Shown piece after piece: positions 1-64,000 of a DNA stretch of 64,000 nt. Under the pieces are notes generated by a model. That model was given only the letters and a program-made list of their open reading frames with translations, had not been told where the DNA came from and ran no database searches. The DNA comes from Porphyromonas cangingivalis. GTDB lineage: Bacteria > Bacteroidota > Bacteroidia > Bacteroidales > Porphyromonadaceae. The DNA is taken from the NCBI RefSeq assembly GCF_900638305.1, contig NZ_LR134506.1:930001-994000 (forward strand). The letters are read 5' to 3'. The translations under genes were made by a program, and so were the position numbers. The stretch's first letter is position 1. Every line of letters starts with the position of its first letter.

Positions 1-784
1 AAACGAGTTTGAATTCCATCGCAAGATGACCTATCCCGTTGCTTGCTTGGTGTTTTTCTTCATCGGAGCACCTTTAGGGGCCATCATTCGAAAAGGGGGG
101 CTGGGGACACCGATCGTGACTGCCGTTCTGTTCTTCATCGTATACTATGTCTTGGAGACCATGGGGCTCAAGATGGCAAGAGATGGCAAAATTGAGGTGT
201 GGATAGGGATGTGGTTACCATCGATCGTTCTTTCTCCGATCGGTCTGTGGTTGAGCTATATTGCCACAAAAGACTCAACAAAACTCAACTTGGACAACTA
301 TATCAACACGATGCGCAAACTTTTGGGCACATCTACTGCACGTAAGATTGAGTTCAAGGACATAACGATGATCGAGGTGAATCACACACAAGCAACCAGA
401 GACATCTCCATATTGGAAGAGGCAGTCAAGAAGCACCTCTCTATGCCTTCAATGTCCTACTTGGACTTTTTCCTCGACAACGAAAAGCATCAACAACGAC
501 AAGAGATATTTGAACTGACTGAAAAGATCGTGGAGAACTTGTCTAACTCCAGAGATTATCTCTTGATCAATAGACTTGCCAATTACCCTTACCTAAAGGA
601 TTTGGCGCGCACAATGAGACTCTCCAATAAGTGGGGCAACATCACACTGATGATATTATTCCCATTGGGTCTATCTTTCTATGGCATCTATCTGTACCGA
701 AACAAGGCGTATAGAAGAGAGCTTGAAAACATAATCAACACCAACAAACAAATGTTGGAACTCATTCCTCCCAAAAACAATTAA
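1..784 (+). CDS. LptF/LptG family permease, C-terminal part (5' end outside window)
   Basis: The reading frame is open from base 2 to the TAA at 782-784, so the gene begins before the window. The visible 260 residues start with [20 protein letters not shown], followed by [14 protein letters not shown] and two further hydrophobic helices, then a long soluble stretch and a last helix near the C-terminus. EFHRK followed by helices is typical of the C-terminal membrane half of YjgP/YjgQ (LptF/LptG) permeases, which pull LPS out of the inner membrane with LptB. The soluble tail after the third helix, about 130 residues, is longer than in proteobacterial LptG. The stop lies 22 bases before ribBA, so the two are probably co-transcribed. 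LptF and LptG cannot be told apart from this fragment. Confidence 0.85.
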
Positions 785-806
785 ACAACACAATACCGTC
801 ATTATA

Positions 807-2018
807 ATGGAAAGAATACTTAACACGATCGAAGAAGCCATCGAAGACATCAAAAATGGTAAGATCATCATTGTTGTCGATGATGAAGATCGTGAAAATG
901 AAGGAGACTTTATTATTGCTGCAGAGAAGGTAGATCCTGAGATCATCAACTTCATGATGAGATATGGACGAGGAGTCCTATGTACACCGATGTCCGAAGA
1001 ACGATGTGCAGAGCTTGAGCTGCCAATGCAGGTACAAGAAAACACATCGGTATACGAAACGCCTTTCACTGTGACTGTCGACCTCATAGGACATGGCTGT
1101 ACTACAGGTGTATCCATGTACGATAGAGCCATGACCATCAAAGCACTCGCCGATCCCAACACCAAGCCGACAGACCTTGCCCGTCCGGGGCACATCAACC
1201 CCCTAAGGGCTCGCAGCAGAGGAGTCTTGCGTAGGGCGGGACACACCGAGGCGGCAGTCGATCTTGCAAAGCTTGCAGGGCTTCAACCCGTGGCTTGTTT
1301 GATCGAAGTTATCAACGAAGACGGAACTATGGCACGTCTCCCTGAACTTCTTGAGATTGCAAAAAGGTTTGACTTCAAGATCATCTCCATCGCAGATCTC
1401 ATTGCCTATCGTCTCAAGTCAGAGTCAATCATGATAAAAGGAGTTGAGGCGGCTCTTCCTACAACCTTTGGAGACTTCAGAATCATCCCATTCAAACAAA
1501 AAAGCAATGGTGTGGAACACGTTGCCTTGGTAAAGGGAGACATCAGCAATGGTGCTCCGGTCTTGGTGCGAGTTCACTCGTCGTGTGCGACAGGCGATAT
1601 CTTCGGTTCTCAGCGTTGTGAATGTGGCGAACAGCTTCACGCTGCGATGCACAAGATTGAAGAAGAAGGCCGAGGAGCAATCATATACCTCAACCAAGAG
1701 GGACGTGGCATCGGACTTTGCAATAAGATACATGCTTACAAACTCCAAGATGAAGGAATGGACACCGTAGAAGCAAACATAGCTCTCGGTTTCCAGCCGG
1801 ATGAAAGAGATTATGGCATAGGTGCAGAGATGCTTCGGGCCATCGGTGTACAGAAGATGAAGCTCATGACCAACAACCCGACCAAACGAGTTGGATTGGA
1901 GTCATATGGACTTGAAATCACAGAGATTATCCCAATAGAAGTAACACCAAACAAATACAATCGTTCATACCTCCAAACAAAAAAGGATCGTATGGGACAC
2001 GATCTTCACAAGCTATAA
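807..2018 (+). CDS. ribBA: bifunctional 3,4-dihydroxy-2-butanone-4-phosphate synthase / GTP cyclohydrolase II
   Basis: This cytosolic enzyme carries out both entry reactions of riboflavin synthesis: ribulose 5-phosphate to the four-carbon unit, and GTP to the pyrimidine precursor. The N-terminal half (about 1-200) shows the DHBP synthase acidic motif [11 protein letters not shown] at about 25, TTGVS, and the [14 protein letters not shown] stretch. The C-terminal half shows the GTP cyclohydrolase II zinc cysteines in [18 protein letters not shown] and the NQEGRGIGL loop. The 403-residue length is normal for RibBA. The ATG at 807 gives the family N-terminus. No FMN riboswitch is visible, and the short gap suggests transcription from the upstream permease gene. 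A hairpin overlaps the stop codon. Confidence 0.96.
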
Positions 2019-2040
2019 GTCCAAGGGACTTATAGCTTGT
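2008..2040 (+). terminator. hairpin overlapping the ribBA stop codon
   Basis: Fifteen-base perfect arms at 2008-2022 and 2026-2040 with a 3-base loop. The ribBA TAA (2016-2018) lies inside the left arm. The following sequence, tatcttt, is only weakly T-rich, so it may be a partial terminator or a 3' stabilising structure. Confidence 0.55.
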
Positions 2041-2074
2041 TATCTTTAATATCTATAGAAAAGCATAAATACTC

Positions 2075-3577
2075 ATGAAAAGACCAATCAAAGGACTGGC
2101 CATCCTTATTTTGTTGTGCGTACTAGTGGCCTGCAACAAAAGGGTTGTTTTGGACGAGACATCATCAGCTGAAAGTTTGAAAGAAGTCTTGATCACAACA
2201 CACTTCACATCTCAAGCCTCAGGATTGCGCTCAGATATAAGCGAACGAGCGCAGTACATCGCTAAAGATATAAGACGCATAAGCTTCAACGATATCAGGA
2301 TAATCTTCTATTCAATGAATGAAGCAGAAGTTCCCCAAAGCGTGTTACATCTCTTTGACAAAAAGGTCAGTTGCGATAAAGGAGTGTTACAAGGGACGGA
2401 AGGGATCATCTCCAAGACAAACAATGGAGCCTTCGCTCTAACACTCAAAAATCTGAAAGTTCCTGCCGGAAACTATAAAGTCCTAATCGTATGCAATCCT
2501 ACTGATGAGGTTAAAGAAAGGACTGCCATCGGAGAGAACTTCAGTGCACTCCGCTCAGATTTTGTCAAGCAACCCTTTGACAAAAACAGCAGGCTATTGA
2601 TGCAGTTTTACACTAATGCTGATCAACTAATCAAGATAACAAAGGAAAACTTCGACCAAACTAAAGAGAGTCAACCTCTAGAAATAAAAGCAGAACTAAA
2701 GCCAAACTTTGCCTATGCTTCCATCTTTTGGGACAATATCAAAGTCCCAACCAATCACCGGATAGAGACTCAGCAGATCATTTTTCTAAGGGATGTATCA
2801 AACAAGAAGTTCCGACTCTTTCCGGAGTATCAGGAAATAGACTTGGACAACGGACTAAAAGGTCACTACCCTGTCGATGCAAACTTCAACGGTTATCAAG
2901 ATAAGTCCTGGGAAGATCTAAAGGAAGATTTCGACTACATTAAAGATTATCGCGACACCGGTATTTATCAGAAGATCGTCACACGAGATGTGGAAGAAAA
3001 GTTTCAAGGCTTCATAATTCCCGAAAACACCGTTGATGGCTCAGATCTCAGTGCGAAAAATGTGACCAGATTGATCGTTGGGATTACTTATTCACCGGAT
3101 CAGGATATTCCTCTCGGAGAAGATTGGCTGACAATCCGTGGCAAACATTACTCAAAGGCAGCATTTGAAACGTTGATAAGAAAAATAAAGCAAAAGGAAA
3201 GTCAAGAACAATCGTCAGAAGAAAAAGAATTACTGAAAATCTACACTACCCTCAAACCTCATTTTGACCGAGTAACCGGAAGCAACATTTTCGGTTATTC
3301 ATCAGATGATGTTCAGTTTTACAAGAAGGGTGTCACCTACTATGCCATTCCTATACGACATTTCAAAGACAACGAACTCTCTACAAAGAAAAAGACCGGT
3401 CGCTACGGAGTCGTCCGCAATACCCTATATATGATCCACATTGCAAGTCTCTCTCAGATTGGTTTCGGAGATCCACTGACAATACCACACGACACAGCCT
3501 ACGACACAGAGGGAGTCAGTGATAGTAATCTGAGCATCACTACCCCTGATATTGTCGAATATACAGTCGATCTATAG
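2075..3577 (+). CDS. Mfa1-like major fimbrial subunit family lipoprotein
   Basis: The 500-residue protein begins with a lipoprotein signal (hydrophobic run then LVACN, lipid-modified Cys at about 20). Bacteroidales fimbrillins are exported as lipoproteins, cleaved by an arginine-specific protease and polymerised by strand exchange. The best family mark is the C-terminal stretch YYAIPIRHF followed by GRYGVVRNTLYMIHIASLSQ and GFGDP, which resembles the Mfa1 C-terminal segment where the structural donor or acceptor strand lies. The middle is poorly conserved. No minor-pilin or anchor gene (Mfa2-5 type) lies nearby, so this is an orphan subunit gene. It could equally be an accessory tip protein or a fimbrillin-like surface lipoprotein. 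It is followed directly by a strong hairpin terminator. Confidence 0.65.
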   Translation: MKRPIKGLAILILLCVLVACNKRVVLDETSSAESLKEVLITTHFTSQASGLRSDISERAQYIAKDIRRISFNDIRIIFYSMNEAEVPQSVLHLFDKKVSCDKGVLQGTEGIISKTNNGAFALTLKNLKVPAGNYKVLIVCNPTDEVKERTAIGENFSALRSDFVKQPFDKNSRLLMQFYTNADQLIKITKENFDQTKESQPLEIKAELKPNFAYASIFWDNIKVPTNHRIETQQIIFLRDVSNKKFRLFPEYQEIDLDNGLKGHYPVDANFNGYQDKSWEDLKEDFDYIKDYRDTGIYQKIVTRDVEEKFQGFIIPENTVDGSDLSAKNVTRLIVGITYSPDQDIPLGEDWLTIRGKHYSKAAFETLIRKIKQKESQEQSSEEKELLKIYTTLKPHFDRVTGSNIFGYSSDDVQFYKKGVTYYAIPIRHFKDNELSTKKKTGRYGVVRNTLYMIHIASLSQIGFGDPLTIPHDTAYDTEGVSDSNLSITTPDIVEYTVDL

Positions 3578-3602
3578 CCTACATCTCCACTGAGAGAATA
3601 TG

Positions 3603-3647
3603 AAAACAACCGCCGAACACATGTTACTTGAGTTCGGCGGTTGTTTT
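3603..3647. terminator. bidirectional terminator between convergent genes
   Basis: Perfect 16-base arms at 3603-3618 and 3632-3647 begin with four A and end with T5. It therefore works in both directions and closes both the fimbrillin gene and the nusB-DUF5606 operon. Confidence 0.9.
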
Positions 3648-3665
3648 TATACGGAAAGTGCAGTC

Positions 3666-4091
3666 TTATGCTTCTGCTGTCACCTCTTCTTCCTTATCGA
3701 TGAAGGTCTCCATACCGGCCTTAATAAGGATATTGTACCACTTCACGAGTTTCTTGATATCACCATTATGGACACGATCTTTATCGTACGAAGGATATGC
3801 AGTCATCATAAACTCTTTGAGCGTATTAGCGTTTGCGCATACTGCCTTCTCATCAACCTCTGCGCCTGCATGCTTTTCCCTGATTGCTTCCATAACGATA
3901 CCAAGAGGCACGTCATCCTCTTCTGTGTAGATCGAAATATCAGAGAGAGAGACGATACGATCCTTTGCAAAGACCGGAATACGCTTCTTCGTTTCATCTA
4001 CTTGTTCGACAATGAAAGGCATCTTATTGCCCGATACAATTACAAACAATCCAGGCTTTCCTGAGATTGAAAAGACTTCTTTTAGTTTCAT
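3666..4091 (-). CDS. DUF5606 family protein
   Basis: A 141-residue soluble protein with no signal peptide. The start MKLKEVFSISGKPGLF and the later VQVDETKKR-like and DKDRVHNGDIKKLVKWYN segments match a family conserved across Bacteroidetes (DUF5606), of unknown function. The N-terminal third looks like a small beta-barrel (KPGLFVIVSGNKMPFIVE), possibly SH3-like, followed by helices; this fold is an inference. It is the last gene of the nusB-yajC-ybbR-coaE operon, 18 bases after coaE, and ends 18 bases before the shared terminator. The acidic tail (DKEEEVTAEA) is typical. Confidence 0.8.
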   Translation of the reverse strand: MKLKEVFSISGKPGLFVIVSGNKMPFIVEQVDETKKRIPVFAKDRIVSLSDISIYTEEDDVPLGIVMEAIREKHAGAEVDEKAVCANANTLKEFMMTAYPSYDKDRVHNGDIKKLVKWYNILIKAGMETFIDKEEEVTAEA

Positions 4092-4109
4092 TTTCTATTG
4101 TATATAATA

Positions 4110-4724
4110 TTATGCTTCGATGCTCTGATCAAAGACTGATCGGCTCACCGCCTCCAGCTGCTTTATGATCGAACACTTGTTGTCATTCATTATGTGAATA
4201 TCAGCATGTTTGATGAGTTCTGCCTCTTTCATCTGAAGCACTTTGACTCGCTCAAACCTCTGACTATCCTTATCTCCATCACGACGTATGACGCGCTCCC
4301 TACGCATCTCTTCAGGTGCATCCACGGCTATCGTTACATCACATCGCTCATTAAACTTCGAAGAAAAAAGGATCGCACTCTCCATGAAAACGACCTCCGA
4401 TCCGGAGAAAGCCTTGCACCAATGATCAAAATCCTCAAGAAGAGCAGAATGTATAATCGTCTCCAAACGGGTCTTTATATCGAGAGAAGAAGATAAGGCA
4501 TTTGATAGTTCAGTCTTTCTGAGTCTTCCCTCTGTATCAATCGGATCAAGACCTATCAGTTCAGCAATCTGTGTACGCACTCTGGGGATATAATACATCT
4601 CCTTCGCTACATCATCACAATCGTAGACAGGATATCCGAGATGTGCAAAATAACGCATCACAACACTCTTCCCTGACCCTATCAGCCCACAGACCCCTAT
4701 CACTCTTGGCTTCATTGACATCAT
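4110..4724 (-). CDS. coaE: dephospho-CoA kinase
   Basis: Catalyses the last step of coenzyme A synthesis, ATP-dependent phosphorylation of the 3'-hydroxyl of dephospho-CoA, in the cytosol. The P-loop GLIGSGKS lies near residue 14, followed by the family segment YPVYDCDDVAKEMY, and later RREVIRR-like arginines (RRERVIRRDGD) of the lid. At 204 residues the length is normal. The first ATG overlaps the stop of the upstream YbbR gene in an ATGA arrangement (4721-4724), indicating translational coupling; a second ATG lies four codons in (MMSMKPR). The gene sits fourth in the nusB operon. Confidence 0.95.
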   Translation of the reverse strand: MMSMKPRVIGVCGLIGSGKSVVMRYFAHLGYPVYDCDDVAKEMYYIPRVRTQIAELIGLDPIDTEGRLRKTELSNALSSSLDIKTRLETIIHSALLEDFDHWCKAFSGSEVVFMESAILFSSKFNERCDVTIAVDAPEEMRRERVIRRDGDKDSQRFERVKVLQMKEAELIKHADIHIMNDNKCSIIKQLEAVSRSVFDQSIEA

Positions 4725-5710
4725 TTCTCCTCAAGGATGTACTCCACTTGATCAGGCTCAGCCTGTATGACATGCACATAGTCCGGATACTTGATGATCT
4801 GAAGCTTAAGCTTACCTTTAGCCGTCTCACTGAAGTCTCCGACATCCTCGAGTATAACTTTTATATCCGATGCCAACAATTCATCTGCCTTACTCTCCGG
4901 CACCACACACACAACATCCACCATGGAGGGGAAGAGACGTAACGCATATTGTGGATGAGCATACTCAAACGACACCGGTATGGAGAAGCGACGTTGTATG
5001 AGTCTCTCCACCTTGACGCTCACTGCGACCTCGGAAGGTGTGAGAGCTACACCTTGAGGTGCAATAAGAGGCATCTTAAATACAGAAGACTTATCAAAGT
5101 CTGCAAAAGTAAGCGTATCTGTACGAATGATCTCCAGGGTGTCTATATCGTTTTTATTACCATAGACGATGACCTTATCCGGTTCGAGTGTGAAGTCTGT
5201 GATGATCGTTCCGGCAGATGGGATTATTTGTCCCTTAAAGTCGATGGGGACTTCTCTTTTGGCTTTCGGCGAATAGCTGAATCCGATATACTGAGGACTG
5301 AAGGTGATTATCGTCGATCGTTTACCATTGATGCTGAGCCGACTGATGAGTTCGTTCTCCAAGACATCCGTAGTCCATTCATGATATCCCTCCCTGCTCT
5401 CATCCGGAGTGAACGAAAGTTCAATGGGAGCGATGGCATTGGTGATCGAGTAGTTGAAGAGCTCAAATCCATTGTCCCTCACCTTGACCGAAATATACTC
5501 AGGTAAGTCCTCAGACACGGCTATATCCGAAGGTATCTCATTGACGACGATGGGGATCTTGATCGTATCTTCATAGGTATCCTGCAAGGTCTGCAAGAAC
5601 CACAGAAGCAAAGAGATCATGAAAAACAAGAAAAAAAGAAGGGTCTGCTGATTCCTAAAAAACAGCAGAACCTTCTTATAATCTTTGAAGAGTCGTCTGA
5701 TACCTTTCAT
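4721..5710 (-). CDS. YbbR-like domain membrane protein
   Basis: 329 residues. A single transmembrane helix near residues 24-42 (TLLFFLFFMISLLLWFLQTL) is followed by a periplasmic region with YbbR-type repeats, for example IPIVVNEIPSDIAVSEDLPE and later IDFKGQIIPSAG. In Firmicutes the YbbR protein CdaR regulates the diadenylate cyclase CdaA. In Bacteroidetes the function is not established and no cyclase gene lies next to this one. It lies 33 bases after yajC and overlaps coaE by 4 bases, so it is expressed with protein-export and CoA genes. The ATG at 5710 is the only reasonable start. Confidence 0.85.
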   Translation of the reverse strand: MKGIRRLFKDYKKVLLFFRNQQTLLFFLFFMISLLLWFLQTLQDTYEDTIKIPIVVNEIPSDIAVSEDLPEYISVKVRDNGFELFNYSITNAIAPIELSFTPDESREGYHEWTTDVLENELISRLSINGKRSTIITFSPQYIGFSYSPKAKREVPIDFKGQIIPSAGTIITDFTLEPDKVIVYGNKNDIDTLEIIRTDTLTFADFDKSSVFKMPLIAPQGVALTPSEVAVSVKVERLIQRRFSIPVSFEYAHPQYALRLFPSMVDVVCVVPESKADELLASDIKVILEDVGDFSETAKGKLKLQIIKYPDYVHVIQAEPDQVEYILEEK

Positions 5711-5743
5711 ACCATGACTTCTTATATCAAGGGAGTATCGATC

Positions 5744-6070
5744 TTATCTACCTTTCTTTGCAGAATTATCTGCAACAGCATAGACAGAGTTCAGATCGAC
5801 TTTAAACTTCACACCCTCCCATACTTCGATGACGACGATCATTGTCTCACGGTTAAGTTCACGGATTGTACCATAAATACCCCCGGCAGTGATGATCTTA
5901 TCACCGACCTTGAGGGCTTCACGAGCCTTTTGGACATCTTTTTGCTTCTTTGACTGAGGGCGAATGATGAAGAAGTAAAAGATGACCACCATAAGGACGA
6001 TCATACCAATTTGCATCAATCCGGAGTTGGCAGATGCGGGGGCTTGAAGTAGAATGTTCAGAAAGTTCAT
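5744..6070 (-). CDS. yajC: preprotein translocase subunit YajC
   Basis: A 108-residue single-pass inner-membrane protein that joins SecDF in the Sec translocase. The helix at about 19-36 (LMQIGMIVLMVVIFYFFIIR) is followed by the hallmark FFIIRPQSKKQKD, then a basic amphipathic segment and the KVGDKIITAGGIYGTI motif of the cytosolic domain. The length is normal. It lies 34 bases downstream of nusB; the nusB-yajC-ybbR-coaE order is common in Bacteroidetes. Confidence 0.96.
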   Translation of the reverse strand: MNFLNILLQAPASANSGLMQIGMIVLMVVIFYFFIIRPQSKKQKDVQKAREALKVGDKIITAGGIYGTIRELNRETMIVVIEVWEGVKFKVDLNSVYAVADNSAKKGR

Positions 6071-6104
6071 TGTCTTATTTTATTAAAGTGTTTGTCATAG
6101 CACC

Positions 6105-7025
6105 TTACTCTCCCAAGATACGTCCCTCTCTCTTGAGCTGGGCGATCATCTCGTGCAAGATACCATTGATAAATGTTGTGCTGTTGGGCGAACTATAGTA
6201 ACGAGCCAAGTTCAAATACTCGTTGATGGTCACACGTGTTGCGATGCTTGGGAAAGCAATGGCCTCTGTGATCGCCAACTGAAGGATGATGAAGTCCATC
6301 TCACTCACACGTTCACGATCCCAATTCTTGAAGTAAGTACTGATGAGATCCCTGTACTCGTCCTTGTTCTTCATCGCCTTTGCAAGGAGTTCGGTACCGA
6401 AGGACTCCTCGGCATCGCTCATATACTTCGGCTTGACAAAAGCACTGAAAGGCTTGTCCTCACTCATCCCATTAAAGACCTTGACAACAAATGTATAAAC
6501 GATATCGATGTCATCATTGAGGTATACAGATGTATTCTCCAGACACTGCCTATAGTCCTCAGAGGCTTGGATATGGGTGCGATAGATAGGCTTCCAATAC
6601 TGACGCACAGCATCAAGATTGTCCCTCTCCTCTACTGTGAGTGCCACTCCTTTCGCTACGACAAGCCCCATGACTTTATTGAGATACTCCTCCATATCGT
6701 CTCGATCGAAGGCGTAAGTATCATACATACCCATGAAGTCCTCATCTGACTCGATATATCTGATGAGAGCATTGTCTGCAAGCCCTCTCAACACCTCTAC
6801 AGTCTGCGCATCGGGAGCAATCTTGCTGATCTCGCGCTCCAATCTCTTGCGCGCAACTCGCCCCACTTGGATCGGAAGTCCACACATATGGATGTACAAC
6901 TGGTAAGACTTGTCCAAAGCCAATCTCAAGGTCGATAGAGCCTGAGTGCTCGTCATGCCGCAGTCGTGGTAGAAGTTGTATAGTATCTGTAGAACCTTTA
7001 TTCGTATCAGTAGACGATTTATCAT
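6105..7025 (-). CDS. nusB: transcription antitermination factor NusB (long Bacteroidetes form)
   Basis: RNA-binding antitermination factor that, with NusE and NusG, assembles on boxA in rRNA leaders. The protein starts MINRLLIRIKVLQILYNFYH, which is the family N-terminus. The frame is open 37 codons further upstream (to 7136), but a -7 promoter box at 7124-7131 lies inside that extension, so 7025 is preferred (306 residues). Bacteroidetes NusB is about twice the size of the E. coli protein, with an inserted middle region. The C-terminal NusB fold ends in DFIILQLAITEAIAFPSI and VTINEYLNLARYYSSPNSTTFING. It is the first gene of the operon ending at 3666. Confidence 0.92.
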   Translation of the reverse strand: MINRLLIRIKVLQILYNFYHDCGMTSTQALSTLRLALDKSYQLYIHMCGLPIQVGRVARKRLEREISKIAPDAQTVEVLRGLADNALIRYIESDEDFMGMYDTYAFDRDDMEEYLNKVMGLVVAKGVALTVEERDNLDAVRQYWKPIYRTHIQASEDYRQCLENTSVYLNDDIDIVYTFVVKVFNGMSEDKPFSAFVKPKYMSDAEESFGTELLAKAMKNKDEYRDLISTYFKNWDRERVSEMDFIILQLAITEAIAFPSIATRVTINEYLNLARYYSSPNSTTFINGILHEMIAQLKREGRILGE

Positions 7026-7123
7026 CGAAGAGATATATGATATTGTTGATAATAACTTTGTTGATCTTACATAGCTCTGAGAGCAAAGCCTTGCCACACA
7101 ATGATCAGACAAAAGTGTCGGTG

Positions 7124-7131
7124 CAAATTTA
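7124..7131 (-). promoter_or_regulatory. -7 box of the nusB promoter
   Basis: TAAATTTG on the minus strand matches TAnnTTTG, the Bacteroidetes sigma-ABfr -7 element. Transcription would start near 7117, giving a leader of about 90 bases. No clear -33 TTG at the right distance. Confidence 0.55.
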
Positions 7132-7190
7132 AGCATTTTGAGCCTAAAATACTAATGACAAAAGGCCTAACAGAGGTCAGACAATGACGT

Positions 7191-7264
7191 GTCCCCTAAA
7201 AATAAGCTCAGAGAGAGAAATTGTTGCTTGACAAAGTCTCTCTCTGAGCTTATTTTCAGGGGAC
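7191..7264. repeat. 74-bp near-perfect palindrome (28-bp arms, 18-base loop)
   Basis: Arms 7191-7218 and 7237-7264 are complementary at 27 of 28 positions and begin and end with GTCCCCT / AGGGGAC. Within it, the inner stem CTCAGAGAGAGA ... TCTCTCTCTGAG is followed on either strand by a TTATTTT run, so it can act as a bidirectional terminator between the susD end and nusB. The outer GTCCCC arms also give it the look of a small MITE-like element. Confidence 0.7.
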
Positions 7265-7296
7265 AACTATAACGTGGCAATGAGAGCAAGATTCAA

Positions 7297-7406
7297 GTCA
7301 AAAAAAGTCGTAGAACTCGATATCGAAGATCGTAAGATTTGATCTCGCAAGTCATATGATTTAATCTCGAAGGTCGTATAGCTTGATCTCGCAAGATATA
7401 TGATCT
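7297..7406. repeat. tandem 22-bp repeat array, family A
   Basis: Four full units at 7319-7340, 7341-7362, 7363-7384 and 7385-7406 follow the pattern GATCTCGCAAGnCnTATGATTT, with a partial, degraded unit at 7297-7318. The spacing is exactly 22 bp with no insertions. The array lies in the 448-bp gap between nusB and susD, whose only other contents are the palindrome at 7191-7264 and the nusB promoter. A second array of the same family is at 35060-35135. Confidence 0.8.
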
Positions 7407-7473
7407 CACATCGTTCATCATATACGCTTCCTATCTCTTATGGTGACAGAGACCTTCTCTCATCCGAGGGGGA

Positions 7474-9033
7474 TCATAACCCCCACCCCGGATTCTGCTG
7501 ATTCGCTATATTAGGGTTGGTCTTTATGTCATTGCTTGGAATGGCCCAGACAAACTTATCATGTCCTGCCGGAATCTCAAGATCAAGTCCGGCACCATTA
7601 TAAAGGAATGGAGTAGCTCCACCGCTCAAAGTCTGAGGAGAGTGACGCTTCATCGGCATATTCCAACGACGGAGGTCCCAAAGACGGAAGCCTTCAAATG
7701 CCAGTTCTCTCGTACGCTCATCCCGGATCTCTCTAAGCAACTTATTTCCGGTTGCATTGACTCGACCCAATCGACGACTATAACGCAACTGATTGAGATA
7801 CTTCACCGCACGGTCTGCATCTCCCGACATATATGCGGCCTCTGCTGCAATCAAGTATTGCTCTGCTATACGAAAGACTTTAGGATTGGTCAATGAGTTG
7901 GGGACATACCCCCCCCACACACTGTATACACTCCCAATCAAGGTCGCAAAATCAACATCTCCCTTGAACTTTGAGATGACATTGAGGAGATAAGTCTCAC
8001 CTTGGTAAAAGCAGTTTTGCTTCTCAAAGTATACCTTCTTACGGATATCTGCATCTGAGTACAAGTTGACCATCCATTGAGAAGGGAGATAGTCGGGGTT
8101 ATTACGGAGTCCATGCTCCTTCTCATAAACCGTAGTAGCTCCATAATAATTGGAAGTATTGGGAAGCTCATCAGGCCTTTGGATCTGTAGTTGTAAGATT
8201 TCTTCTGTAGAGAGACTCTGATGCCACATCAGTCTGAAGCTCTCCTCCACAGGTGTGGACAATGTATAGGTCCCGGAAGATATCAACGCTTCGGAAGCAG
8301 CCAAAGCTCCTTTCCAATCAGACATATAGAGCTTGATACGAGCCTCTAAGGCAAGCACGGCATCTTTGGTAATATTGGATGCCATGGGACGTCCATCCAT
8401 GGCTCCCAAAAGTCTCTTGGCTTCCTTGATATCAACGTTGAGGATATGCTCATACACGGCCTTGTTGGTTGCACGAGCAGGCATACCATACTGGTCGTAT
8501 ATCAATACAAGGGGCACACCCAAGTCTGTCTCCGCAGTCTCCGCATTGTATGGCTTGGCGTACCTGATGGAGAGATTGAAGTAGTAGTACGCTCTCAAGA
8601 AGTGACCTACACCGGTAGCTCTATCGATGATAGCTCGATCTTCTGCAGTCTTGGCAGGGATCTGAGAGAAACGAGGAAGAGCATAGTTGATGTTCTTGAT
8701 ACGATTGTAATACGCATGCCAGACACTTCCGAGATCCTCATTGGCAGCCTTGAAAGACTCCCAAGCATAAGCATCGACCATATTGTTGGCAAATCCAATA
8801 GACGCATTGAGTTGATCAGCTTGGACATCCTGAAGATTTTCGAAGATCCCCTTCTGAACCGTACGAAGCCCGGCCATAAATCCGGCTTCCCAAAACTTGA
8901 CATGTTCAACAGTTTTCAAGGACATGTGCTCCGGTATGGCATTCGAAGGGAGTCGATCCAAGTTGCATGATGACATCATCATCAACAGCATCATGATGAC
9001 ACCAGGGATTGTTTTCAAATATATCTTATTCAT
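7474..9033 (-). CDS. RagB/SusD family nutrient uptake outer membrane lipoprotein
   Basis: A 519-residue surface lipoprotein that forms the lid of the SusC-type transporter encoded 23 bases upstream. The signal (MNKIYLKTIPGVIMMLLMMM) ends in SSCN, lipid Cys at about 23. Family features include the N-terminal DRLPSNAIPEHM, TPR-like helices (GHFLRAYYYFNLSIRYAKPY), the loop DLGVPLVL, and the C-terminal RELAFEGFRLWDLRRWN followed by YIWAIPSNDIKTNPN-like sequence (FVWAIPSNDIKTNPNIANQQ). RagB in P. gingivalis binds peptides, while Bacteroides SusD proteins bind glycans; the substrate here is unknown. A G8 tract (plus-strand C8, 7909-7916) encodes WGGY in frame. It is the last gene of the cluster; a short GGGGG/CCCCC hairpin overlaps its stop. 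Confidence 0.95.
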   Translation of the reverse strand: MNKIYLKTIPGVIMMLLMMMSSCNLDRLPSNAIPEHMSLKTVEHVKFWEAGFMAGLRTVQKGIFENLQDVQADQLNASIGFANNMVDAYAWESFKAANEDLGSVWHAYYNRIKNINYALPRFSQIPAKTAEDRAIIDRATGVGHFLRAYYYFNLSIRYAKPYNAETAETDLGVPLVLIYDQYGMPARATNKAVYEHILNVDIKEAKRLLGAMDGRPMASNITKDAVLALEARIKLYMSDWKGALAASEALISSGTYTLSTPVEESFRLMWHQSLSTEEILQLQIQRPDELPNTSNYYGATTVYEKEHGLRNNPDYLPSQWMVNLYSDADIRKKVYFEKQNCFYQGETYLLNVISKFKGDVDFATLIGSVYSVWGGYVPNSLTNPKVFRIAEQYLIAAEAAYMSGDADRAVKYLNQLRYSRRLGRVNATGNKLLREIRDERTRELAFEGFRLWDLRRWNMPMKRHSPQTLSGGATPFLYNGAGLDLEIPAGHDKFVWAIPSNDIKTNPNIANQQNPGWGL

Positions 9034-9056
9034 GTTTTCTTATACATTCATTAAAC

Positions 9057-12000
9057 TTAGAAACTCAACTCTACCCCTAAAGTAAACTGTTTCGTGTTAG
9101 GATTTACACCTCTGGAGACATTACTGTTATCTTCCGGATCTTGTCCTCTATACTTCGTAAATGTAAGGAGGTTGCGCCCTGTCAGGTATATCTTGGCTCC
9201 GGTAAGGACTTTTTGTTTGTCGATCAGATTCTTTTGGAAAGTGTATCCCAAGGTGACATTTTTAAGCCTCATGAATGAAGCGTTCTCAAGGAAGCGAGTG
9301 TCATACGAAAGAGCTTCTGAATACTTTCTCTGATATTCGAGACTTGGATATTTTGCATCCTGAAGTGGCTTCTTCCAGTAGTCCATCACTTCTTTGTCCT
9401 GTACAAAGCCTTGTCCGGCATACTTCATCGGATTTTCGATATAGTATCGGTCATTCGAGATCATATGCTTACCCAAGATAAAGGCGAAATCAGCTTGTAG
9501 AGATAAGCCCTTCCAATTTCCGGCAAGACCAAAACCTCCCGAAATAGGAGCATAACGAGTCACTCCCGTATTTTGCTCAAGTCCATCAGAATATTCGGAA
9601 GTGAGGAGCCCATCATCTGTATGCTTCACCTCCGGATGGATGACTCCATTTGTGTCGGTAGAAGGCAAGTACCAACGTGGATAACCATTCTTCGGATTGA
9701 TATCCTTGAAGATAGGGAGCACATACATGATAGGCTCACCTACAATATACCCTATACCGGTCTTGGGTGCAATCCAAGAGTCTCTACCCTGAAATAACTC
9801 AAGGACCTTATCCTTATTGTAGTTGAAGTTAGCGTAAGTAGAGATTTCGTAGTCCTTACCGGTCAGAAGGTTTGCAGTGATGTTGAGGTCAAGCCCCCTG
9901 TTTTGATACTTACCGATATTCTGTTTGATAAAGGCATAGGCACCCGTCAATTCAAGACCTGAAGTATAAGGATAAGGGACATCCATCAACATATCCGAAG
10001 TCAAACGATCGTACAACTCGACATTGATATGCAACCTGCTGAACACATCAAAGGTCACACCCAAAGTTGTTTTACGCTGTCTCTCCCAGCCAAGATCAGG
10101 ATTTCCGGGGCTCACAAGTCCCCAACCCTTTATACCATTGTGTTGGCTATAATTCCCTACAAGAGCGAGAGATTCGTAGTAGTCGATGTCCGCATTACCC
10201 TGAGTACCTGTGCTCAAACGGACATCAAGAGCATCTATCCAATCGACTTGAGCCAAAAATGACTCTTTCTTGGCCTTCCATAGAAGTCCGGCAGACCAAA
10301 ACAAGCCGTTTCGTCTATTAGCTCCAAAGACAGAAGATGCATCATTACGTAACACTAAGTCTACAAAGTACTTCCCTGCATAATCGTAGCCAAATTGGCC
10401 GAAGAAAGACAAGTAAGCATACTCATAGCTGGTCTCTGTGATTCTTTTGTCTTTTGTCGCGGCAGAGAGTAACGTAAGATTATCGTCCACAAGACCGGTA
10501 CCCGAAGCTCCAAACCCATCTACACGAGAGGCGGTATACTCATGGCCGGCAAGAAGGGAGAAGTGATGATCGTCCTCTATGTTAAACTTGTAGTCTGCAA
10601 CGGTATTGGTTGATAGTGAGTTGCTCCCATTGAATGATCTGGTCTTGCTTCCCTGACCTGCATTCTTCAGGAAGGAAGGCTTCGACAAGTCACTATAAAT
10701 GTTGTAACCGAGGGTTACCCCTAACTGAGAGCGGATCTGAAAGTTCCTGAAGGGACTGATGGTCACATTTCCAATAGTGTTCAGTACGACATCATTGGTA
10801 TTGTAGACATTCTTTGTCACAACATACTTGGGGTTGTAGAAGAGGAATACGGCGGGTATGACACCTTCGAAGATTTCATTACCATTCTCATCGTATGGGG
10901 TATAATATGGAGCGATGAATGGCGATAACCCACCTCCCAAACTGTTCGAACCATAGGGACTGGTCTTTGTATCAGAATATGCCAAACTGGCGTTGAGCCC
11001 GAGCTTGATGTAGTCGTTCAACTTGCTGTTGACATTGAGACGAGTGTTCACCTTATTGTACGAAGAACCGGCTCTGAGCCCTTGCTGATCAAATATACCG
11101 AGAGAAAAGAAGTAATTGGTTTCATTTTTACCTCCGGAGACATTGATATCCGCCTGATAAGTAGGAGCATTACGATAGAAGTATTTATACCATTGGGTAT
11201 TATTCTTACCAAACTTATTCTTCATATCTGTAAGAGCAGATCCGGTCACAATACCGAACTCCTCCAACATCTTGAAGGTCTCATCTGTATTCTGAAATCT
11301 GTCATAGTAGCTCGTGTTTGCAAGCGAAGAGATACCATACTGCGCACGGGCAGTGATCTTTGCTTTATCTGCCACGGTACCGCGCTTTGTAGTGATATAG
11401 ATGACACCGTTTGCCGCTCGAGCACCATAGATAGAAGTTGCAGCAGCGTCCTTCAAGAACTGCATACTCTCAAAATCATTGGGGTTCATACCTTGGATGA
11501 CACCGGCTGACACAGGCATACCATCAAGGATGTATAAGGGTGATGAACCCGAGCTGACAGATCCCCTACCATGAAGTCTGATGGATGCTGTCGCACTTGG
11601 CTCTCCAGAAGAAGTGGCCACCTGAAGCCCCGCCACCTTACCTTGCACAGCATCGAAGATGTTGGCCGTAGGTTTTTCTGCAAGTTCTTTCGAACTAACT
11701 TTGACAATAGACGCAGATGTGGCTGCAACTTTTTTAGATGCATAACCGACGATGACAACCTCCTCAAGAAGCTCCGAGGTGGGCTTCAACTGGACTCTCA
11801 TCTTCGCAGTTGCGGGAAACTCTTGAGTAGCATATCCCAAATAACTGAAGATGATAATATCACCGACATTGGCCTTCAACGTAAACTCACCTTGAAGATT
11901 GGTCTGGGCGCCTACCGCAGCATTATTCTTGAGGCGCACCATTGCCCCCATCAAGGGCTCGTTGTTTTCATCCACCACGAGACCCTTAACAGTGATAGCC

Positions 12001-12065
12001 TGTCCGAAAGCTGTTCCGACTGTGATCATCAACAGACTCAACAGCATCAGAAATCGATTTTTCAT
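9057..12065 (-). CDS. SusC/RagA family TonB-dependent outer membrane transporter
   Basis: 1002 residues. A signal peptide ending TVGTAFGQ (cleaved at about 21) is followed by a carboxypeptidase-D-like domain (ITVKGLVVDENNEPLMGAMV, about 24-100), the plug domain with the LQVATSSGEPSATASIRLHG and SPLYILDGMPV motifs and SIYGARAANGVIYITTKRG, then a 22-strand barrel ending FTLGVELSF with terminal Phe. This architecture is diagnostic of SusC-type transporters, which import oligosaccharides or oligopeptides with TonB energy. It is followed after 23 bases by its SusD partner. The 284 bases upstream separate it from the DUF4988 gene. No anti-sigma/ECF or hybrid two-component regulator is nearby, unlike many Bacteroides polysaccharide loci. 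Confidence 0.96.
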   Translation of the reverse strand: MKNRFLMLLSLLMITVGTAFGQAITVKGLVVDENNEPLMGAMVRLKNNAAVGAQTNLQGEFTLKANVGDIIIFSYLGYATQEFPATAKMRVQLKPTSELLEEVVIVGYASKKVAATSASIVKVSSKELAEKPTANIFDAVQGKVAGLQVATSSGEPSATASIRLHGRGSVSSGSSPLYILDGMPVSAGVIQGMNPNDFESMQFLKDAAATSIYGARAANGVIYITTKRGTVADKAKITARAQYGISSLANTSYYDRFQNTDETFKMLEEFGIVTGSALTDMKNKFGKNNTQWYKYFYRNAPTYQADINVSGGKNETNYFFSLGIFDQQGLRAGSSYNKVNTRLNVNSKLNDYIKLGLNASLAYSDTKTSPYGSNSLGGGLSPFIAPYYTPYDENGNEIFEGVIPAVFLFYNPKYVVTKNVYNTNDVVLNTIGNVTISPFRNFQIRSQLGVTLGYNIYSDLSKPSFLKNAGQGSKTRSFNGSNSLSTNTVADYKFNIEDDHHFSLLAGHEYTASRVDGFGASGTGLVDDNLTLLSAATKDKRITETSYEYAYLSFFGQFGYDYAGKYFVDLVLRNDASSVFGANRRNGLFWSAGLLWKAKKESFLAQVDWIDALDVRLSTGTQGNADIDYYESLALVGNYSQHNGIKGWGLVSPGNPDLGWERQRKTTLGVTFDVFSRLHINVELYDRLTSDMLMDVPYPYTSGLELTGAYAFIKQNIGKYQNRGLDLNITANLLTGKDYEISTYANFNYNKDKVLELFQGRDSWIAPKTGIGYIVGEPIMYVLPIFKDINPKNGYPRWYLPSTDTNGVIHPEVKHTDDGLLTSEYSDGLEQNTGVTRYAPISGGFGLAGNWKGLSLQADFAFILGKHMISNDRYYIENPMKYAGQGFVQDKEVMDYWKKPLQDAKYPSLEYQRKYSEALSYDTRFLENASFMRLKNVTLGYTFQKNLIDKQKVLTGAKIYLTGRNLLTFTKYRGQDPEDNSNVSRGVNPNTKQFTLGVELSF

Positions 12066-12349
12066 ACCATTATTTTTAATTATTTCTATTCTTTTTTGAT
12101 GTGAGTATTCTCATAAACCTTCGTGTCCCAATAAACGTAGTCCAAGACTCTCTTTGACGTAGCGGACAATTATGTTTTAAGCCACTCTCGGTCTGTGCAT
12201 CCCATTTGGCACGTAGCTCTACCTGCCGGCAACAAAATGCAAGCAACTGACTCAGCGAGCAACTTAAGTTCCAACTCACATTTCTCTAAATTATCCTTTA
12301 CGAATTACAGAGAGCTCTCATGGAGAAGCAATGTCTCGACAGTCTCTCA
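12066..12349 (-). other. 284-bp untranslated gap upstream of susC
   Basis: This is the only large gap within the cluster 7474-20500, where the other spaces are 23-95 bases. No TAnnTTTG box and no convincing ORF or terminator was seen. It may hold a separate promoter or a regulatory leader for susCD. Confidence 0.35.
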
Positions 12350-13723
12350 TCAGAAATCACTGAAAGGACGTATGGTGAACTTATATTTATCAGTGTTACC
12401 TAACAGTACAGATCTGTGGATCTTAGCTGAGGCTTGATCAAATTCCAATCCTTGCACCTTATACTTATTGAATCCCGATGTTGCATAGGCATCAGATGCA
12501 GGATAAAATCCTTGTGTACCAAGATTTACTCTGGTTCCTTTCTGATACCCGGCAGCAGGGAAGACGCGTTCCTTGTTTTTAGCTTTGTCTTTATTCCAAA
12601 AAGCTTCATCAGCAATGGTATCCAAAGTAATTTTGGCATCTGCACCTATCAGACGAGCGGTGACCTTGAGATAAGCATCGTTGCTATCCTTCGAAAGACC
12701 AACGACTTGATACCTATAGGCTGTACGCATGGTGTTACTCTTGTCTATAAACTTGATCCCATAGGCAATACCATTCGATACTGATTTATACTCTGCTGTA
12801 TAGTCCTTTTCGACTTGATCTTTCCCGACCTTGATCTTTTCGACAACACCGGTCTTTACACTCTCTGAAGTAAAAGAGATGTTCGATGATTGAGGGACAA
12901 TACCTAACCATTCACTTGCCGAAGGGAAATGATATTTTCCGACCAAGAAAGATTCAGCAAAAAGAGCGGTTGCGTCATTGAACGCAAATACCCCAAGGAC
13001 ATCCGCGGTATGAGCAGAAGCAAAGCTCTTACCATCTTTGGCTACACCATACTCAGAGACATACTCGATAGCCATTTTGTTCGGATCAAACACACCAGGC
13101 TGACTGCCACCCCCACCGGCGACTTTAGAAATAGTAAATGTCTTACCTCCGAAGACAATAATAATAGCCGCATCTGTCTCCGTAATTGATAGGGTATGAG
13201 TAGCATCCAGACCTTTAGCACGTACTCTTTCACCATTTTCATCTCTGAGATCCTTCCAAGTAGCGCCGTCATCAGTGCTGATCTGCCAATATCCATCACC
13301 TGTAATCTGCACTCTTGGCATCTTTCCATCTTCAGCTTTTGCTCTGATAGGTTGGCCTTGAGCATCTCTCATAAGCTCTCCATCAATAGTCCAGTAAAGG
13401 GTACCATTCATTTCTGTGACAGAAACATTAGGAGTCTTTCCATTGCGACCGTTCATCAGACTCAACTTGCTACCATCCGACATGATCAGATCATAACCGT
13501 ATGGTTTCTCAATCCACTCCTTGATAAACTTCTTACCTGCTTCAGCATCAATCAATCCTTGAAGAGCCTCGATCCTTGTTCTTGCATTTTTCATCAAGTC
13601 TTCCAACTTGTTCACACGAGCTTCCAGCTCATCAATCCTGCCATAGATCGAGGATAGATCCGTACAAGACACTGCAATAAGTGATAGTAGGAGTACCCAT
13701 GTAAGGTTTACTATTTTCTTCAT
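12350..13723 (-). CDS. lipoprotein with N-terminal DUF4988-like coiled coil and C-terminal FISUMP-type domain
   Basis: 457 residues. A lipoprotein signal (LSLIAVSC, Cys about 20) is followed by a heptad region IDELEARVNKLEDLMKNART, then a DUF4988-like section with repeated TWKDLRDENGERVRAKG and WTIDGELMRDAQGQPIRAK units ending near residue 205. The C-terminal part has FPSASEWLGIVPQ, then RVFPAAGYQKGTRVNLGTQG, YPASDAY and a final FTIRPFSDF. This order resembles FISUMP/DUF1566 domains (RLP..EW..., ..PAAGYR, ..G.YW.SS, ..VRP), which have a C-type-lectin-like fold. That assignment is from pattern only. The trimer-like stalk plus lectin-like head suggests a surface adhesin or ligand receptor. It lies 31 bases downstream of the PorV-like gene and upstream of susC. 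Confidence 0.65.
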   Translation of the reverse strand: MKKIVNLTWVLLLSLIAVSCTDLSSIYGRIDELEARVNKLEDLMKNARTRIEALQGLIDAEAGKKFIKEWIEKPYGYDLIMSDGSKLSLMNGRNGKTPNVSVTEMNGTLYWTIDGELMRDAQGQPIRAKAEDGKMPRVQITGDGYWQISTDDGATWKDLRDENGERVRAKGLDATHTLSITETDAAIIIVFGGKTFTISKVAGGGGSQPGVFDPNKMAIEYVSEYGVAKDGKSFASAHTADVLGVFAFNDATALFAESFLVGKYHFPSASEWLGIVPQSSNISFTSESVKTGVVEKIKVGKDQVEKDYTAEYKSVSNGIAYGIKFIDKSNTMRTAYRYQVVGLSKDSNDAYLKVTARLIGADAKITLDTIADEAFWNKDKAKNKERVFPAAGYQKGTRVNLGTQGFYPASDAYATSGFNKYKVQGLEFDQASAKIHRSVLLGNTDKYKFTIRPFSDF

Positions 13724-13754
13724 ATTCAGTTTATATAAATTAGTTATTATTCAA

Positions 13755-14738
13755 TCAATAGTTGTACGATAGTGTCAAGACAAGCCTATCGCTATGCGTT
13801 ATATTGAGACCTCTCAAAAACGAAAAGTCAATCTTCGCCCTCTTATACCCCAGCCCGGCGCCACATGACCAATGCCCGGTCGATCGATTGCCAAGCTGAA
13901 CACCGGCTCTGAGACTGAGCAAATCATAAAGGATATACTCGGCTCCCATATTGGCCTGATAGACTTGGACATTTGTTGGCATAAAGAATGATCGTCCTCC
14001 TATCAAAGTGACCAACTTGTGATTCTTACTAAATAATGTTGTCAGATCCGCTGTCAACTCAGCCTTGCTCGGAAGTGTGTACCACTCGGAAGATGAGTAA
14101 TACAACGGAGTCCCAAAATCCGCTACACGAGCTGCTATGTTAAGCAAAACATCTGTCTCAGAGATTTGAAAGTCTTTCAGGTAGTTTGCTCCAATACCAA
14201 AAGCTCCTGCATAGGCCGCACGACCCGTATAGCTCTGAATGAAAGAGCCGGTGGCAAACACAGAAAATCTTTTGCTTATCCTATAAGCATATCCCAGGTC
14301 AGCAACCCAGTCAAAGGGATTGTACTCCAATGGATCTTGATTATCAAATTGACCGGTCGAGACCTTGTGAGACAAACCTCCCTGGTAACGGAAACCTGCA
14401 TAAAAAGCATGTCGATCAAAAAACTTTTGCCCTACAGATATGGTCGCCTTTTTAAGACGACCGTCTGCGGCCCCATATTTAGGGAAGAGTACCCCATTGG
14501 CAGAGACCGTAAACTTGGTGTCTTGATACACAATCGAAGCGGGATTGATGTATAGATAGCTTCGATCCGTATTCATCAGTGCAACTCCTCCCATCGCAGC
14601 TGCTCGAGCATCCACGGGAGATTCGAGTATTGGCAATAGACGAGTCTGAGCGAGAGAGGTATTGGAAGTAGCTATCGCTCCCAATATCAGTATGCCAAGA
14701 CAGCACCTACGCAATAAATCAGTCTTCATATTTTTCAT
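13755..14738 (-). CDS. PorV/PorQ family outer membrane beta-barrel protein (paralogue)
   Basis: 327 residues with a signal peptide ending SNTSLAQ. Mature sequence begins TRLLPILESPVDARAAAMGGVALMN, followed by RSYLYINPASIVYQ. The pattern D-R-x-A-A-M-G-G-x-x-x-x and the N-P-A-S box are the hallmark of the PorV/PorQ family (FadL-like 14-strand barrels). Barrel strands alternate through to a final LVLTLSYNY. It is shorter than the PorV at 28743-29933 (396 residues) and not the same gene. It lies 43 bases after a T9SS-type subtilisin and 31 bases before a surface lipoprotein. Family members shuttle or attach T9SS cargo, so a dedicated role for this cluster is plausible but is inference. Confidence 0.75.
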   Translation of the reverse strand: MKNMKTDLLRRCCLGILILGAIATSNTSLAQTRLLPILESPVDARAAAMGGVALMNTDRSYLYINPASIVYQDTKFTVSANGVLFPKYGAADGRLKKATISVGQKFFDRHAFYAGFRYQGGLSHKVSTGQFDNQDPLEYNPFDWVADLGYAYRISKRFSVFATGSFIQSYTGRAAYAGAFGIGANYLKDFQISETDVLLNIAARVADFGTPLYYSSSEWYTLPSKAELTADLTTLFSKNHKLVTLIGGRSFFMPTNVQVYQANMGAEYILYDLLSLRAGVQLGNRSTGHWSCGAGLGYKRAKIDFSFLRGLNITHSDRLVLTLSYNY

Positions 14739-14781
14739 TTTGGCTTACAATATGTTCTTATTAAGTCAAGAGACGATCGGG

Positions 14782-17616
14782 TCATCTTTTAAGTATACTA
14801 CGGACAGATTCTTTCTCTCCCGTCTTTATGACCAAGACATAGGATCCCGGATTCAATGTTCGCAGATCCACAGAGGTAATACCGACAGTATTTGCCTTGA
14901 CCGCCTCGTGCAAGATCAACTCTCCATTGATGCTCTGTATCTTCACCTCAGCACGTTTATGCTTAGGGTGCAACCAGATATTAAGTACCCTCTCCACCGG
15001 CAATGGCCACACAGAGAGGACATCATCCGTAACATCCTCGGTAACTTTCACTTCGATCGTTGTGCTTATCGACTTGTACCCATTACTTGCGGTGATGACA
15101 ACGGAGGTGTTTCCTGAGTTCTCTCCGATGATGAATAAGCGACCATCCTTGTCAATAAAGGTGCTTGCGACAGAAGGTTTTGTAGAAACGGCCTTAAAAC
15201 TCAGGGTCAAGTAATACTGCTTCTCAAAGAAATCAGGCAAAGCCAGTTCCAAAGGACCACTCTTTACTCCGACCAAAAGGGAGTTGATGGTTGTTTTCAT
15301 GACAGGTGTTTGAACATGAACGACCCTGAATGGGACATCAAAAGTCTTGGCAAGCCCCAACTCATCCTTTAATGTCAATTTACAGATATGTTCACCCTCT
15401 CCCAACACCGGACGAATAGTGAGTTCGATACCTTTCGAAGTCTTCTTATGGGTAACCCCACCTCTGTCACCTGAGATCTCATAAGTCCACGAATGTCCAT
15501 CTTTTTCTTCGATTTCGAGTAGATAGCTATGATTAGTATCTATGACGAGAAGGGGCTCTTGGGGGAGGTTCGTAATCTCAGGAGCATGATTGGTCTTTGT
15601 CTCCCCGACAAAAAGCGAAGGCTCAGAGATATTTCCCCACTTGTCATACGCTACGAGTGCGAAGTGATAAGCTTGTCCCGGCTTCAAATAAGGGACAGTA
15701 AAGCTCATCTCATCACCAGGCTCCGTTCCGGATCCACTGATAAATCCATTTGCCGTTCCGGAGACATCCCCTACCCTCATATAATTATCTTTCGTCAGCT
15801 CCTTATCTGAGACGTACAACTTATATCTCAAAGGCTGTTTGTCATCCTCATCCTTGGGGACGTTCCAGTAGAGTGTAAGCTCTGTAAAGGCATTTTTTGT
15901 TGACTTTTCAGCGATAAAGACAGGCTTCTCAGGAGCCTTTTTATTGTTTACCAAAGTGACCGCGGCATAAGCATCGATGGTTCCCACGCCGAGTTTACCG
16001 GCATAAGTTGGATTGACCTTGTCCAAGTCAATAGGAAGAACAGATGCCAATATGCGTGTCTTCAAGTCCTCGTTGGTAAACCCCGGGCCTCCAAATTTGG
16101 AAAGAACCAATGCTGCGACTCCGGACACGTGTGGGCAAGCCATGGAAGTACCGTGGTAATAATGATAAAGAGCTTTAGGCTTCATGTCAGGAGCCATAGT
16201 GCTGAGGACACCGGCCTTCTCGCCATATCGTTGCATATCTCCACCGGGAGCAGAAATATCTACCCAGTTTCCATATGTCGAATAACTTGCTTTAGTGAAG
16301 TTTGGAGCGATGGCAGCGACAGCCACGACACGCTCGTACGAAGCCGGAGGTGTGGGGAAGTCCACATTATCATTTCCGGCAGCAAAGAAAACGACTCCAC
16401 CCTTCATCGGAGCATCTTCTCTCTGTTGTCCATATCTTGGATCAGAGGTATCAAGCACCGTTCCGGCCTTGTCGATGAAGAAGTCTATCGCTTCTTTTAC
16501 GACAGTAGGGGTCTGTTCCACTCCGGAAGCAAAAGGATAGCCCCAGGAGTTTTGAGAGATGGTAGCCCCATTTAATGCTCCATATATAATCGCATTTGCA
16601 ATGTTTTCAGCAGATGCACCTTTTGTCGTGACACCGTCAGGATTAGCCCTAAGGATGGCTGCAGACATGATACGGACACCGGTCTCTTTGAGATCTTTAT
16701 GATTTCCGCCGGCTACACCGCTCACCCCTATTCCGTTATTGGATCTTGCTCCGACCGTACCGGCAACGTGTGTACCGTGACCGTCAGGATCAGGACGAAT
16801 ATCTCCGGTCAGGTCAACGAAACAGAATCCATGAATATCATCCTTACGCCCATTACCGTCATCATCAATGCCGTTCTTCTCTTCTGCTTTATTTACCCAT
16901 AGGTTGTCTTTCAAGTCCGGGTGGGTAACGTCGATCCCACCATCAACGACACAGACGATGACATTAGGCGTACCGGTGGTTATTTTCCAAGCATTGAAAA
17001 GATTGATGTCACATCCCTGTTTTGCCCAATACTTATCACCCAAATTGTTGTAATGCCACTGCTGTGACAGCATTGGATCATCAAATGGAAGCTCTCCGGA
17101 ACGAATAAAATCATAGACGGGAGACTCCCCCTGAGGTGCTTCAAAGACTTCAGCCTGACAAGAGTATTCAACCGTCTCAATACCGCCCACATTATTCATG
17201 ATCGCAAAAGCATCGATGAGAGCAACTTCCTCATCAAATGTCACTACAAACCAACGATCGAGTCCTGCTTCCTTCAGAGCCCCCTCATATTTACCGGATG
17301 GAAGGACAAGCCTCTCCACCTTATTGGCTTTCATCATCCCGAAAGCGGCAGACATGGCCGTAGGCATGCTTGACATCTGCACGCCTCCGGCATCCACAAG
17401 TTTGATGTCTCCGAGAAGGCCCTCACTTACCTTGAAGATAAGTTTACCGGGATAAGCACTCTTAGGAGCAAACAAAGAAGCTGATCTTCCGGAAGCAGAG
17501 CTTTGGGTAGTCCCTGCGACATGAAGGTCTGCCTGCCTCTCTTCTTTACAACCATAGAGTGTAATCAAGGCAGTGAGACATCCAAGGATCAGAGTATTTA
17601 TATTTCTTCTGTTCAT
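14782..17616 (-). CDS. subtilisin-like (S8) serine protease with T9SS C-terminal sorting domain
   Basis: 944 residues from the ATG at 17616; the frame is open to 17673, but the shorter start gives a proper signal (NTLILGCLTALITLYGC). The prodomain covers about 50-170. The catalytic triad is Asp225 (VVDGGID), His283 (DGHGTHVAG) and Ser491 (GTSMACPHVSG), with oxyanion Asn415 (AAGNDN). After the protease come an FN3-like domain (about 570-670), two Ig/cadherin-like domains, and a C-terminal type A sorting domain of about 75 residues (VWPLPVERVLNIWL ... PGSYVLVIKTG ... SVRSILKR). The enzyme should be secreted through T9SS and held on the surface. The signal ends in LYGC, a poor lipobox with Tyr at -2, so lipidation is uncertain. 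It lies 95 bases downstream of a BACON lipoprotein gene. Confidence 0.93.
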   Translation of the reverse strand: MNRRNINTLILGCLTALITLYGCKEERQADLHVAGTTQSSASGRSASLFAPKSAYPGKLIFKVSEGLLGDIKLVDAGGVQMSSMPTAMSAAFGMMKANKVERLVLPSGKYEGALKEAGLDRWFVVTFDEEVALIDAFAIMNNVGGIETVEYSCQAEVFEAPQGESPVYDFIRSGELPFDDPMLSQQWHYNNLGDKYWAKQGCDINLFNAWKITTGTPNVIVCVVDGGIDVTHPDLKDNLWVNKAEEKNGIDDDGNGRKDDIHGFCFVDLTGDIRPDPDGHGTHVAGTVGARSNNGIGVSGVAGGNHKDLKETGVRIMSAAILRANPDGVTTKGASAENIANAIIYGALNGATISQNSWGYPFASGVEQTPTVVKEAIDFFIDKAGTVLDTSDPRYGQQREDAPMKGGVVFFAAGNDNVDFPTPPASYERVVAVAAIAPNFTKASYSTYGNWVDISAPGGDMQRYGEKAGVLSTMAPDMKPKALYHYYHGTSMACPHVSGVAALVLSKFGGPGFTNEDLKTRILASVLPIDLDKVNPTYAGKLGVGTIDAYAAVTLVNNKKAPEKPVFIAEKSTKNAFTELTLYWNVPKDEDDKQPLRYKLYVSDKELTKDNYMRVGDVSGTANGFISGSGTEPGDEMSFTVPYLKPGQAYHFALVAYDKWGNISEPSLFVGETKTNHAPEITNLPQEPLLVIDTNHSYLLEIEEKDGHSWTYEISGDRGGVTHKKTSKGIELTIRPVLGEGEHICKLTLKDELGLAKTFDVPFRVVHVQTPVMKTTINSLLVGVKSGPLELALPDFFEKQYYLTLSFKAVSTKPSVASTFIDKDGRLFIIGENSGNTSVVITASNGYKSISTTIEVKVTEDVTDDVLSVWPLPVERVLNIWLHPKHKRAEVKIQSINGELILHEAVKANTVGITSVDLRTLNPGSYVLVIKTGEKESVRSILKR

Positions 17617-17711
17617 ATATCTATATTCATATTCATAGCACCATATTGTGTCAGATACAAGAGTATCAGTCACCTGAGGTCCTACATCTTACTACAACAA
17701 AACACATATAT

Positions 17712-19391
17712 TCATCGCTGTGCCCCCAAAAGCCGGTCTTGGCGTACGACTTCATCGTACATTGCCGACAAAGTTGCATTCATCTGAGCCGTAGTTTGAT
17801 GACTTAGATCACGATGGAAATAACTTATTGCCAGTACCGGCATCAAGTCCAAGACCGAACTGAATCGTGTACCGCGAGGCATGATCAAGATTTTCTTCTC
17901 GTCATGATACCACTGAGTTATTCCATTTTGTTCCTTTATGTACTTGAACCCGGAGGCTGCCAAAAGATTCTGGAACTCTTCGGTCAGATAGTACTTACCC
18001 TCAGATACGAAAGCACCAAGATGCACATCATCAAAGACTGCGACCAACTGGTCGAGACGATCAGCTATGGCACCTGTAGCAGGATCTATCTTGTCCTCAT
18101 TCATCCCGAAGATACGAACCACAAGGGGGCGCTTCTCCGGAGCGACAGAGTACTGAGACTCTTTTATAATCTTCGGATCCTTTTCACTCGGTGTCTCATA
18201 GTCGACGGTAGAGCCGTCAGCAAGTTCACTTTCCTTGATCTTGGCATATGTCCAACCCTCAAACAAGTACTCATACTTGTCGAATGGGAACGTCTTGAAG
18301 GTCTTATATGACTCTGTCTGTCGGCCTCTTGACTTGAGCGTAATGGTAGAAGGCTTGGTTGCATCCTTATTGATTCTGATATCCACTCCATACGCAGCTT
18401 CAAGGTTTGAGCCCGAAAAACTCAAGATCTGTCCCGTAGGATCCGTAGTATTATTCGAAATAGAAAATCCTTGATAAGTCAAAAAGTCCATGAACTCATC
18501 CGATTGCAATATCTCCGGTTCATAAGAAGTCATTACGATATTGGTAATCAAGCCAGTCAAGGTATTGACACTGTAAAGGACACTGTGATACACAGGTGAT
18601 GCGTACACAAACTTGACCGAAGCAGAGCCCGGAAGTCCGAGCAAGCCACCGGAAAAAGAGTACTCCAACAGATAGTTACCATTCTTCTCCTCAAATGCTA
18701 TGATATTGTATGGAGAAGATCTTCTTTCCAAAAGTGGCAGGGCAAACTTAGCCCCTTTATTACTCGATTGTTGGGTAAAGTTGACAACCATAACCTTTCC
18801 GGACACAGACACATAAATCTGTGCTGTACGAGCCCGGAGAGTCGTATTGGCTTGCGCTATAACCTGGATAAAGTTGTCTATACGATTGACCCTTAGCCAC
18901 TCTTTCCCCTCCTCGACCTCAAAGATCCACTCGGCCTCATTAGATCGGATATCGACCAAGATAGCCTCTCCTTCGGGAGACAGCTCGGCATCTTTAGGAG
19001 ACACGTCCAGAAGGACGCGTGCATTACTCTGAGTGACAGAGACTAACTCTCTGGCTCCTCCTGCCACGACCAAGATATTGGTGCTACGCTTTACTCCGGA
19101 CTTATTCTCGAGAGCAGATATGTATATACCATTGTCCCTGTACTCTGCATTCAACCAACTTGGGTCGAGAGAGACAACTTTCACTGAGGACTGGTTGGTC
19201 TTGACCCGGATCTGGGGGACATATCCCATTTCGATCTGCTGGCTTGTAAGTTCGAGCGTCTCATGAGAGAGCTCCAAAACAGCTCCATCCAGATTTCTCT
19301 TCATCTCGTTTTGTGGCACACAGGACTGAAAAAGTCCAAGCAGAGCCAAAGTCATCGAGACAAATTTAATCACACTTCTAACATTCATCAT
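17712..19391 (-). CDS. BACON-domain lipoprotein (second of a tandem pair)
   Basis: 559 residues with lipoprotein signal (ALLGLFQSC, Cys about 24). Residues about 38-125 and 130-215 form two BACON-type Ig modules, each ending in a V-x-V-T-Q-S or V-N-F-T-Q-Q strand (RELVSVTQSNA; VMVVNFTQQSS). The part from about 220 on (KFALPLLERRSSPYNIIAFE) is shared with the next gene upstream, followed by an extra 190-residue region unique to this protein. BACON domains in Bacteroidetes surface proteins are thought to bind carbohydrate or mucin or act as spacers. The two proteins align over most of their length, e.g. KTNQSSVKVVSLDPSW against ETNQDVVKVQSLAPDW, and so arose by duplication. Confidence 0.8.
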   Translation of the reverse strand: MMNVRSVIKFVSMTLALLGLFQSCVPQNEMKRNLDGAVLELSHETLELTSQQIEMGYVPQIRVKTNQSSVKVVSLDPSWLNAEYRDNGIYISALENKSGVKRSTNILVVAGGARELVSVTQSNARVLLDVSPKDAELSPEGEAILVDIRSNEAEWIFEVEEGKEWLRVNRIDNFIQVIAQANTTLRARTAQIYVSVSGKVMVVNFTQQSSNKGAKFALPLLERRSSPYNIIAFEEKNGNYLLEYSFSGGLLGLPGSASVKFVYASPVYHSVLYSVNTLTGLITNIVMTSYEPEILQSDEFMDFLTYQGFSISNNTTDPTGQILSFSGSNLEAAYGVDIRINKDATKPSTITLKSRGRQTESYKTFKTFPFDKYEYLFEGWTYAKIKESELADGSTVDYETPSEKDPKIIKESQYSVAPEKRPLVVRIFGMNEDKIDPATGAIADRLDQLVAVFDDVHLGAFVSEGKYYLTEEFQNLLAASGFKYIKEQNGITQWYHDEKKILIMPRGTRFSSVLDLMPVLAISYFHRDLSHQTTAQMNATLSAMYDEVVRQDRLLGAQR

Positions 19392-19447
19392 TTACTTCCT
19401 TTATGGTCTTTGGGTATAATGAAACGTACTTAATCGGCATAATGACG

Positions 19448-20500
19448 TTATGCCCCAAGAGGCGTAAAGATGACCTTCGACTCCTTCAACTCCTTTATCT
19501 CAACTACGACTTTGAAGCCAAGTTGTTGACTGACACCTTCATAGTTTTGAGAGCCTTTTTTCTTTTTTATTTCGAAGCCCTTATCGATCAAGGTCTGAAT
19601 GAACTCATCAGACATCAAAGTCTTGGCATCATTAGAGACCATCTCGATTTGGTGAATACTCTTTGTTGCCTCTACTATGTAGTATGTGACAGACTTGAAT
19701 ACGGGTGAAGCATAAAGGAAAACGATATAAGGGATATCCAATGGAGATCCGTAATTTTCATCGTCATACTTGACAACATAGCTTCCTTGTTTCTTCTCAT
19801 AGTCTATGATGGCGTGTTTGGTAGGTTTCTTCTCCAACAAAGGCAAACCAAATCTTGCCCCATTATTAAACGCCTGCTGAGCAACGTTTATCTCCACCGG
19901 GCTCGTTCCACGAAGTTCGACATAAATGTGCCCTCGCCTTTGGTGGCTGGCGGTATTGGGGGCTACCATGATTTGGAGAAAGTCGTTGATTCGGTTTACA
20001 GAGAGCCACTCCTCTGACTGTTCTTCCACCTCATACTTCCAATCTTCACCATTCGACTTGACATCGATCAACAGTGTCTCACCATTAGCAGGGACGGAGA
20101 TCTCTGTCGGAGAGACCTTCAAGAAGAGCGTCGATCCCTTCTGTGTCACCTTGATGATGTCAAACTCAGTACCGGCAAACACCAAAAGATTGGTTGTCCT
20201 CTTCACTCCGGACTGGTTTGGTTTTGCAGAAATGTATATTTTCTTGTTGAGGTATTTCGCCTCAACCCAATCAGGCGCAAGAGACTGTACCTTTACGACA
20301 TCTTGATTGGTCTCTACAGTCACAAGGGGAGTGGCAGCCTGAGCCTCATTCGACAGTTCGACTGCATACTGCGAGAGTTCCAAAGTTGCACGTTCTGTGA
20401 CTGATTTAGAGCCATCCTGCATGGTACATCCACCACACACGACAGCAGCAAACAACGCTATTGCACACAGCTTTATCACACCTTTCATCTTAAAATTCAT
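19448..20500 (-). CDS. BACON-domain lipoprotein (first of a tandem pair)
   Basis: 350 residues from the ATG at 20500 (MNFKMKGVIKL); a second ATG at 20488 is also possible, and the frame is open to 20554. The signal ends VVCGGC (lipid Cys). Two BACON-type modules follow (about 30-120 and 120-210), with strand ends FDIIKVTQKGS and VEINVAQQA. The remainder (ARFGLPLLEKKPTKHAII, PYIVFLYASPVFKSVTYY) matches the downstream paralogue, which is about 200 residues longer. It is the first gene of the minus-strand cluster that includes the subtilisin and SusCD. No exact -7 box lies upstream; the nearest is TACCTTTA (20657-20664). Confidence 0.8.
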   Translation of the reverse strand: MNFKMKGVIKLCAIALFAAVVCGGCTMQDGSKSVTERATLELSQYAVELSNEAQAATPLVTVETNQDVVKVQSLAPDWVEAKYLNKKIYISAKPNQSGVKRTTNLLVFAGTEFDIIKVTQKGSTLFLKVSPTEISVPANGETLLIDVKSNGEDWKYEVEEQSEEWLSVNRINDFLQIMVAPNTASHQRRGHIYVELRGTSPVEINVAQQAFNNGARFGLPLLEKKPTKHAIIDYEKKQGSYVVKYDDENYGSPLDIPYIVFLYASPVFKSVTYYIVEATKSIHQIEMVSNDAKTLMSDEFIQTLIDKGFEIKKKKGSQNYEGVSQQLGFKVVVEIKELKESKVIFTPLGA

Positions 20501-21006
20501 TTTCGTCTTGAGCACCACGAACATCGCAAAATCACTCAAGACAAGTTTATACATATTAACTTATCTCCTTATATTTTATTTTTCTCATCAAGCGAACCAA
20601 GTATTTTATCGACCTCCGGCTATAGTCTTCCGACAGATCCCCAAAGCGTCATCCACTAAAGGTATCTGCAATCATAATTGCATCAGGAAATAGGGCATTA
20701 TCTAAACAATTAAAAACACTTTCTCCAGCTCAGAGACAAAAATCTCTACAAGAAAACAAAGAAAACGGCGAAGCTGTATATTGTAGAAAGTATTTATTCC
20801 GGAAGAGAGCTTGAGGATAAAAACAGAAAGAACAAATCAAGCAAATAAGAAAAGTCCTATCCTGTTTAGCAGAATCAAAGAAGAGTCCAAATGTTTTTCT
20901 CTTTTGAATTTAATCAAAAAGACAAAATCACCTCCTCCTTGTAGGGGATAAAAAACAAACAAGTTCCGTTTTCAGTCGGTGAAAACGGAACTCGCTGTAA
21001 ACCTGA
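20501..21006. other. 506-bp intergenic region
   Basis: AT-rich. It should hold the promoter of the 7.5-20.5 kb cluster; the only candidate seen is TACCTTTA on the minus strand at 20657-20664, one base off consensus. At its right end is the terminator of the TPR gene (20950-20991). Nothing else recognised. Confidence 0.4.
20950..20991 (-). terminator. Rho-independent terminator of the TPR gene
   Basis: Perfect 11-base arms GTTCCGTTTTC (20963-20973) and its complement (20981-20991). On the minus strand it is followed by TTGTTTGTTTTTT. Confidence 0.88.
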
Positions 21007-21696
21007 TTACTTCAAGTTGAGCCTTTCGATATACTTGTCGATCAGACCGGCTTCTTCCGAATCGTAGTACTTATCCTTGATGGTCTTGTAGCAAGTCATT
21101 GCTTTGTCATTTTGCCCAAGGGATTCATAAGCCAGACCGGCCTTCTTGAGATAGACGGGAGAGATCACAGAGTTGTCAGCCTTAGCCGCTGCCTTCTCAA
21201 AGTAAGAGACAGCCTCCTGTACATTACCCTTTTCGACAAGACAATCACCGATGAGCCCCACGACTGTAGGAGCCAACATTTCATCGTCCGCAGAGAACTT
21301 CTTGAGGTGCTCCAAAGCCTTGTCATACTCTCCAAGTTTGAAGTATGAGATACCGGCATAAGCCTGAGCCAGATTGCCTGCTTCTGTCGATCCATACTTC
21401 TTGATGATCTCAAGGAAACCCGTAGTCTTGGCTCCATCGCCATTGAGAGCGAGAGCAAAAGAGTCTACCCCGAAGTAGTGTTCAGCTCTGAACATTGCTT
21501 CCTTTGCCTTATCTTCCTTAGGTTGGGCATAGAGATGCTTGTACGCAAAAAAAGCACCAACAAGGATGATAACAGCGAGGACTGCGACTGTGATGTTCTT
21601 CTTGTTGTCGTCGATGAACTTCTCAGATTTCGAAACGATCACACCGACTTCTTGTTCAGGTGTGAGATTTTCTTGTTGTTTAGGATCTTTACTCAT
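21007..21696 (-). CDS. membrane-anchored tetratricopeptide repeat protein
   Basis: 229 residues. A charged N-terminus (KSEKFIDDNKKN) leads into one transmembrane helix at about 35-52 (ITVAVLAVIILVGAFFAYKH), followed by a periplasmic TPR region with YAGISYFKLGEYDKALEHLK, PTVVGLIGDCLVEKGNVQEA and AGLAYESLGQNDKAMTCYK. The overall design resembles YfgM/BepA-partner proteins of the Sec translocon, a similarity in architecture rather than a proven homology. It is monocistronic, with a -7 box 62 bases upstream and a strong terminator directly after. Confidence 0.82.
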   Translation of the reverse strand: MSKDPKQQENLTPEQEVGVIVSKSEKFIDDNKKNITVAVLAVIILVGAFFAYKHLYAQPKEDKAKEAMFRAEHYFGVDSFALALNGDGAKTTGFLEIIKKYGSTEAGNLAQAYAGISYFKLGEYDKALEHLKKFSADDEMLAPTVVGLIGDCLVEKGNVQEAVSYFEKAAAKADNSVISPVYLKKAGLAYESLGQNDKAMTCYKTIKDKYYDSEEAGLIDKYIERLNLK

Positions 21697-21757
21697 GGTT
21701 CCTATCTATAATTTATGTTGTTGTTTACTCGCCAAATGGTACAATAGCAATTGCTCG

Positions 21758-21765
21758 CAAAAATA
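21758..21765 (-). promoter_or_regulatory. -7 box of the TPR gene promoter
   Basis: TATTTTTG on the minus strand matches TAnnTTTG. Start of transcription near 21751, giving a leader of about 55 bases. Confidence 0.55.
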
Positions 21766-21960
21766 ACAAAATTAAAGGAGATGGAGAGCTTTTAAAGTGA
21801 AAAAGTTTGGATTGCTGATTCAACAAGTCTAAGCAAGCCTACTCCGGAGAAGAATAAAGCAAGATATACATGGAGGCTCTATGCCTCAGAAGAAAGACAT
21901 AAGAGAGATGAAAAAAAAAAATCGTGACAATAGAAACTACCCCGGCCTCTTCCGGAGAAG

Positions 21961-22026
21961 AGGAGAAAATACTCTGTACAAGGACAGAATGTTTGCCGGC
22001 ACGGGACAAAATGGATTCTGTCGCAA
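21961..22026. repeat. 22-bp repeat array, family B (three units)
   Basis: Units at 21961-21982, 21983-22004 and 22005-22026 show degenerate CAGAA-N4-TTCTG dyads (GAGAA-AATA-CTCTG, CAGAA-TGTT-TGCCG, CAAAA-TGGA-TTCTG). The array is in the 474-bp gap 21697-22170 between the TPR and EF-G paralogue genes. That gap also holds a small hairpin at 21946-21963 and the EF-G paralogue terminator. Confidence 0.65.
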
Positions 22027-22092
22027 AATAAAATTTTGCCCCACATCTAACCTCTTTACCCGACGGTATCCGCTTTTATCCGAACGAACATG

Positions 22093-22129
22093 AAAAAAGG
22101 TGTGTCAAAATAGAAAATCTTGACACACC
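22093..22129 (-). terminator. terminator of the EF-G paralogue gene
   Basis: Arms GGTGTGTCAA (22099-22108) and TTGACACACC (22120-22129), followed on the minus strand by TTTTTT. Confidence 0.85.
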
Positions 22130-22170
22130 CTCTATAAAGATTTTAGATATTCAATATCCTGTCAGACAGA

Positions 22171-24321
22171 TCACTCATCATCTTCTGCATGTTCTGCAAG
22201 GAGTTTTTCTTGCACATCTTGTGGAACAAGCTCGTAAGACGCAAACTTCATCGTGAAAGAAGCACGTCCTCCCGTGATAGAACTGAGTGAGGTGGAGTAA
22301 GAGGCGAGCTCCTTCAAAGGCACCTTGGCTTGGATGCGTTCATACCCCTTGGCACTCTCCATCCCCATGATCATCGCTCGACGTCCCTGGAGATCACTCA
22401 TGACATCGCCCATAAACTCTGCAGGGACACTTACCGTAACATCATACACGGGCTCCAAGACCTTGGGACTTGCCTCACGAAAAGCCTGACTGAAAGCATT
22501 ACGCCCCGCAAGCATGAAGGAAACTTCGTTGCTGTCAACAGGATGCATCTTGCCGTCATATACGATGACACGTACATCACGGGCATACGACCCGGTAAGA
22601 GGTCCCTGCTCCATACGAGACATCACCCCCTTGAGGATTGCAGGCAAGAAACGAGTATCGATGGCTCCACCGACAATACTGTTGACGAATATGAGTTTGC
22701 CACCCCAGTCGAGTTTAACCTCCTGGGTATCCCTTGGCGTAATCTTGAACTCTTGACCGCCAAATTTATATGACGATGGCATGGACATCCCATCGGTATA
22801 TGGTTCGACAATCAGATGAACCTCACCGAACTGACCGGCACCACCGGACTGCTTCTTATGTCGATAATCTGCACGAGCGACCTTGGTGATCGTCTCACGG
22901 TAAGGGATACGAGGCTCCTCGAAACGGATCTGTATCTTTTCGTTATTTTCGAGACGCCACTTGAGTGTACGCAAGTGAAACTCTCCTTGCCCATAAACAA
23001 TCTGCTGACGAAGTTCCTTGGACTGCTCCACAATCCATGTCGGATCCTCGCTGTGCATACGTGATAGGATTTCGCTGAGTTTTTCAGCATCGGCCTCATT
23101 TACCGGATAGATAGCACGGCGATACTTTGGTTCCGGAAAAGTCAATGGAGGGTATATCCACTCACACCCTTTCTCGTTAAGGGAATGACCGAGCTTGACA
23201 TCTTTGAGCTTCACAACAGCACCGATATCTCCGGCTTTCATCATGGAGATCTTCTCACGAGACTGACCATCCGGCACAAAGATCTGTGCGAGTCTTTCTT
23301 TGCTATCACGATGAGGGTTGTAGAGATCATCCCCCTCCTTCACGGTACCGCTGACCACCTTGAAGTAATCCACCTGACCGATATGAGGCTCGACTGTAGA
23401 CTTGAAGAAATACAAACTGGTAGGCCCATCGCTCTTTGTCTCGATCACTGTACCATCTGTGGCCTGCATCGAAGGCATCTTGTCCGCACAAGGAACGACA
23501 TTGCCGAGAAATTCGAGTGTCCTACGTACACACATATCCTTCAGTGCACTGACACAGAACACAGGGAACATCCCCCTTGCAAGAAGACCTTGACGAATAC
23601 CTTCACGCATCTCGTCTTCTGTAAGAGTTCCCTTGTCGAAGAAGATGTCCATAAGTCCTTCGTCGTTCTCCGCTGCAGCCTCAACAAGTGCTTGGTGATA
23701 CTCCATGGCTCTCGGCATCTCATCCTCCGGGATGTCGAGCACCTCAGGAACACCACCCTCGGGCTTCCAGCGGTACAACTTCATCTTGAGAACGTCCACA
23801 ATCTCATTGAAAGCAGAACCTATGTTACGTGGATACTGTACAGCGATGGCCTTGGTACCATAACGCTCACGAAGCTGATTGTACGCCATCTCAAAATCGG
23901 CCTTGTCGTTGTCGAGCTGATTGATGATGAAGATGACAGGCTTATTGAACTGCTCTGTATATCTGAATTGGTTGATCAACCCCACCTCAACACCGTACTG
24001 TGCATTGACCACCATGAGCGCAGTATCTGTTACCTGAAGAGCCGATACAGCTGCACCGATGAAGTCGTCCGCTCCCGGACAATCGATGAAGTTCAATTTA
24101 CGCTCTTGCCATGGTACAGAAAATACGGTTGAAAAGACCGAATACCCATATTCTTTTTCAACAGGAAAATAATCGGACACCGTATTCCCGGCTTCTACTG
24201 TACCACGGCGTTTAATGACACCGGCTTCAAACAGCATAGACTCAGCCAAGGTGGTCTTGCCTGAGCGAGAACTCCCGAGGATCGAGATGTTCTTGATTTG
24301 ATTAGTTTCGTACACTTTCAT
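22171..24321 (-). CDS. EF-G paralogue (EF-G2 type) lacking key GTPase residues
   Basis: 716 residues from the ATG at 24321; a GTG three codons upstream is not preferred. All five EF-G domains are present, ending near VPLKELASYSTSLSSITGGR. The G-domain is altered: the P-loop reads GSSRSGKTT (canonical Asp replaced), the switch I RGITI is YGYSV (about 58-62), the G3 motif is DCPGADDF with Ala84 where the catalytic His of DTPGH should be, and G4 is NQLD instead of NKxD. Bacteroides thetaiotaomicron EF-G2 is a known paralogue without GTPase activity, used during starvation and gut colonisation. This gene matches that type, so slow GTP-independent translocation is the likely role. No canonical fusA is in the window. 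Confidence 0.88.
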   Translation of the reverse strand: MKVYETNQIKNISILGSSRSGKTTLAESMLFEAGVIKRRGTVEAGNTVSDYFPVEKEYGYSVFSTVFSVPWQERKLNFIDCPGADDFIGAAVSALQVTDTALMVVNAQYGVEVGLINQFRYTEQFNKPVIFIINQLDNDKADFEMAYNQLRERYGTKAIAVQYPRNIGSAFNEIVDVLKMKLYRWKPEGGVPEVLDIPEDEMPRAMEYHQALVEAAAENDEGLMDIFFDKGTLTEDEMREGIRQGLLARGMFPVFCVSALKDMCVRRTLEFLGNVVPCADKMPSMQATDGTVIETKSDGPTSLYFFKSTVEPHIGQVDYFKVVSGTVKEGDDLYNPHRDSKERLAQIFVPDGQSREKISMMKAGDIGAVVKLKDVKLGHSLNEKGCEWIYPPLTFPEPKYRRAIYPVNEADAEKLSEILSRMHSEDPTWIVEQSKELRQQIVYGQGEFHLRTLKWRLENNEKIQIRFEEPRIPYRETITKVARADYRHKKQSGGAGQFGEVHLIVEPYTDGMSMPSSYKFGGQEFKITPRDTQEVKLDWGGKLIFVNSIVGGAIDTRFLPAILKGVMSRMEQGPLTGSYARDVRVIVYDGKMHPVDSNEVSFMLAGRNAFSQAFREASPKVLEPVYDVTVSVPAEFMGDVMSDLQGRRAMIMGMESAKGYERIQAKVPLKELASYSTSLSSITGGRASFTMKFASYELVPQDVQEKLLAEHAEDDE

Positions 24322-24488
24322 AGTATCCACAAATTATTATATTAGTATTTATTTAGGAATATCATAGATCACCCTAAGGCAGAGAGATAAAACAGAGTCT
24401 TATCTCCACACAAAGTAGGAAGATTTTTCGATATTTCCAACGATTGATATACATTTTTCACTAAACGTATATTTAAGGTCAGAAGCCC

Positions 24489-24518
24489 TTGTTATTCCAA
24501 AATAAAGATGTATTTTTG
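24489..24518 (+). promoter_or_regulatory. promoter of tRNA-Pro
   Basis: -33 TTG at 24489-24491 and -7 TATTTTTG at 24511-24518, 19 bases apart, with the tRNA starting 11 bases later. Good match to the Bacteroidetes housekeeping promoter. Confidence 0.75.
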
Positions 24519-24529
24519 CATCGGATTTT

Positions 24530-24604
24530 CGGGGTGTAGCTCAGCCCGGTTAGAGTACACGTCTGGGGGGCGTGTGGTCGCTGGTTCGAATCCAGTCACC
24601 CCGA
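24530..24604 (+). tRNA. tRNA-Pro (GGG anticodon)
   Basis: A 75-base cloverleaf: acceptor CGGGGTG pairs with CACCCCG (C1-G72, as expected for tRNA-Pro), D-arm GCTC...GAGT, anticodon stem CACGT/GCGTG with loop CTGGGGG (anticodon GGG at 34-36), T-arm CTGG-TTCGAAT-CCAG, discriminator A. The CCA end is not encoded. It has its own promoter and terminator. Confidence 0.95.
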
Positions 24605-24616
24605 CAAGCTACTTTC

Positions 24617-24660
24617 AAGCACCGACACGCATCACAATGATAAGTGTCGGTGCTTTTTTA
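24617..24660 (+). terminator. terminator of tRNA-Pro
   Basis: Perfect 12-base arms AAGCACCGACAC (24617-24628) and complement (24644-24655), followed by TTTT. Confidence 0.9.
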
Positions 24661-24678
24661 TACCCTGCAAAGAAAAAA

Positions 24679-24716
24679 AAGGCTGTCCAACTTATTCCAT
24701 ATCCTCAGACAGCCTT
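24679..24716 (-). terminator. terminator-like hairpin, minus direction
   Basis: Arms AAGGCTGTC (24679-24687) and GACAGCCTT (24708-24716), followed on the minus strand by T8 with one C. It could back up the terminator at 24761-24812 for the nitroreductase gene. A G9 run lies at 24732-24740. Confidence 0.6.
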
Positions 24717-24760
24717 CTTAGGACTTAGTATGGGGGGGGGAGCGACGGAGAGAGACAAAA

Positions 24761-24812
24761 AGACACCGCCCTCAATCAGCATTATTGACTGATTGAGGGC
24801 GGTGTCTTTTTT
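24761..24812. terminator. strong bidirectional terminator
   Basis: Perfect 19-base arms at 24761-24779 and 24789-24807 with T-runs on both sides (T8 on plus, T5 on minus). It closes the nitroreductase gene on the minus strand. Confidence 0.9.
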
Positions 24813-24826
24813 TTGTGGATTTGAGA

Positions 24827-25567
24827 TTACTTCTCGGCTGTAAATCCTTGTTGTTCTAGACTGGACTTCACCTTGGGAAAGTAGACACGATTGTATACAG
24901 AGCCGACAAACTCTGTCCAAGCAGGAGCCATTGTCGTATCGGGGCGTTGAGCCAAATACTCCTTATAGAGGGCATCGTAGTCTGCGACAAGGGTATCTGT
25001 TTCTGTATTGTAAGTATCTATCGACACAGTGGCATCATAGGGCAGGCGAGGTTTGAGGCCTTGATCTCCGACTTCAACACCTATACACATCCCCAAGACC
25101 GGATAGACATACTTCGGCAACCCCAAGAGCTCTATGATCTCGAAGGGTTCACGACGTATGGCACCGATAGGCACAATGCCATAGCCAAGAGACTCTGCAG
25201 CGGTCATGGCGTTTGAAAATGCGATACCAACATCTACCGCACCGACCATCACGGACTCTATCGATGTGGCATGTTCGAATGGGATGCCTTGTGCCTCCAT
25301 CTTCTTAGCGACCTTATGGTAGTCCATGAGGAAGACCATGAAGACCGAACATTTCGAGATCCAAGGCTGCCCACCGGCGAGCTCGGCGATCCGATCTTTC
25401 TTCGCTTGATCCTCGATCACGATGATGCTCCACTGCTGACCATTGATAGAGGTTGGGGCATGGATGGCAGACTCAATGATGGCTCTCAGGTGTTCTTCCT
25501 TTACGGCTTCGCCCGTATAATTACGTATACTGCGGTGCGCCTTCATTATATTTATTGTTTCGTTCAT
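24827..25567 (-). CDS. NfsA/FRP-type NADPH-dependent nitroreductase (FMN flavoprotein)
   Basis: 246 residues from ATG 25567 (MNETINIMKAHRSIRNYTGE); the frame opens further upstream with TTG, which is not preferred. The N-terminal HRSIRNYT and the APTSINGQQWSIIVI stretch are the FMN-binding marks of the nitroreductase fold. VDVGIAFSNAMTAAESLGYG and GIVPIGAIRRE match the NfsA/flavin-reductase subgroup. These cytosolic enzymes reduce nitro-aromatics, quinones or flavins with NAD(P)H; such genes influence metronidazole activation in anaerobes. It stands alone with no clear promoter box. Confidence 0.88.
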   Translation of the reverse strand: MNETINIMKAHRSIRNYTGEAVKEEHLRAIIESAIHAPTSINGQQWSIIVIEDQAKKDRIAELAGGQPWISKCSVFMVFLMDYHKVAKKMEAQGIPFEHATSIESVMVGAVDVGIAFSNAMTAAESLGYGIVPIGAIRREPFEIIELLGLPKYVYPVLGMCIGVEVGDQGLKPRLPYDATVSIDTYNTETDTLVADYDALYKEYLAQRPDTTMAPAWTEFVGSVYNRVYFPKVKSSLEQQGFTAEK

Positions 25568-25650
25568 ATCTGTAAGTTTTATGGTTTTCTTCAAGGAAAA
25601 CAAAACAAACCTGCTATTCGTTCAATCTCCTTGATGTTTGGCATACAACA

Positions 25651-25684
25651 AAAAGGCTGTGAGCAAAGAACCTCACAGCCTTTT
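25651..25684 (-). terminator. guaA terminator
   Basis: Arms AAAAGGCTGTGAG (25651-25663) and complement (25672-25684). The stem sits 8 bases past the guaA stop and its A-tract gives a U-run on the minus strand. Confidence 0.85.
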
Positions 25685-25691
25685 CTATTTA

Positions 25692-27212
25692 TTATTCCCA
25701 CTCAATGGTTGCGGGTGGTTTCGAACTCACATCATACACCACTCGATTGATCCCACGCACACGATTTATGATATCGTTGGATACCTTAGCAAGAAACTCG
25801 TGAGGTAAATGTGCCCAATCTGCAGACATTGCATCCGTTGAAGTGACGGCACGCAGAGCAACAACGCTCTCATAGGTACGCTCATCACCCATCACCCCGA
25901 CAGACTGCACCGGGAGAAGGATCGCTCCGGCTTGCCAGACTTTGTCATACAAGCCCCATTCTCTAAGCGCAGAGATATAGATGGCATCTGCTTCCTGCAG
26001 GATGCGCACACGTTCTTCGGAGATCTCCCCAAGGATACGGATACCAAGCCCGGGACCGGGAAACGGATGGCGGTGAATGAGATGCTCACGCATACCCATC
26101 TCGAAACCGACTCGGCGCACTTCGTCCTTGAAGAGGAGACGTAACGGTTCGACGAGCTTGAGATTCATCTTTTCGGGTAGTCCCCCCACATTGTGATGAC
26201 TCTTGATGACCGTACCTGTGATAGACAGAGACTCGATGACATCGGGATAGATCGTCCCCTGCCCAAGCCACTTGACATCCTTGATCTTCTTTGCCTCTTC
26301 TTCGAACACGTCGATGAAGCCCTGCCCGATGATCTTACGCTTCTGTTCGGGATCAGTCACACCTTTAAGACGACTGTAGAAGTATTCCTTAGCATTGACA
26401 CCTTTGACATTAAGCCCCAAGTGCTCGTAATCTGCAAGGACATTCTCAAACTCATCCTTACGCAGAAGACCATGATCGACGAAGATACAAGTGAGGCGGT
26501 CACCGATAGCCTTATTGAGCAGTACCGCACATACCGAAGAGTCTACACCTCCCGAGAGGGCAAGAAGAACCTTGTCATTGCCGAGCTGCTCTTTGAGCTG
26601 AGCTACGATGCTCTCAACAAAAGAAGCAGGTGTCCAGTTCTTTTCACATTTACAGATGTCCAAAAAGTTGGATAAGAGCTTTGTACCCTCTTCTGAGTGA
26701 TACACCTCAGGGTGAAACTGCACCGCCCACACAGGCAACCCCTCAAGTCGATAAGCCGCAGTCGGGATGGAGTCGGTCTTTGCGATGACCTTGGCATCTA
26801 CAGGCAGTGCCGTGATGGTATCACCATGAGACATCCATATCTGGTTACCCTGGGTCATCCCACGGAGGAGGGCATCTTCCTTGTCGATGATGTCCAAGTG
26901 TGCACGCCCGAACTCACGAGTAGCACAAGCCTCGACACGTCCGCCACGCTCGTTGGCGATGAACTGTGCCCCATAGCATATACCCAAGACAGGTACCTTC
27001 CCGATGATCTTGTCCAAGTCGATACGGAAAGCATCAGGCTGGTTGACAGAGTAAGGGCTTCCGGAAAGGATCACCCCCTTGATGCCGGTGAGATCATCCG
27101 ACAGATTGTGATAAGGCACTATCTCACAGTACACACCGAGCTCCCTGACCCGACGTCCGATGAGCTGTGTCGTCTGTGACCCAAAATCCAGAATGAGAAT
27201 TTTTTCTAACAT
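25692..27212 (-). CDS. guaA: GMP synthase (glutamine-hydrolysing)
   Basis: 506 residues from ATG 27212 ([20 protein letters not shown]), the family start; a longer open frame to 27341 runs into trmD and is rejected. It converts XMP to GMP with ATP and glutamine. The class I glutamine amidotransferase domain has Cys in GICYGAQF and the His/Glu pair in [13 protein letters not shown]. The ATP-pyrophosphatase domain has the PP-loop [10 protein letters not shown]. The dimerisation domain ends in [15 protein letters not shown], as is typical. It lies 59 bases downstream of trmD and is probably co-transcribed with it. Confidence 0.97.
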
Positions 27213-27271
27213 AGTTTGCGGTTGGCTTATAGTGATACGTATATTTCTATTTGTGTTCTTTGACCCGAGTG

Positions 27272-27955
27272 TTATTCGTCGATCCGGAGCAAGTGAGGAC
27301 GCAATCTCTTGGTGCGCTCCACGGCTTGATTGTGCTTCCACTCATCGATCTTTGCGGCATGCCCTGACAGCAGTACGGAAGGCACCTCCCAGCCATTGTA
27401 CACCGCAGGTCGGGTATAGACTGGGTGCGAAAGCAAGTTATCTTGAAAAGAATCTGAGAGTGCGCTCTGTTCGTCCCCAATGACACCGGGGATGAGACGC
27501 ACCGTGGCGTCTGCAATGATGGCTGCCGGCAGCTCCCCTCCTGTCAAGACATAATCGCCCACGGAGATCTCACGAGTAATGAGATGTTCGCGGATACGAT
27601 GATCGACCCCCTTGTAATGCCCACAGAGGATGATGATGTTTTCGTACAAAGAGAGATTATTTGCGAGGCCTTGTGAGAGGATCTCTCCATCGGGTGAGGT
27701 GTAGATGATCTCATCATAATGCCTTTCGGACTTGAGATGTGTGATAGCCTTATGCACCGGCTCCACCTGAATGACCATGCCCGCCTCACCTCCGAACGGA
27801 TAATCGTCCACTCGTCGCCATTTATCGGAAGTATAGTCTCTGAGGTTGTGCAGTACGATATCGACCAAGCCCTTATCCTGCGCACGTTTGATGATCGAGG
27901 TATTGACAAAACTCTCTAACATCTCAGGGATCACACTTAGGATATCTATGCGCAT
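27272..27955 (-). CDS. trmD: tRNA (guanine-37-N1)-methyltransferase
   Basis: 227 residues from ATG 27955 ([20 protein letters not shown]); the frame extends 13 codons upstream, but the family start is clear. TrmD methylates G37 of tRNAs and prevents frameshifting. Visible SPOUT trefoil-knot motifs are [28 protein letters not shown] and the RLIPGVIGD segment. [11 protein letters not shown] carries the conserved GG for AdoMet/tRNA binding. It is the first gene of a likely trmD-guaA pair and has a -7 box 37 bases upstream. Confidence 0.96.
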
Positions 27956-27991
27956 AGGGCAAAATGGGTATAATATAGGTTTTAAGTACCG

Positions 27992-27999
27992 CAAAAATA
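27992..27999 (-). promoter_or_regulatory. -7 box of the trmD-guaA promoter
   Basis: TATTTTTG on the minus strand matches TAnnTTTG. No convincing -33 TTG at the usual spacing. Confidence 0.5.
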
Positions 28000-28175
28000 C
28001 AAAAAAGAGACGATATAGTGCCGTCCCATTGGAAAGTTCGTCACATCTTCACCCACAGCTCGGGGCTATCCCAAAGGTATAGAAAGGGATGGACAATGTG
28101 CATCTCTCGCGTCACCAATGGAGCCCCCCATTGTCAAGCCATACCACTTTTCTCTAATCTCGACGGAAGCCAAGT

Positions 28176-28203
28176 AAAAAATCCATGCAGAGATTTGCAT
28201 GGA
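28176..28203 (-). terminator. terminator of the rex-FAH-porV-ispF run
   Basis: Arms TCCATGC (28182-28188) and GCATGGA (28197-28203), followed on the minus strand by T6. It lies 39 bases past the ispF stop. Confidence 0.75.
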
Positions 28204-28241
28204 CTTTTCTTTTTGGGAAATCGATCATGGCATAGGTAAGC

Positions 28242-28727
28242 CTACTCCTTATATATCAGCACGGTTGCATAAGCGATGATACCTTCTTCACGCCCTGCGA
28301 AGCCCATCTTCTCATTGGTCGTGGCCTTGATAGACACATCTTCTATCGATATACCGAGCAGATCAGCGATAACGGACTGCATCTGAGGGATGTGAGGGTT
28401 CATCTTGGGGTGCTCAGCCACAATGGTAGAGTCGACATTACCCACAGCATAACCTTTATCCTTGAGAAGTTCACAAACACCTCTCAGCAGGAGTTTTGAG
28501 TCCGCTCCCTTGTACTTAGAGTCGGTATCAGGGAAGTGAAAACCTATATCTCTCAGATTGGCAGCTCCCAAGAGGGCATCCGAGATCGAATGAAGAAGGA
28601 CATCGGCATCCGAGTGACCGAGCAGTCCCCTCTTGTGAGGGATCTCGATCCCACCTATGATGAGAGCTCTTCCTTCAGCGAAAACATGGACATCATAACC
28701 GAAGCCAACTCTTATATTACATTTCAT
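28242..28727 (-). CDS. ispF: 2-C-methyl-D-erythritol 2,4-cyclodiphosphate synthase
   Basis: 161 residues. Fifth step of the non-mevalonate isoprenoid pathway. Family motifs: RVGFGYDVHVFAEG (metal-binding Asp and His), GLLGHSDADVLLHSISDALLGAA, DIGFHFPDTDSKYKGADS, and C-terminal KATTNEKMGFAGREEGIIAYA. Length and start are normal. It lies 15 bases after porV, the same pairing as in P. gingivalis. The window also holds ispG at 47190-48914. Confidence 0.97.
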   Translation of the reverse strand: MKCNIRVGFGYDVHVFAEGRALIIGGIEIPHKRGLLGHSDADVLLHSISDALLGAANLRDIGFHFPDTDSKYKGADSKLLLRGVCELLKDKGYAVGNVDSTIVAEHPKMNPHIPQMQSVIADLLGISIEDVSIKATTNEKMGFAGREEGIIAYATVLIYKE

Positions 28728-28742
28728 CGATTTATAGCATGA

Positions 28743-29933
28743 TTAGAGTGAAAAGCCGAGAGAAAGTCGCATCGTGTTGTTGAGCGGATTGTGTGCACTC
28801 AACCCTGTGAAGTAAGAGACATCAAAGGTGATATTGGAGAATAGGATACCGACACCGAGGGACAATCCCGAATTGTTTCCTTTGGAGGGGTGTTGATATC
28901 GCCACCCCAGTCGAGCAAAAAACATCTTATCATAGACATACTCGACACCCGAGGCCAGAGAGATCTCTTTGAGCTCTTCCCCAAATCCACCGGGGGCATC
29001 ACCGAAAGAATGAAGTATCCCCTTGAAGGCACTCATTCGCCTTAGTTTGTCTCTCTGCTTGGCATGATCGGCATCTGTGGGCAGAGGGATTGATGGTGCG
29101 AGGTACTTATCTAATTCGATCCCGAAAGACACTTGGTGCATCTCCTCTGCCTTATAATCCAAGCCCGCTCCGAGACGAAGTATCGTCGGACTGAAGAGAT
29201 AAGTCTTTCCTCCATCATAGGACAACTTCTCACCCATATTATTGATCGCAAGACCTGCCCTGAAATCCATGTCAGCACCGAACAGTCGGACTTTACTCTG
29301 ATGACTGACCGAGATATCAAACATCAGGACATGAGCCAAATGTTTGACACTTTTGGGTCCCTCTTTACCTCCTGAGATGATGGTCTCCGCATTGAGATCG
29401 GATCTGAGATACCTCACTGCTGCACCGACACTCCACATAGGATGTAGCCTTATTGCATAGCCTAAATCTGCAGAAAGTTCGAAAGGCTTGATGACCAGCG
29501 GTGCGGCCTGCTGTTGCTTGGGAAAGAACAGAGCTTCACCGATGTCAAAATACTTGAAAGCACCGGTCACAGCTTGACGGTACTCATCCCCCCAAGCATA
29601 GTACCCACTGAGATAAGAGATCCCCATGTCCTTTGCTATCTCTGTCAGCCATGGGATATAGGAGAACGACACACCCCAGGTCTTTTGCACAAAACCGAAC
29701 TTAGACACATTGTGATATAGCGAATGTACATCGGCTGAGGTAGCCACACCGATACCGGCCATCCCGGCACCTCGTGCATCGGGGGTGATGACGGTAGAGA
29801 GCCCCCCGATCTGAGGAGGATTGTAATACTCTCGTTCGGATGACTGAGTCCCGGAAGACTGTCCAAAAAGTGTCCCCATGCTCAGACACAACGATGTCAT
29901 GACGATTATCACTCGGAGGTATCTGTACTTCAT
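28743..29933 (-). CDS. porV: type IX secretion system outer membrane protein PorV (LptO)
   Basis: 396 residues with a signal peptide ending GTLFGQ. The mature N-terminus leads to TVITPDARGAGMAGIGVAT and then SLYHNVSKFGFVQ, the PorV form of the family box, followed by WGDEYRQAVTGAFKYFDIG and a barrel ending NTMRLSLGFSL. PorV binds T9SS cargo at the Sov translocon by its C-terminal domain and shuttles it to the attachment complex with the sortase PorU. The length matches P. gingivalis PorV (PG0027, about 390). The order FAH-porV-ispF is like that of P. gingivalis except that porU is missing: only 42 bases separate porV from the FAH gene. Confidence 0.93.
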   Translation of the reverse strand: MKYRYLRVIIVMTSLCLSMGTLFGQSSGTQSSEREYYNPPQIGGLSTVITPDARGAGMAGIGVATSADVHSLYHNVSKFGFVQKTWGVSFSYIPWLTEIAKDMGISYLSGYYAWGDEYRQAVTGAFKYFDIGEALFFPKQQQAAPLVIKPFELSADLGYAIRLHPMWSVGAAVRYLRSDLNAETIISGGKEGPKSVKHLAHVLMFDISVSHQSKVRLFGADMDFRAGLAINNMGEKLSYDGGKTYLFSPTILRLGAGLDYKAEEMHQVSFGIELDKYLAPSIPLPTDADHAKQRDKLRRMSAFKGILHSFGDAPGGFGEELKEISLASGVEYVYDKMFFARLGWRYQHPSKGNNSGLSLGVGILFSNITFDVSYFTGLSAHNPLNNTMRLSLGFSL

Positions 29934-29975
29934 ATTGATCTCATTCTATATCTGTAGCCAAACTTTTGAACACAC

Positions 29976-30572
29976 TCATCTGACCCCAACGAATGCCAGC
30001 TCTTCATCCCCCAGTGAGACATAAAGATTGTCCCCTATCTCGACAGGCATATAGTCCGACAAGAGTGGGAAGGTCAACAAGTCCCCGATCTTGAGCATAA
30101 AATACTCACTGATGAGGGAAAGATAGTCGTTGATGAAAGCCGGAGAAGGCAGAGCCAGAGGATGCTTCTCTGTACCTTTGATAAACGACAATGCACCCGA
30201 AGCACAAGTATCATAGTCCTTGAGCACGCTCTGTACCAACGACCCATCGAAGCCGGAGTAAACCACATGAGGCAAGCCATCAGCTATCGCACGGCGGGCT
30301 TCATCAAGTCCGCAGAAGGAGACCCCCACACCGACTTGTTCCCAATATCGCTCTGAAAACTGTGGTGCTACAAACTTTCCCACTCGTGCTACACGGACGA
30401 TGAGATAGGGTCCGGCATAGAGTCGGGATACGGGCTCAGGACAATAGAGCATCTTCCCGGAGTTGAGGAGTGCAGAGTCCGGTTTGGTGTAGACACATCG
30501 GATGTCTACCTCATTATGTTTGCCCTTCAAGGACATGGACAGTCGGTCGAAGTCGGTACAAAAAATCTTCAC
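29976..30572 (-). CDS. fumarylacetoacetate hydrolase family protein
   Basis: 198 residues starting at GTG 30572, chosen because MKIFCTDF aligns with the conserved MKIICIGxN start of the short Bacteroidetes FAH family and the next ATG (12 codons on) would cut it. The segment PDSALLNSG corresponds to the TKPDSAL motif; AFVGVR ends the protein. The metal-binding E-x-E of active FAH enzymes is not obvious, and the protein is divergent from the usual family, so catalysis is doubtful. It lies 47 bases after rex and 42 bases before porV. Confidence 0.7.
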   Translation of the reverse strand: MKIFCTDFDRLSMSLKGKHNEVDIRCVYTKPDSALLNSGKMLYCPEPVSRLYAGPYLIVRVARVGKFVAPQFSERYWEQVGVGVSFCGLDEARRAIADGLPHVVYSGFDGSLVQSVLKDYDTCASGALSFIKGTEKHPLALPSPAFINDYLSLISEYFMLKIGDLLTFPLLSDYMPVEIGDNLYVSLGDEELAFVGVR

Positions 30573-30619
30573 GCTGTATGGTTGGTCGTTCTAATACAAA
30601 ATCACATTCTCTCCTCTGT

Positions 30620-31261
30620 TCAAAGGTGAGATTTCTCCTTGAGGCGATTGAACATCACTGCCAAATGGGCATACATCGAAGTATTCTGAACTACGACACC
30701 CTCAGGTACTGTGATACGCAGAGGGGTGAAGTTCCATATCGCCTTGATCCCATGAGCCACCATAAGGTTGGTGACCTCTTGGGCATTATGTATGGGGACT
30801 GTAAGTATCCCCACCGTAATATCAGGGGTGAGCATCTCCGAGATCTGATCCATGTGGTATATGGGCAGACCGCCGACAAAACTCCCACATATATCTTTCG
30901 AGACATCGAATCCCGCCACAATCTCCAGGCCATACTGATTGAGACCTCTATCCGTGATGAGGGATGCCCCCAAGTTGCCGACGCCAAATACGCAAGCCTT
31001 GTGACAGTCGTTGAAGCCCAAGAAGTCTTCCAAGACCTCGACCATATTGTTGACATCATAGCCCACCCTTGTCTTGCCGGCAAGAGAGACGTATGAGAGA
31101 TCCTTTGCGACAAGAGCTGAGTCCACCCCGATAGATTTGGCTATGTATGTCGAAGAGACTACCTTCTCACCCTGCTTGCTGAGCAACTTCACGTATGCCA
31201 AATACCAAGGCAATCGTCTGAGGGCTGGCTCAGGCACTTGACTGTTTTTCTTCTTTGCCAT
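30620..31261 (-). CDS. rex: redox-sensing transcriptional repressor Rex
   Basis: 213 residues. Rex senses the NADH/NAD+ ratio and represses fermentation and respiration genes. The N-terminal winged helix (RRLPWYLAYVKLLSKQGE, SSTYIAKSIGVDSALVAKDL) is followed by the Rossmann motif VFGVGNLGASL, then the domain-swap region ending in TSMYAHLAVMFNRLKEK. The length is normal. It is the first gene of the run leading through FAH and porV to ispF, with a good promoter about 90 bases upstream. No clear Rex operator (TTGTTAA-type inverted repeat) was seen at this promoter. Confidence 0.95.
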   Translation of the reverse strand: MAKKKNSQVPEPALRRLPWYLAYVKLLSKQGEKVVSSTYIAKSIGVDSALVAKDLSYVSLAGKTRVGYDVNNMVEVLEDFLGFNDCHKACVFGVGNLGASLITDRGLNQYGLEIVAGFDVSKDICGSFVGGLPIYHMDQISEMLTPDITVGILTVPIHNAQEVTNLMVAHGIKAIWNFTPLRITVPEGVVVQNTSMYAHLAVMFNRLKEKSHL

Positions 31262-31350
31262 CTTTCAAATAACAATTTAGGACGAAGACCTCCGGGTACA
31301 CATCCGAGCCCTACTCGCCTTCGCCAATAGTAAATAAACCTTTCACAGCG

Positions 31351-31382
31351 CAAAAATAAAGAAATTGAATGGCTCTACACAA
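31351..31382 (-). promoter_or_regulatory. rex promoter
   Basis: -33 TTG at 31382-31380 and -7 TATTTTTG at 31358-31351 on the minus strand, 21 bases apart. It lies in the 428-bp gap 31262-31689; the rest of that gap holds the next terminator and no supported gene. Confidence 0.7.
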
Positions 31383-31612
31383 TATTAGAGGAATTATTTA
31401 ATGAAAAAAATGTCCAATGACACAAAAAACACATTCGAGACAAAACATAACAGCATAATAAATAACAACTTCACACGAGAGAAATTGAGCCGAACAAATA
31501 AATATTCAGCCCTTTTTCGCTCCCATCAGGTGGAAAGTACATTTTTCAGGTAAGACATTAAGAAGGTTTGCCCCGATGTTCATACAGGCGAGAGACTTCG
31601 ATGAAAGCCTCG

Positions 31613-31660
31613 AAAAAACACTCAGGGCAGTGTCGAACATCGTATCGACACTGCCCTGAG
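31613..31660 (-). terminator. terminator of the NlpE-like lipoprotein gene
   Basis: Perfect 16-base arms at 31621-31636 and 31645-31660 with an 8-base loop, followed on the minus strand by GTTTTTT. Confidence 0.9.
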
Positions 31661-31689
31661 ATATTCCTGATTAGGAAACGACCGGCTGA

Positions 31690-32124
31690 TTACTTCTTAC
31701 GAAGGATATATTGGTCAGCCAATTCGCCTTCTACTACTGTACCTTCAGCAGTAAGTGCAGTGATAGTACCTTCGCCGAGAAGGAACATTGTCTTCTCACC
31801 TTCTTCGTTGACAAGAGTGAAGGTTACACCATCTTCTGCCCACTCGATAGTACCCTTGTTTTCGAATGTAGAACCTTCAGAGACATAAGTCATAGTTCTT
31901 GCAAAAGTATTGTCATCGTTAAGTGTGATGACATTCTGGATACCTTCACCTGATCCGCTGGGGAGAAGACCTTCGTAAGTACCTACCCAAACCTTTTCTT
32001 GAGCAACAGTTTCTGTCTGCTCTGTCTGAGTATTCTCAGTAGATTCGCTCTTCTTGCCACCTGTGCAAGCTCCGAAAGTCAATAGGGCTACGAGACTCAA
32101 GCCCAAAAACATACCTTTCTTCAT
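31690..32124 (-). CDS. NlpE-like (copper homeostasis N-terminal domain) lipoprotein
   Basis: 144 residues with a clear lipoprotein signal (LVALLTFGAC, Cys about 20), a short TQTEQTET linker, and a single small beta-barrel domain VWVGTYEGLLPSGSGEGIQN ... TLNDDNTF. The WxGTYxGxLPxxxCxGI pattern is the NlpE N-terminal signature, but the usual CxGIxT cysteine is replaced (SGEGIQN) and there is no second domain. In E. coli NlpE senses envelope stress and adhesion through CpxA; there is no Cpx here, so the role is unknown. It is monocistronic with its own promoter and terminator. Confidence 0.82.
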   Translation of the reverse strand: MKKGMFLGLSLVALLTFGACTGGKKSESTENTQTEQTETVAQEKVWVGTYEGLLPSGSGEGIQNVITLNDDNTFARTMTYVSEGSTFENKGTIEWAEDGVTFTLVNEEGEKTMFLLGEGTITALTAEGTVVEGELADQYILRKK

Positions 32125-32186
32125 AATTTAATTCTTTTTTGATCTTATTGGTTGTTAATTGAAATATCCAATTCTGAATATGGGGT

Positions 32187-32194
32187 CAAATTTA
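32187..32194 (-). promoter_or_regulatory. -7 box of the NlpE-like gene
   Basis: TAAATTTG on the minus strand, 63 bases before the start codon, matches TAnnTTTG. Confidence 0.55.
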
Positions 32195-32274
32195 GCAATA
32201 ATATTCGTTGCATGAGTAATTATACTCTCAAATCTTACAAAGTGATGCAAAAAAATATAAGTAACTAAGACACA

Positions 32275-34200
32275 TCACTCTCCGAAACGCTTGGCCAGCT
32301 CTTTCGGAGTCATCACCGATACAATGACTTTACCACCGGGCGCAAGGAGGTTGCCGACGGACTTATTGATCTTGCTGATCATCTGTGCAACAGCAGTGTG
32401 GGTATAGTAGCCATCTTCGTGCTTCATACGATAAGCCGTGAGTGCAGACACCAGTCTGTGATAGACAACCTCCTCACTGCTCTTGTCCATCGCATTACAT
32501 TCCTCCAAAATCTCCAAAAGGAGGTCGGCCTCATTACCGGCAGGCATACCATAAGGGATGGCATTGATGGCATAAGAGTTCTTGCCCATCTCTGAGATGT
32601 CGAAGCCCAGAGACTGGAGCGATGTTTGGTGCGCTTCGAGGAGCTTTGCCTCCTTGATCCCGAGATCGATAAGTTGCGGAAAGAGGAGACGATTGGATAT
32701 GATGCTCTCCTGCCCTATCGCTTCCATATACTCCTCATAAATGATCTTGGCACGAGCCCTCCGAAGGTGGATGATGCGCAAGTCTTTTTCGCCCGAAACA
32801 AAAGCATATCCGCCAAAGATGACGAGCTCGGGGATCTCATTGAGGGACGAGGGGATCTCTTCTACTTCGGGTGTGAGCGATGAGGAGATGAGTGTGGATG
32901 AACCGACTGTGATGGTGCGAGGAGCACCGGCGGATGAGGACCGCTCGACGGAAGTCCTATTGGCTTCGAAGTTGCGATAAAACTCATCCCAGTCGGACAT
33001 ATCGGGCAACTGAAACTCTTGTGGAAGTTCGCCCAAAGTATCAAGTGTATAGTCTGCACCGGCGACAGAAGCTGTGACAGAAGAGGTCGCACCTCCGGAA
33101 GAGATCCGTGAGGAGATGATCGGAGGCTCTGCCATGTCTCTGATGTCGACGGGGACGAAAGTGGGGATGTCGATTGGATTATCCTCTTCAAAATTGATGG
33201 AAGGGACTGCTGCACCCTTCATCAAGACCTCTCGCACGGACGAATACAATATCTTGCTGATATCTCCCTCGGCCTCAAACTTGATCTCGGTCTTGGTCGG
33301 ATGGATATTGACATCGATACTCGACGGATCGACTTCGAGGAAGATAAAGTACTCGGGCTGATCCCCTGGAGGTATCATTCCCTCATAAGCATTCATTACC
33401 GAGCGGTGAAAATACGTGTGGCGCATATACCGCCCATTGACGAAGAAGTGCTGGAGAGCACCACGCTTACGTGAAGCCGAGGCCCGCCCGACGAAGCCCG
33501 TGATATTGACAAGAGGTGTCGCAGTATCGACACTGAGGAGGATATCCACAAGACGCTTCCCAAAGAGATCGATAATCCGTTGTTTGAGAGATGTCTCTCG
33601 GAGCTTGAAGACGAGCTGATCGTTGTGCACCAGCGTGAACTGCACCTCGGGGTGGACTGTCGCCACCCTCTGCACCTCGGTGATGATGTGCTTGAACTCG
33701 GTGTCGTCAGCTTTGAGAAACTTGCGACGTGCCGGGATGTTGAAGAAGAGATTCTTGATCGCAAAGTTGGCTCCCGGAGCACACACAACAGACGAAGACT
33801 CGATGACCTTCGAGCCTTCGATCTCCACCCTTGTGCCCATCTCCGCATCATGAGGGCGAGTCTGCAAGACGATTTGTGCCACTGCGGCAATGGATGCGAG
33901 TGCTTCTCCTCTGAACCCCATCGTCGTGAGAGCAAAGAGGTCGTCGGCACTCTTGATCTTTGAGGTCGCATGACGTTCGAATGCCATACGGGCATCCATG
34001 GGAGCCATCCCCTTACCATTGTCGATCACCTGAATAAGGGTCTTCCCGGCCTGTTTGATCTCGATGACGATATCTGTCGCTCCGGCATCAATGGAGTTTT
34101 CGACCAACTCCTTGATCACCGACGCCGGTCGCTGGATGACCTCACCTGCCGCGATCTGGTTGGCTATATTATCCGGTAGTAGATTGATAACATTATCCAT
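32275..34200 (-). CDS. mutL: DNA mismatch repair protein MutL
   Basis: 641 residues. GHKL ATPase motifs: IAAGEVIQRPASVIKELVEN, DNGKGM, ATSKIKSADDLFALTTMGFRGEAL split by the family loop, and FFVNGRYMRH. The linker (about 340-440) is Ser/Pro-rich, and the C-terminal dimerisation domain follows (FGGYAFVSGEKDLRIIHLRR). No DQHA..ER endonuclease motif is evident: the place where it would occur reads LRRARAKIIYEEYM, so this copy may lack nicking activity. Bacteroidetes MutL usually keeps an LIDQHAAHERI sequence, so this is worth checking. It ends a three-gene operon and lies 6 bases after the small membrane protein gene. Confidence 0.94.
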   Translation of the reverse strand: MDNVINLLPDNIANQIAAGEVIQRPASVIKELVENSIDAGATDIVIEIKQAGKTLIQVIDNGKGMAPMDARMAFERHATSKIKSADDLFALTTMGFRGEALASIAAVAQIVLQTRPHDAEMGTRVEIEGSKVIESSSVVCAPGANFAIKNLFFNIPARRKFLKADDTEFKHIITEVQRVATVHPEVQFTLVHNDQLVFKLRETSLKQRIIDLFGKRLVDILLSVDTATPLVNITGFVGRASASRKRGALQHFFVNGRYMRHTYFHRSVMNAYEGMIPPGDQPEYFIFLEVDPSSIDVNIHPTKTEIKFEAEGDISKILYSSVREVLMKGAAVPSINFEEDNPIDIPTFVPVDIRDMAEPPIISSRISSGGATSSVTASVAGADYTLDTLGELPQEFQLPDMSDWDEFYRNFEANRTSVERSSSAGAPRTITVGSSTLISSSLTPEVEEIPSSLNEIPELVIFGGYAFVSGEKDLRIIHLRRARAKIIYEEYMEAIGQESIISNRLLFPQLIDLGIKEAKLLEAHQTSLQSLGFDISEMGKNSYAINAIPYGMPAGNEADLLLEILEECNAMDKSSEEVVYHRLVSALTAYRMKHEDGYYTHTAVAQMISKINKSVGNLLAPGGKVIVSVMTPKELAKRFGE

Positions 34201-34206
34201 ACCACA

Positions 34207-34518
34207 TCAACGGAGATACAGATAAGCAAAAAGCACAGCAAGCAACACCCCGACGAGGATCAGAAGCCAGTTTTGCGACCTGCGCTTCTTACTTGCCTCA
34301 GGGTCGTTGGCAGATTTACGCAGGTGCTTCGATGCGTGATGAAAAGAGCCCTTGATATTTTCCTTGACGTCCTTGGCGGTCAAGGTATCATCGCCACTGA
34401 GTTCACGACGAGCCTTATCGACCTTACGCTGAAGAGCCTCTTTTCGCTCATCGATATACAAAGGTTTGTACTCAAACCCTCTCGGCTTTTTTAGCTTATA
34501 GAACTGAAAGATGCCCAT
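34207..34518 (-). CDS. small membrane protein of unknown function
   Basis: 103 residues, highly basic. The N-terminus MGIFQFYKLKKPRGFEYKPL and YIDERKEAL are conserved in form among Bacteroidales small proteins encoded next to mutL. A long charged helix follows, then one C-terminal transmembrane helix (NWLLILVGVLLAVLFAYLYLR). No signal peptide, so it is probably tail-anchored with the basic part in the cytosol. It sits 25 bases after the YjdM gene and 6 before mutL. Function not recognised. Confidence 0.75.
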   Translation of the reverse strand: MGIFQFYKLKKPRGFEYKPLYIDERKEALQRKVDKARRELSGDDTLTAKDVKENIKGSFHHASKHLRKSANDPEASKKRRSQNWLLILVGVLLAVLFAYLYLR

Positions 34519-34543
34519 ACGACAAACTCCTTTCGATGACAGC

Positions 34544-34876
34544 TCAACCCTTACGTAAAAACTCTGTCCTCAGCACGATGGCCGATCCATCGATCTTGCA
34601 GTCCACAAGATCAGGATCCTCGGTCAAGCGGATACTCTTGACCTTTGTGCCCTGCTTGACAACCATGGAAGATCCCTTGACTTTGAGATCCTTGATGACC
34701 GTCACTGAATCACCATCGGCAAGAGGAGTACCGTTACAATCCCTTGCGACAGGCTCCTCCTCGGTGGTATTCTCCACCGAAACAAACTCATGTCCACAGT
34801 CAGGACACACGAAAGTAGTACCATCATGGTAAGTATTCTCCATACTGCACTGTGGGCATTTTGGGTATTCCGTCAT
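34544..34876 (-). CDS. zinc ribbon domain-containing YjdM/PhnA family protein
   Basis: 110 residues. The N-terminal zinc ribbon has CPQC at 7-10 and CPDC at 24-27. The second part, DCNGTPLADGDSVTVIKDLK and VKGSSMVVKQGTKVKSIRL followed by DGSAIVLRTEFLRK, is the typical YjdM (formerly PhnA) SH3-like domain. Despite older names the family has no shown phosphonoacetate hydrolase activity. First gene of the operon with the small membrane protein and mutL; -7 box at 34918-34925. Confidence 0.9.
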   Translation of the reverse strand: MTEYPKCPQCSMENTYHDGTTFVCPDCGHEFVSVENTTEEEPVARDCNGTPLADGDSVTVIKDLKVKGSSMVVKQGTKVKSIRLTEDPDLVDCKIDGSAIVLRTEFLRKG

Positions 34877-34917
34877 ATTATTGTGTTGATTATTGATTGT
34901 TACATTGCTAATAGTTA

Positions 34918-34925
34918 CAAAGATA
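34918..34925 (-). promoter_or_regulatory. -7 box of the yjdM-mutL operon
   Basis: TATCTTTG on the minus strand matches TAnnTTTG, 42 bases before the start codon. Confidence 0.5.
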
Positions 34926-35059
34926 CGGCATCACATCCAATTCTGCACATTCTTCGTCACACTATTACTCAAAGACTGATAAAGACAGACTCATTATCAA
35001 TCAAATAAACCGACTCAATCCACCTTGGTAACAAGAAAAACCCGACCTCATGAAAAAAA

Positions 35060-35135
35060 GTCCATGAAGGCGACAAATCGAGTCGTTAAACTTGATAACG
35101 AAAGTCGTTAAACTTGTATCATCAAGTTTAACGAC
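35060..35135. repeat. 22-bp repeats of family A, forming a terminator-like hairpin
   Basis: Units at 35082-35103 and 35104-35125 share GTCGTTAAACTTG; a weaker unit precedes at 35060-35081. The right end, CAAGTTTAACGAC (35123-35135), is an exact inverted copy of 35104-35116 and is followed by T7, so units 2 and 3 fold into a plus-strand terminator. Aligned in register, they match the array at 7297-7406 at 14-16 of 22 positions. The array lies in the 305-bp gap 34877-35181, which has no gene. Confidence 0.7.
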
Positions 35136-35181
35136 TTTTTTTGAGAACTCCTGACAGGGATAAAGAGAGAAGAAGACCAAA

Positions 35182-35871
35182 TCAGAGGTCCAGATAAGGA
35201 GCAAGCCTCAGACTATCGTCTTTGGTGAACACCGCAGAAGACATGATCTTCTCCCATGTGAGAGGAGGATTTTGCGCCAAGATATCCTCCAACACCCTCT
35301 TGTGTCTATAAGACAGATAGGGATGGCGTGGGATACTGTCTACGGAGAGGGTCAGATATCGGACTCCCGTACGTATCATCATATATGGAGCGATCTTATC
35401 GTAACGCTCACGATCCATACCGTAGACCTCCTGCAACTGCTCGACGCAGTAATAGCCACCAAGCATGGATCTGTACTTGACGATCCTGCGAGCAAACGAA
35501 GGGCCTATGCCGGGGACTCTCTGCAGGAGCAGTGTATCCGCAGTATTGAGGTCGATGGTCGCTCCGACCTTGAGCTTCGGTGTATAGCCTTGTTGCTTGG
35601 TCGGCGGGCCGGGATACTTGGATGTGCGTATGGGAAGGGTATCTTTGGGAGCTTCGAGAGTAGCGAGGACAGAGGATGTGTAGCGAGGGCCTTCACTCTC
35701 TTTGGATGAAAGGCTGTCGACAGGGCATTGTTCTATCCTGGATGGAGGGGTTGACTTCGGACGAACCTTGTCCTTATTCACCCACATGAATGCCACCAAC
35801 AAAGCGTACAATACCATGATGATGAGCAAGACCTTGCGGTCATCCTTATTCAGCTTCAACCACTCTCTCAT
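35182..35871 (-). CDS. membrane-anchored helix-hairpin-helix (ComEA-like) protein
   Basis: 229 residues from ATG 35871 (MREWLKLNKDDRKVLLIIMV); the frame runs to 35964, inside the ATPase gene, and the longer start is rejected. One N-terminal helix (LLIIMVLYALLVAFMWV) is followed by a Pro/Ser/Thr-rich linker (about 30-95), then the HhH pair IDLNTADTLLLQRVPGIGPSFA...IVKYR typical of ComEA, and a second HhH-like segment (HPYLSYRHKRVLEDIL). ComEA binds DNA at the cell surface during uptake. Similar proteins occur in Bacteroidetes without competence evidence. It lies 22 bases after the ATPase gene. Confidence 0.8.
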   Translation of the reverse strand: MREWLKLNKDDRKVLLIIMVLYALLVAFMWVNKDKVRPKSTPPSRIEQCPVDSLSSKESEGPRYTSSVLATLEAPKDTLPIRTSKYPGPPTKQQGYTPKLKVGATIDLNTADTLLLQRVPGIGPSFARRIVKYRSMLGGYYCVEQLQEVYGMDRERYDKIAPYMMIRTGVRYLTLSVDSIPRHPYLSYRHKRVLEDILAQNPPLTWEKIMSSAVFTKDDSLRLAPYLDL

Positions 35872-35893
35872 ATCACCTCGGGGCAGCGTTGAC

Positions 35894-36562
35894 TTATGCT
35901 TGTACGATACGACCGTCTTTGAGCCTGATGACTTTGTCGGCAAAGGCGGACAACGTGTCATCATGAGTCACGATCACGAAGGTCTGCTGTCTCTCATCTC
36001 TCAGTTGTCTGAATATCTTGTGCAACTCCTCTTTATGCTCGCTGTCGAGTGCTCCCGAAGGCTCATCAGCAAAGATGAGCACGGGATCATTGATGAGTGC
36101 ACGAGCGACGGCCACACGTTGCTTCTCACCGCCACTGAGGGCATTGGGCTTGTGGGTGAGGCGTTCGGCCAGATTGAGAGAAGTAAGTAAAGCCTCGGCT
36201 TTTTTCATCGCCACCTTCTTGCTCTGACCTGCAATCATGGCCGGCAGAGCGACGTTCTCTTGAGCCGTGAACTCGGGTAGAAGTTGGTGAAACTGAAAGA
36301 CAAAGCCTATGTTTTGGTTCCTAAAGTCGGCTTGTTGATTGCTATTCATCTCTCCCACCCTCTTACCGAGGATGTCGATGGTACCGGCATCTGCACTGTC
36401 GAGAGTCCCCAAGATCTGCAACAAGGTGGTCTTCCCTGCCCCACTGGCACCGATGATGGCGACAATCTCCCCCTTGCGAACCTCCAAAGAGACACCTTTG
36501 AGTATCTGCAAAGGGCCGAAACTCTTACAGATGTTTTCACCCCTGATGACAACTTCACTCAT
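35894..36562 (-). CDS. LolD/MacB-type ABC transporter ATP-binding protein
   Basis: 222 residues. Walker [13 protein letters not shown]-loop [15 protein letters not shown], signature [15 protein letters not shown], Walker [14 protein letters not shown] and H-loop VTHD are complete. [11 protein letters not shown] is characteristic of LolD, the ATPase of the lipoprotein-releasing LolCDE complex. The permease is not adjacent; the neighbours are tcdA (7 bases upstream) and the HhH gene (22 bases downstream). Other MacB-family ATPases are possible. Confidence 0.9.
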
Positions 36563-36569
36563 AACTTCT

Positions 36570-37310
36570 TTATTCTTGTTGATTGATAAGGCTGTTCAAT
36601 ACTTCATAGGCCACAAAACAACCGAATGCAGCAGGCATATGCGCAATGGTGCCCGAGATTGACTTCTTGTTCTGTTCACCATCCGTCTCGACAGTAGACT
36701 CACGATTGGGCAATTCGGTCGAATAGACGACCCGGAACTTTGTCGGCACGCCCAACTTGCGCAACTTTTTTCGCATCATCCGAGCCAACGTACAGTTGAT
36801 GACCTTGTCGATACGTCCGATCTTGATTTCCCGTGGATCGATCTTTGCCGCAGCCCCCATTGAGGAGACAAAAGGGATTTCTCTCTCCTGCAAAGACTTG
36901 ATGAAATGAGCCTTGGGACTGAGCGTATCGATGGCATCGACTGCAAAATCATAATGTGCTGCATCAAGAAGGTGTTCCGTAATTTCGTCTCGGATGAATG
37001 TCTCATGGACATGGAGCTTAAGATCGGGATTGATCGACCTGAGTCTCTCCTCCCACAGATGAGCCTTGGGCTTGCCGATGGTCTCGTGGGTAGCGATGAT
37101 CTGTCGATTGATGTTCGACGGTTGTACAGTGTCCGAGTCCACAATGGTGAGCTCTCCCACCCCCGACCGCACAAGCAATTCCACGGCATAGCCACCTACA
37201 CCACCAAGCCCCACGACAAGGACGTGCTTCCGCTGCAAAAGTGACAAATGTTCTTCACCGATGAGCATCTCTGTCCGGTTGAAGACCTCAGGATGTCGTC
37301 GTCCGCTCAT
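36570..37310 (-). CDS. tcdA: tRNA threonylcarbamoyladenosine dehydratase
   Basis: 246 residues of the E1-like ThiF fold. [20 protein letters not shown] is the nucleotide-binding loop and [13 protein letters not shown] the acidic/Arg motif. TcdA (CsdL) cyclises t6A37 to ct6A in tRNAs. [14 protein letters not shown] and [13 protein letters not shown] are typical. The start [13 protein letters not shown] matches the family. A weak promoter is possible at 37404-37411 (TATCTTTC, minus) with TTG 20 bases further. Confidence 0.93.
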
Positions 37311-37666
37311 ATACTCGCAACCACCTCCTTTGCCTTATGCTTCGTTTCTGTATCTATTATCATATTGGGATTTTCGTACGCCATAGATTGTATTTTTGAC
37401 CCCGAAAGATACGACAATTTGAGTACAACGACAATCCCTATCACTCACAAGGTTTGGGTGCAACACTAAGATCCACCACATACTCGTCTCAAACACAGAC
37501 TTGATTATTCGTTCTGATCTCTCCACAGCTTGAAAGACAAAAACTCACACTTATATTTATAAAAAATGACAGCGACTAAACTCTCGTGTATAAATATTTT
37601 ATACCTTTACAATCGTTAATAGAAACATTAATTATTCATTATCCACGCTTTAATCTATTATTTCAC
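37311..37666. other. 356-bp intergenic region
   Basis: Divergent spacer. It may hold the tcdA promoter (TATCTTTC at 37404-37411, minus strand, with TTG at 37432-37434). On the plus strand TATTTTTG at 37391-37398 and TACCTTTA at 37602-37609 could serve the PEGA gene. No gene seen. Confidence 0.4.
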
Positions 37667-38125
37667 ATGAAGAAAAGTACGTTTATGACAGCGATCATGC
37701 TTGTCTTTGTCCTGCTCACATCGAGCTGTGCAACCATCTTCACAGGGACTACTGACGTCATCCGATTTGACTCAGAACCTCAAGGAGCAACGGTTTATAT
37801 CGATGGCGTAGAGCTATGTAAAACACCTTGTACTCATGAAGTAAATCGCTCATTGAGTAGCAAGGAATTTGAGGTCAAGCTTGACGGCTACCAAGCAAGA
37901 GTCGTCACTCTTGACAGACAGTTCAATCCCATTACTGTCCTCAACGTAGCAAATGGTCTAATTGGTTGGGCTATTGATGCTGCAACAGGTTCAATGATGC
38001 AATACGGCCGTAAGAGCTACAACATCACCTTGGAAAAGAAGATCAGAAATGTAGCAAAGAGCAACCCAAAAGAAATCCACATTGACACTGTCAATAAGGT
38101 TGTTGCTTTCCACATCGTGAAATAA
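37667..38125 (+). CDS. PEGA-domain lipoprotein
   Basis: 152 residues from ATG 37667; a GTG start 27 codons upstream lacks a signal-like sequence and is rejected. Signal MKKSTFMTAIMLVFVLLTSSC gives a lipid Cys at 21. The PEGA domain is seen in FDSEPQGATVYIDGVELCKTPCTHEV, with paired cysteines, and SKEFEVKLDGYQ. A hydrophobic stretch NVANGLIGWAIDAATGSMM follows, as in many Bacteroidetes proteins of this type. Function unknown; the family is thought to bind cell-envelope ligands. Closed by a perfect palindromic terminator. Confidence 0.82.
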   Translation: MKKSTFMTAIMLVFVLLTSSCATIFTGTTDVIRFDSEPQGATVYIDGVELCKTPCTHEVNRSLSSKEFEVKLDGYQARVVTLDRQFNPITVLNVANGLIGWAIDAATGSMMQYGRKSYNITLEKKIRNVAKSNPKEIHIDTVNKVVAFHIVK

Positions 38126-38153
38126 TCATTCCGACAGAGTTGTGATTAAACGA

Positions 38154-38189
38154 CAAAGGGCACTGAACCAATTGGTTCAGTGCCCTTTG
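38154..38189. terminator. 36-bp perfect palindrome, bidirectional terminator
   Basis: CAAAGGGCACTGAACCAA and its exact complement meet at the centre (38171/38172). It separates the convergent PEGA lipoprotein and aspS genes. T-runs are short on both sides. Confidence 0.75.
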
Positions 38190-38213
38190 CTATTGATACA
38201 CTTTCCTATTATC

Positions 38214-39980
38214 TTACTTCTGCAACTGTGACAAGTCGACCTTGAGGAAAAGCTCGTCGAGCTGTTCGTTGTCAAGCACAGAAGGAGCATCGATCATCAC
38301 ATCTCGTCCGGAGTTATTCTTAGGGAATGCGATACAGTCTCTGATGCTGCCAAGTCCTGCGAAGAGTGAGACCCAACGGTCGAAACCATAAGCTATACCG
38401 CCGTGAGGAGGGGCTCCGTACTTGAAAGCATTCATGAGGAAGCCGAACTGCTCCTCAGCCTTCTCCTTAGTGAAACCTAAGAGGGAGAACATCTTCTGTT
38501 GAAGTTCGCTATCAAAGATACGGATCGACCCGCCACCGACTTCAACACCGTTGATGACCATATCATAAGCATTGGCACGCACCTCTTTGGGATTGGTATC
38601 CAAGAGAGCCACATCCTCCAACTTCGGTGAAGTGAATGGGTGGTGCATAGCATAGAATCTCTGAGTATCCTCATCCCACTCGAACAGTGGAAAGTCCACC
38701 ACCCATAGACATGAGAACTTGCTCGGATCCATCAGGCCACGACGACGAGCCACTTCGAGACGAAGTTCGCCAAGTTGCTTGCGCGTCTTCATCACATCAT
38801 CCCCACTGAGGATGAGGATAAGGTCTCCGGGCCTTGCTCCCATCACCTTCGCCATCTCGGCACGTACTTCATCGGAGTAGAACTTGTCCACACTGCTCTT
38901 CACTGCGCCATCTTCCTGCACACGGGCATAGACCATACCTTTGGCACCGATCTGAGGTTTCTTGACATAGTCAGTGAGCTCGTCAAGCTGTTTACGAGTA
39001 TATTCTGCAGCACCCTCGACACATATACCTCCGATGTATGCGGCATCGTCAAAGACACTGAAACCATGCCCCTTGAGGAGCCCATCAAGTTCAACGAACT
39101 TCATGTCAAATCGTGTGTCGGGCTTGTCCGAACCATAGTACTTCATAGCATCGTGCCAAGAGATACGTGGATAGGCTTCGGTCTGCTCAATGCCGAGGAC
39201 TTCCTTGAAAAGGTGCTTGGAGAGTCCTTCGAAAGTGGACAGTATATCTTCTCTGTCGACAAAACTCATCTCACAGTCGATCTGTGTGAACTCCGGCTGA
39301 CGGTCAGCTCTCAAGTCTTCGTCACGGAAACACTTGACAATCTGGAAGTAGCGATCAAAGCCTGAGACCATCAAAAGTTGCTTGAAGGTCTGAGGGGACT
39401 GAGGAAGAGCATAGAATTCGCCGGCATTCATCCGAGAAGGTACGACAAAGTCTCTCGCACCCTCGGGAGTAGATTTGATAAGAACGGGGGTCTCCACTTC
39501 GAGGAAGTTGAGACTGTCCAAGTATCTACGGATGATGATGGACATACGATGACGAAGCTCAAGATTTTTGCGTACCACATCTCTACGCAAGTCAAGGTAA
39601 CGATACTTCATGCGGAGCTCATCTCCACCATCGGTCTGATCTTCGATGGTGAAGGGGGGAGTCTCTGCCTTGTTGAGGACAGTAAGGTCACTCACGATGA
39701 CTTCGATGTCTCCGGTGGGGATATTGGCATTCTTTGAGCTACGCTCTGCCACTGTCCCAGTGACCTGAATGACATACTCTCGTCCCAATTCGCCTGCACG
39801 GTGACAGAGAGCTTCACTCTTTTCGTTGCTAAACACAAGCTGTGTCACACCGTATCTGTCTCTAAGGTCGATGAAGGTCATCCCTCCCATCTTACGATTA
39901 CGGTACACCCACCCTGCAAGGGTTACTTCTTTACTGGTGTCGCTCAATCTAAGCTCACCACATGTGTTGGATCTGTACAT
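38214..39980 (-). CDS. aspS: aspartate--tRNA ligase
   Basis: 588 residues, bacterial type with the GAD insert. The N-terminal OB fold starts [14 protein letters not shown] and has [20 protein letters not shown]. Class II motifs: motif 1 around [15 protein letters not shown], motif 2 [18 protein letters not shown], and motif 3 [19 protein letters not shown], where most species have GLDRLV. The C-terminus [17 protein letters not shown] is normal. Charges tRNA-Asp; two tRNA-Asp genes lie just upstream in the same orientation, at 40494 and 42033. Confidence 0.97.
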
Positions 39981-40024
39981 TAGATATATCTTAATTTGTT
40001 ACTATAATCGTTCGTATATATCTA

Positions 40025-40032
40025 CAAAGGTA
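40025..40032 (-). promoter_or_regulatory. -7 box of the aspS promoter
   Basis: TACCTTTG on the minus strand, 44 bases before the aspS start, the same box as the tRNA-Asp genes. No well-placed -33 TTG. Confidence 0.55.
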
Positions 40033-40162
40033 ATTAAAATTTACCCTGAACTTCTATCCTCAAGGCCTTAAATTTGAGGTCGTATCTGAACTGAGTCAAA
40101 GAGGTTTGATCGACTTGGCGAGTGGCGTATGGAGAGCGCCACGTCTATCGTATCACCCCTCG

Positions 40163-40228
40163 GACAGAATGATTTCTGTATCGCAACAGAAAATATTCCG
40201 ACACGACACAGAATGGACTCTGTCGACT
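40163..40228. repeat. 22-bp repeat array, family B (three units)
   Basis: Units at 40163-40184, 40185-40206 and 40207-40228 centre on CAGAA-TGAT-TTCTG, CAGAA-AATA-TTCCG and CAGAA-TGGA-CTCTG, each 22 bp apart. The array lies in the 513-bp gap 39981-40493 between aspS and tRNA-Asp; apart from the aspS promoter and the tRNA terminator, nothing else was recognised there. Confidence 0.75.
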
Positions 40229-40451
40229 GACAAAACACAAAAAATAATAGACTACAATACCTACAAAGATCTTTGGATAAAAGGGGGATAGTGTACTGTG
40301 GGTGTGTCGGGGCTTAAAGAAAGGATGATGAAGTCTATCTCAAAAAAGGCCAATACATAATCATCCGAAAGAGAAAGAGCAACAATGTGGTGAGCAAAGC
40401 CTCATCAGCCCCATGACAAATGGTATAGATCACACGTGGAGACAAGCATAA

Positions 40452-40492
40452 AAAAAGAAAAGGATCGATAGTCAATGACTATCGATCCTTTT
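40452..40492 (-). terminator. terminator of the first tRNA-Asp
   Basis: Perfect 17-base arms (40458-40474, 40476-40492) directly after the tRNA 3' end, then a T-rich run on the minus strand. The core GATAGTCAATGACTATC is identical to that of the second tRNA-Asp. Confidence 0.9.
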
Positions 40493-40493
40493 G

Positions 40494-40567
40494 CGGTATG
40501 GACGGGACTCGAACCCGCGACCCCCTGCGTGACAGGCAGGTATTCTAACCAGCTGAACTACCACACC
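40494..40567 (-). tRNA. tRNA-Asp (GTC anticodon), copy 1
   Basis: A 74-base cloverleaf: acceptor GGTGTGG/CCATACC with discriminator G73, anticodon stem CCTGC/GCAGG and loop CTGTCAC (anticodon GTC), T-arm GCGGG-TTCGAGT-CCCGT. CCA not encoded. Identical over its length to the copy at 42033-42106. Confidence 0.96.
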
Positions 40568-40592
40568 GTGCTGTCTTAGCTTGTTTGCTCTG

Positions 40593-40600
40593 CAAAGGTA
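40593..40600 (-). promoter_or_regulatory. -7 box of tRNA-Asp copy 1
   Basis: TACCTTTG on the minus strand, 26 bases before the tRNA. The sequence from here to the tRNA is almost identical to the second copy. Confidence 0.65.
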
Positions 40601-40641
40601 AGAAAATATTTTGATTTCTGCATGATGGAAGGTCGTTTTTA

Positions 40642-41851
40642 CAGGGCTGACGCATTAAAATTGTATTGTCATTATTTGTTGAGGCTTCATTCGAGCAAGT
40701 TTTTTCTGAACACGAGGGATTGAAGACTTCATATTCGTCTTCAGTCGCTCTATAATGAGTAAATTAATCTTTTGAATGATATCCATAATCTGCGCCACAT
40801 TCCTTGTTCTCTTGTGCGAGGCATCGTGTCCGAAATAGACATCCAAACAGTGATGCAACTTGTTCTCTATGGCCCAATGCCCACGAATAGTCTGTTTCAA
40901 TAAAGAAAGATCTGTCAATGACGAAATGTAGTAGGCTGCTTCTTCACTCTTTTTATCGCTCTTTTTATCCCTTCGTTTACGTACAACTTTGTGTATCGAC
41001 CTCAAGCCTTTCCAGCGAGCCAACACCTCGTTGGCTTTTATCTCCAGGGGATTGAGGATACTTTCATAGCGACGTGTTTCTATGCGTCCGTGAGATAGCT
41101 CTGTCTGCTCGTCAAGGAGGATATATTTCTGAAACAGAAGGCAGAAATAGGATTCTATCTCTTGCAGACTCAAACTTTGATTCGCTTTAACACACAATAC
41201 ATAGTCTCCACCCTTATCAATGATTCCTTCGGCAATGGCAGTTTGTGTTCCTATGGCATCAATGGAGACAACAGATCCGTTCAAGTCAAGCAAATGAAGA
41301 AGTTGATGTATAGCCGGTATTTCGTTTGTTTTTTGGTCGATGTAGAGTTGGGCAAGACTGCACATATCTTGTGGCGAAAAGGCAGAGACGACATGGGATT
41401 GTGTATCAAAAGAGAGTTTCTTGACTCCTTGCATCGTCTTGCCATCAATGCAAATATGCTTACCCGAAGTCACCGAGATAAACCCTTCAATCCATCGTTT
41501 GTAGGCCCCTTCAAAGGCTTCTACATCCAACAGACTGATGCTTCTGTTGAGGGTGTCATGAGAGGGCATGGTATGCGTAAGGCGATCACCGGTAAGCTTT
41601 TCGTACAGGCTTTTCAATTCTTCCTCATATTCCTCGGCATAATCTTCAATCTCATACCAAGAGGTGTTGCCTGAGAGTGTAGAGAGAAAAACGATCAGAA
41701 GTAAAAAGTCAAGAGGGTAAACTTTTTTACGGTCTATCCGTGGGTCTGAAATCATGCAGAGGCTTTCAAATAGAGAATGATACATAACTAACGTCCTTTT
41801 AATGACCATAAAAGTAATTAGAAAGTTCCTTTTTTAATGCGTCAGCCCTGG
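40642..41851 (-). mobile_element. complete ISAs1-family insertion sequence, 1210 bp
   Basis: Perfect 19-bp terminal inverted repeats CAGGGCTGACGCATTAAAA at 40642-40660 and 41833-41851. A 10-bp target duplication flanks it: GTCGTTTTTA (40632-40641) and GTCATTTTTA (41852-41861), differing at one base. It holds a single intact transposase gene. The element lies between the two tRNA-Asp genes. Confidence 0.95.
40655..41809 (-). CDS. ISAs1 family transposase
   Basis: 384 residues, intact; an internal ATG at 41785 would give 376. DDE residues are visible in ICIDGKTMQG (first Asp), VVSIDAIGTQ (second Asp) and RGHWAIENKLHHCLDV (Glu). The N-terminus DRKKVYPLDFLLLIVFLSTL and MPSHDTLNRSISLLD match the family. 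The C-terminal DASHKRTRNVAQIMDIIQKI is typical of ISAs1 elements. The stop lies inside the span next to the right-hand inverted repeat, as usual. The gene is full length, so the element may be active. Confidence 0.96.
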   Translation of the reverse strand: MVIKRTLVMYHSLFESLCMISDPRIDRKKVYPLDFLLLIVFLSTLSGNTSWYEIEDYAEEYEEELKSLYEKLTGDRLTHTMPSHDTLNRSISLLDVEAFEGAYKRWIEGFISVTSGKHICIDGKTMQGVKKLSFDTQSHVVSAFSPQDMCSLAQLYIDQKTNEIPAIHQLLHLLDLNGSVVSIDAIGTQTAIAEGIIDKGGDYVLCVKANQSLSLQEIESYFCLLFQKYILLDEQTELSHGRIETRRYESILNPLEIKANEVLARWKGLRSIHKVVRKRRDKKSDKKSEEAAYYISSLTDLSLLKQTIRGHWAIENKLHHCLDVYFGHDASHKRTRNVAQIMDIIQKINLLIIERLKTNMKSSIPRVQKKLARMKPQQIMTIQF

Positions 41852-41989
41852 TCATTTTTATGGAGCGCAGTACGGATCTTGACTATCCCTGATGACTGGA
41901 GATGCAAATTTTCTCATCCGAGGCTCTTTGTCACCAGACTCCAAGTCGAAGCATCCACCTCATGGAACAAAGGTAGAATGCTCGATCAG

Positions 41990-42030
41990 AAAAGAAAAAA
42001 AAGGCTGATAGTCAATGACTATCAGCCTTT
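41990..42030 (-). terminator. terminator of the second tRNA-Asp
   Basis: Arms 42000-42014 and 42016-42030 around the shared core GATAGTCAATGACTATC, then A-rich plus-strand sequence giving a U-run on the minus strand. Outer stem pairs differ from copy 1 (AGGCT/AGCCT against GGATC/GATCC) but keep pairing. Confidence 0.9.
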
Positions 42031-42032
42031 TG

Positions 42033-42106
42033 CGGTATGGACGGGACTCGAACCCGCGACCCCCTGCGTGACAGGCAGGTATTCTAACCAGCTGAACTAC
42101 CACACC
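42033..42106 (-). tRNA. tRNA-Asp (GTC anticodon), copy 2
   Basis: Same 74-base cloverleaf as copy 1, anticodon GTC in loop CTGTCAC. The promoter and terminator are also duplicated. It is upstream of the IS in the minus-strand direction. Confidence 0.96.
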
Positions 42107-42131
42107 GTACTGTCTTAGCTTGTTTGCTCTG

Positions 42132-42161
42132 CAAAGGTAGGTATTATTTTTTATTCTGCAA
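42132..42161 (-). promoter_or_regulatory. promoter of tRNA-Asp copy 2
   Basis: -33 TTG at 42161-42159 and -7 TACCTTTG at 42139-42132 on the minus strand. Confidence 0.7.
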
Positions 42162-42252
42162 TAGGCAGTGGAGACATTTTCGACCTTTTTAGAGAAATCA
42201 GTTATCCCTAATTTCGCTAATCTACTGATTGACAATTCATTTTCTCCCCACG

Positions 42253-43256
42253 TTATTTTTTACCCAAGATCATATTTTTATTGACAAGTGGAAGGACTCC
42301 CATCGCAAGAAGTCCGATCAGTGTCGTAAAAAGGGTCTGAATAGTATGGACGATAAGAGCAAAAGAGGCGGCATCCGCCTTGGTGACTCCGAAGGTCGCA
42401 AGGGTATAAATGACCATAAAGTGCCATGCCCCCATACCGGCTTGGACAGGAGCTGCGACAGCGATACTGCTCATGATGAAGGCAATGAGCCCGATACGTA
42501 TCCCAAGATCCGCAGTAAAACTAAAAGCAAAGAACGTAGTATAGAAGAAAAGAAAATACCCCCCCAAAGAAGGATCGAGTAGAGGATAAAGAGCCACTTT
42601 TGCTCAAGTGTTGCAATACTCTTGAGCCCGGCCCAGACATTCTTCATTGCACCGCTGATCTTCTGCACCAGCGCAAGGTGGCTGAAGTAACGCCACACAA
42701 CATATATCACAGAAAGAAGGATCCCGAGGATGACATAGAGGATGTACGAACTAAAGATATTGCGGACAGTCTCAAAGAGAGAGGGGTTGCTCTCAAAGAA
42801 TGTTTGAAAAAATCCGATATTGGACAACCCTGCAAAAGCAAGTAACAGCCCGACGATAACAAAATCAAAAGCCCTATCGATCAAAAGTGTGCCAAAGAGC
42901 TTGGGGAAACCTATGCACGAATAATGGCTCATAGCACCACACCGCCACACCTCGCCCATACGTGGCAGTGCCATATTGACAGCATAGTTGCCGTGGGTGG
43001 TCAGCACAGAGTTGATGCGACGAGGAGCTTCACCCGTAGCCTTGATGAGTATGTCCCAGCGGAGTCCCCTCACGGTATTGGCAATGAAACCGAAGACGAG
43101 CGATAGGGCAATGATCCCGAAGTCTGCATCGGACTTGAGGGTCTTCCAGAGCTCATTGAAGTCCATGTTGCGATAGAGTAACCAAAGGATGAGTAAGCCG
43201 AAGGCCAGTGGGATAAAAATACGTAGAGCGACAGAGAGTGCTTTGTTGAGTTTCAT
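42253..43256 (-). pseudogene. lysylphosphatidylglycerol-synthase-like (flippase-like) membrane protein, frame broken at a G7 tract
   Basis: Two overlapping frames together make one protein. The N-terminal 261-codon frame (from ATG 43256) begins MKLNKALSVALRIFIPLAFG and has NTVRGLRWDILIKA and NMALPRMGEVWRC, typical of the UPF0104/LPG-synthase transmembrane family. The C-terminal 114 codons in another frame (PVQAGMGAWHFMVIYTLA, GVTKADAASFALIVHT) are the usual family end. The switch falls at seven G (plus-strand C7, 42559-42565). One more G would read ..LLWGGYFLFF.. and give 334 residues. Possible meanings are a real pseudogene, phase variation, slippage during transcription or translation, or a sequencing error. 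Function in the family is lipid or polyprenyl transfer at the inner membrane. Confidence 0.82.
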
Positions 43257-43335
43257 AGATACGCGGGCTTTTCTGCTCTTGGTGTTGATGTCCGAAAGGT
43301 GAGCGGGAGTGTTTTATCGGTCCCTTCTTTTTTCG

Positions 43336-43343
43336 TACATTTG
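43336..43343 (+). promoter_or_regulatory. -7 box upstream of rsmA
   Basis: TACATTTG on the plus strand matches TAnnTTTG; leader of about 125 bases to rsmA. A -33 element is not evident. Confidence 0.4.
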
Positions 43344-43400
43344 TTATTGATATTGATAGTAGCTTGTGGTGTATTGAATATTCTATTCGATTCAGACAAG

Positions 43401-43408
43401 CAAATATA
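43401..43408 (-). promoter_or_regulatory. -7 box of the flippase-like gene
   Basis: TATATTTG on the minus strand matches TAnnTTTG, about 145 bases before the ATG at 43256. Confidence 0.45.
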
Positions 43409-43474
43409 ATACATATTCTTCAAAGAGTGGATGCGTGAGCACACCTCCTTGTCGAGTCCATAACCCCTTGTCAG

Positions 43475-44260
43475 ATGAATTTAGTAAGAGCAAAGAAAGC
43501 ACTCGGACAACACTTCCTCAAAGATCTCGACATAGCTGAACGCATAGCCATGTCGTTGGCCAATATATCCTTGCCCATCCTTGAGGTGGGACCTGGTATG
43601 GGTGTGCTCACCCAATACCTCATCGAGGCATATCCGGAAGTGAAGGTGGTGGAGATAGATACAGAGTCTGTGACATATCTTAACGAGCATTTCCCGTCTC
43701 TTCGTAAAGACATCATCGGTAAGGACTTTTTGAAAATGGACCTTCGCGAAGTCTTTGGTGGACGCCCGTTCATGGTGATCGGCAACTATCCATACAATAT
43801 CAGTTCGCAAATATTTTTCCACATCCTGGAGTACCGTGACCTCATCCCTGCCTGTGGAGGGATGCTCCAAAAAGAGGTGGCCATGCGTCTGGCTTCCCCC
43901 CCCGGGAATAAAGACTACGGCATACTCAGTGTGTTGCTCCGTGCTTGGTACGACATCGAGTATTTGTTTACTGTGGATGAGCACGTATTTACCCCTCCTC
44001 CCAAAGTCAAGAGCGGTGTCATTCGCCTCGTACGTAACCAACGCCAAGACTTGGGCTGTGATGAGCGTTTGTTCAAGAACATCGTCAAAACAACCTTCAA
44101 CAGGCGCAGAAAGACGATACGAAATTCGATCCGTCCGATCACAGGAGATGCCCCCTTACCGGAGACGCATCCATTGCTGGGCAAGAGGCCTGAGCAACTG
44201 GATGTCGAGGAGTTTGTCCAACTGGCTCACCTTGTGAGCGAAGTGCTTTCGAAAAACTAA
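43475..44260 (+). CDS. rsmA: 16S rRNA (adenine-1518/1519-N6) dimethyltransferase
   Basis: 261 residues (KsgA). It dimethylates two adenines in the last helix of 16S rRNA during 30S assembly. Motifs: KKALGQHFLKD at the start, AdoMet loop EVGPGMGVLT, the D-x-E motif VVEIDTES, catalytic NYPYNIS, and the basic TTFNRRRKTIRNS segment in the C-terminal domain. The tract C8 at 43897-43904 encodes SPP in frame. It is followed after 24 bases by mgtE. Confidence 0.97.
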   Translation: MNLVRAKKALGQHFLKDLDIAERIAMSLANISLPILEVGPGMGVLTQYLIEAYPEVKVVEIDTESVTYLNEHFPSLRKDIIGKDFLKMDLREVFGGRPFMVIGNYPYNISSQIFFHILEYRDLIPACGGMLQKEVAMRLASPPGNKDYGILSVLLRAWYDIEYLFTVDEHVFTPPPKVKSGVIRLVRNQRQDLGCDERLFKNIVKTTFNRRRKTIRNSIRPITGDAPLPETHPLLGKRPEQLDVEEFVQLAHLVSEVLSKN

Positions 44261-44284
44261 TAGCAGACATAGACAACATAGGGT

Positions 44285-45649
44285 ATGGCTGAATTCACAA
44301 AAGCTGAGATCGAACAGCTGAAACAATATATAGAAGACCGCAACGATGAGGCGGTGCGCAGGATGCTCGCAGAGATGCACCCAGCCGATATTGCGGAGAT
44401 CTTTGACGAACACTCGATCGAGGACACTATTTACCTCTATCGTCTCCTTGATGGCGATGCAGCCGCGGATGTCATCATGGAGCTTGACGAGGATGAGCGT
44501 CGTGATGTCCTTGAGAAGTTGACCAACGAAGAGATCGCAGAGACCTTCATCCTCAACATGGACACGGACGATGCGGTAGACCTCATGCGTGAACTGGACG
44601 AAGACCAGCAGGATGAGATCCTGTCGCATGTCTCCGATGTCGAGCAGGCAGGAGAGATCATCGACCTGCTTCGTTATGACGAAGGGACTGCCGGTGGTGC
44701 CATGCGTAAGGAAATGGTCGTCATCAACGAGAACTGGAGTATGCCTAAGTGTGTCGAGGAGATGCGACACCAAGCCGAAGAGTTGGACGAGCTCTATTAT
44801 ATCTATGTCGTTGATGATGAATACCGTCTCAAAGGGGTACTGCCGATCAAAAAGGTGATCACTAACCCTTCGGTCTCCAAGGTCAAGCACGTGATGGACA
44901 AGGATCCTATATCCATCGGTGTCGATGACCCCATCGAAGATGTGATCCAAGCCATCGAACGCTACGACCTTGTCGCCATCCCTGTCGTCGACAGCATAGG
45001 TCGTCTTGAGGGAGTCATCACTGTCGATGATGTCGTCGACGAGATGAGGGAACAACACGAGAAAGACTACCAACTCGCATCGGGTCTTACCCAAGATGTC
45101 GAGAGCTCGGATACCGTCATCCGTCAGACCGCAGCTCGCCTACCTTGGTTGCTCATCGGTATGCTCGGAGGGATAGGCAACTCTGTCATCCTCGGTGGAT
45201 ACGAGAGTATGTTTGCTGCCAACCCGACACTCCCCCTCTTCATCCCTCTCATCGGTGGCACCGGTGGCAATGTAGGCATACAGTCTTCGGCTATCGTTGT
45301 GCAAGGACTTGCAAACAACAGCATCAAAGACGGTGGGCTGTTCAGACTCTTGACAAAAGAACTTGCCGTATCGCTCATCAATGCGAGCATCATCAGCCTT
45401 GTTGTCTTTGTGTACAACTACTTCTACGTCAAAGATATTGTCGTGATGGCCTCCGTCTCGATCAGTCTCTTCTCTGTTGTCCTCTTCGCAAGTATCTTCG
45501 GCACCTTTGTGCCACTCATGTTGGACAAGCTCAACCTCGACCCTGCACGAGCGACAGGTCCTTTTATCACCATCACGAACGACCTCATAGGGATGTTCAT
45601 CTATATGCTTATCACCACCTTGCTCAATTCGTACCTAAATGTTGTCTAA
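44285..45649 (+). CDS. mgtE: magnesium transporter MgtE
   Basis: 454 residues. The cytosolic N domain (about 1-130) has MHPADIAEIFDE and LDEDERRDVLEKL repeats. A CBS pair follows (about 135-255; YVVDDEYRLKGVLPIKK, VVDSIGRLEGVITVDDVVDE), which senses Mg2+, then five transmembrane helices with GGTGGNVGIQSSA, the ion-path signature, and DPARATGPFITITNDLIG. The channel closes at high Mg2+. The length is normal. It overlaps the next gene by 11 bases. Confidence 0.96.
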   Translation: MAEFTKAEIEQLKQYIEDRNDEAVRRMLAEMHPADIAEIFDEHSIEDTIYLYRLLDGDAAADVIMELDEDERRDVLEKLTNEEIAETFILNMDTDDAVDLMRELDEDQQDEILSHVSDVEQAGEIIDLLRYDEGTAGGAMRKEMVVINENWSMPKCVEEMRHQAEELDELYYIYVVDDEYRLKGVLPIKKVITNPSVSKVKHVMDKDPISIGVDDPIEDVIQAIERYDLVAIPVVDSIGRLEGVITVDDVVDEMREQHEKDYQLASGLTQDVESSDTVIRQTAARLPWLLIGMLGGIGNSVILGGYESMFAANPTLPLFIPLIGGTGGNVGIQSSAIVVQGLANNSIKDGGLFRLLTKELAVSLINASIISLVVFVYNYFYVKDIVVMASVSISLFSVVLFASIFGTFVPLMLDKLNLDPARATGPFITITNDLIGMFIYMLITTLLNSYLNVV

Positions 45650-47171
45650 AGCTACCCACCTCGGTATCGTCATTTTAATGATCCTGGCACTCTTTTCATG
45701 CCGAAGCCGAAAGGATTTTATCGAACGCCAAGCGTCCAAATCATACAAAGCCGAATACATCCCAAAGAAGCACGAGATGCGAGCGGCTTGGCTTCCGACA
45801 GTCTTCCGAAGTGAGTATGCACAGATGACACCCGAGCAGATGAAAGCCGACTTCGTGCGCAAGCTCGATCAACTTCAAAGCATAGGATTCAACACTATCA
45901 TCTTCCAGATCCGCCCAGAGAGCGATGCTTGGTATCGGAGTGATCTCGAGCCATGGAGTCGTTTTCTGACAGGGGTACAAGGTAACGCTCCTCAACCCGA
46001 ATGGGATCCTATGGCTTTTCTTATCGAAGAATGCCACAAGAGGTGTATGGAGTTCCATGCATGGATCAATCCCTATAGAGCAGCCACCGGTGCAAACAAC
46101 CAACTCTCTTATCTACACCCTTATCATCGACACCCAACATGGTTCTTGAAGTACAATAACCAGTTGTTGTATAACCCCGGACTTGAGGAGTGTCGAGAGT
46201 ACATCTGCCTTGTCGTCGGAGACATTGTCAGACGTTATGACATCGATGCCATACACATGGATGATTACTTTTATCCTTATCCTGTGGCAGGTGTTCCCTT
46301 CCCTGATGCAGAGACATTCAGACGTCATCCGAGAGGCTTTTCGGACATCAACGAGTGGCGACGGGACAACGTAAACAAACTTATCGAAGAGATCAAAGCA
46401 ACCATCGATGCCCACAAGCCGCACGTCCGATTTGGGATAAGCCCCTTCGGCATCTACCGCAACCAAAAGAACTGGTCCAAGGGCTCTCGCACCAACGGTC
46501 TTCAGAATTATGACGAACTCTTTGCCGATGTCCTGCTTTGGGACAAGATGGGCTGGGTCGACTACATCATGCCACAGCTCTATTGGGAGATGGGGCACAA
46601 GGCCGCAGATTATACCGAGCTGGCCTATTGGTGGCAAAAGCACCTCACGAAGGCACACTATTATATCGGTCAGAGTGTCGAACGCACGATGAAAGTCAAT
46701 GAGCTTCACCCTAAGTTGGTCATCGCCCATGACACCTCCCACGGTGTAGCCATGTGGCCTGCGGATGAGATATTTAAAGACTTCAAGGGCATTGTCAGAC
46801 AGCTCCGAGATGTGTATTGGTCACATCCGGCACTTACACCATCTTATGAAGGCATATCCTTGGGTGCCCACAGACCCGAGCCCGTTCAATCTGTTTGGAT
46901 CGAAAAGGAAGAAGACGGAAGATACCTCAAGTGGCGCACACCTCTCTACGAAGGAGGAGCAGAGACAAAGTATTATGTCGTCTACGCATATGATCGTAGT
47001 CGCAGGGACACCAACGGAGCTTCGCCCGAAGACATTGTTGCCATCACGCAACACCCATTCTACAAATTGCCGGTACTCAACGGCAAGACAAAGGTCAGTT
47101 ACTTCGTTACTCAAGTCAATCGGTACAATGCCGAGAGTCCGATGAGTAAACGAGTCAAGGCCGTCATCTAA
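45639..47171 (+). CDS. GH10-like (DUF187/YngK) glycoside hydrolase family lipoprotein
   Basis: 510 residues. A lipoprotein signal (LMILALFSC) is followed by MRAAWLPTVFRSE, the family start, and the TIM barrel: NTIIFQIRPESDAWYRSDLE, MEFHAWINPYRA, DIDAIHMDDYFYPYP (Asp in the usual catalytic region), RFGISPFGIYRNQK and VDYIMPQLYWE. The C-terminal FN3-like module is at about 410-510. Proteins of this kind are thought to cleave peptidoglycan-related or other glycans in the envelope; the substrate is unproven. It overlaps mgtE by 11 bases and lies 18 bases before ispG. Confidence 0.9.
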   Translation: MLSKATHLGIVILMILALFSCRSRKDFIERQASKSYKAEYIPKKHEMRAAWLPTVFRSEYAQMTPEQMKADFVRKLDQLQSIGFNTIIFQIRPESDAWYRSDLEPWSRFLTGVQGNAPQPEWDPMAFLIEECHKRCMEFHAWINPYRAATGANNQLSYLHPYHRHPTWFLKYNNQLLYNPGLEECREYICLVVGDIVRRYDIDAIHMDDYFYPYPVAGVPFPDAETFRRHPRGFSDINEWRRDNVNKLIEEIKATIDAHKPHVRFGISPFGIYRNQKNWSKGSRTNGLQNYDELFADVLLWDKMGWVDYIMPQLYWEMGHKAADYTELAYWWQKHLTKAHYYIGQSVERTMKVNELHPKLVIAHDTSHGVAMWPADEIFKDFKGIVRQLRDVYWSHPALTPSYEGISLGAHRPEPVQSVWIEKEEDGRYLKWRTPLYEGGAETKYYVVYAYDRSRRDTNGASPEDIVAITQHPFYKLPVLNGKTKVSYFVTQVNRYNAESPMSKRVKAVI

Positions 47172-47189
47172 ATTCCTTTACAAAACTCA

Positions 47190-48914
47190 ATGAACAGAAA
47201 TACTAAAGTTTACGCTTATCACCGTCGCAAGACCCATCCCGTCAAGGTCGGAGGAGTCATCATCGGCGGTGATGCACCCATCGTCGTACAGTCGATGACC
47301 AATGTCAATACGAATGACATCGAAGCCGGGATAGCACAGACAAAGAGAATCGTCGAAGCAGGCGGAGCCATCGTCCGTTTCACAGCACAAGGCACACGCG
47401 AAGCCAAGGCACTTGCCGAAGTACGAGCAGGACTCAATACCGAAGGGATACACGTTCCCTTGGTTGCAGATATTCACTTCAATCCACAAGCAGCCTATGA
47501 GGCTGCCAAGCACATCGAAAAGGTTCGTATCAATCCCGGCAACTTCTATGACCCTGCACGAAAGTTCAAGACCATAGACTATACCGACGCTGAGTATGCT
47601 CAAGAGGTCGAAGGACTTCAGAAGTCCTTTGCCGAGTTTTTGGCACATTGCAAAGAACACGATACCGCCATACGCATCGGTGTCAATCACGGCTCACTCT
47701 CCGACCGCATTATGAGCCGTTACGGAGATACTCCCGAAGGCATGGTGGAGAGTTGCATGGAATTTCTTCAGGTCTGTGTCGCACAAAGTTTTTCAGATGT
47801 CGTCATCTCCATAAAAGCCTCCAACACCACTGTCATGACCACAACCGTACGCCTCCTCTGTGATCGTATGGCACAGTTGGGAATGACCTTTCCACTGCAC
47901 CTCGGCGTGACCGAGGCCGGCGATGGAGAAGACGGTCGTGTCAAGAGCGCGACCGGTATCGGTTCACTTCTTGCCGATGGCATGGGTGATACCATCCGTG
48001 TCTCTCTCAGTGAAGCTCCCGAGGCAGAGATCCCCGTCGGTCGCCTTCTCGTGGAGTGTGTCACGGAGCAGGCCAACGCTCCGGCGGTCACATTCGGCTC
48101 GCCGGGAGAGGGGACACGCTCGGTCGAACTCTTTAATGGGCACCCCACTCCCATTGTGATGGCAAAGGCAACTCCCGAACTCAACGGTCTGAAAGCGGAC
48201 GAGCGTCCCGACTTCATCATCCTTTCGGACCAAGACCACCCTGACGAATATCCTGAATATCGTTGTCTCTCTCTCAAAGATCTCGTGATCATCAAGGATG
48301 TAGATCTCCTTGCAGATCCTTCAAGTGTCCAAAACTTGTCTGAGGACAAGTTTCCGGTCATCGAGATCACTCATCCCAATATCCCTGATGTACTGAAATC
48401 CATCGGAGAAGTTGCACCACGACCTTATGTCATCAAGCTGAGTACATCTGCTCCGGCCCACGAAGTACCCGTACGTATGGGATACTATCTCGGAGGGACG
48501 CTCCTAAGGGGCGAGTGCGCAGGTCTATGGCTCGAAGCTCCATCGATGACAGCCATCGACCTCGTTCGACTCTCCTTCGGCCTGCTACAGTCTACCCGTC
48601 GCAGGATCACGAGGACCGAATACATCTCATGTCCCGGCTGTGGTCGCACACTCTTCGACCTCCAAGAGACCGTGGCACGAGTCAAGGCAGCCACAGGCCA
48701 CCTCAAAGGTCTGAAGATCGGAGTGATGGGGTGTATCGTCAATGGCCCGGGCGAGATGGCAGATGCCGACTATGGTTATGTCGGCTCTTCTCCCGGTGAC
48801 ATCGATCTCTATAAAGGCAAAGAGTGCGTGGCTCGCAAGATCCCTCAGGCCGAAGCTGTAGACAGACTCATCGATCTGATACGCTCTCACGGCGACTGGG
48901 TCGATCCGGAGTAG
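47190..48914 (+). CDS. ispG: 4-hydroxy-3-methylbut-2-enyl-diphosphate synthase, long form
   Basis: 574 residues (GcpE). Reduces ME-cPP to HMBPP in the non-mevalonate pathway. The TIM-barrel half has VQSMTNVNTNDIEAGIAQ and PLVADIHFNP; the C-terminal half has the [4Fe-4S] ligands Cys481 and Cys484 (CPGC), Cys515 (GCIVNGPGE) and Glu522. Between the halves is the long insert typical of Bacteroidetes and plant forms, where proteobacterial IspG has about 370 residues. The frame is continuous. It lies 18 bases after the GH10-like gene. Confidence 0.96.
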   Translation: MNRNTKVYAYHRRKTHPVKVGGVIIGGDAPIVVQSMTNVNTNDIEAGIAQTKRIVEAGGAIVRFTAQGTREAKALAEVRAGLNTEGIHVPLVADIHFNPQAAYEAAKHIEKVRINPGNFYDPARKFKTIDYTDAEYAQEVEGLQKSFAEFLAHCKEHDTAIRIGVNHGSLSDRIMSRYGDTPEGMVESCMEFLQVCVAQSFSDVVISIKASNTTVMTTTVRLLCDRMAQLGMTFPLHLGVTEAGDGEDGRVKSATGIGSLLADGMGDTIRVSLSEAPEAEIPVGRLLVECVTEQANAPAVTFGSPGEGTRSVELFNGHPTPIVMAKATPELNGLKADERPDFIILSDQDHPDEYPEYRCLSLKDLVIIKDVDLLADPSSVQNLSEDKFPVIEITHPNIPDVLKSIGEVAPRPYVIKLSTSAPAHEVPVRMGYYLGGTLLRGECAGLWLEAPSMTAIDLVRLSFGLLQSTRRRITRTEYISCPGCGRTLFDLQETVARVKAATGHLKGLKIGVMGCIVNGPGEMADADYGYVGSSPGDIDLYKGKECVARKIPQAEAVDRLIDLIRSHGDWVDPE

Positions 48915-48981
48915 ATCCCACATCTGCGCAGTCACAGTCGGAGCTGTACAAATCCCTGACCGAGTCACCGAACGGTATTTT

Positions 48982-49704
48982 TCAGTAAGATAGTCCTCTC
49001 AATACTATCTCGTCCCCATTGCTTCCCGAAACAGTGGGGACAATGTTTATAACTCCCTCTGTCAGACAATAAGGGACAGCACCCTCTTTGCCCACACGTG
49101 CCATACGGGCGAAGTGATCGGAGCCCATGATGTAGTCCAACGGACGTTCTCTGTGAAGCTCCCACAGCTCTGCCATCATCCGCCCCGCATCGCTTGCGAT
49201 GGAGTGAGACTGTGCGAGTCTCTGTACTAAAGCTCCGGCAAAGAATGCATCTTCGAGACAAAACTTCCCCTGCCATCCGGCACAGACACAGAGCACATCC
49301 CTACCCCCACATGCACGGACAACGGCATCGATGTTGAGGAAGCCACCGATGATGACCTCATGACCAAGATCGAGACAACGACGAATGGTCTTTGTACCAT
49401 TTGTCGTCGTGAAATAGATATCCTGACCACCGACCTTCTCTGCCGTGTATTCTCCGGGGTCGTTACCAAACATCGCAAAATCGCACCTCAACACATTACG
49501 CTCCGCACCGACCAGAGCTCCGGCATGAGCCTTTTTCTGTGCCGTTTTAATATCCGCCAAAGGGTAGATCCTCCTTGCGCCATTGGCAAAAGCAGTGATG
49601 ATTGTAGACGACGCTCTCAGCACGTCTATGACGATGCAGAGGACAGGCTTGGAGGAGTAAGTTTCAATGAGTTCAGGAGAGAGGACAATATCTACTGTAT
49701 TCAT
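48982..49704 (-). CDS. 2-phosphosulfolactate phosphatase (ComB) family protein
   Basis: 240 residues from ATG 49704; a GTG two codons upstream is also possible. The family motifs are VIDVLRASSTIITAFANGA near the start, GERNVL-like AERNVLRCDFAMFGNDPGEYT, TTNGTKTIRRC and CAGWQGKFCLEDAFFAGALV. ComB hydrolyses 2-phosphosulfolactate in coenzyme M synthesis in methanogens; in bacteria without coenzyme M the true substrate is not known. It faces ispG across 67 bases. Confidence 0.88.
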   Translation of the reverse strand: MNTVDIVLSPELIETYSSKPVLCIVIDVLRASSTIITAFANGARRIYPLADIKTAQKKAHAGALVGAERNVLRCDFAMFGNDPGEYTAEKVGGQDIYFTTTNGTKTIRRCLDLGHEVIIGGFLNIDAVVRACGGRDVLCVCAGWQGKFCLEDAFFAGALVQRLAQSHSIASDAGRMMAELWELHRERPLDYIMGSDHFARMARVGKEGAVPYCLTEGVINIVPTVSGSNGDEIVLRGLSY

Positions 49705-49786
49705 ATACACAAGGGTGTGTTGGTGTCTGAAGTTACGGAGATGATTACAAGTCGCGCCAATTAATATATTTCAACGACAGACCTAC

Positions 49787-51265
49787 TTATCGTCCCACCT
49801 GAGCCATCTCAAGACCAAGTGCAGGTGCGAAGGTATCCAAGAGAATACCCTCAAAGACCTTTCTCATCTCTGAGTGACGCAGTGTGAAGTTGTTCGCCAT
49901 CAGGGTTACTGTATACACCTTACCATCAGGAATTATAATATAGCCCGTATAGGCGATGACATTTTTAATCGATCCACTTTTGAGATAAGCTCGCCCGGCA
50001 AGCGGTGTTCCTTTGAGAAATGACGTCACCGTACCCTCTTTGCCTGCCATCGGAAGGGTCGTCATAAACAGATGTGTACTGTCACCACGGTAGACCTTCC
50101 CAAGAAGTGAAGAGAGGTAATTGGCGGTCACCTTATTTTCGGGCGAAAGTCCGGAGCCATCGAAGACATTGATCTCCTTGCCCGACAAGCCTCGTCCTTG
50201 CCAGTAGAGCCCGGACTGATGGAGAGCCGTCTGGGTAGGATTATGTCCCTCGATTGCGACCTTCCCGACCCAAGTGCAACGCAACAAGGATTCTGCATAG
50301 AGATTGATGCTGTGCACATTGGTGAGGCGAGCAAGCTCCATCATCGTAGGAGAGAGATGCTCATAAAGAAGTACCTTGTCTACGTCGGGGAGGAGTCCAG
50401 AGGTGCGACTTTCGCCTTGAATGGATATCCCCTTCTTCTTCAAGGTCATCGCAAGATACTGAGCAAAGAAGAGAGGCGGATCAGGGATGTCGCCCCTGAT
50501 GTGCCACTGTTTGACACCAGCAGGATAGATACCTGTAATGAGATGCACCTGTTCACCGGACGAAGGACGGGCAATATACAAAGAGTCTGTCTTACGGGAT
50601 TTAGAGATGACATAACTCCTCTTCAGTTTAAGTCCGGGGACAGAGGGGGTGTGAGTGAACTTACGACCGTAATCGGTGAAGATGACATTGTAACTATTGT
50701 CAAAAAGGTTGAGGGCGTAGGCCCCCGCAGCATAATGATTGCCCATATCGTAGTGCAGCCAGCGAGGATTGAGCCCTTGGTGATCGAAGGATTTGGGAGA
50801 GAGTGCAATGATGTTCCCCTTGATCTTCTTGACCCCTTTAGCGGTCAAAGCGTGTGCGACATTATTGAAGAAGGAGTCAGCCGAAGTGTCCTTGAGATGA
50901 CGAGATCCTATCGAAGGATCACCTTCGCCGACGATCAACACATCACCCGACAGCACACCCTCCGAGATGACACCTGTCGTATAGAGCTTGGTCGAAAGAC
51001 GGGTCTCGGGCGAGACACACTCCAGGGCTGTGGCCGTGGTGAGGACTTTGAGGGTGCTGGCAGGGGTCATCAGATAGGACGAACGTATATCGACAAGGGA
51101 TTCGCCCGTCTCGGCATCTTGGACACACAGAGACCAAAAGACATTTTTGAGCACTTCGGGCTCCATGGGGGTACGCACATTTTGTGCCACAATCATGGAG
51201 GGGGTGAAGAGAGCCAAAAGAAATAGAAATCGTTTGGCTACAGTGCTGTGTGTGAGATTTATCAT
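49787..51265 (-). CDS. dacB: D-alanyl-D-alanine carboxypeptidase/endopeptidase (PBP4 type, S13)
   Basis: 492 residues with signal peptide ending SMIVAQ. Active-site motifs: Ser70-x-x-Lys73 (MTPASTLKV), Ser319-x-Asn321 (VHSINLYAES) and Lys429-Ser-Gly431 (YLKSGSIKN). The large insert between motifs 1 and 2 is as in class C PBP4. It trims or cleaves peptidoglycan cross-links in the periplasm. It is divergent from the AI-2E family gene, with overlapping promoters between. Confidence 0.95.
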   Translation of the reverse strand: MINLTHSTVAKRFLFLLALFTPSMIVAQNVRTPMEPEVLKNVFWSLCVQDAETGESLVDIRSSYLMTPASTLKVLTTATALECVSPETRLSTKLYTTGVISEGVLSGDVLIVGEGDPSIGSRHLKDTSADSFFNNVAHALTAKGVKKIKGNIIALSPKSFDHQGLNPRWLHYDMGNHYAAGAYALNLFDNSYNVIFTDYGRKFTHTPSVPGLKLKRSYVISKSRKTDSLYIARPSSGEQVHLITGIYPAGVKQWHIRGDIPDPPLFFAQYLAMTLKKKGISIQGESRTSGLLPDVDKVLLYEHLSPTMMELARLTNVHSINLYAESLLRCTWVGKVAIEGHNPTQTALHQSGLYWQGRGLSGKEINVFDGSGLSPENKVTANYLSSLLGKVYRGDSTHLFMTTLPMAGKEGTVTSFLKGTPLAGRAYLKSGSIKNVIAYTGYIIIPDGKVYTVTLMANNFTLRHSEMRKVFEGILLDTFAPALGLEMAQVGR

Positions 51266-51276
51266 ATTATTTTGTG

Positions 51277-51337
51277 TATCTTTGTTTGAAGCGACCTATG
51301 CTGTGCTATACAAGAGACAGCTATGTCCACAAAGATA
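51277..51337. promoter_or_regulatory. overlapping divergent -7 boxes for dacB and the AI-2E family gene
   Basis: TATCTTTG on the plus strand at 51277-51284 would serve the AI-2E family gene. TATCTTTG on the minus strand at 51337-51330 would serve dacB. Each points across the other, so the two 5' leaders would overlap by about 30 bases. -33 elements are not clear. Confidence 0.45.
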
Positions 51338-51347
51338 TTGATAATTG

Positions 51348-52532
51348 ATGACAGTAATGAAAGATTTTTTCACCAAACCCTTCACACTGGATCGTATAGC
51401 ACGCATCGTCATCTCTGTGCTCATCGTCATCCTGATCGCATACGTTGTACGTGAGCTCATGCCGATTCTCCTACCCTTTGGGTTAGCATGGTTGGTGGCT
51501 TATATGCTGATGCCCGTAGTCCTGTTTTTCCAAAAGAAACTAAAGTTCAAAAGCCGTATATTGTCGATCCTCACCGTTCTCTTTTTGCTTATCTCGATCG
51601 TCACGGGCATTGTCCTTCTCCTGCTTCCTTCGATCAAAGAAGAGGTCAGCAAGGGCTGGGAGCTTATATCGTTTTATGCCAGCTCTGAGGCTCTGCTGAA
51701 CATCTTACCCGAGAGTCTGAGGACTCGAATACTCGAATACACGGACATAGAGTCGTTCCTGACGGAGTTCAACCTCGAAAGCGTCCTCGATACGGCACGA
51801 CAGTTTGTGACCAAGTCGTGGAGCCTGCTTATGAGTACCTTCTCATTCTTGATGGGGCTATTCGTGATCTTCCTCTTTGTACTATATCTCATCTTCATCT
51901 TGAATGACTATGAGTCACTCAACAAAGGTATCTTCCACCTGATGCCGAAGAAGACACACCCCTTCGTCAGCGAAGCCATAGACAATGTCGAGTACTATGT
52001 CAACAACTATTTCAAAGGGCAGTCGCTCATCGCCCTCTGTGTCGGTGTACTGCTGGCCATAGGCTTCAAGATCATAGGCCTCCCTATGGGGATCTCGATC
52101 GGGCTTCTGATCGGAGTCTTCAATCTCATCCCTTATATGCAGACACTTGGACTCATTCCGATAATACTGGCGTCTCTATTGAAAGCGGCAGATGCCGATC
52201 AGAACTTCTTTGTTGTCCTTCTCCTCTCGCTGGGCGTACTCGGTCTGGTACAAGTGATCCAAGACACAGTACTTGTCCCAAAGATCCTCGGTAAGACAAT
52301 GGGCATGAAGCCTGCTGTCATCCTTCTCTCCCTCTCGGTATGGGGATCGCTCCTCGGTGTCATAGGGATGCTCTTTGCACTCCCACTTACGATGATCATC
52401 TACACTTATCACATGAAATACATCGTGGGTGAGCCCATCGAAAAGGGGGGACTCATCGAGCCTGCAAAGGAGTCCAAACTAAAAAAGTGGATCACAACCA
52501 AGTCCAAGGAAAAGGCTCAAATCGAAGAGTGA
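51348..52532 (+). CDS. AI-2E family transporter (TqsA/YdiK/PerM type)
   Basis: 394 residues from ATG 51348; a TTG one codon earlier and another ATG at 51357 are alternatives. Eight predicted helices: an N-terminal pair (ARIVISVLIVILIAYVVREL, LPFGLAWLVAYMLMPVV), a long helical periplasmic section (about 95-165), then YYVNNYFKGQSLIALCVGVL and GLPMGISIGLLIGVFNLIPY, a family signature, then PKILGKTMGMKPAVILLSL. Despite its name, many family members export other solutes or Na+. The C-terminal tail is basic. Confidence 0.9.
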   Translation: MTVMKDFFTKPFTLDRIARIVISVLIVILIAYVVRELMPILLPFGLAWLVAYMLMPVVLFFQKKLKFKSRILSILTVLFLLISIVTGIVLLLLPSIKEEVSKGWELISFYASSEALLNILPESLRTRILEYTDIESFLTEFNLESVLDTARQFVTKSWSLLMSTFSFLMGLFVIFLFVLYLIFILNDYESLNKGIFHLMPKKTHPFVSEAIDNVEYYVNNYFKGQSLIALCVGVLLAIGFKIIGLPMGISIGLLIGVFNLIPYMQTLGLIPIILASLLKAADADQNFFVVLLLSLGVLGLVQVIQDTVLVPKILGKTMGMKPAVILLSLSVWGSLLGVIGMLFALPLTMIIYTYHMKYIVGEPIEKGGLIEPAKESKLKKWITTKSKEKAQIEE

Positions 52533-52717
52533 TTTTGACCGGTGATCAGAACCCAAAGAGTTTGTAAATTCTACAAAACCGCATCGAATGTTTGCATATA
52601 TGATCTACTTATAACGGAAGCGAGACACCCTCCCATGAGCTCATCAAAACTGATGCAAATATCTGGTAGAGATGATAATTTAGATCAAAACAATAGTCGA
52701 TAAAGACAAAATATCTT

Positions 52718-52725
52718 TATCTTTG
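52718..52725 (+). promoter_or_regulatory. -7 box of the TlpA-like gene
   Basis: TATCTTTG, 45 bases before the start codon. No clear -33 element in the AT-rich sequence upstream. Confidence 0.6.
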
Positions 52726-52769
52726 CGGTGTAAATACAACAAACAATTACTCACAACGAGATTAAAATC

Positions 52770-53867
52770 ATGAAGAAAATCCTCCTATCAGCAGGTGCGC
52801 TTGCAATGGCGTTTGCTGCTTGTCAGACTCAACCACAAGGTTTTGAGCTGTCATCAACAGTCATGCCGGAAGAATTGAACGGCCAATATGTCTACGTAGG
52901 CATGCGTGGCGAAGACGAAAAGTTGGACTCTGTCCTTATCGAAAATCGCTCATTCAAGTACACTTCTAATGTCGATACAGTCAATGTATTCTATGTAAGA
53001 TTTGGTGGTTATGCACTTCCTATCTTCAAGGATCAGACTAAGGCTGTCATCGTAGAAGACAGTACAGACATGAACGGCAGTGGCTTCACTGTGAAGGGCT
53101 CGAGACTATACGATCGCTTCACAGAGATGAACAACGAAATCGCAGAAGCCATCACCCCTCTAAGAGAAGAAGCACAAGCTCTCTACCAAGACACTGAAAA
53201 GACAATGGAAGAGAAGCAAGCTGCCATCGAAAATTACATGGCACAAATGGCTGAAAAGCAAAATGCTGTGGCTCAGAAGTACTTGGAAATCGAAAAGAAC
53301 AACGTAATCGGTGTAATCGCATTCAGCAACATCTCTTTTGAAGAAGATAGCCAATACCTTGCAGCTTACGAAAATGCGTCTGACATCATCAAGAACAACG
53401 CTAACCTCAAGGATCGCTACGAAAACCTCAAGAACGCAGAAAAGACCCAAGTAGGTGCAGACTACATCGACTTCGACATCAAGGATGCAGAAGGTAACGT
53501 AACAAAGCTCTCTTCATTCATGGGCGAAGGTAAGTACCTCCTCGTAGACTTCTGGGCATCATGGTGTGGTCCCTGCCGTCGTGCTATGCCACACTTGGCA
53601 GACCTTCACAAGACTTATGCAGACAAGGGTCTTCGTGTCCTCAGTATCGGTACTTGGGAAAGAGATCCTGCAGACAACGCAAAGGCAATCGAAGAGCTTG
53701 AGGTCATGACTTGGGATGTTATCCTCGATACAGAAAGTAACGGTGCTAAGGTTTACGGTCTTACAGGTATCCCATCACTTCTCCTCATCTCTCCAGAAGG
53801 TAAGATCCTTGTTCGCACTCATAATCCTGAAGATGTAGATGCAGTAATCAAGGAAGTGATCAAGTAA
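52770..53867 (+). CDS. TlpA-family thiol-disulfide oxidoreductase lipoprotein with DUF4369-like N-terminus
   Basis: 365 residues. Lipoprotein signal (GALAMAFAACQ, Cys about 18). The N-terminal domain (about 25-120, VYVGMRGEDEKLDSVLIENR) is like DUF4369 of Bacteroidetes thioredoxins. A coiled-coil segment follows (EKTMEEKQAAIENYMAQMAE), then the thioredoxin domain with Cys266-Gly-Pro-Cys269 in FWASWCGPCRRAMP and the cis-Pro loop GIPSLLLI. It would act as an envelope-anchored disulfide reductase or oxidant. It is codon-biased toward common codons, suggesting high expression (inference). Own promoter and terminator. Confidence 0.92.
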   Translation: MKKILLSAGALAMAFAACQTQPQGFELSSTVMPEELNGQYVYVGMRGEDEKLDSVLIENRSFKYTSNVDTVNVFYVRFGGYALPIFKDQTKAVIVEDSTDMNGSGFTVKGSRLYDRFTEMNNEIAEAITPLREEAQALYQDTEKTMEEKQAAIENYMAQMAEKQNAVAQKYLEIEKNNVIGVIAFSNISFEEDSQYLAAYENASDIIKNNANLKDRYENLKNAEKTQVGADYIDFDIKDAEGNVTKLSSFMGEGKYLLVDFWASWCGPCRRAMPHLADLHKTYADKGLRVLSIGTWERDPADNAKAIEELEVMTWDVILDTESNGAKVYGLTGIPSLLLISPEGKILVRTHNPEDVDAVIKEVIK

Positions 53868-53908
53868 GATCCGACTATCAGCTACAAATTGTAGCAGGCA
53901 GTATAAAT

Positions 53909-53955
53909 AATACCCCTCGCTCCAGCAGCTTCTTGGAGCGAGGGGTATTGTTTTC
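53909..53955 (+). terminator. terminator of the TlpA-like gene
   Basis: Perfect 16-base arms AATACCCCTCGCTCCA (53909-53924) and complement (53934-53949), followed by GTTTT. Confidence 0.9.
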
Positions 53956-54032
53956 GGTATTCTCAAAACAAAGTAATGACAACAGTGTCGCAATCGAAAA
54001 GACTTCAGCGACAAAATACCAATTTATAGTTA

Positions 54033-54063
54033 TTGCAAGAGCAGAGCACAATATTTATTTTTG
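54033..54063 (+). promoter_or_regulatory. promoter of the HmuR-like gene
   Basis: -33 TTG at 54033-54035 and -7 TATTTTTG at 54056-54063, 20 bases apart. Transcription from about 54070 rules out any start codon before 54070. No Fur box was recognised. Confidence 0.75.
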
Positions 54064-54114
54064 CAACATAAAAACCACAGTGCTAAAAAAACATCAATGT
54101 TCGCTTGCTCCTAC

Positions 54115-56175
54115 ATGAAGCTCCTTATCTTTGCAGCCACATTCCTCGGCGTCTTTGCACACATTACATCGATACAAGCTCAGCGACCGTCAAAAAGCCT
54201 CTTTGATGAGGATCGACAGCACGCTCTCAATGAGTTTGTCATCACTGCAACACGCACTCCAAAAAAGATTTCGGATTCTCCTGTCATGACACAAGTGATC
54301 ACAGACAAGCAGATAGCAGAGAGAGGACTCACAGACATCAAATCGCTATTGATGCAGGAGGTGCCCGGCTTGACCTTCAACGAGGTCGGCTTCGGGACAA
54401 GCATCAATATGCAGGGCTTGGATGCCAAGCAAATCCTCTTTCTCATCGATGGTGAACGTATCGCAGGTGAGACAGGCAATAACATTGACTACCAACGCAT
54501 CAGCCTTAGCAATATCGAACGTATAGAAATCGTCCAAGGCGCAGGATCGGCTCTCTATGGCACACAAGCGATGGGAGGTGTCATCAATATCATCACGAAG
54601 AAGCCCAAAGGACGGTTTCATGCCTCTTTAGATACGAAGTGGGCACCACTCTACGAGAAGAACTTCCCACAGATAGCATCAAATGATAAATACAAGCTCT
54701 TCAAGCGGAACGCCGACAGATCGAACTTTAATGGCACCCTCACCGCCTCTTACCGTCATAAAAAGTGGAGCACACAGACAACCGTCACTCACAGAAGTGC
54801 AGATGCTTTCAGCCTCTACGACACAGAAGGAGAGAAGAAGTATTACAAGGAATTTGACCTTACGGTCGCATCGCCGGTCAAGGAGGTGCCGACAAACGTT
54901 TCAGGATTTGGTCTGAACAGTCTGCGCCAAGCGTTTACTTTCACACTTGATGAGAGGTGGTCGCTCTCTGCTGTGGGGAGTCTCTACGAGATGAATAAGT
55001 ATGACCTCAACCACGATAATCTATATGAGTACAACACTGATATATCAGGGACACTCTCGGGGACTTACAGACTCCACAATGAGGGGGAGATAAAGGCTTC
55101 GCTGTTTGCGGATCAATACAACAGATATAATAAGTTCGAACTGATTCAGGGGCGCAAAGATCTTATCTACAAACACCGCATGATACAACCTCGCCTATCC
55201 TACATACAGCGATTAGGGGAGCGTCACGAACTCAATATAGGTGCAGAGTACTTCGACGAGATGCTCTATACGGACAAGTTCACCAACGATAGCTACACCT
55301 CACGCAGTCATCACAGCAGTGCCCTGTATATCCAAGATGACTGGCAGATCACTTCTCGCATAGGCTTGGTAAGTGGATTACGAGCAGACTATCATGCTAC
55401 TTATGGATTCAACCTTTCACCAAAACTTTCGGCAATATACAAGCTCCCGCCCATTACATTCCGCCTCAACTACGGCGCCGGATACCGCTCGCCAAGTATC
55501 AAGGAACTCTACATGAACTGGGATCACTTCGGGATGTTCATGATCTATGGTAACACCGACCTCAAGCCGGAGCGCAATCACCACCTCTCTCTCTCAACCG
55601 AATACATATCAAAACGTTTCTATGCGATCCTTTCGGGTTACATCAATGCCTTCTCCAACAAGATCGAAGGTATCTGGGGAAAGAACCAGAAAGAGCGTCG
55701 TTATCATAATATCCGGTCTACCGAACTCATGGGACTACAAGCCCAAGTCCGCTTCAACCCATTCATCGAAGGTCTCCAACTTCATGCTTCGGCCAATTAT
55801 CTCCATCCAAGCGAAGTCAATGGCACCCAACTCAACTCTCAAAGCAAGTTCTCCGGCAACTTCAGAGCCGAATACGGTAAAAACTGGAAGAAACACGGAT
55901 TGAACATCAACTTGACAGCATCCTACATCGGAAAGAAGGAGTTTGACATTCAAGATGATCTCAACCTAAAAGATCGGATCGTCAAGACCTTTTACACCAC
56001 GACGATACCAAGCTATACGCTTTGGTATCTTGCAATGTCTTACAGTTACGACAGATTTGGCAGACTAACATTCGGGATAGACAACATCTTTGACTATCAC
56101 GCCAAGATACATAGCTTTAACTCCTACACGGGCATCGGACGCAGTTGCTTCGTTGCTCTCCACTTGGAGATTTAA
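54115..56175 (+). CDS. HmuR-like TonB-dependent haem receptor
   Basis: 686 residues from ATG 54115, whose signal peptide (MKLLIFAATFLGVFAH) ends SIQAQ; ATG 54097 is an alternative. Plug domain: FVITATRTPKKISDSPVMTQ, VITDKQIAERGLTDIKSLL, GLDAKQILFLIDGERIAGE and IEIVQGAGSALYGTQAMGGV. The 22-strand barrel ends YTGIGRSCFVALHLEI. HmuR-type haem motifs are recognisable as YRSP at 457-460, His471 and NTDL at 480-483, corresponding to YRAP, His434 and NPDL in P. gingivalis HmuR. It lies 27 bases before the HmuY-family gene, in the reverse order to P. gingivalis, where hmuY comes first. Confidence 0.85.
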   Translation: MKLLIFAATFLGVFAHITSIQAQRPSKSLFDEDRQHALNEFVITATRTPKKISDSPVMTQVITDKQIAERGLTDIKSLLMQEVPGLTFNEVGFGTSINMQGLDAKQILFLIDGERIAGETGNNIDYQRISLSNIERIEIVQGAGSALYGTQAMGGVINIITKKPKGRFHASLDTKWAPLYEKNFPQIASNDKYKLFKRNADRSNFNGTLTASYRHKKWSTQTTVTHRSADAFSLYDTEGEKKYYKEFDLTVASPVKEVPTNVSGFGLNSLRQAFTFTLDERWSLSAVGSLYEMNKYDLNHDNLYEYNTDISGTLSGTYRLHNEGEIKASLFADQYNRYNKFELIQGRKDLIYKHRMIQPRLSYIQRLGERHELNIGAEYFDEMLYTDKFTNDSYTSRSHHSSALYIQDDWQITSRIGLVSGLRADYHATYGFNLSPKLSAIYKLPPITFRLNYGAGYRSPSIKELYMNWDHFGMFMIYGNTDLKPERNHHLSLSTEYISKRFYAILSGYINAFSNKIEGIWGKNQKERRYHNIRSTELMGLQAQVRFNPFIEGLQLHASANYLHPSEVNGTQLNSQSKFSGNFRAEYGKNWKKHGLNINLTASYIGKKEFDIQDDLNLKDRIVKTFYTTTIPSYTLWYLAMSYSYDRFGRLTFGIDNIFDYHAKIHSFNSYTGIGRSCFVALHLEI

Positions 56176-56202
56176 TTTACTTACTAAACACCACAAACTT
56201 TT

Positions 56203-56880
56203 ATGTACAAATCAATTTTCACGGTAGCACTGCTCTTCATAACAGGACTATTCACGCTCACCTCATGCGATAACAAAAACAACACTCCCGAACCTTCCCA
56301 AGGAACAGTAAAAGAGTATACACAAAGCCGAACTACTGATGTCAATGGCGAATGGGTTTACTTCTCATTTGCAACAGGTAAAGAAGTGGAGGGTGTGACA
56401 GAAGCCAACTACAAGGAAAGGTTGGACTGGGACCTTGCGTTCAACACCTTCTTCATCCGCACCAACAGCGGGCAGTCCGGCAAGGGCAAGGGTGGTGCGT
56501 ACATGACCTTCAAGACTGACCTTGCAGCAGTTACTGAAGCCCCAAAGGATGACTATCTCACCGATGACACCTATCAACTATTGGGCTATGGAAGAGGCAT
56601 CATCAGAAAGAGAAGCACTGCCAATGTTGAGCTCAGCGGCATATCCGACATAAAGACAGAGCCCAAGATCGAAATCAAGCTCGGTAAGGCAGTCTCATTC
56701 TATGGTGCACCTCCTACATACGTTTACAAGGCGAGCGACAACATCTTTGTCATCCGCACTGCTGACGGCAAGTATGCCAAGGTGAAGTTCATCAGTTACA
56801 AGAATGCAGAGGGCAAGCCGGGCTACATCACATTCCAATATGTATATCAGCCCGACGGCTCCACCAACCTTGGCAAGTAA
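56203..56880 (+). CDS. HmuY-family lipoprotein without histidine
   Basis: 225 residues. Lipoprotein signal (LFTLTSCDN). The family core is clear: GEWVYFSFATGKEVEG, DWDLAFNTFFIRTNSGQSGK, GKGGAY, and the C-terminal FVIRTADGKYAKVKFISYKN and YITFQYVYQ. P. gingivalis HmuY binds haem through His134 and His166. This protein has no histidine at all, and only one methionine after the start (in GAYMTFK), so neither the His-His nor the Met-Met mode of Tannerella and Bacteroides homologues is possible in full. It probably passes ligand to the receptor upstream. Followed by a terminator. Confidence 0.85.
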   Translation: MYKSIFTVALLFITGLFTLTSCDNKNNTPEPSQGTVKEYTQSRTTDVNGEWVYFSFATGKEVEGVTEANYKERLDWDLAFNTFFIRTNSGQSGKGKGGAYMTFKTDLAAVTEAPKDDYLTDDTYQLLGYGRGIIRKRSTANVELSGISDIKTEPKIEIKLGKAVSFYGAPPTYVYKASDNIFVIRTADGKYAKVKFISYKNAEGKPGYITFQYVYQPDGSTNLGK

Positions 56881-56929
56881 TCCAAGGCAACCCCAACTCT
56901 TCGATCATGAAAGTGATCTAAAAAATACG

Positions 56930-56980
56930 ACAACCTGCACTCCATCCTGTTTAAGGATGGAATGCAGGTTGTTTCTTTTG
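56930..56980 (+). terminator. terminator of the haem receptor pair
   Basis: Eighteen-base arms at 56930-56947 and 56955-56972 with one mismatch, followed by TTCTTTTG. Confidence 0.85.
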
Positions 56981-57029
56981 TCTTTGTCCCTCCTCCACAC
57001 CGGTATCGACACTAATCTATCTTAGTAGT

Positions 57030-58556
57030 ATGCGAAAGTTTCTCCTCAAGACCCACAAGTGGGTGAGCATCGTCTTCATTTTCTTCATCTTTATGTTTGC
57101 CCTCTCGGGGATCATCCTCAACCATCGTACAGCCTTTTCAGGGTTGGATATTTCACGTGCACACCTTCCGAAGCACTACGAGTACGAAAACTGGGACAAC
57201 GGCAGTGTGACAGGGACACTCACCCTCAAGGATGGCTCTGTGTGGATGTACGGAGGCATAGGGGTATGGGAAACAGATCCGTTGGGCTCCTCCTTCAAGA
57301 CTCACAACGAAGGCTTGTCCCAAGGTGCCGACCATCTCGGCATCCGCTCCCTCGCAGAGACTACTTCAGGAGGTCTCTATGCGCTTTCACCATTTGCTCT
57401 TTACAAGTATGACGCCCCCCAAGACCGCTGGCAAGTCCTCGAAGATCTGCCTAAGCCCGAGAAGTACTACACCGACCTCATCGCTCATGGCGATAGCCTG
57501 ATACTACTCTCACGCTCACACCTCTATCTCTCCGAGGGGGAAGGCAAGGGCTTCAAGGAGCTCGAGCTCTCCGTTCCTGAGGGATACAGCCCCAAGGTCT
57601 CACTCTTCCGTATGCTGTGGTTACTTCACAGTGGCGAACTCTTCGGTCTTCCCGGGCAGCTCGTCGTTGATGGCGTGGGGATCATCCTCATCATCCTCTG
57701 TGTCACAGGCCTCATCATCACCATCCGCATGATGATTACCAAGAGAAGAAAAAAGAAAGGACTCAAGACCGATGGGACCGTGACGAGGAAGTCCCTAAAG
57801 CTCCACAACAAGCTCGGCAGTCTCTTTCTCGCGCTACTGATCCTCGTGACATTTACAGGGATGTTTCTTCGTCCTCCCTTAATGATAGCAATCATCCGCT
57901 CCAAGATAAGTCCCATGCCGGGGACAGAACTCTCGAGTGATAACCCTTGGCACGACAAGTTGAGGAAGATTCGTTTTGATCACGTACATCAAGACTGGTT
58001 GCTCTCGACCTCCGACGGCTTCTTCAGCCTTTCGGACCTCAATGCCCGACCTATAGCCCTGCCCCAAGCACCACCCGTGAGCGTCATGGGTATCAATGCG
58101 TGGGAACAGAAAGAGAACGGCCGATGGATCGCCGGCTCATTCAGTGGACTCTTCGAATGGAATAGAGAAGACGGCAGTTCCTTTGATCTCATAAAGAAAG
58201 AACCCTACAAGCAACGAAAAGGCGGTATGCCCACCTTCGATAATGCCATCAGCGGTTACTCCTCCGACTTTGCCCAAGGTGAGGTGCTATTTGACTACAA
58301 CCGAGGAGCGAGACTTGTCACTGACGGCAGTGCGTTTGTCAAGATGCCCGATGGCATGAAGCCCGGGCGTATATCACTCTGGCACACGGCACTTGAGCTA
58401 CATGTCGGTCGCCTCTATGACGGACTCCTCGGTCCCGTGGCTCCGATGTTCGTCTTCCTCGCAGGCTTCCTGCTCCTCAGTATCATCATCACCGGCTACA
58501 TCATCTACCACAAGTGGCACAAGAGGCGCAAGAAGCAGATCTCCAAGAAGGCATAA
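57030..58556 (+). CDS. PepSY-associated transmembrane protein (probable haem/iron reductase type)
   Basis: 508 residues. Helix 1 (VSIVFIFFIFMFALSGIILN) is preceded by KTHKW and followed by NHR, then a beta-rich periplasmic domain (about 35-195), helices near 215-240 and 260-285 with SLKLHNKLGSLFLALLI, a second periplasmic domain, and the last helix (PMFVFLAGFLLLSIIITGYI) preceded by LWHTALELHVGRL. The His residues in KTHKW, LHNK and LELHVG are those of the PepSY-TM family, which includes the siderophore reductase FoxB. A role in haem or iron reduction after import fits its place next to the haem receptor. It lies 150 bases beyond the terminator, so it may have its own promoter. Confidence 0.85.
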   Translation: MRKFLLKTHKWVSIVFIFFIFMFALSGIILNHRTAFSGLDISRAHLPKHYEYENWDNGSVTGTLTLKDGSVWMYGGIGVWETDPLGSSFKTHNEGLSQGADHLGIRSLAETTSGGLYALSPFALYKYDAPQDRWQVLEDLPKPEKYYTDLIAHGDSLILLSRSHLYLSEGEGKGFKELELSVPEGYSPKVSLFRMLWLLHSGELFGLPGQLVVDGVGIILIILCVTGLIITIRMMITKRRKKKGLKTDGTVTRKSLKLHNKLGSLFLALLILVTFTGMFLRPPLMIAIIRSKISPMPGTELSSDNPWHDKLRKIRFDHVHQDWLLSTSDGFFSLSDLNARPIALPQAPPVSVMGINAWEQKENGRWIAGSFSGLFEWNREDGSSFDLIKKEPYKQRKGGMPTFDNAISGYSSDFAQGEVLFDYNRGARLVTDGSAFVKMPDGMKPGRISLWHTALELHVGRLYDGLLGPVAPMFVFLAGFLLLSIIITGYIIYHKWHKRRKKQISKKA

Positions 58557-58576
58557 CCTCACCTCAATAAGCATAA

Positions 58577-58642
58577 ACATCACAGTTTTCTGCCCCGAGA
58601 CAGAACATATTCTATCGGACACCAGAACACATTCTGTCGAAG
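58577..58642. repeat. 22-bp repeat array, family B (three units)
   Basis: Units at 58577-58598 (degraded), 58599-58620 and 58621-58642 with dyads CAGAA-CATA-TTCTA and CAGAA-CACA-TTCTG. Lies in the 275-bp gap between the PepSY and DUF5020 genes. Confidence 0.7.
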
Positions 58643-58777
58643 GACATACCCCTCTGCATTAGGCTTATCACGTTAATTATCGCTTACAGCATAGCTACTC
58701 TTTGTGAAAAGTCCTAAAAAGAGAGAGCTTTCCGATGCCCTTTCGACATAAGATTTAGTACAATTAAGAAATTACAT

Positions 58778-58785
58778 TAACTTTG
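58778..58785 (+). promoter_or_regulatory. -7 box of the DUF5020 gene
   Basis: TAACTTTG matches TAnnTTTG, 47 bases before the start codon. Confidence 0.55.
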
Positions 58786-58831
58786 TCCCATTGGATAATC
58801 ATTATTTAATGTCAAAGTAAAAAACAAAACA

Positions 58832-59530
58832 ATGAAGAAACTATTTGCAATCGTTGCTCTTCTCGTGGCATCTATAGGTGTAGCAAATGCTCAGAACGTA
58901 CAAGCACACTACAACGTGGGCAAGCGTATCGATAAGACAAATCAAGAGACACACTCTCCCATGATCTTGACGATCGAAAATCTTTCGTTTGACAAATGGG
59001 GACAGACCTTCTACTTCGTAGACTTGGAGCTCGGTGAAAAGATCATGGACTGCGCCTACCTCGAGATCGCAAGGGAACTAAAGTTTTGGAAGGCTCCTAT
59101 CGCCTTTCACGTAGAGTATAACGGAGGCATATCTAAGTACGCTCCTATGAACCACACTTATCTTGGTGGTGTATCTTACCTCTGGGCGAAGAATGGCAAT
59201 GCGTTTAACCTCAGCATGATGTATCGCCACGACCAAGGCTTCAATAAGCCCCACAATATGCAACTGACAGGGGTATGGTCTTGGACATCTTGGAACAGAG
59301 TCTTCACGCTCAACGGTTTTGCGGATCTATGGACGACAGACTTGGGCGAAAAGGGCAATGTCACATTCCTTGCGGAGCCACAAGCATGGATTAACCTCAA
59401 CCAGTTTGTCGGAGTGTCTGACGACTTCAACCTCAGCATCGGTACAGAAGTCCGCCTTGCATACAACTTCATCAACAAGGATAAGTTCTGGGTACGTCCA
59501 TCACTCGCACTCAAGTGGACATTCAAGTAA
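58832..59530 (+). CDS. DUF5020 family outer membrane protein
   Basis: 232 residues with signal peptide ending GVANAQ. Repeated amphipathic strands with aromatic girdles (GQTFYFVDLELGEKIMDCAYLE, VSYLWAKNGNAFNLSMMYRH, LALKWTFK at the end) indicate a small barrel of about 12 strands like the Tsx nucleoside channel fold. This family is common in Bacteroidetes and may be a small-solute channel, which is inferred from fold only. It is monocistronic with its own promoter and terminator. Confidence 0.85.
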   Translation: MKKLFAIVALLVASIGVANAQNVQAHYNVGKRIDKTNQETHSPMILTIENLSFDKWGQTFYFVDLELGEKIMDCAYLEIARELKFWKAPIAFHVEYNGGISKYAPMNHTYLGGVSYLWAKNGNAFNLSMMYRHDQGFNKPHNMQLTGVWSWTSWNRVFTLNGFADLWTTDLGEKGNVTFLAEPQAWINLNQFVGVSDDFNLSIGTEVRLAYNFINKDKFWVRPSLALKWTFK

Positions 59531-59544
59531 TCCCACTCCGAAAT

Positions 59545-59590
59545 AAAGAAAAAACGGGACAATCTTTTTAGGTTGTCTCGTTTTTTCTTT
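59545..59590 (+). terminator. terminator of the DUF5020 gene
   Basis: Eighteen-base arms at 59545-59562 and 59573-59590 with one mismatched pair, A-run on the left and T6 on the right. Confidence 0.88.
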
Positions 59591-59591
59591 A

Positions 59592-59599
59592 TACATTTG
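59592..59599 (+). promoter_or_regulatory. -7 box of the MACPF-like lipoprotein gene
   Basis: TACATTTG matches TAnnTTTG, directly beyond the preceding terminator and 36 bases before the start. Confidence 0.5.
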
Positions 59600-59634
59600 A
59601 AACATCGCATATATCAACATTATATTAAAGTCCT

Positions 59635-61299
59635 ATGAAAACAACACTACGCCACTTTATTTTTGCGTCTATAGGCTCCGTCCTCTTGATCCTGGCGGGC
59701 TGTATGGACGACCAGAAAAAACCAGAGGAAAAGAAAAAAGAAGAACCTCAGACAAATGTCGAGAAAAAAGAGGAGCCTCCGAAGACCGAAGACAAGCAAA
59801 AGGAGGAGACTCCAAAAGAAGGAGAGAAAGGGAAAGACACACCCAAGACAGATGAGAACGACAAGACTCCGGAAGTAAAGGATCCGACACAAAATCAATA
59901 CTTCATAAACTGGGAAAAGGAAACCCTTGAAGGCTTGAAAGTAGATCCAAGCTCCTACCTCAACTTTTCGGGTGAGGAAGATCACAAATACCTGGGGTTC
60001 ACACTAGATACAGACCATGAGGGGGGGTTAGAAAAGAAGTTCCTGCTAAAGGGCATCCTTGATATGAGAAAAGTGTCCACCGATCCGCAGTACAAATGCC
60101 TTGTCAAAAAACTCTCTCTGTCATCTAACTCTATAAACCTTCACCCCTCTAGAATAGAGGTTGGAGGACATACGGTAGAAGTAGGCACTATTTATCAAGA
60201 AGCTGTCATAAATAGAGTTGAAACTGCATTTCAACCTATTAAAGACATGGATAAACCCTTCTTCATATCCGATGAGTTCACGAAGGGTCTGTATTCTTCT
60301 GCATTAGGCACTGCAGTACAAGGCTATGGTTCATATGTGATTGACGGTTACCATCAGGGCTTTATGAGTCAGTTCTACTCTTGCCTTGTCCCCAAAGCGA
60401 TGCAAGAAGACTCAAATCCAAAAGTAAAACAAGCATTCGAAAATCTGATTGGCAAGCTTGACCAAATGGGTCTGAAGAAGCATATTCGCACAAATGGAGA
60501 TCTTTACTATTATCACCTGAACCTCTTAGGAGGCTCAGGCAAAGTGACCGCGGATAACATCATAAATGCAGAGAAAGGAGAATTGAATCTCAAAAAATGG
60601 GCTCAAGACGTAGTAGACTCTAACGGATATGTGATAATGCTGAAGCAAAGATTTCTCTCCCCGGTGTCAGATATGATCATCGAAAAGAACTTCAGAGAGC
60701 GCCTATCCGATGATAATAAAGCCAGCCATCCAACCAAGGAGATTAAACCATTCATCGAAATCATGCGTATAAAGCCTGACAAAAACTTAAACTTGTATGA
60801 TGTCGGCGCTTGTCTCTACACAAGAAATGGTGATAGAGTCCTGCTTACAAAATACCTTAACCCAAACTATTTTGAAGATAAACAAATGATGGAGGGTTAT
60901 AAGAGCAAAGAAGGCTTTGATAAAGCTGCAAAGGCATTGAAAGAAGCACTTGCAAAGATCTTTACCCTTGAGATCAAAGTAAACTCAGCAGCTCGATTCA
61001 ACAACCACGAGGAAGAAAAATTCTTCTATACTTTCTGCATACTCGACAAAAAGAGGGAAGCAATTCCGATAAAGAAGTACTTTATCTCGAACGAAAAACG
61101 CTTCATCATCTATAGTGGTCCTAATTATTTTGAGGGGGTAACGTTCTTTGCTACCAATGAGACCCTATCCTCCGAGATCGAACGTATGACTTCACTGTAC
61201 GGAATTAAGGAGTGGGTAAAACGCTTGCCTGAAGAAAAGTTCGAATCCTTAATAAAACCCCATCGCTTCAGATCATCAAGATATGCCATAGGTTTATAA
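59635..61299 (+). CDS. probable MACPF-domain lipoprotein with charged spacer
   Basis: 554 residues. Lipobox LAGC (Cys23), then a 60-residue spacer made almost only of K, E, P, T and D (residues 24-85), long enough to project a head from the membrane. Residues about 195-348 follow the order of the MACPF fold: FISDEFTKGL, VQGYGSYVIDGYHQGF (compare the YGTH signature), NLLGGSGKVTA, LKKWAQDVVDSNGYVIM and FLSPVSDMI, where MACPF proteins show GG..., W..S....P and L.PI..L. The YGTH histidine is Tyr here. A 200-residue C-terminal part is not recognised. Bacteroidales MACPF lipoproteins include the BSAP antimicrobial toxins. It has its own promoter, and no immunity gene is evident. Confidence 0.55.
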   Translation: MKTTLRHFIFASIGSVLLILAGCMDDQKKPEEKKKEEPQTNVEKKEEPPKTEDKQKEETPKEGEKGKDTPKTDENDKTPEVKDPTQNQYFINWEKETLEGLKVDPSSYLNFSGEEDHKYLGFTLDTDHEGGLEKKFLLKGILDMRKVSTDPQYKCLVKKLSLSSNSINLHPSRIEVGGHTVEVGTIYQEAVINRVETAFQPIKDMDKPFFISDEFTKGLYSSALGTAVQGYGSYVIDGYHQGFMSQFYSCLVPKAMQEDSNPKVKQAFENLIGKLDQMGLKKHIRTNGDLYYYHLNLLGGSGKVTADNIINAEKGELNLKKWAQDVVDSNGYVIMLKQRFLSPVSDMIIEKNFRERLSDDNKASHPTKEIKPFIEIMRIKPDKNLNLYDVGACLYTRNGDRVLLTKYLNPNYFEDKQMMEGYKSKEGFDKAAKALKEALAKIFTLEIKVNSAARFNNHEEEKFFYTFCILDKKREAIPIKKYFISNEKRFIIYSGPNYFEGVTFFATNETLSSEIERMTSLYGIKEWVKRLPEEKFESLIKPHRFRSSRYAIGL

Positions 61300-61314
61300 G
61301 ATGACAAAACAAAT

Positions 61315-61361
61315 GACAACACCCTTGGCATAGGATTATTCCTATTGCCAAGGGTGTTGTC
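61315..61361. terminator. bidirectional terminator
   Basis: Perfect 16-base arms GACAACACCCTTGGCA (61315-61330) and complement (61346-61361). It separates the convergent MACPF-like and GNAT genes. Confidence 0.88.
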
Positions 61362-61388
61362 GTTTATCTGCGAGTGTCCTTAGTAGAC

Positions 61389-62018
61389 TTATACCATCGG
61401 GGCTTCTATGGGAGTATCGAGAGGTAGGGGGAGTGTGGTTGCGGAGAGCGGGTGTAGCATCCAGCCGACGAGGGGCTTCGGTTCGGAAGAGCCGTAGAGC
61501 TCGATATCCAGTTCGTGCGAACGACGATTAAAAACCTTTGCCCCCTTACCTGCCCTTACGATGGGCACGGTGGCGGATGCGACTGAAGGGGGAGTGCCTC
61601 CCGTCATCATCTCAAACCCGAAGGGGCGATAATACCCGATGAGAGACTCTTCCGCAGGGACGAGCGCCGCAACATCGTATCCCATGGTCGGTAGTTGTGC
61701 CAGTGTCTCCCTCAGCATCTTACCCATGATCCCTTGCCCTTGAAACTTCTTTGCCGTGCAGATCGCATAGAGGTATGCCACCTTGAGTCGCTTACCTTGG
61801 GCTGTTGTCGCCTCATAAGGCACGACTTGAATATGTGCCACCAATTCGTCTCCCTCAGCATAATACAAAAGAGTGCTCTCGGCATCGGCAACGAGGCTCA
61901 GTTGTGCCTCGTAATACGGCTCATAAGCCCCAAAAGCCTCGACAAGGAGTGCCAAAAGAGCTTTCTCCTGCACCTTGTCTGCAGGGTTGTATCTACGGAA
62001 GTGATAGGAAGGAGACAT
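61389..62018 (-). CDS. GNAT family N-acetyltransferase
   Basis: 209 residues. The GNAT core has HIQVVPYEATTAQGKRLKVA and the acetyl-CoA loop ICTAKKFQGQGIMGKMLRE (Q/R-x-x-G-x-G/A pattern), followed by YDVAALVPAEESLIGYYRPFGF. The C-terminal domain resembles SCP2-like ends of Eis-type acetyltransferases in length only. The substrate is unknown. Its gap to the DUF2156 gene is 9 bases, and both encode GNAT-fold enzymes. Confidence 0.85.
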   Translation of the reverse strand: MSPSYHFRRYNPADKVQEKALLALLVEAFGAYEPYYEAQLSLVADAESTLLYYAEGDELVAHIQVVPYEATTAQGKRLKVAYLYAICTAKKFQGQGIMGKMLRETLAQLPTMGYDVAALVPAEESLIGYYRPFGFEMMTGGTPPSVASATVPIVRAGKGAKVFNRRSHELDIELYGSSEPKPLVGWMLHPLSATTLPLPLDTPIEAPMV

Positions 62019-62027
62019 AGTATTGGG

Positions 62028-62933
62028 TTATTGACCTTGTTCGCAACGAAGTAGGATGATTTGCTTCTCAAGCATGATGGCAGGTCGGTAAGATAACTTA
62101 GCCTTACGCAACCCCTCTAAACCCAGATCTTCTTCTCTGTTGACATAAGTATATTGCTCAGGGATGTGAGCTGCAAACTCCTGATTGATGATCGTAAAAG
62201 CTCCATCGAAAGCGGTATCTGCCTTCTCGATATGGACTCCAAAAGTATCTTTATTGATCGGCATACCCATAGAGAACGCTATGACCTGCCCATCGACACG
62301 AATACAGCCCCCGAGCATACCGATCTCGGCGTGCTCACGAAGAGCTTTGACGACCATGTCCCTCTCTGCCTTGATGTCATCTGTACGCTCGCTGTTGCAG
62401 AACCAACGCTCTTCGAGAGCAATACAGTCCTCGACATTGGCGGCAGATATCTCCTCATACTTATAGTCGGGGTAAGTGGTCTTGAAGCGATTGATATGAT
62501 TGCGCTTGCTCTGAAGTTTCTTGCCCGAGAGGGTGACCAGCTTCTCCCGCTCATAGATATAATCGGTGTAGTTTTCGTTGGCAAGGACATGGATATTACC
62601 ACAATATGACTCATTCAGAGCCTCAACACCCTCGGCAGTCACCGCCATGAAGGTAAGCATGTATCCCATCTCCTTGAAGTCCGCATTGAGGTCTGCCAGC
62701 ACGCCCTCGAAGTCGCCATCCCCTATGGGCATAAGGCAAGCAGGACGCCCATCCGATGAGAGGAAGCGGACAATCATCATCCCCTTGTGAAAGGCAACCT
62801 GGGTATCGTAGTACCCACCCCAATTGTAGAGGTTGGCAAACGAATAGTCACAGTTGCGATAGGGAGACTCAGCCGTAAAAGCCATTATCCTATCCTTGTG
62901 AGCAAGAGACACTCTTTCAAATTTTATTATCAT
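62028..62933 (-). CDS. DUF2156 (phosphatidylglycerol lysyltransferase C-terminal-like) protein
   Basis: 301 residues from ATG 62933 (MIIKFERVSLAHKDRIMAFT); an upstream ATG at 63014 adds 27 residues that look unrelated to the family. It has two GNAT-like halves: DYSFANLYNWGGYYDTQVAF, then LSGKKLQSKRNHINRFKTTY (the aminoacyl-transfer basic motif) and GAFTIINQEFAAH with YVNREEDLGLEGLRKAKLSY at the end. These features are the DUF2156 signature. It is soluble, without the membrane half of MprF. First gene of a pair with the GNAT enzyme, with a 22-bp repeat array just upstream. Confidence 0.88.
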   Translation of the reverse strand: MIIKFERVSLAHKDRIMAFTAESPYRNCDYSFANLYNWGGYYDTQVAFHKGMMIVRFLSSDGRPACLMPIGDGDFEGVLADLNADFKEMGYMLTFMAVTAEGVEALNESYCGNIHVLANENYTDYIYEREKLVTLSGKKLQSKRNHINRFKTTYPDYKYEEISAANVEDCIALEERWFCNSERTDDIKAERDMVVKALREHAEIGMLGGCIRVDGQVIAFSMGMPINKDTFGVHIEKADTAFDGAFTIINQEFAAHIPEQYTYVNREEDLGLEGLRKAKLSYRPAIMLEKQIILLRCEQGQ

Positions 62934-63031
62934 GTGTTTGCGTAGCTTTGTATGTAGACGGCCACAGAGTCCGAAAGTAAAAACATAAAATCCAATCTTT
63001 CTATCCGCTGTCATCCTATTCTCTCTCGGCG

Positions 63032-63119
63032 CAAGGCCAGCATTCTGTGGGAGGGCAGAATGTTTTCTGTCCCATGTCAGAACGCTTTCTGTCCTGCTTC
63101 GTAGTATATTCTGTCAAGG
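63032..63119. repeat. 22-bp repeat array, family B (four units)
   Basis: Units at 63032-63053 (degraded), 63054-63075, 63076-63097 and 63098-63119 (half-dyad). The middle ones carry exact dyads CAGAA-TGTT-TTCTG and CAGAA-CGCT-TTCTG. The array lies in the gap 62934-63525, between the DUF2156 start and rpmB, upstream of the DUF2156 gene. Confidence 0.8.
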
Positions 63120-63176
63120 ATAAGTCGAAGAGAGCAGGAGTGATCATTAAGTTTCGGTGCCGCCAAATTATTTGTG

Positions 63177-63184
63177 CAAATATA
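63177..63184 (-). promoter_or_regulatory. -7 box upstream of the DUF2156 gene
   Basis: TATATTTG on the minus strand matches TAnnTTTG. The leader would run through the 22-bp array at 63032-63119. The inverted pair CAAATTATTTG (63164-63174) and GAAATAATTTG (63205-63215) lies around it. Confidence 0.5.
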
Positions 63185-63376
63185 CTCGAATCTCCACTGA
63201 ACTCGAAATAATTTGCATAAATTCACATGAAAAGTTGCGAGAATACTGACAAAAGAATCATCAGTAACAATAGTCAGCAATATCTATCCCTAAAGAAATA
63301 TCAGCCCCCAAACATTTTCACAATAAAGAAAACATAGTTTCCTCATACACACTGATTTTATTCCATTCTTTTTCCG

Positions 63377-63384
63377 TAAATTTG
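63377..63384 (+). promoter_or_regulatory. possible distal -7 box for rpmB
   Basis: TAAATTTG matches TAnnTTTG, 141 bases upstream of rpmB. Confidence 0.4.
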
Positions 63385-63439
63385 CAGTCTCAATAGCTTA
63401 TTATATATAGTTAAACAAGGGAGCAAACACTATGGTGCG

Positions 63440-63471
63440 TTTGGAAAATCCATAAAAAAGTTGTTACTTTG
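63440..63471 (+). promoter_or_regulatory. rpmB-rpmG promoter
   Basis: -33 TTTG at 63440-63443 and -7 TTACTTTG at 63464-63471, 20 bases apart. The -7 box is one base off TAnnTTTG. Confidence 0.65.
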
Positions 63472-63525
63472 CACCCTTGATACGACTAACGTAAAGTAAC
63501 ACAAAACAATATACATAAAAAGAAG

Positions 63526-63777
63526 ATGTCAAGAATTTGTCAAATCACCGGAAAGAAGGCGATGGTCGGAAACAACGTGTCGCACTCTAAGCGTCATACA
63601 AAGCGCACGTTTGAGGTAAATCTATTCGAGAGAAAATTCTACTGGGTAGAAGAAGGATGCTGGATCAAGATCAAGGTGTCTGCAGCAGGTCTCAGACTCA
63701 TTAACAAAATCGGTCTCGACGCTGCTATCAAGAGAGGTCTCGAAACAGGAACTCTTAGAAAATGTACTATACTTTAA
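63526..63777 (+). CDS. rpmB: 50S ribosomal protein L28
   Basis: 83 residues. [21 protein letters not shown] and [18 protein letters not shown] are diagnostic. The C-terminus [12 protein letters not shown] is the Bacteroidetes type. The CxxxGK start has one Cys only, so it lacks the zinc-binding pairs of some L28 forms. Followed after 23 bases by rpmG; this pair is usual in the phylum. Confidence 0.97.
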
Positions 63778-63800
63778 TCTAAGGTAAAGAAACAAAGACA

Positions 63801-63989
63801 ATGTCAAAGAAAGCGAAAGGTAATAGAATACAGGTCATCCTTGAGTGCACAGAACACAAGGAAAGCGGTATGCCCGGTACTTCAAGATACATTACCACAA
63901 AGAATAGAAAGAATACACCGCAACGCATGGAGCTCAAGAAGTACAATCCCATCTTGAAGCGCATGACAGTACACAAAGAAATTAAGTAA
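63801..63989 (+). CDS. rpmG: 50S ribosomal protein L33
   Basis: 62 residues. Starts [20 protein letters not shown], then [19 protein letters not shown] and ends [20 protein letters not shown]. It is the type without zinc cysteines (one Cys only). Co-transcribed with rpmB; in Bacteroidetes a small DUF4295 gene usually follows, which would lie just beyond the window. Confidence 0.97.
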
Positions 63990-64000
63990 TAAACTAAGAG

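Follow-up and report, generated by a model that had tools for sequence, protein, structure and literature searches.

Intergenic arrays of 22-bp palindromic units in Porphyromonas cangingivalis: putative chromosome-wide binding sites for a dimeric protein

The stretch of DNA analysed here (the window) comprises 64,000 bp of the Porphyromonas cangingivalis chromosome, which is represented by a single contig of 2,404,857 bp (G000; the window is C1:930001-994000). It contains four arrays of a repeat that we refer to as family B, all of which were found close to where they had been predicted from the window's letters and all of which are intergenic. The element at 63043-63115 (coordinates are given without strand throughout) has a left half-site TTCTG (63043-63047), two dyads (63054-63071 and 63076-63093) and a degenerate third one (63098-63115), and the element at 40163-40235 has three dyads (40163-40180, 40185-40202 and 40207-40224), a right half-site GACAAAA (40229-40235) and no clear left half-site. 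Two dyads at 58599-58616 and 58621-58638 are flanked by half-sites TTCTGCC (58588-58594) and GACATAC (58643-58649) in the element at 58588-58649, and the element at 21961-22022 is composed of a degenerate first unit (21961-21978) and two imperfect dyads (21983-22000 and 22005-22022). At 21961, 58577 and 63098, the arrays end in a degenerate unit or a half-site. The exact motif CAGAA-N4-TTCTG occurs only four times in the window (at 40165, 58623, 63056 and 63078; 0.16 expected); the remaining dyads are altered, and the array at 21961 carries no exact dyad.

Pairs of dyads one 22-bp step apart (up to three mismatches) were found at 144 places genome-wide compared with none for a reversed control pattern, so the arrays recur outside the window, and exact single dyads numbered 102 compared with 10 for the control. 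We retrieved the detected arrays with about 3 kb of flanking DNA on either side (575,829 bases including the window, or 24% of the genome, which hold as many exact dyads as the whole genome, 102) and ran a symmetric weight matrix on these stretches. By this measure, the chromosome of 2.40 Mb has at least 82 arrays with two or more dyads, a count that may lack some degenerate arrays remote from those already known; 51 have three dyads, 28 have two and 3 have four. Of the 139 spacings no longer than 120 bp, 132 equal 22 bp exactly, the others being 23 bp (three), 44 bp (three) and 47 bp (one). The 33 singletons found are fewer than the roughly 45 sites that chance would give at the same threshold, and two of them score above 16. 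Real single dyads are thus almost absent, apart from these two strong ones, and the dyad is not as common singly as at the 22-bp spacing. CAGAA-N4-TTCTG at 22-bp steps is therefore a genome-wide element and a larger one than first reported.

The original prediction took the conserved unit to be a 14-bp dyad at a 22-bp step. The step held, but the dyad proved too short: in the weight matrix the unit is an 18-bp palindrome, GACAGAA-WRYW-TTCTGTC, plus a 4-bp spacer. Alignment of the 82 arrays on their best three dyads shows an element of three such palindromes framed by weaker half-sites, a left TTCTGTC and a right GACAGAA, outside which information is near background. Over its full length of about 84 bp, the element thus has eight half-sites of 7 bp (GACAGAA/TTCTGTC) whose direction alternates, with one every 11 bp, although individual arrays, including those in the window, are often incomplete. 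Inner arm bases carry about 0.4-1.8 bits, the outer half-sites 0.2-0.6 and the centres 0.3-0.5; the arms are conserved and the centres and spacers are not. Conserved arms and varying spacer bases had already been described from the window arrays.

The genome has a second family of 22-bp units, family A, with hairpin-like AAGTC-N4-GACTT dyads. One array lies at 35067-35137 of the window, with a T-run at its end, and the sequence at 7336-7404 looks related to it by eye only. Family A has 119 two-dyad places genome-wide compared with one for its control. Within one of its arrays, the centres recur directly or inverted, which is not the case in family B, and neighbouring centres score 3.67 compared with 2.97 when shuffled (36 pairs hand-picked among the matches listed). 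A long family A array at C1:812817-813006 has about nine near-identical 22-bp units and is minisatellite-like.

We compared the positions of the arrays with a null that is uniform along the chromosome rather than restricted to gaps. Across 83 family B places (the 82 arrays and one strong single dyad), no interval is shorter than 4.4 kb, compared with 11.5 expected. Family A has two such intervals versus 5.5 expected (P = 0.07; 57 places, hand-collapsed among the matches listed), and the two families together have 11 versus 31.5. Below 1 kb, the combined set has 6 intervals versus 7.9 expected, and its overall CV is 0.89 (P = 0.11). Clustering of family B at the origin or terminus was not significant (Rayleigh p = 0.17; scan statistic P = 0.08-0.42), and we rejected the reading of the arrays as origin or terminus markers for this reason. 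Judged by GC skew in the fetched stretches, the origin is near 1.65 Mb and the terminus near 0.57 Mb, yet dnaA lies at 328 bp.

Sequence B is nearly confined to the source species. With up to three mismatches, the 144 places in G000 compare with one in the sister species G007 and with zero or one in each of the other genomes among the 38 searched, except for six in G027, in three places with similar arms. A profile search (E ≤ 0.001; first 150 candidates per genome scored) detected family B in 2 of 38 genomes, G000 and G007. Exact two-dyad matches were absent from phage contigs and from the contigs of other species, a search in which near records were possibly left out and degenerate arrays are invisible.

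The geometry is much more widespread than the sequence. A scan for alternating half-sites every 11 bp, whatever their sequence, recovered 75 of the 82 family B arrays plus eight other places in G000, all family A by eye. Samples of 400 kb from G002 and G012 contain the same geometry with other sequences, and 22 bp is by far the commonest step: with the score set at 36 of 42, each has 28 period-22 arrays, compared with 11 and 9 at step 21 and 4 and 0 at step 23, respectively. Period-22 arrays were also found in 12 of 19 family relatives sampled at 20 kb (20 arrays in 20 stretches) and in none of 20 genomes that each represent a different Bacteroidales family outside this one. A looser 11-bp score gave eight matches, mostly AT-rich, in 5 of these 20 genomes and one more in a later sample. 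The units of G001 (ACTAATACCGGTATTAGT plus 4 bp) and G023 (ATAAGTC-N4-GACTTAT plus 4 bp) are built as 18 + 4 bp like that of family B. There is thus a family-wide 22-bp lattice with other sequences, which suggests a protein family with fixed assembly geometry and drifting specificity.

The sister species, whose DnaA is 87% identical to that of G000, allows gaps to be compared directly. We found 17 arrays in 180 kb of G007, including its sole family B array; the others are A-like by eye. Extrapolation of this density gives about 200 arrays for G007. In both sisters, the cobT-cobS gap holds a family B array; both arms of the second dyad in G007 differ symmetrically from those of G000. The cobT-cobS gap of another record (L298) has no array. 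Among 16 orthologous gaps that measure 150 bp or more in each genome (shorter and cut gaps were left out), G007 has an array in 7 of 11 with family B in G000 (six of them A-like) and in 0 of 5 without (Fisher p = 0.034), but gap length confounds this test because an array lengthens its own gap, and the two family B loci dropped by the filter have no array in G007, which makes the former fraction 7/13. Co-occurrence counted by gene ends gave [[6,0],[4,9]] (p = 0.011). No family B remnant was seen in three gaps aligned directly between the sisters, which align poorly. The spacing of G007 arrays is more regular than that of random choices among its 50 gaps (CV 0.47 vs 0.78, P = 0.0096; minimum distance 3.5 kb, P = 0.014) at a threshold that matters, as looser settings add weaker matches about 1-3 kb from others. 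Gene-for-gene co-occurrence with arrays of more distant relatives was not significant ([[30,12],[2,3]], [[17,14],[1,3]] and [[16,8],[3,3]]; each p > 0.3).

Not every 22-bp family behaves like family B, since the families of G002 (AACACGTTTACCG) and G012 (CCACGTGG) have near-identical copies and common flanks and some relatives' families form long homogeneous runs (all by eye). Homogeneous 22-bp arrays of about 17-23 units occur in G002, which is of the same genus, at L136:2934-3440, L138:7408-7780, L140:7693-8180 and L153:9993-10450; neighbours scanned at three of these long arrays are metabolic, tRNA-modification or transport genes. We considered the genes beside five long G002 arrays as sources of cognate proteins and rejected them; the ten scanned are mostly housekeeping genes, with one phage integrase. 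The CCACGTGG arrays of G012 (L155, L156, L160, L161, L162, L165, L170 and L173) are paired, with starts about 108-130 bp apart around a common core near CTTCGGAGGAAATGAA (by eye), and are like a composite mobile element.

It is mainly because these families look mobile that we keep the possibility that family B arrays are old copies of a 22-bp element that is dispersed and either mobile or self-amplifying, with a lattice produced by transposase binding or copying and arms that the enzyme still recognises. The contrast between one array in the sister and 82 in G000, which indicates that family B rose or fell quickly, is also consistent with such an element. Within G000, however, the free bases have hardly been copied between arrays (mean likeness 8.37 of 20 vs 8.20 in column shuffles), with a slight excess of similar pairs (23 vs 12.3 with at least 14 bases alike; 2 vs 0.25 with at least 16). 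Homogenisation within arrays was not found either, adjacent centres and spacers being no more alike than random pairs (for neighbouring centres, 2.15 vs 2.13 of 4 when shuffled, inverted matches allowed; 164 pairs). MITEs are associated with a target duplication, and no consistent one was found at the array flanks, whose identity to each other is near chance (the best excess, 6 vs 1.5, is one of many offsets). The original prediction had named a mobile minisatellite as one option and had suggested looking for inverted repeats and target duplications at the array ends; with units not homogenised, copy number near-fixed and flanks of this kind, G000 offers that option no support. The Y1 tyrosine transposase PF01797, the sole transposase family searched, is present in 7 of 38 family genomes but has no match in G000, and the arrays avoid each other. 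A mobile origin of family B thus seems to us rather unlikely.

Alternatively, the arrays might be operators of a large regulon, at which a bound protein represses or activates the adjacent genes. Their symmetric dyads are operator-like, and of the 75 clusters that could be classified among 84 examined for placement (the 82 arrays and the two strong single dyads), 42 in tandem and 25 in divergent gaps are upstream of at least one gene. These numbers, together with 8 in convergent gaps, nevertheless do not depart from those expected from intergenic bases (43.0, 20.5 and 11.5, respectively; p = 0.36) or from gap numbers (p = 0.31), so that convergent gaps are not significantly avoided. Of the remaining clusters, six overlap a mechanical ORF, in every case close to where its start is called, and three have no called gene on one side. 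The starts of 87 complete genes face an array; the 83 of them that encode 80-900 aa were scanned and match 140 Pfam families, each in no more than two genes; no neighbour family recurs and the targets are not functionally coherent. The placement of family B arrays is independent of transcription direction and gene function, and the palindromic sites are spread along the chromosome irrespective of genes. Of the predicted operator array, a site for a dimeric protein agrees with these observations and an ordinary gene-specific operator agrees with them less well, and we regard a regulon as unlikely.

If the arrays acted as RNA, changes in the two arms should compensate each other. Summed over the seven arm positions, doubly changed pairs numbered 70 versus 69.8 expected. 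At three positions they are at or below expectation (24/26.0, 18/26.3 and 8/8.2, observed/expected), and at the other four they exceed small expectations (8/4.2, 4/2.0, 2/0.6 and 6/2.5), with 8 of these 20 pairs complementary. At arm position 4, the right arm alone is changed in 44 dyads, the left alone in 31 and both in 8 (8.2 expected); 7 of these 8 pairs are complementary, but independent transitions would probably also give this result. Overall, arm changes are independent. The window arrays do fold somewhat better than shuffles as single strands (z = −0.85 to −3.09 in five folds of the four arrays, with no common structure), and family A, which shares the genome, is hairpin-like and has centres that are repeated or inverted. 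We nevertheless consider it very improbable that the arrays are terminators or processing hairpins built from short stems in tandem, given the independence of arm changes, a consensus that lacks a U-run, the 25 of 75 clusters in divergent gaps and the lack of any Rfam match at the window arrays at the gathering threshold (three tRNAs are the sole window matches). An orientation signal in the spacers was not convincing (EM likelihood −1353.8; control mean −1398.5, sd 29.3, best control −1329.7).

The conserved arms, the independence of their changes and the lack of homogenisation, target duplications and common flanks are more in keeping with DNA sites of a dimeric protein than with a minisatellite, a MITE or an RNA hairpin. 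The dimeric protein of the original prediction agrees with the symmetric 18-bp dyads, their helical phasing and arms that change independently; geometry, symmetry and independent arms together point to a dimeric DNA-binding protein, and indifference to transcription direction and gene function, combined with mutual spacing, points to a chromosome-wide role rather than a regulon. We therefore favour, with about even confidence, the reading of family B as putative chromosome-wide binding arrays with a conserved lattice, fast sequence turnover and a role as structural anchors. Each element would be a double-stranded DNA binding array on which a dimeric protein docks at the 18-bp palindromes. With half-sites that alternate in orientation at every helical turn (11 bp), adjacent dimers may share one face of the helix and assemble cooperatively into a short filament of some three to four dimers. 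Rather than serving particular genes, the arrays would be spread along the chromosome at a kept minimum distance, possibly as loop, supercoil-domain or nucleoid sites. Protein specificity would change fast between species by co-evolution while the 22-bp geometry stays, so that array sequences would be species-specific but would occupy, at least in part, the same intergenic gaps.

More tentatively, and with the balance against it, the array slots themselves might be conserved in geometry and partly in position, their recognition sequence being rewritten between sisters along with a fast-evolving protein in a PRDM9- or centromere-like manner. We considered HU-HIG, which we take to be a candidate binding-protein family, and rejected it as the binder; its copy number (3 in G000, 3 in G012 and 17 in G017) does not visibly track the arrays. 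To our knowledge, little is known of chromosome organisation in Bacteroidales. If binding arrays of this kind exist, they would offer a direct handle on a DNA-organising protein in this order and a natural experiment on protein-site co-evolution between sister species.

Among the matches listed (titles and starts of abstracts), no description of these 22-bp arrays was found in an open-access subset of the literature. BrickBuilt of P. gingivalis, which had been proposed as a possible relative, shares with family B short tandem repeats, intergenic location and the genus, but it is described as a MITE with a 23-nt repeat, IS-type terminal repeats, a leader and a tail (PMC4596501); family B has a 22-bp unit of another sequence, no common flanks and no terminal inverted repeats or leader and tail that we could find. 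The TAACTGA heptamer repeats of Beggiatoaceae, Cyanobacteria and some Bacteroidetes also occur as many intergenic arrays whose neighbouring genes show no functional pattern, but they are 7-bp direct repeats close to start codons in the main genome, with one sequence common to distant phyla (PMC4679880). REP/BIME sequences with their RAYT transposases are likewise many intergenic palindromes per genome, whose sequences are host-specific and whose orientation alternates inside mosaics; in the Stenotrophomonas case, REPs are defined by a GC-rich, perfectly complementary palindrome that follows a GT(A/G)G head (PMC2817692). Compared with that definition, family B has no such head, an AT-rich centre, arms that do not covary overall and an 84-bp half-site lattice, and its genome lacks the cognate Y1 transposase of a REP/RAYT system. 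It also differs from a minisatellite (VNTR) in that its units are not homogenised; between loci, arrays mostly have two to three dyads. Noc, SlmA, MatP and ParB are dimeric structuring proteins with palindromic chromosomal sites, mostly single and biased towards or away from the origin or terminus. Family B differs from these sites in its three-dyad arrays, its lack of significant bias and a sequence that is not kept in the sister, but it would resemble them as palindromes scattered along the chromosome for a putative dimeric structuring protein.
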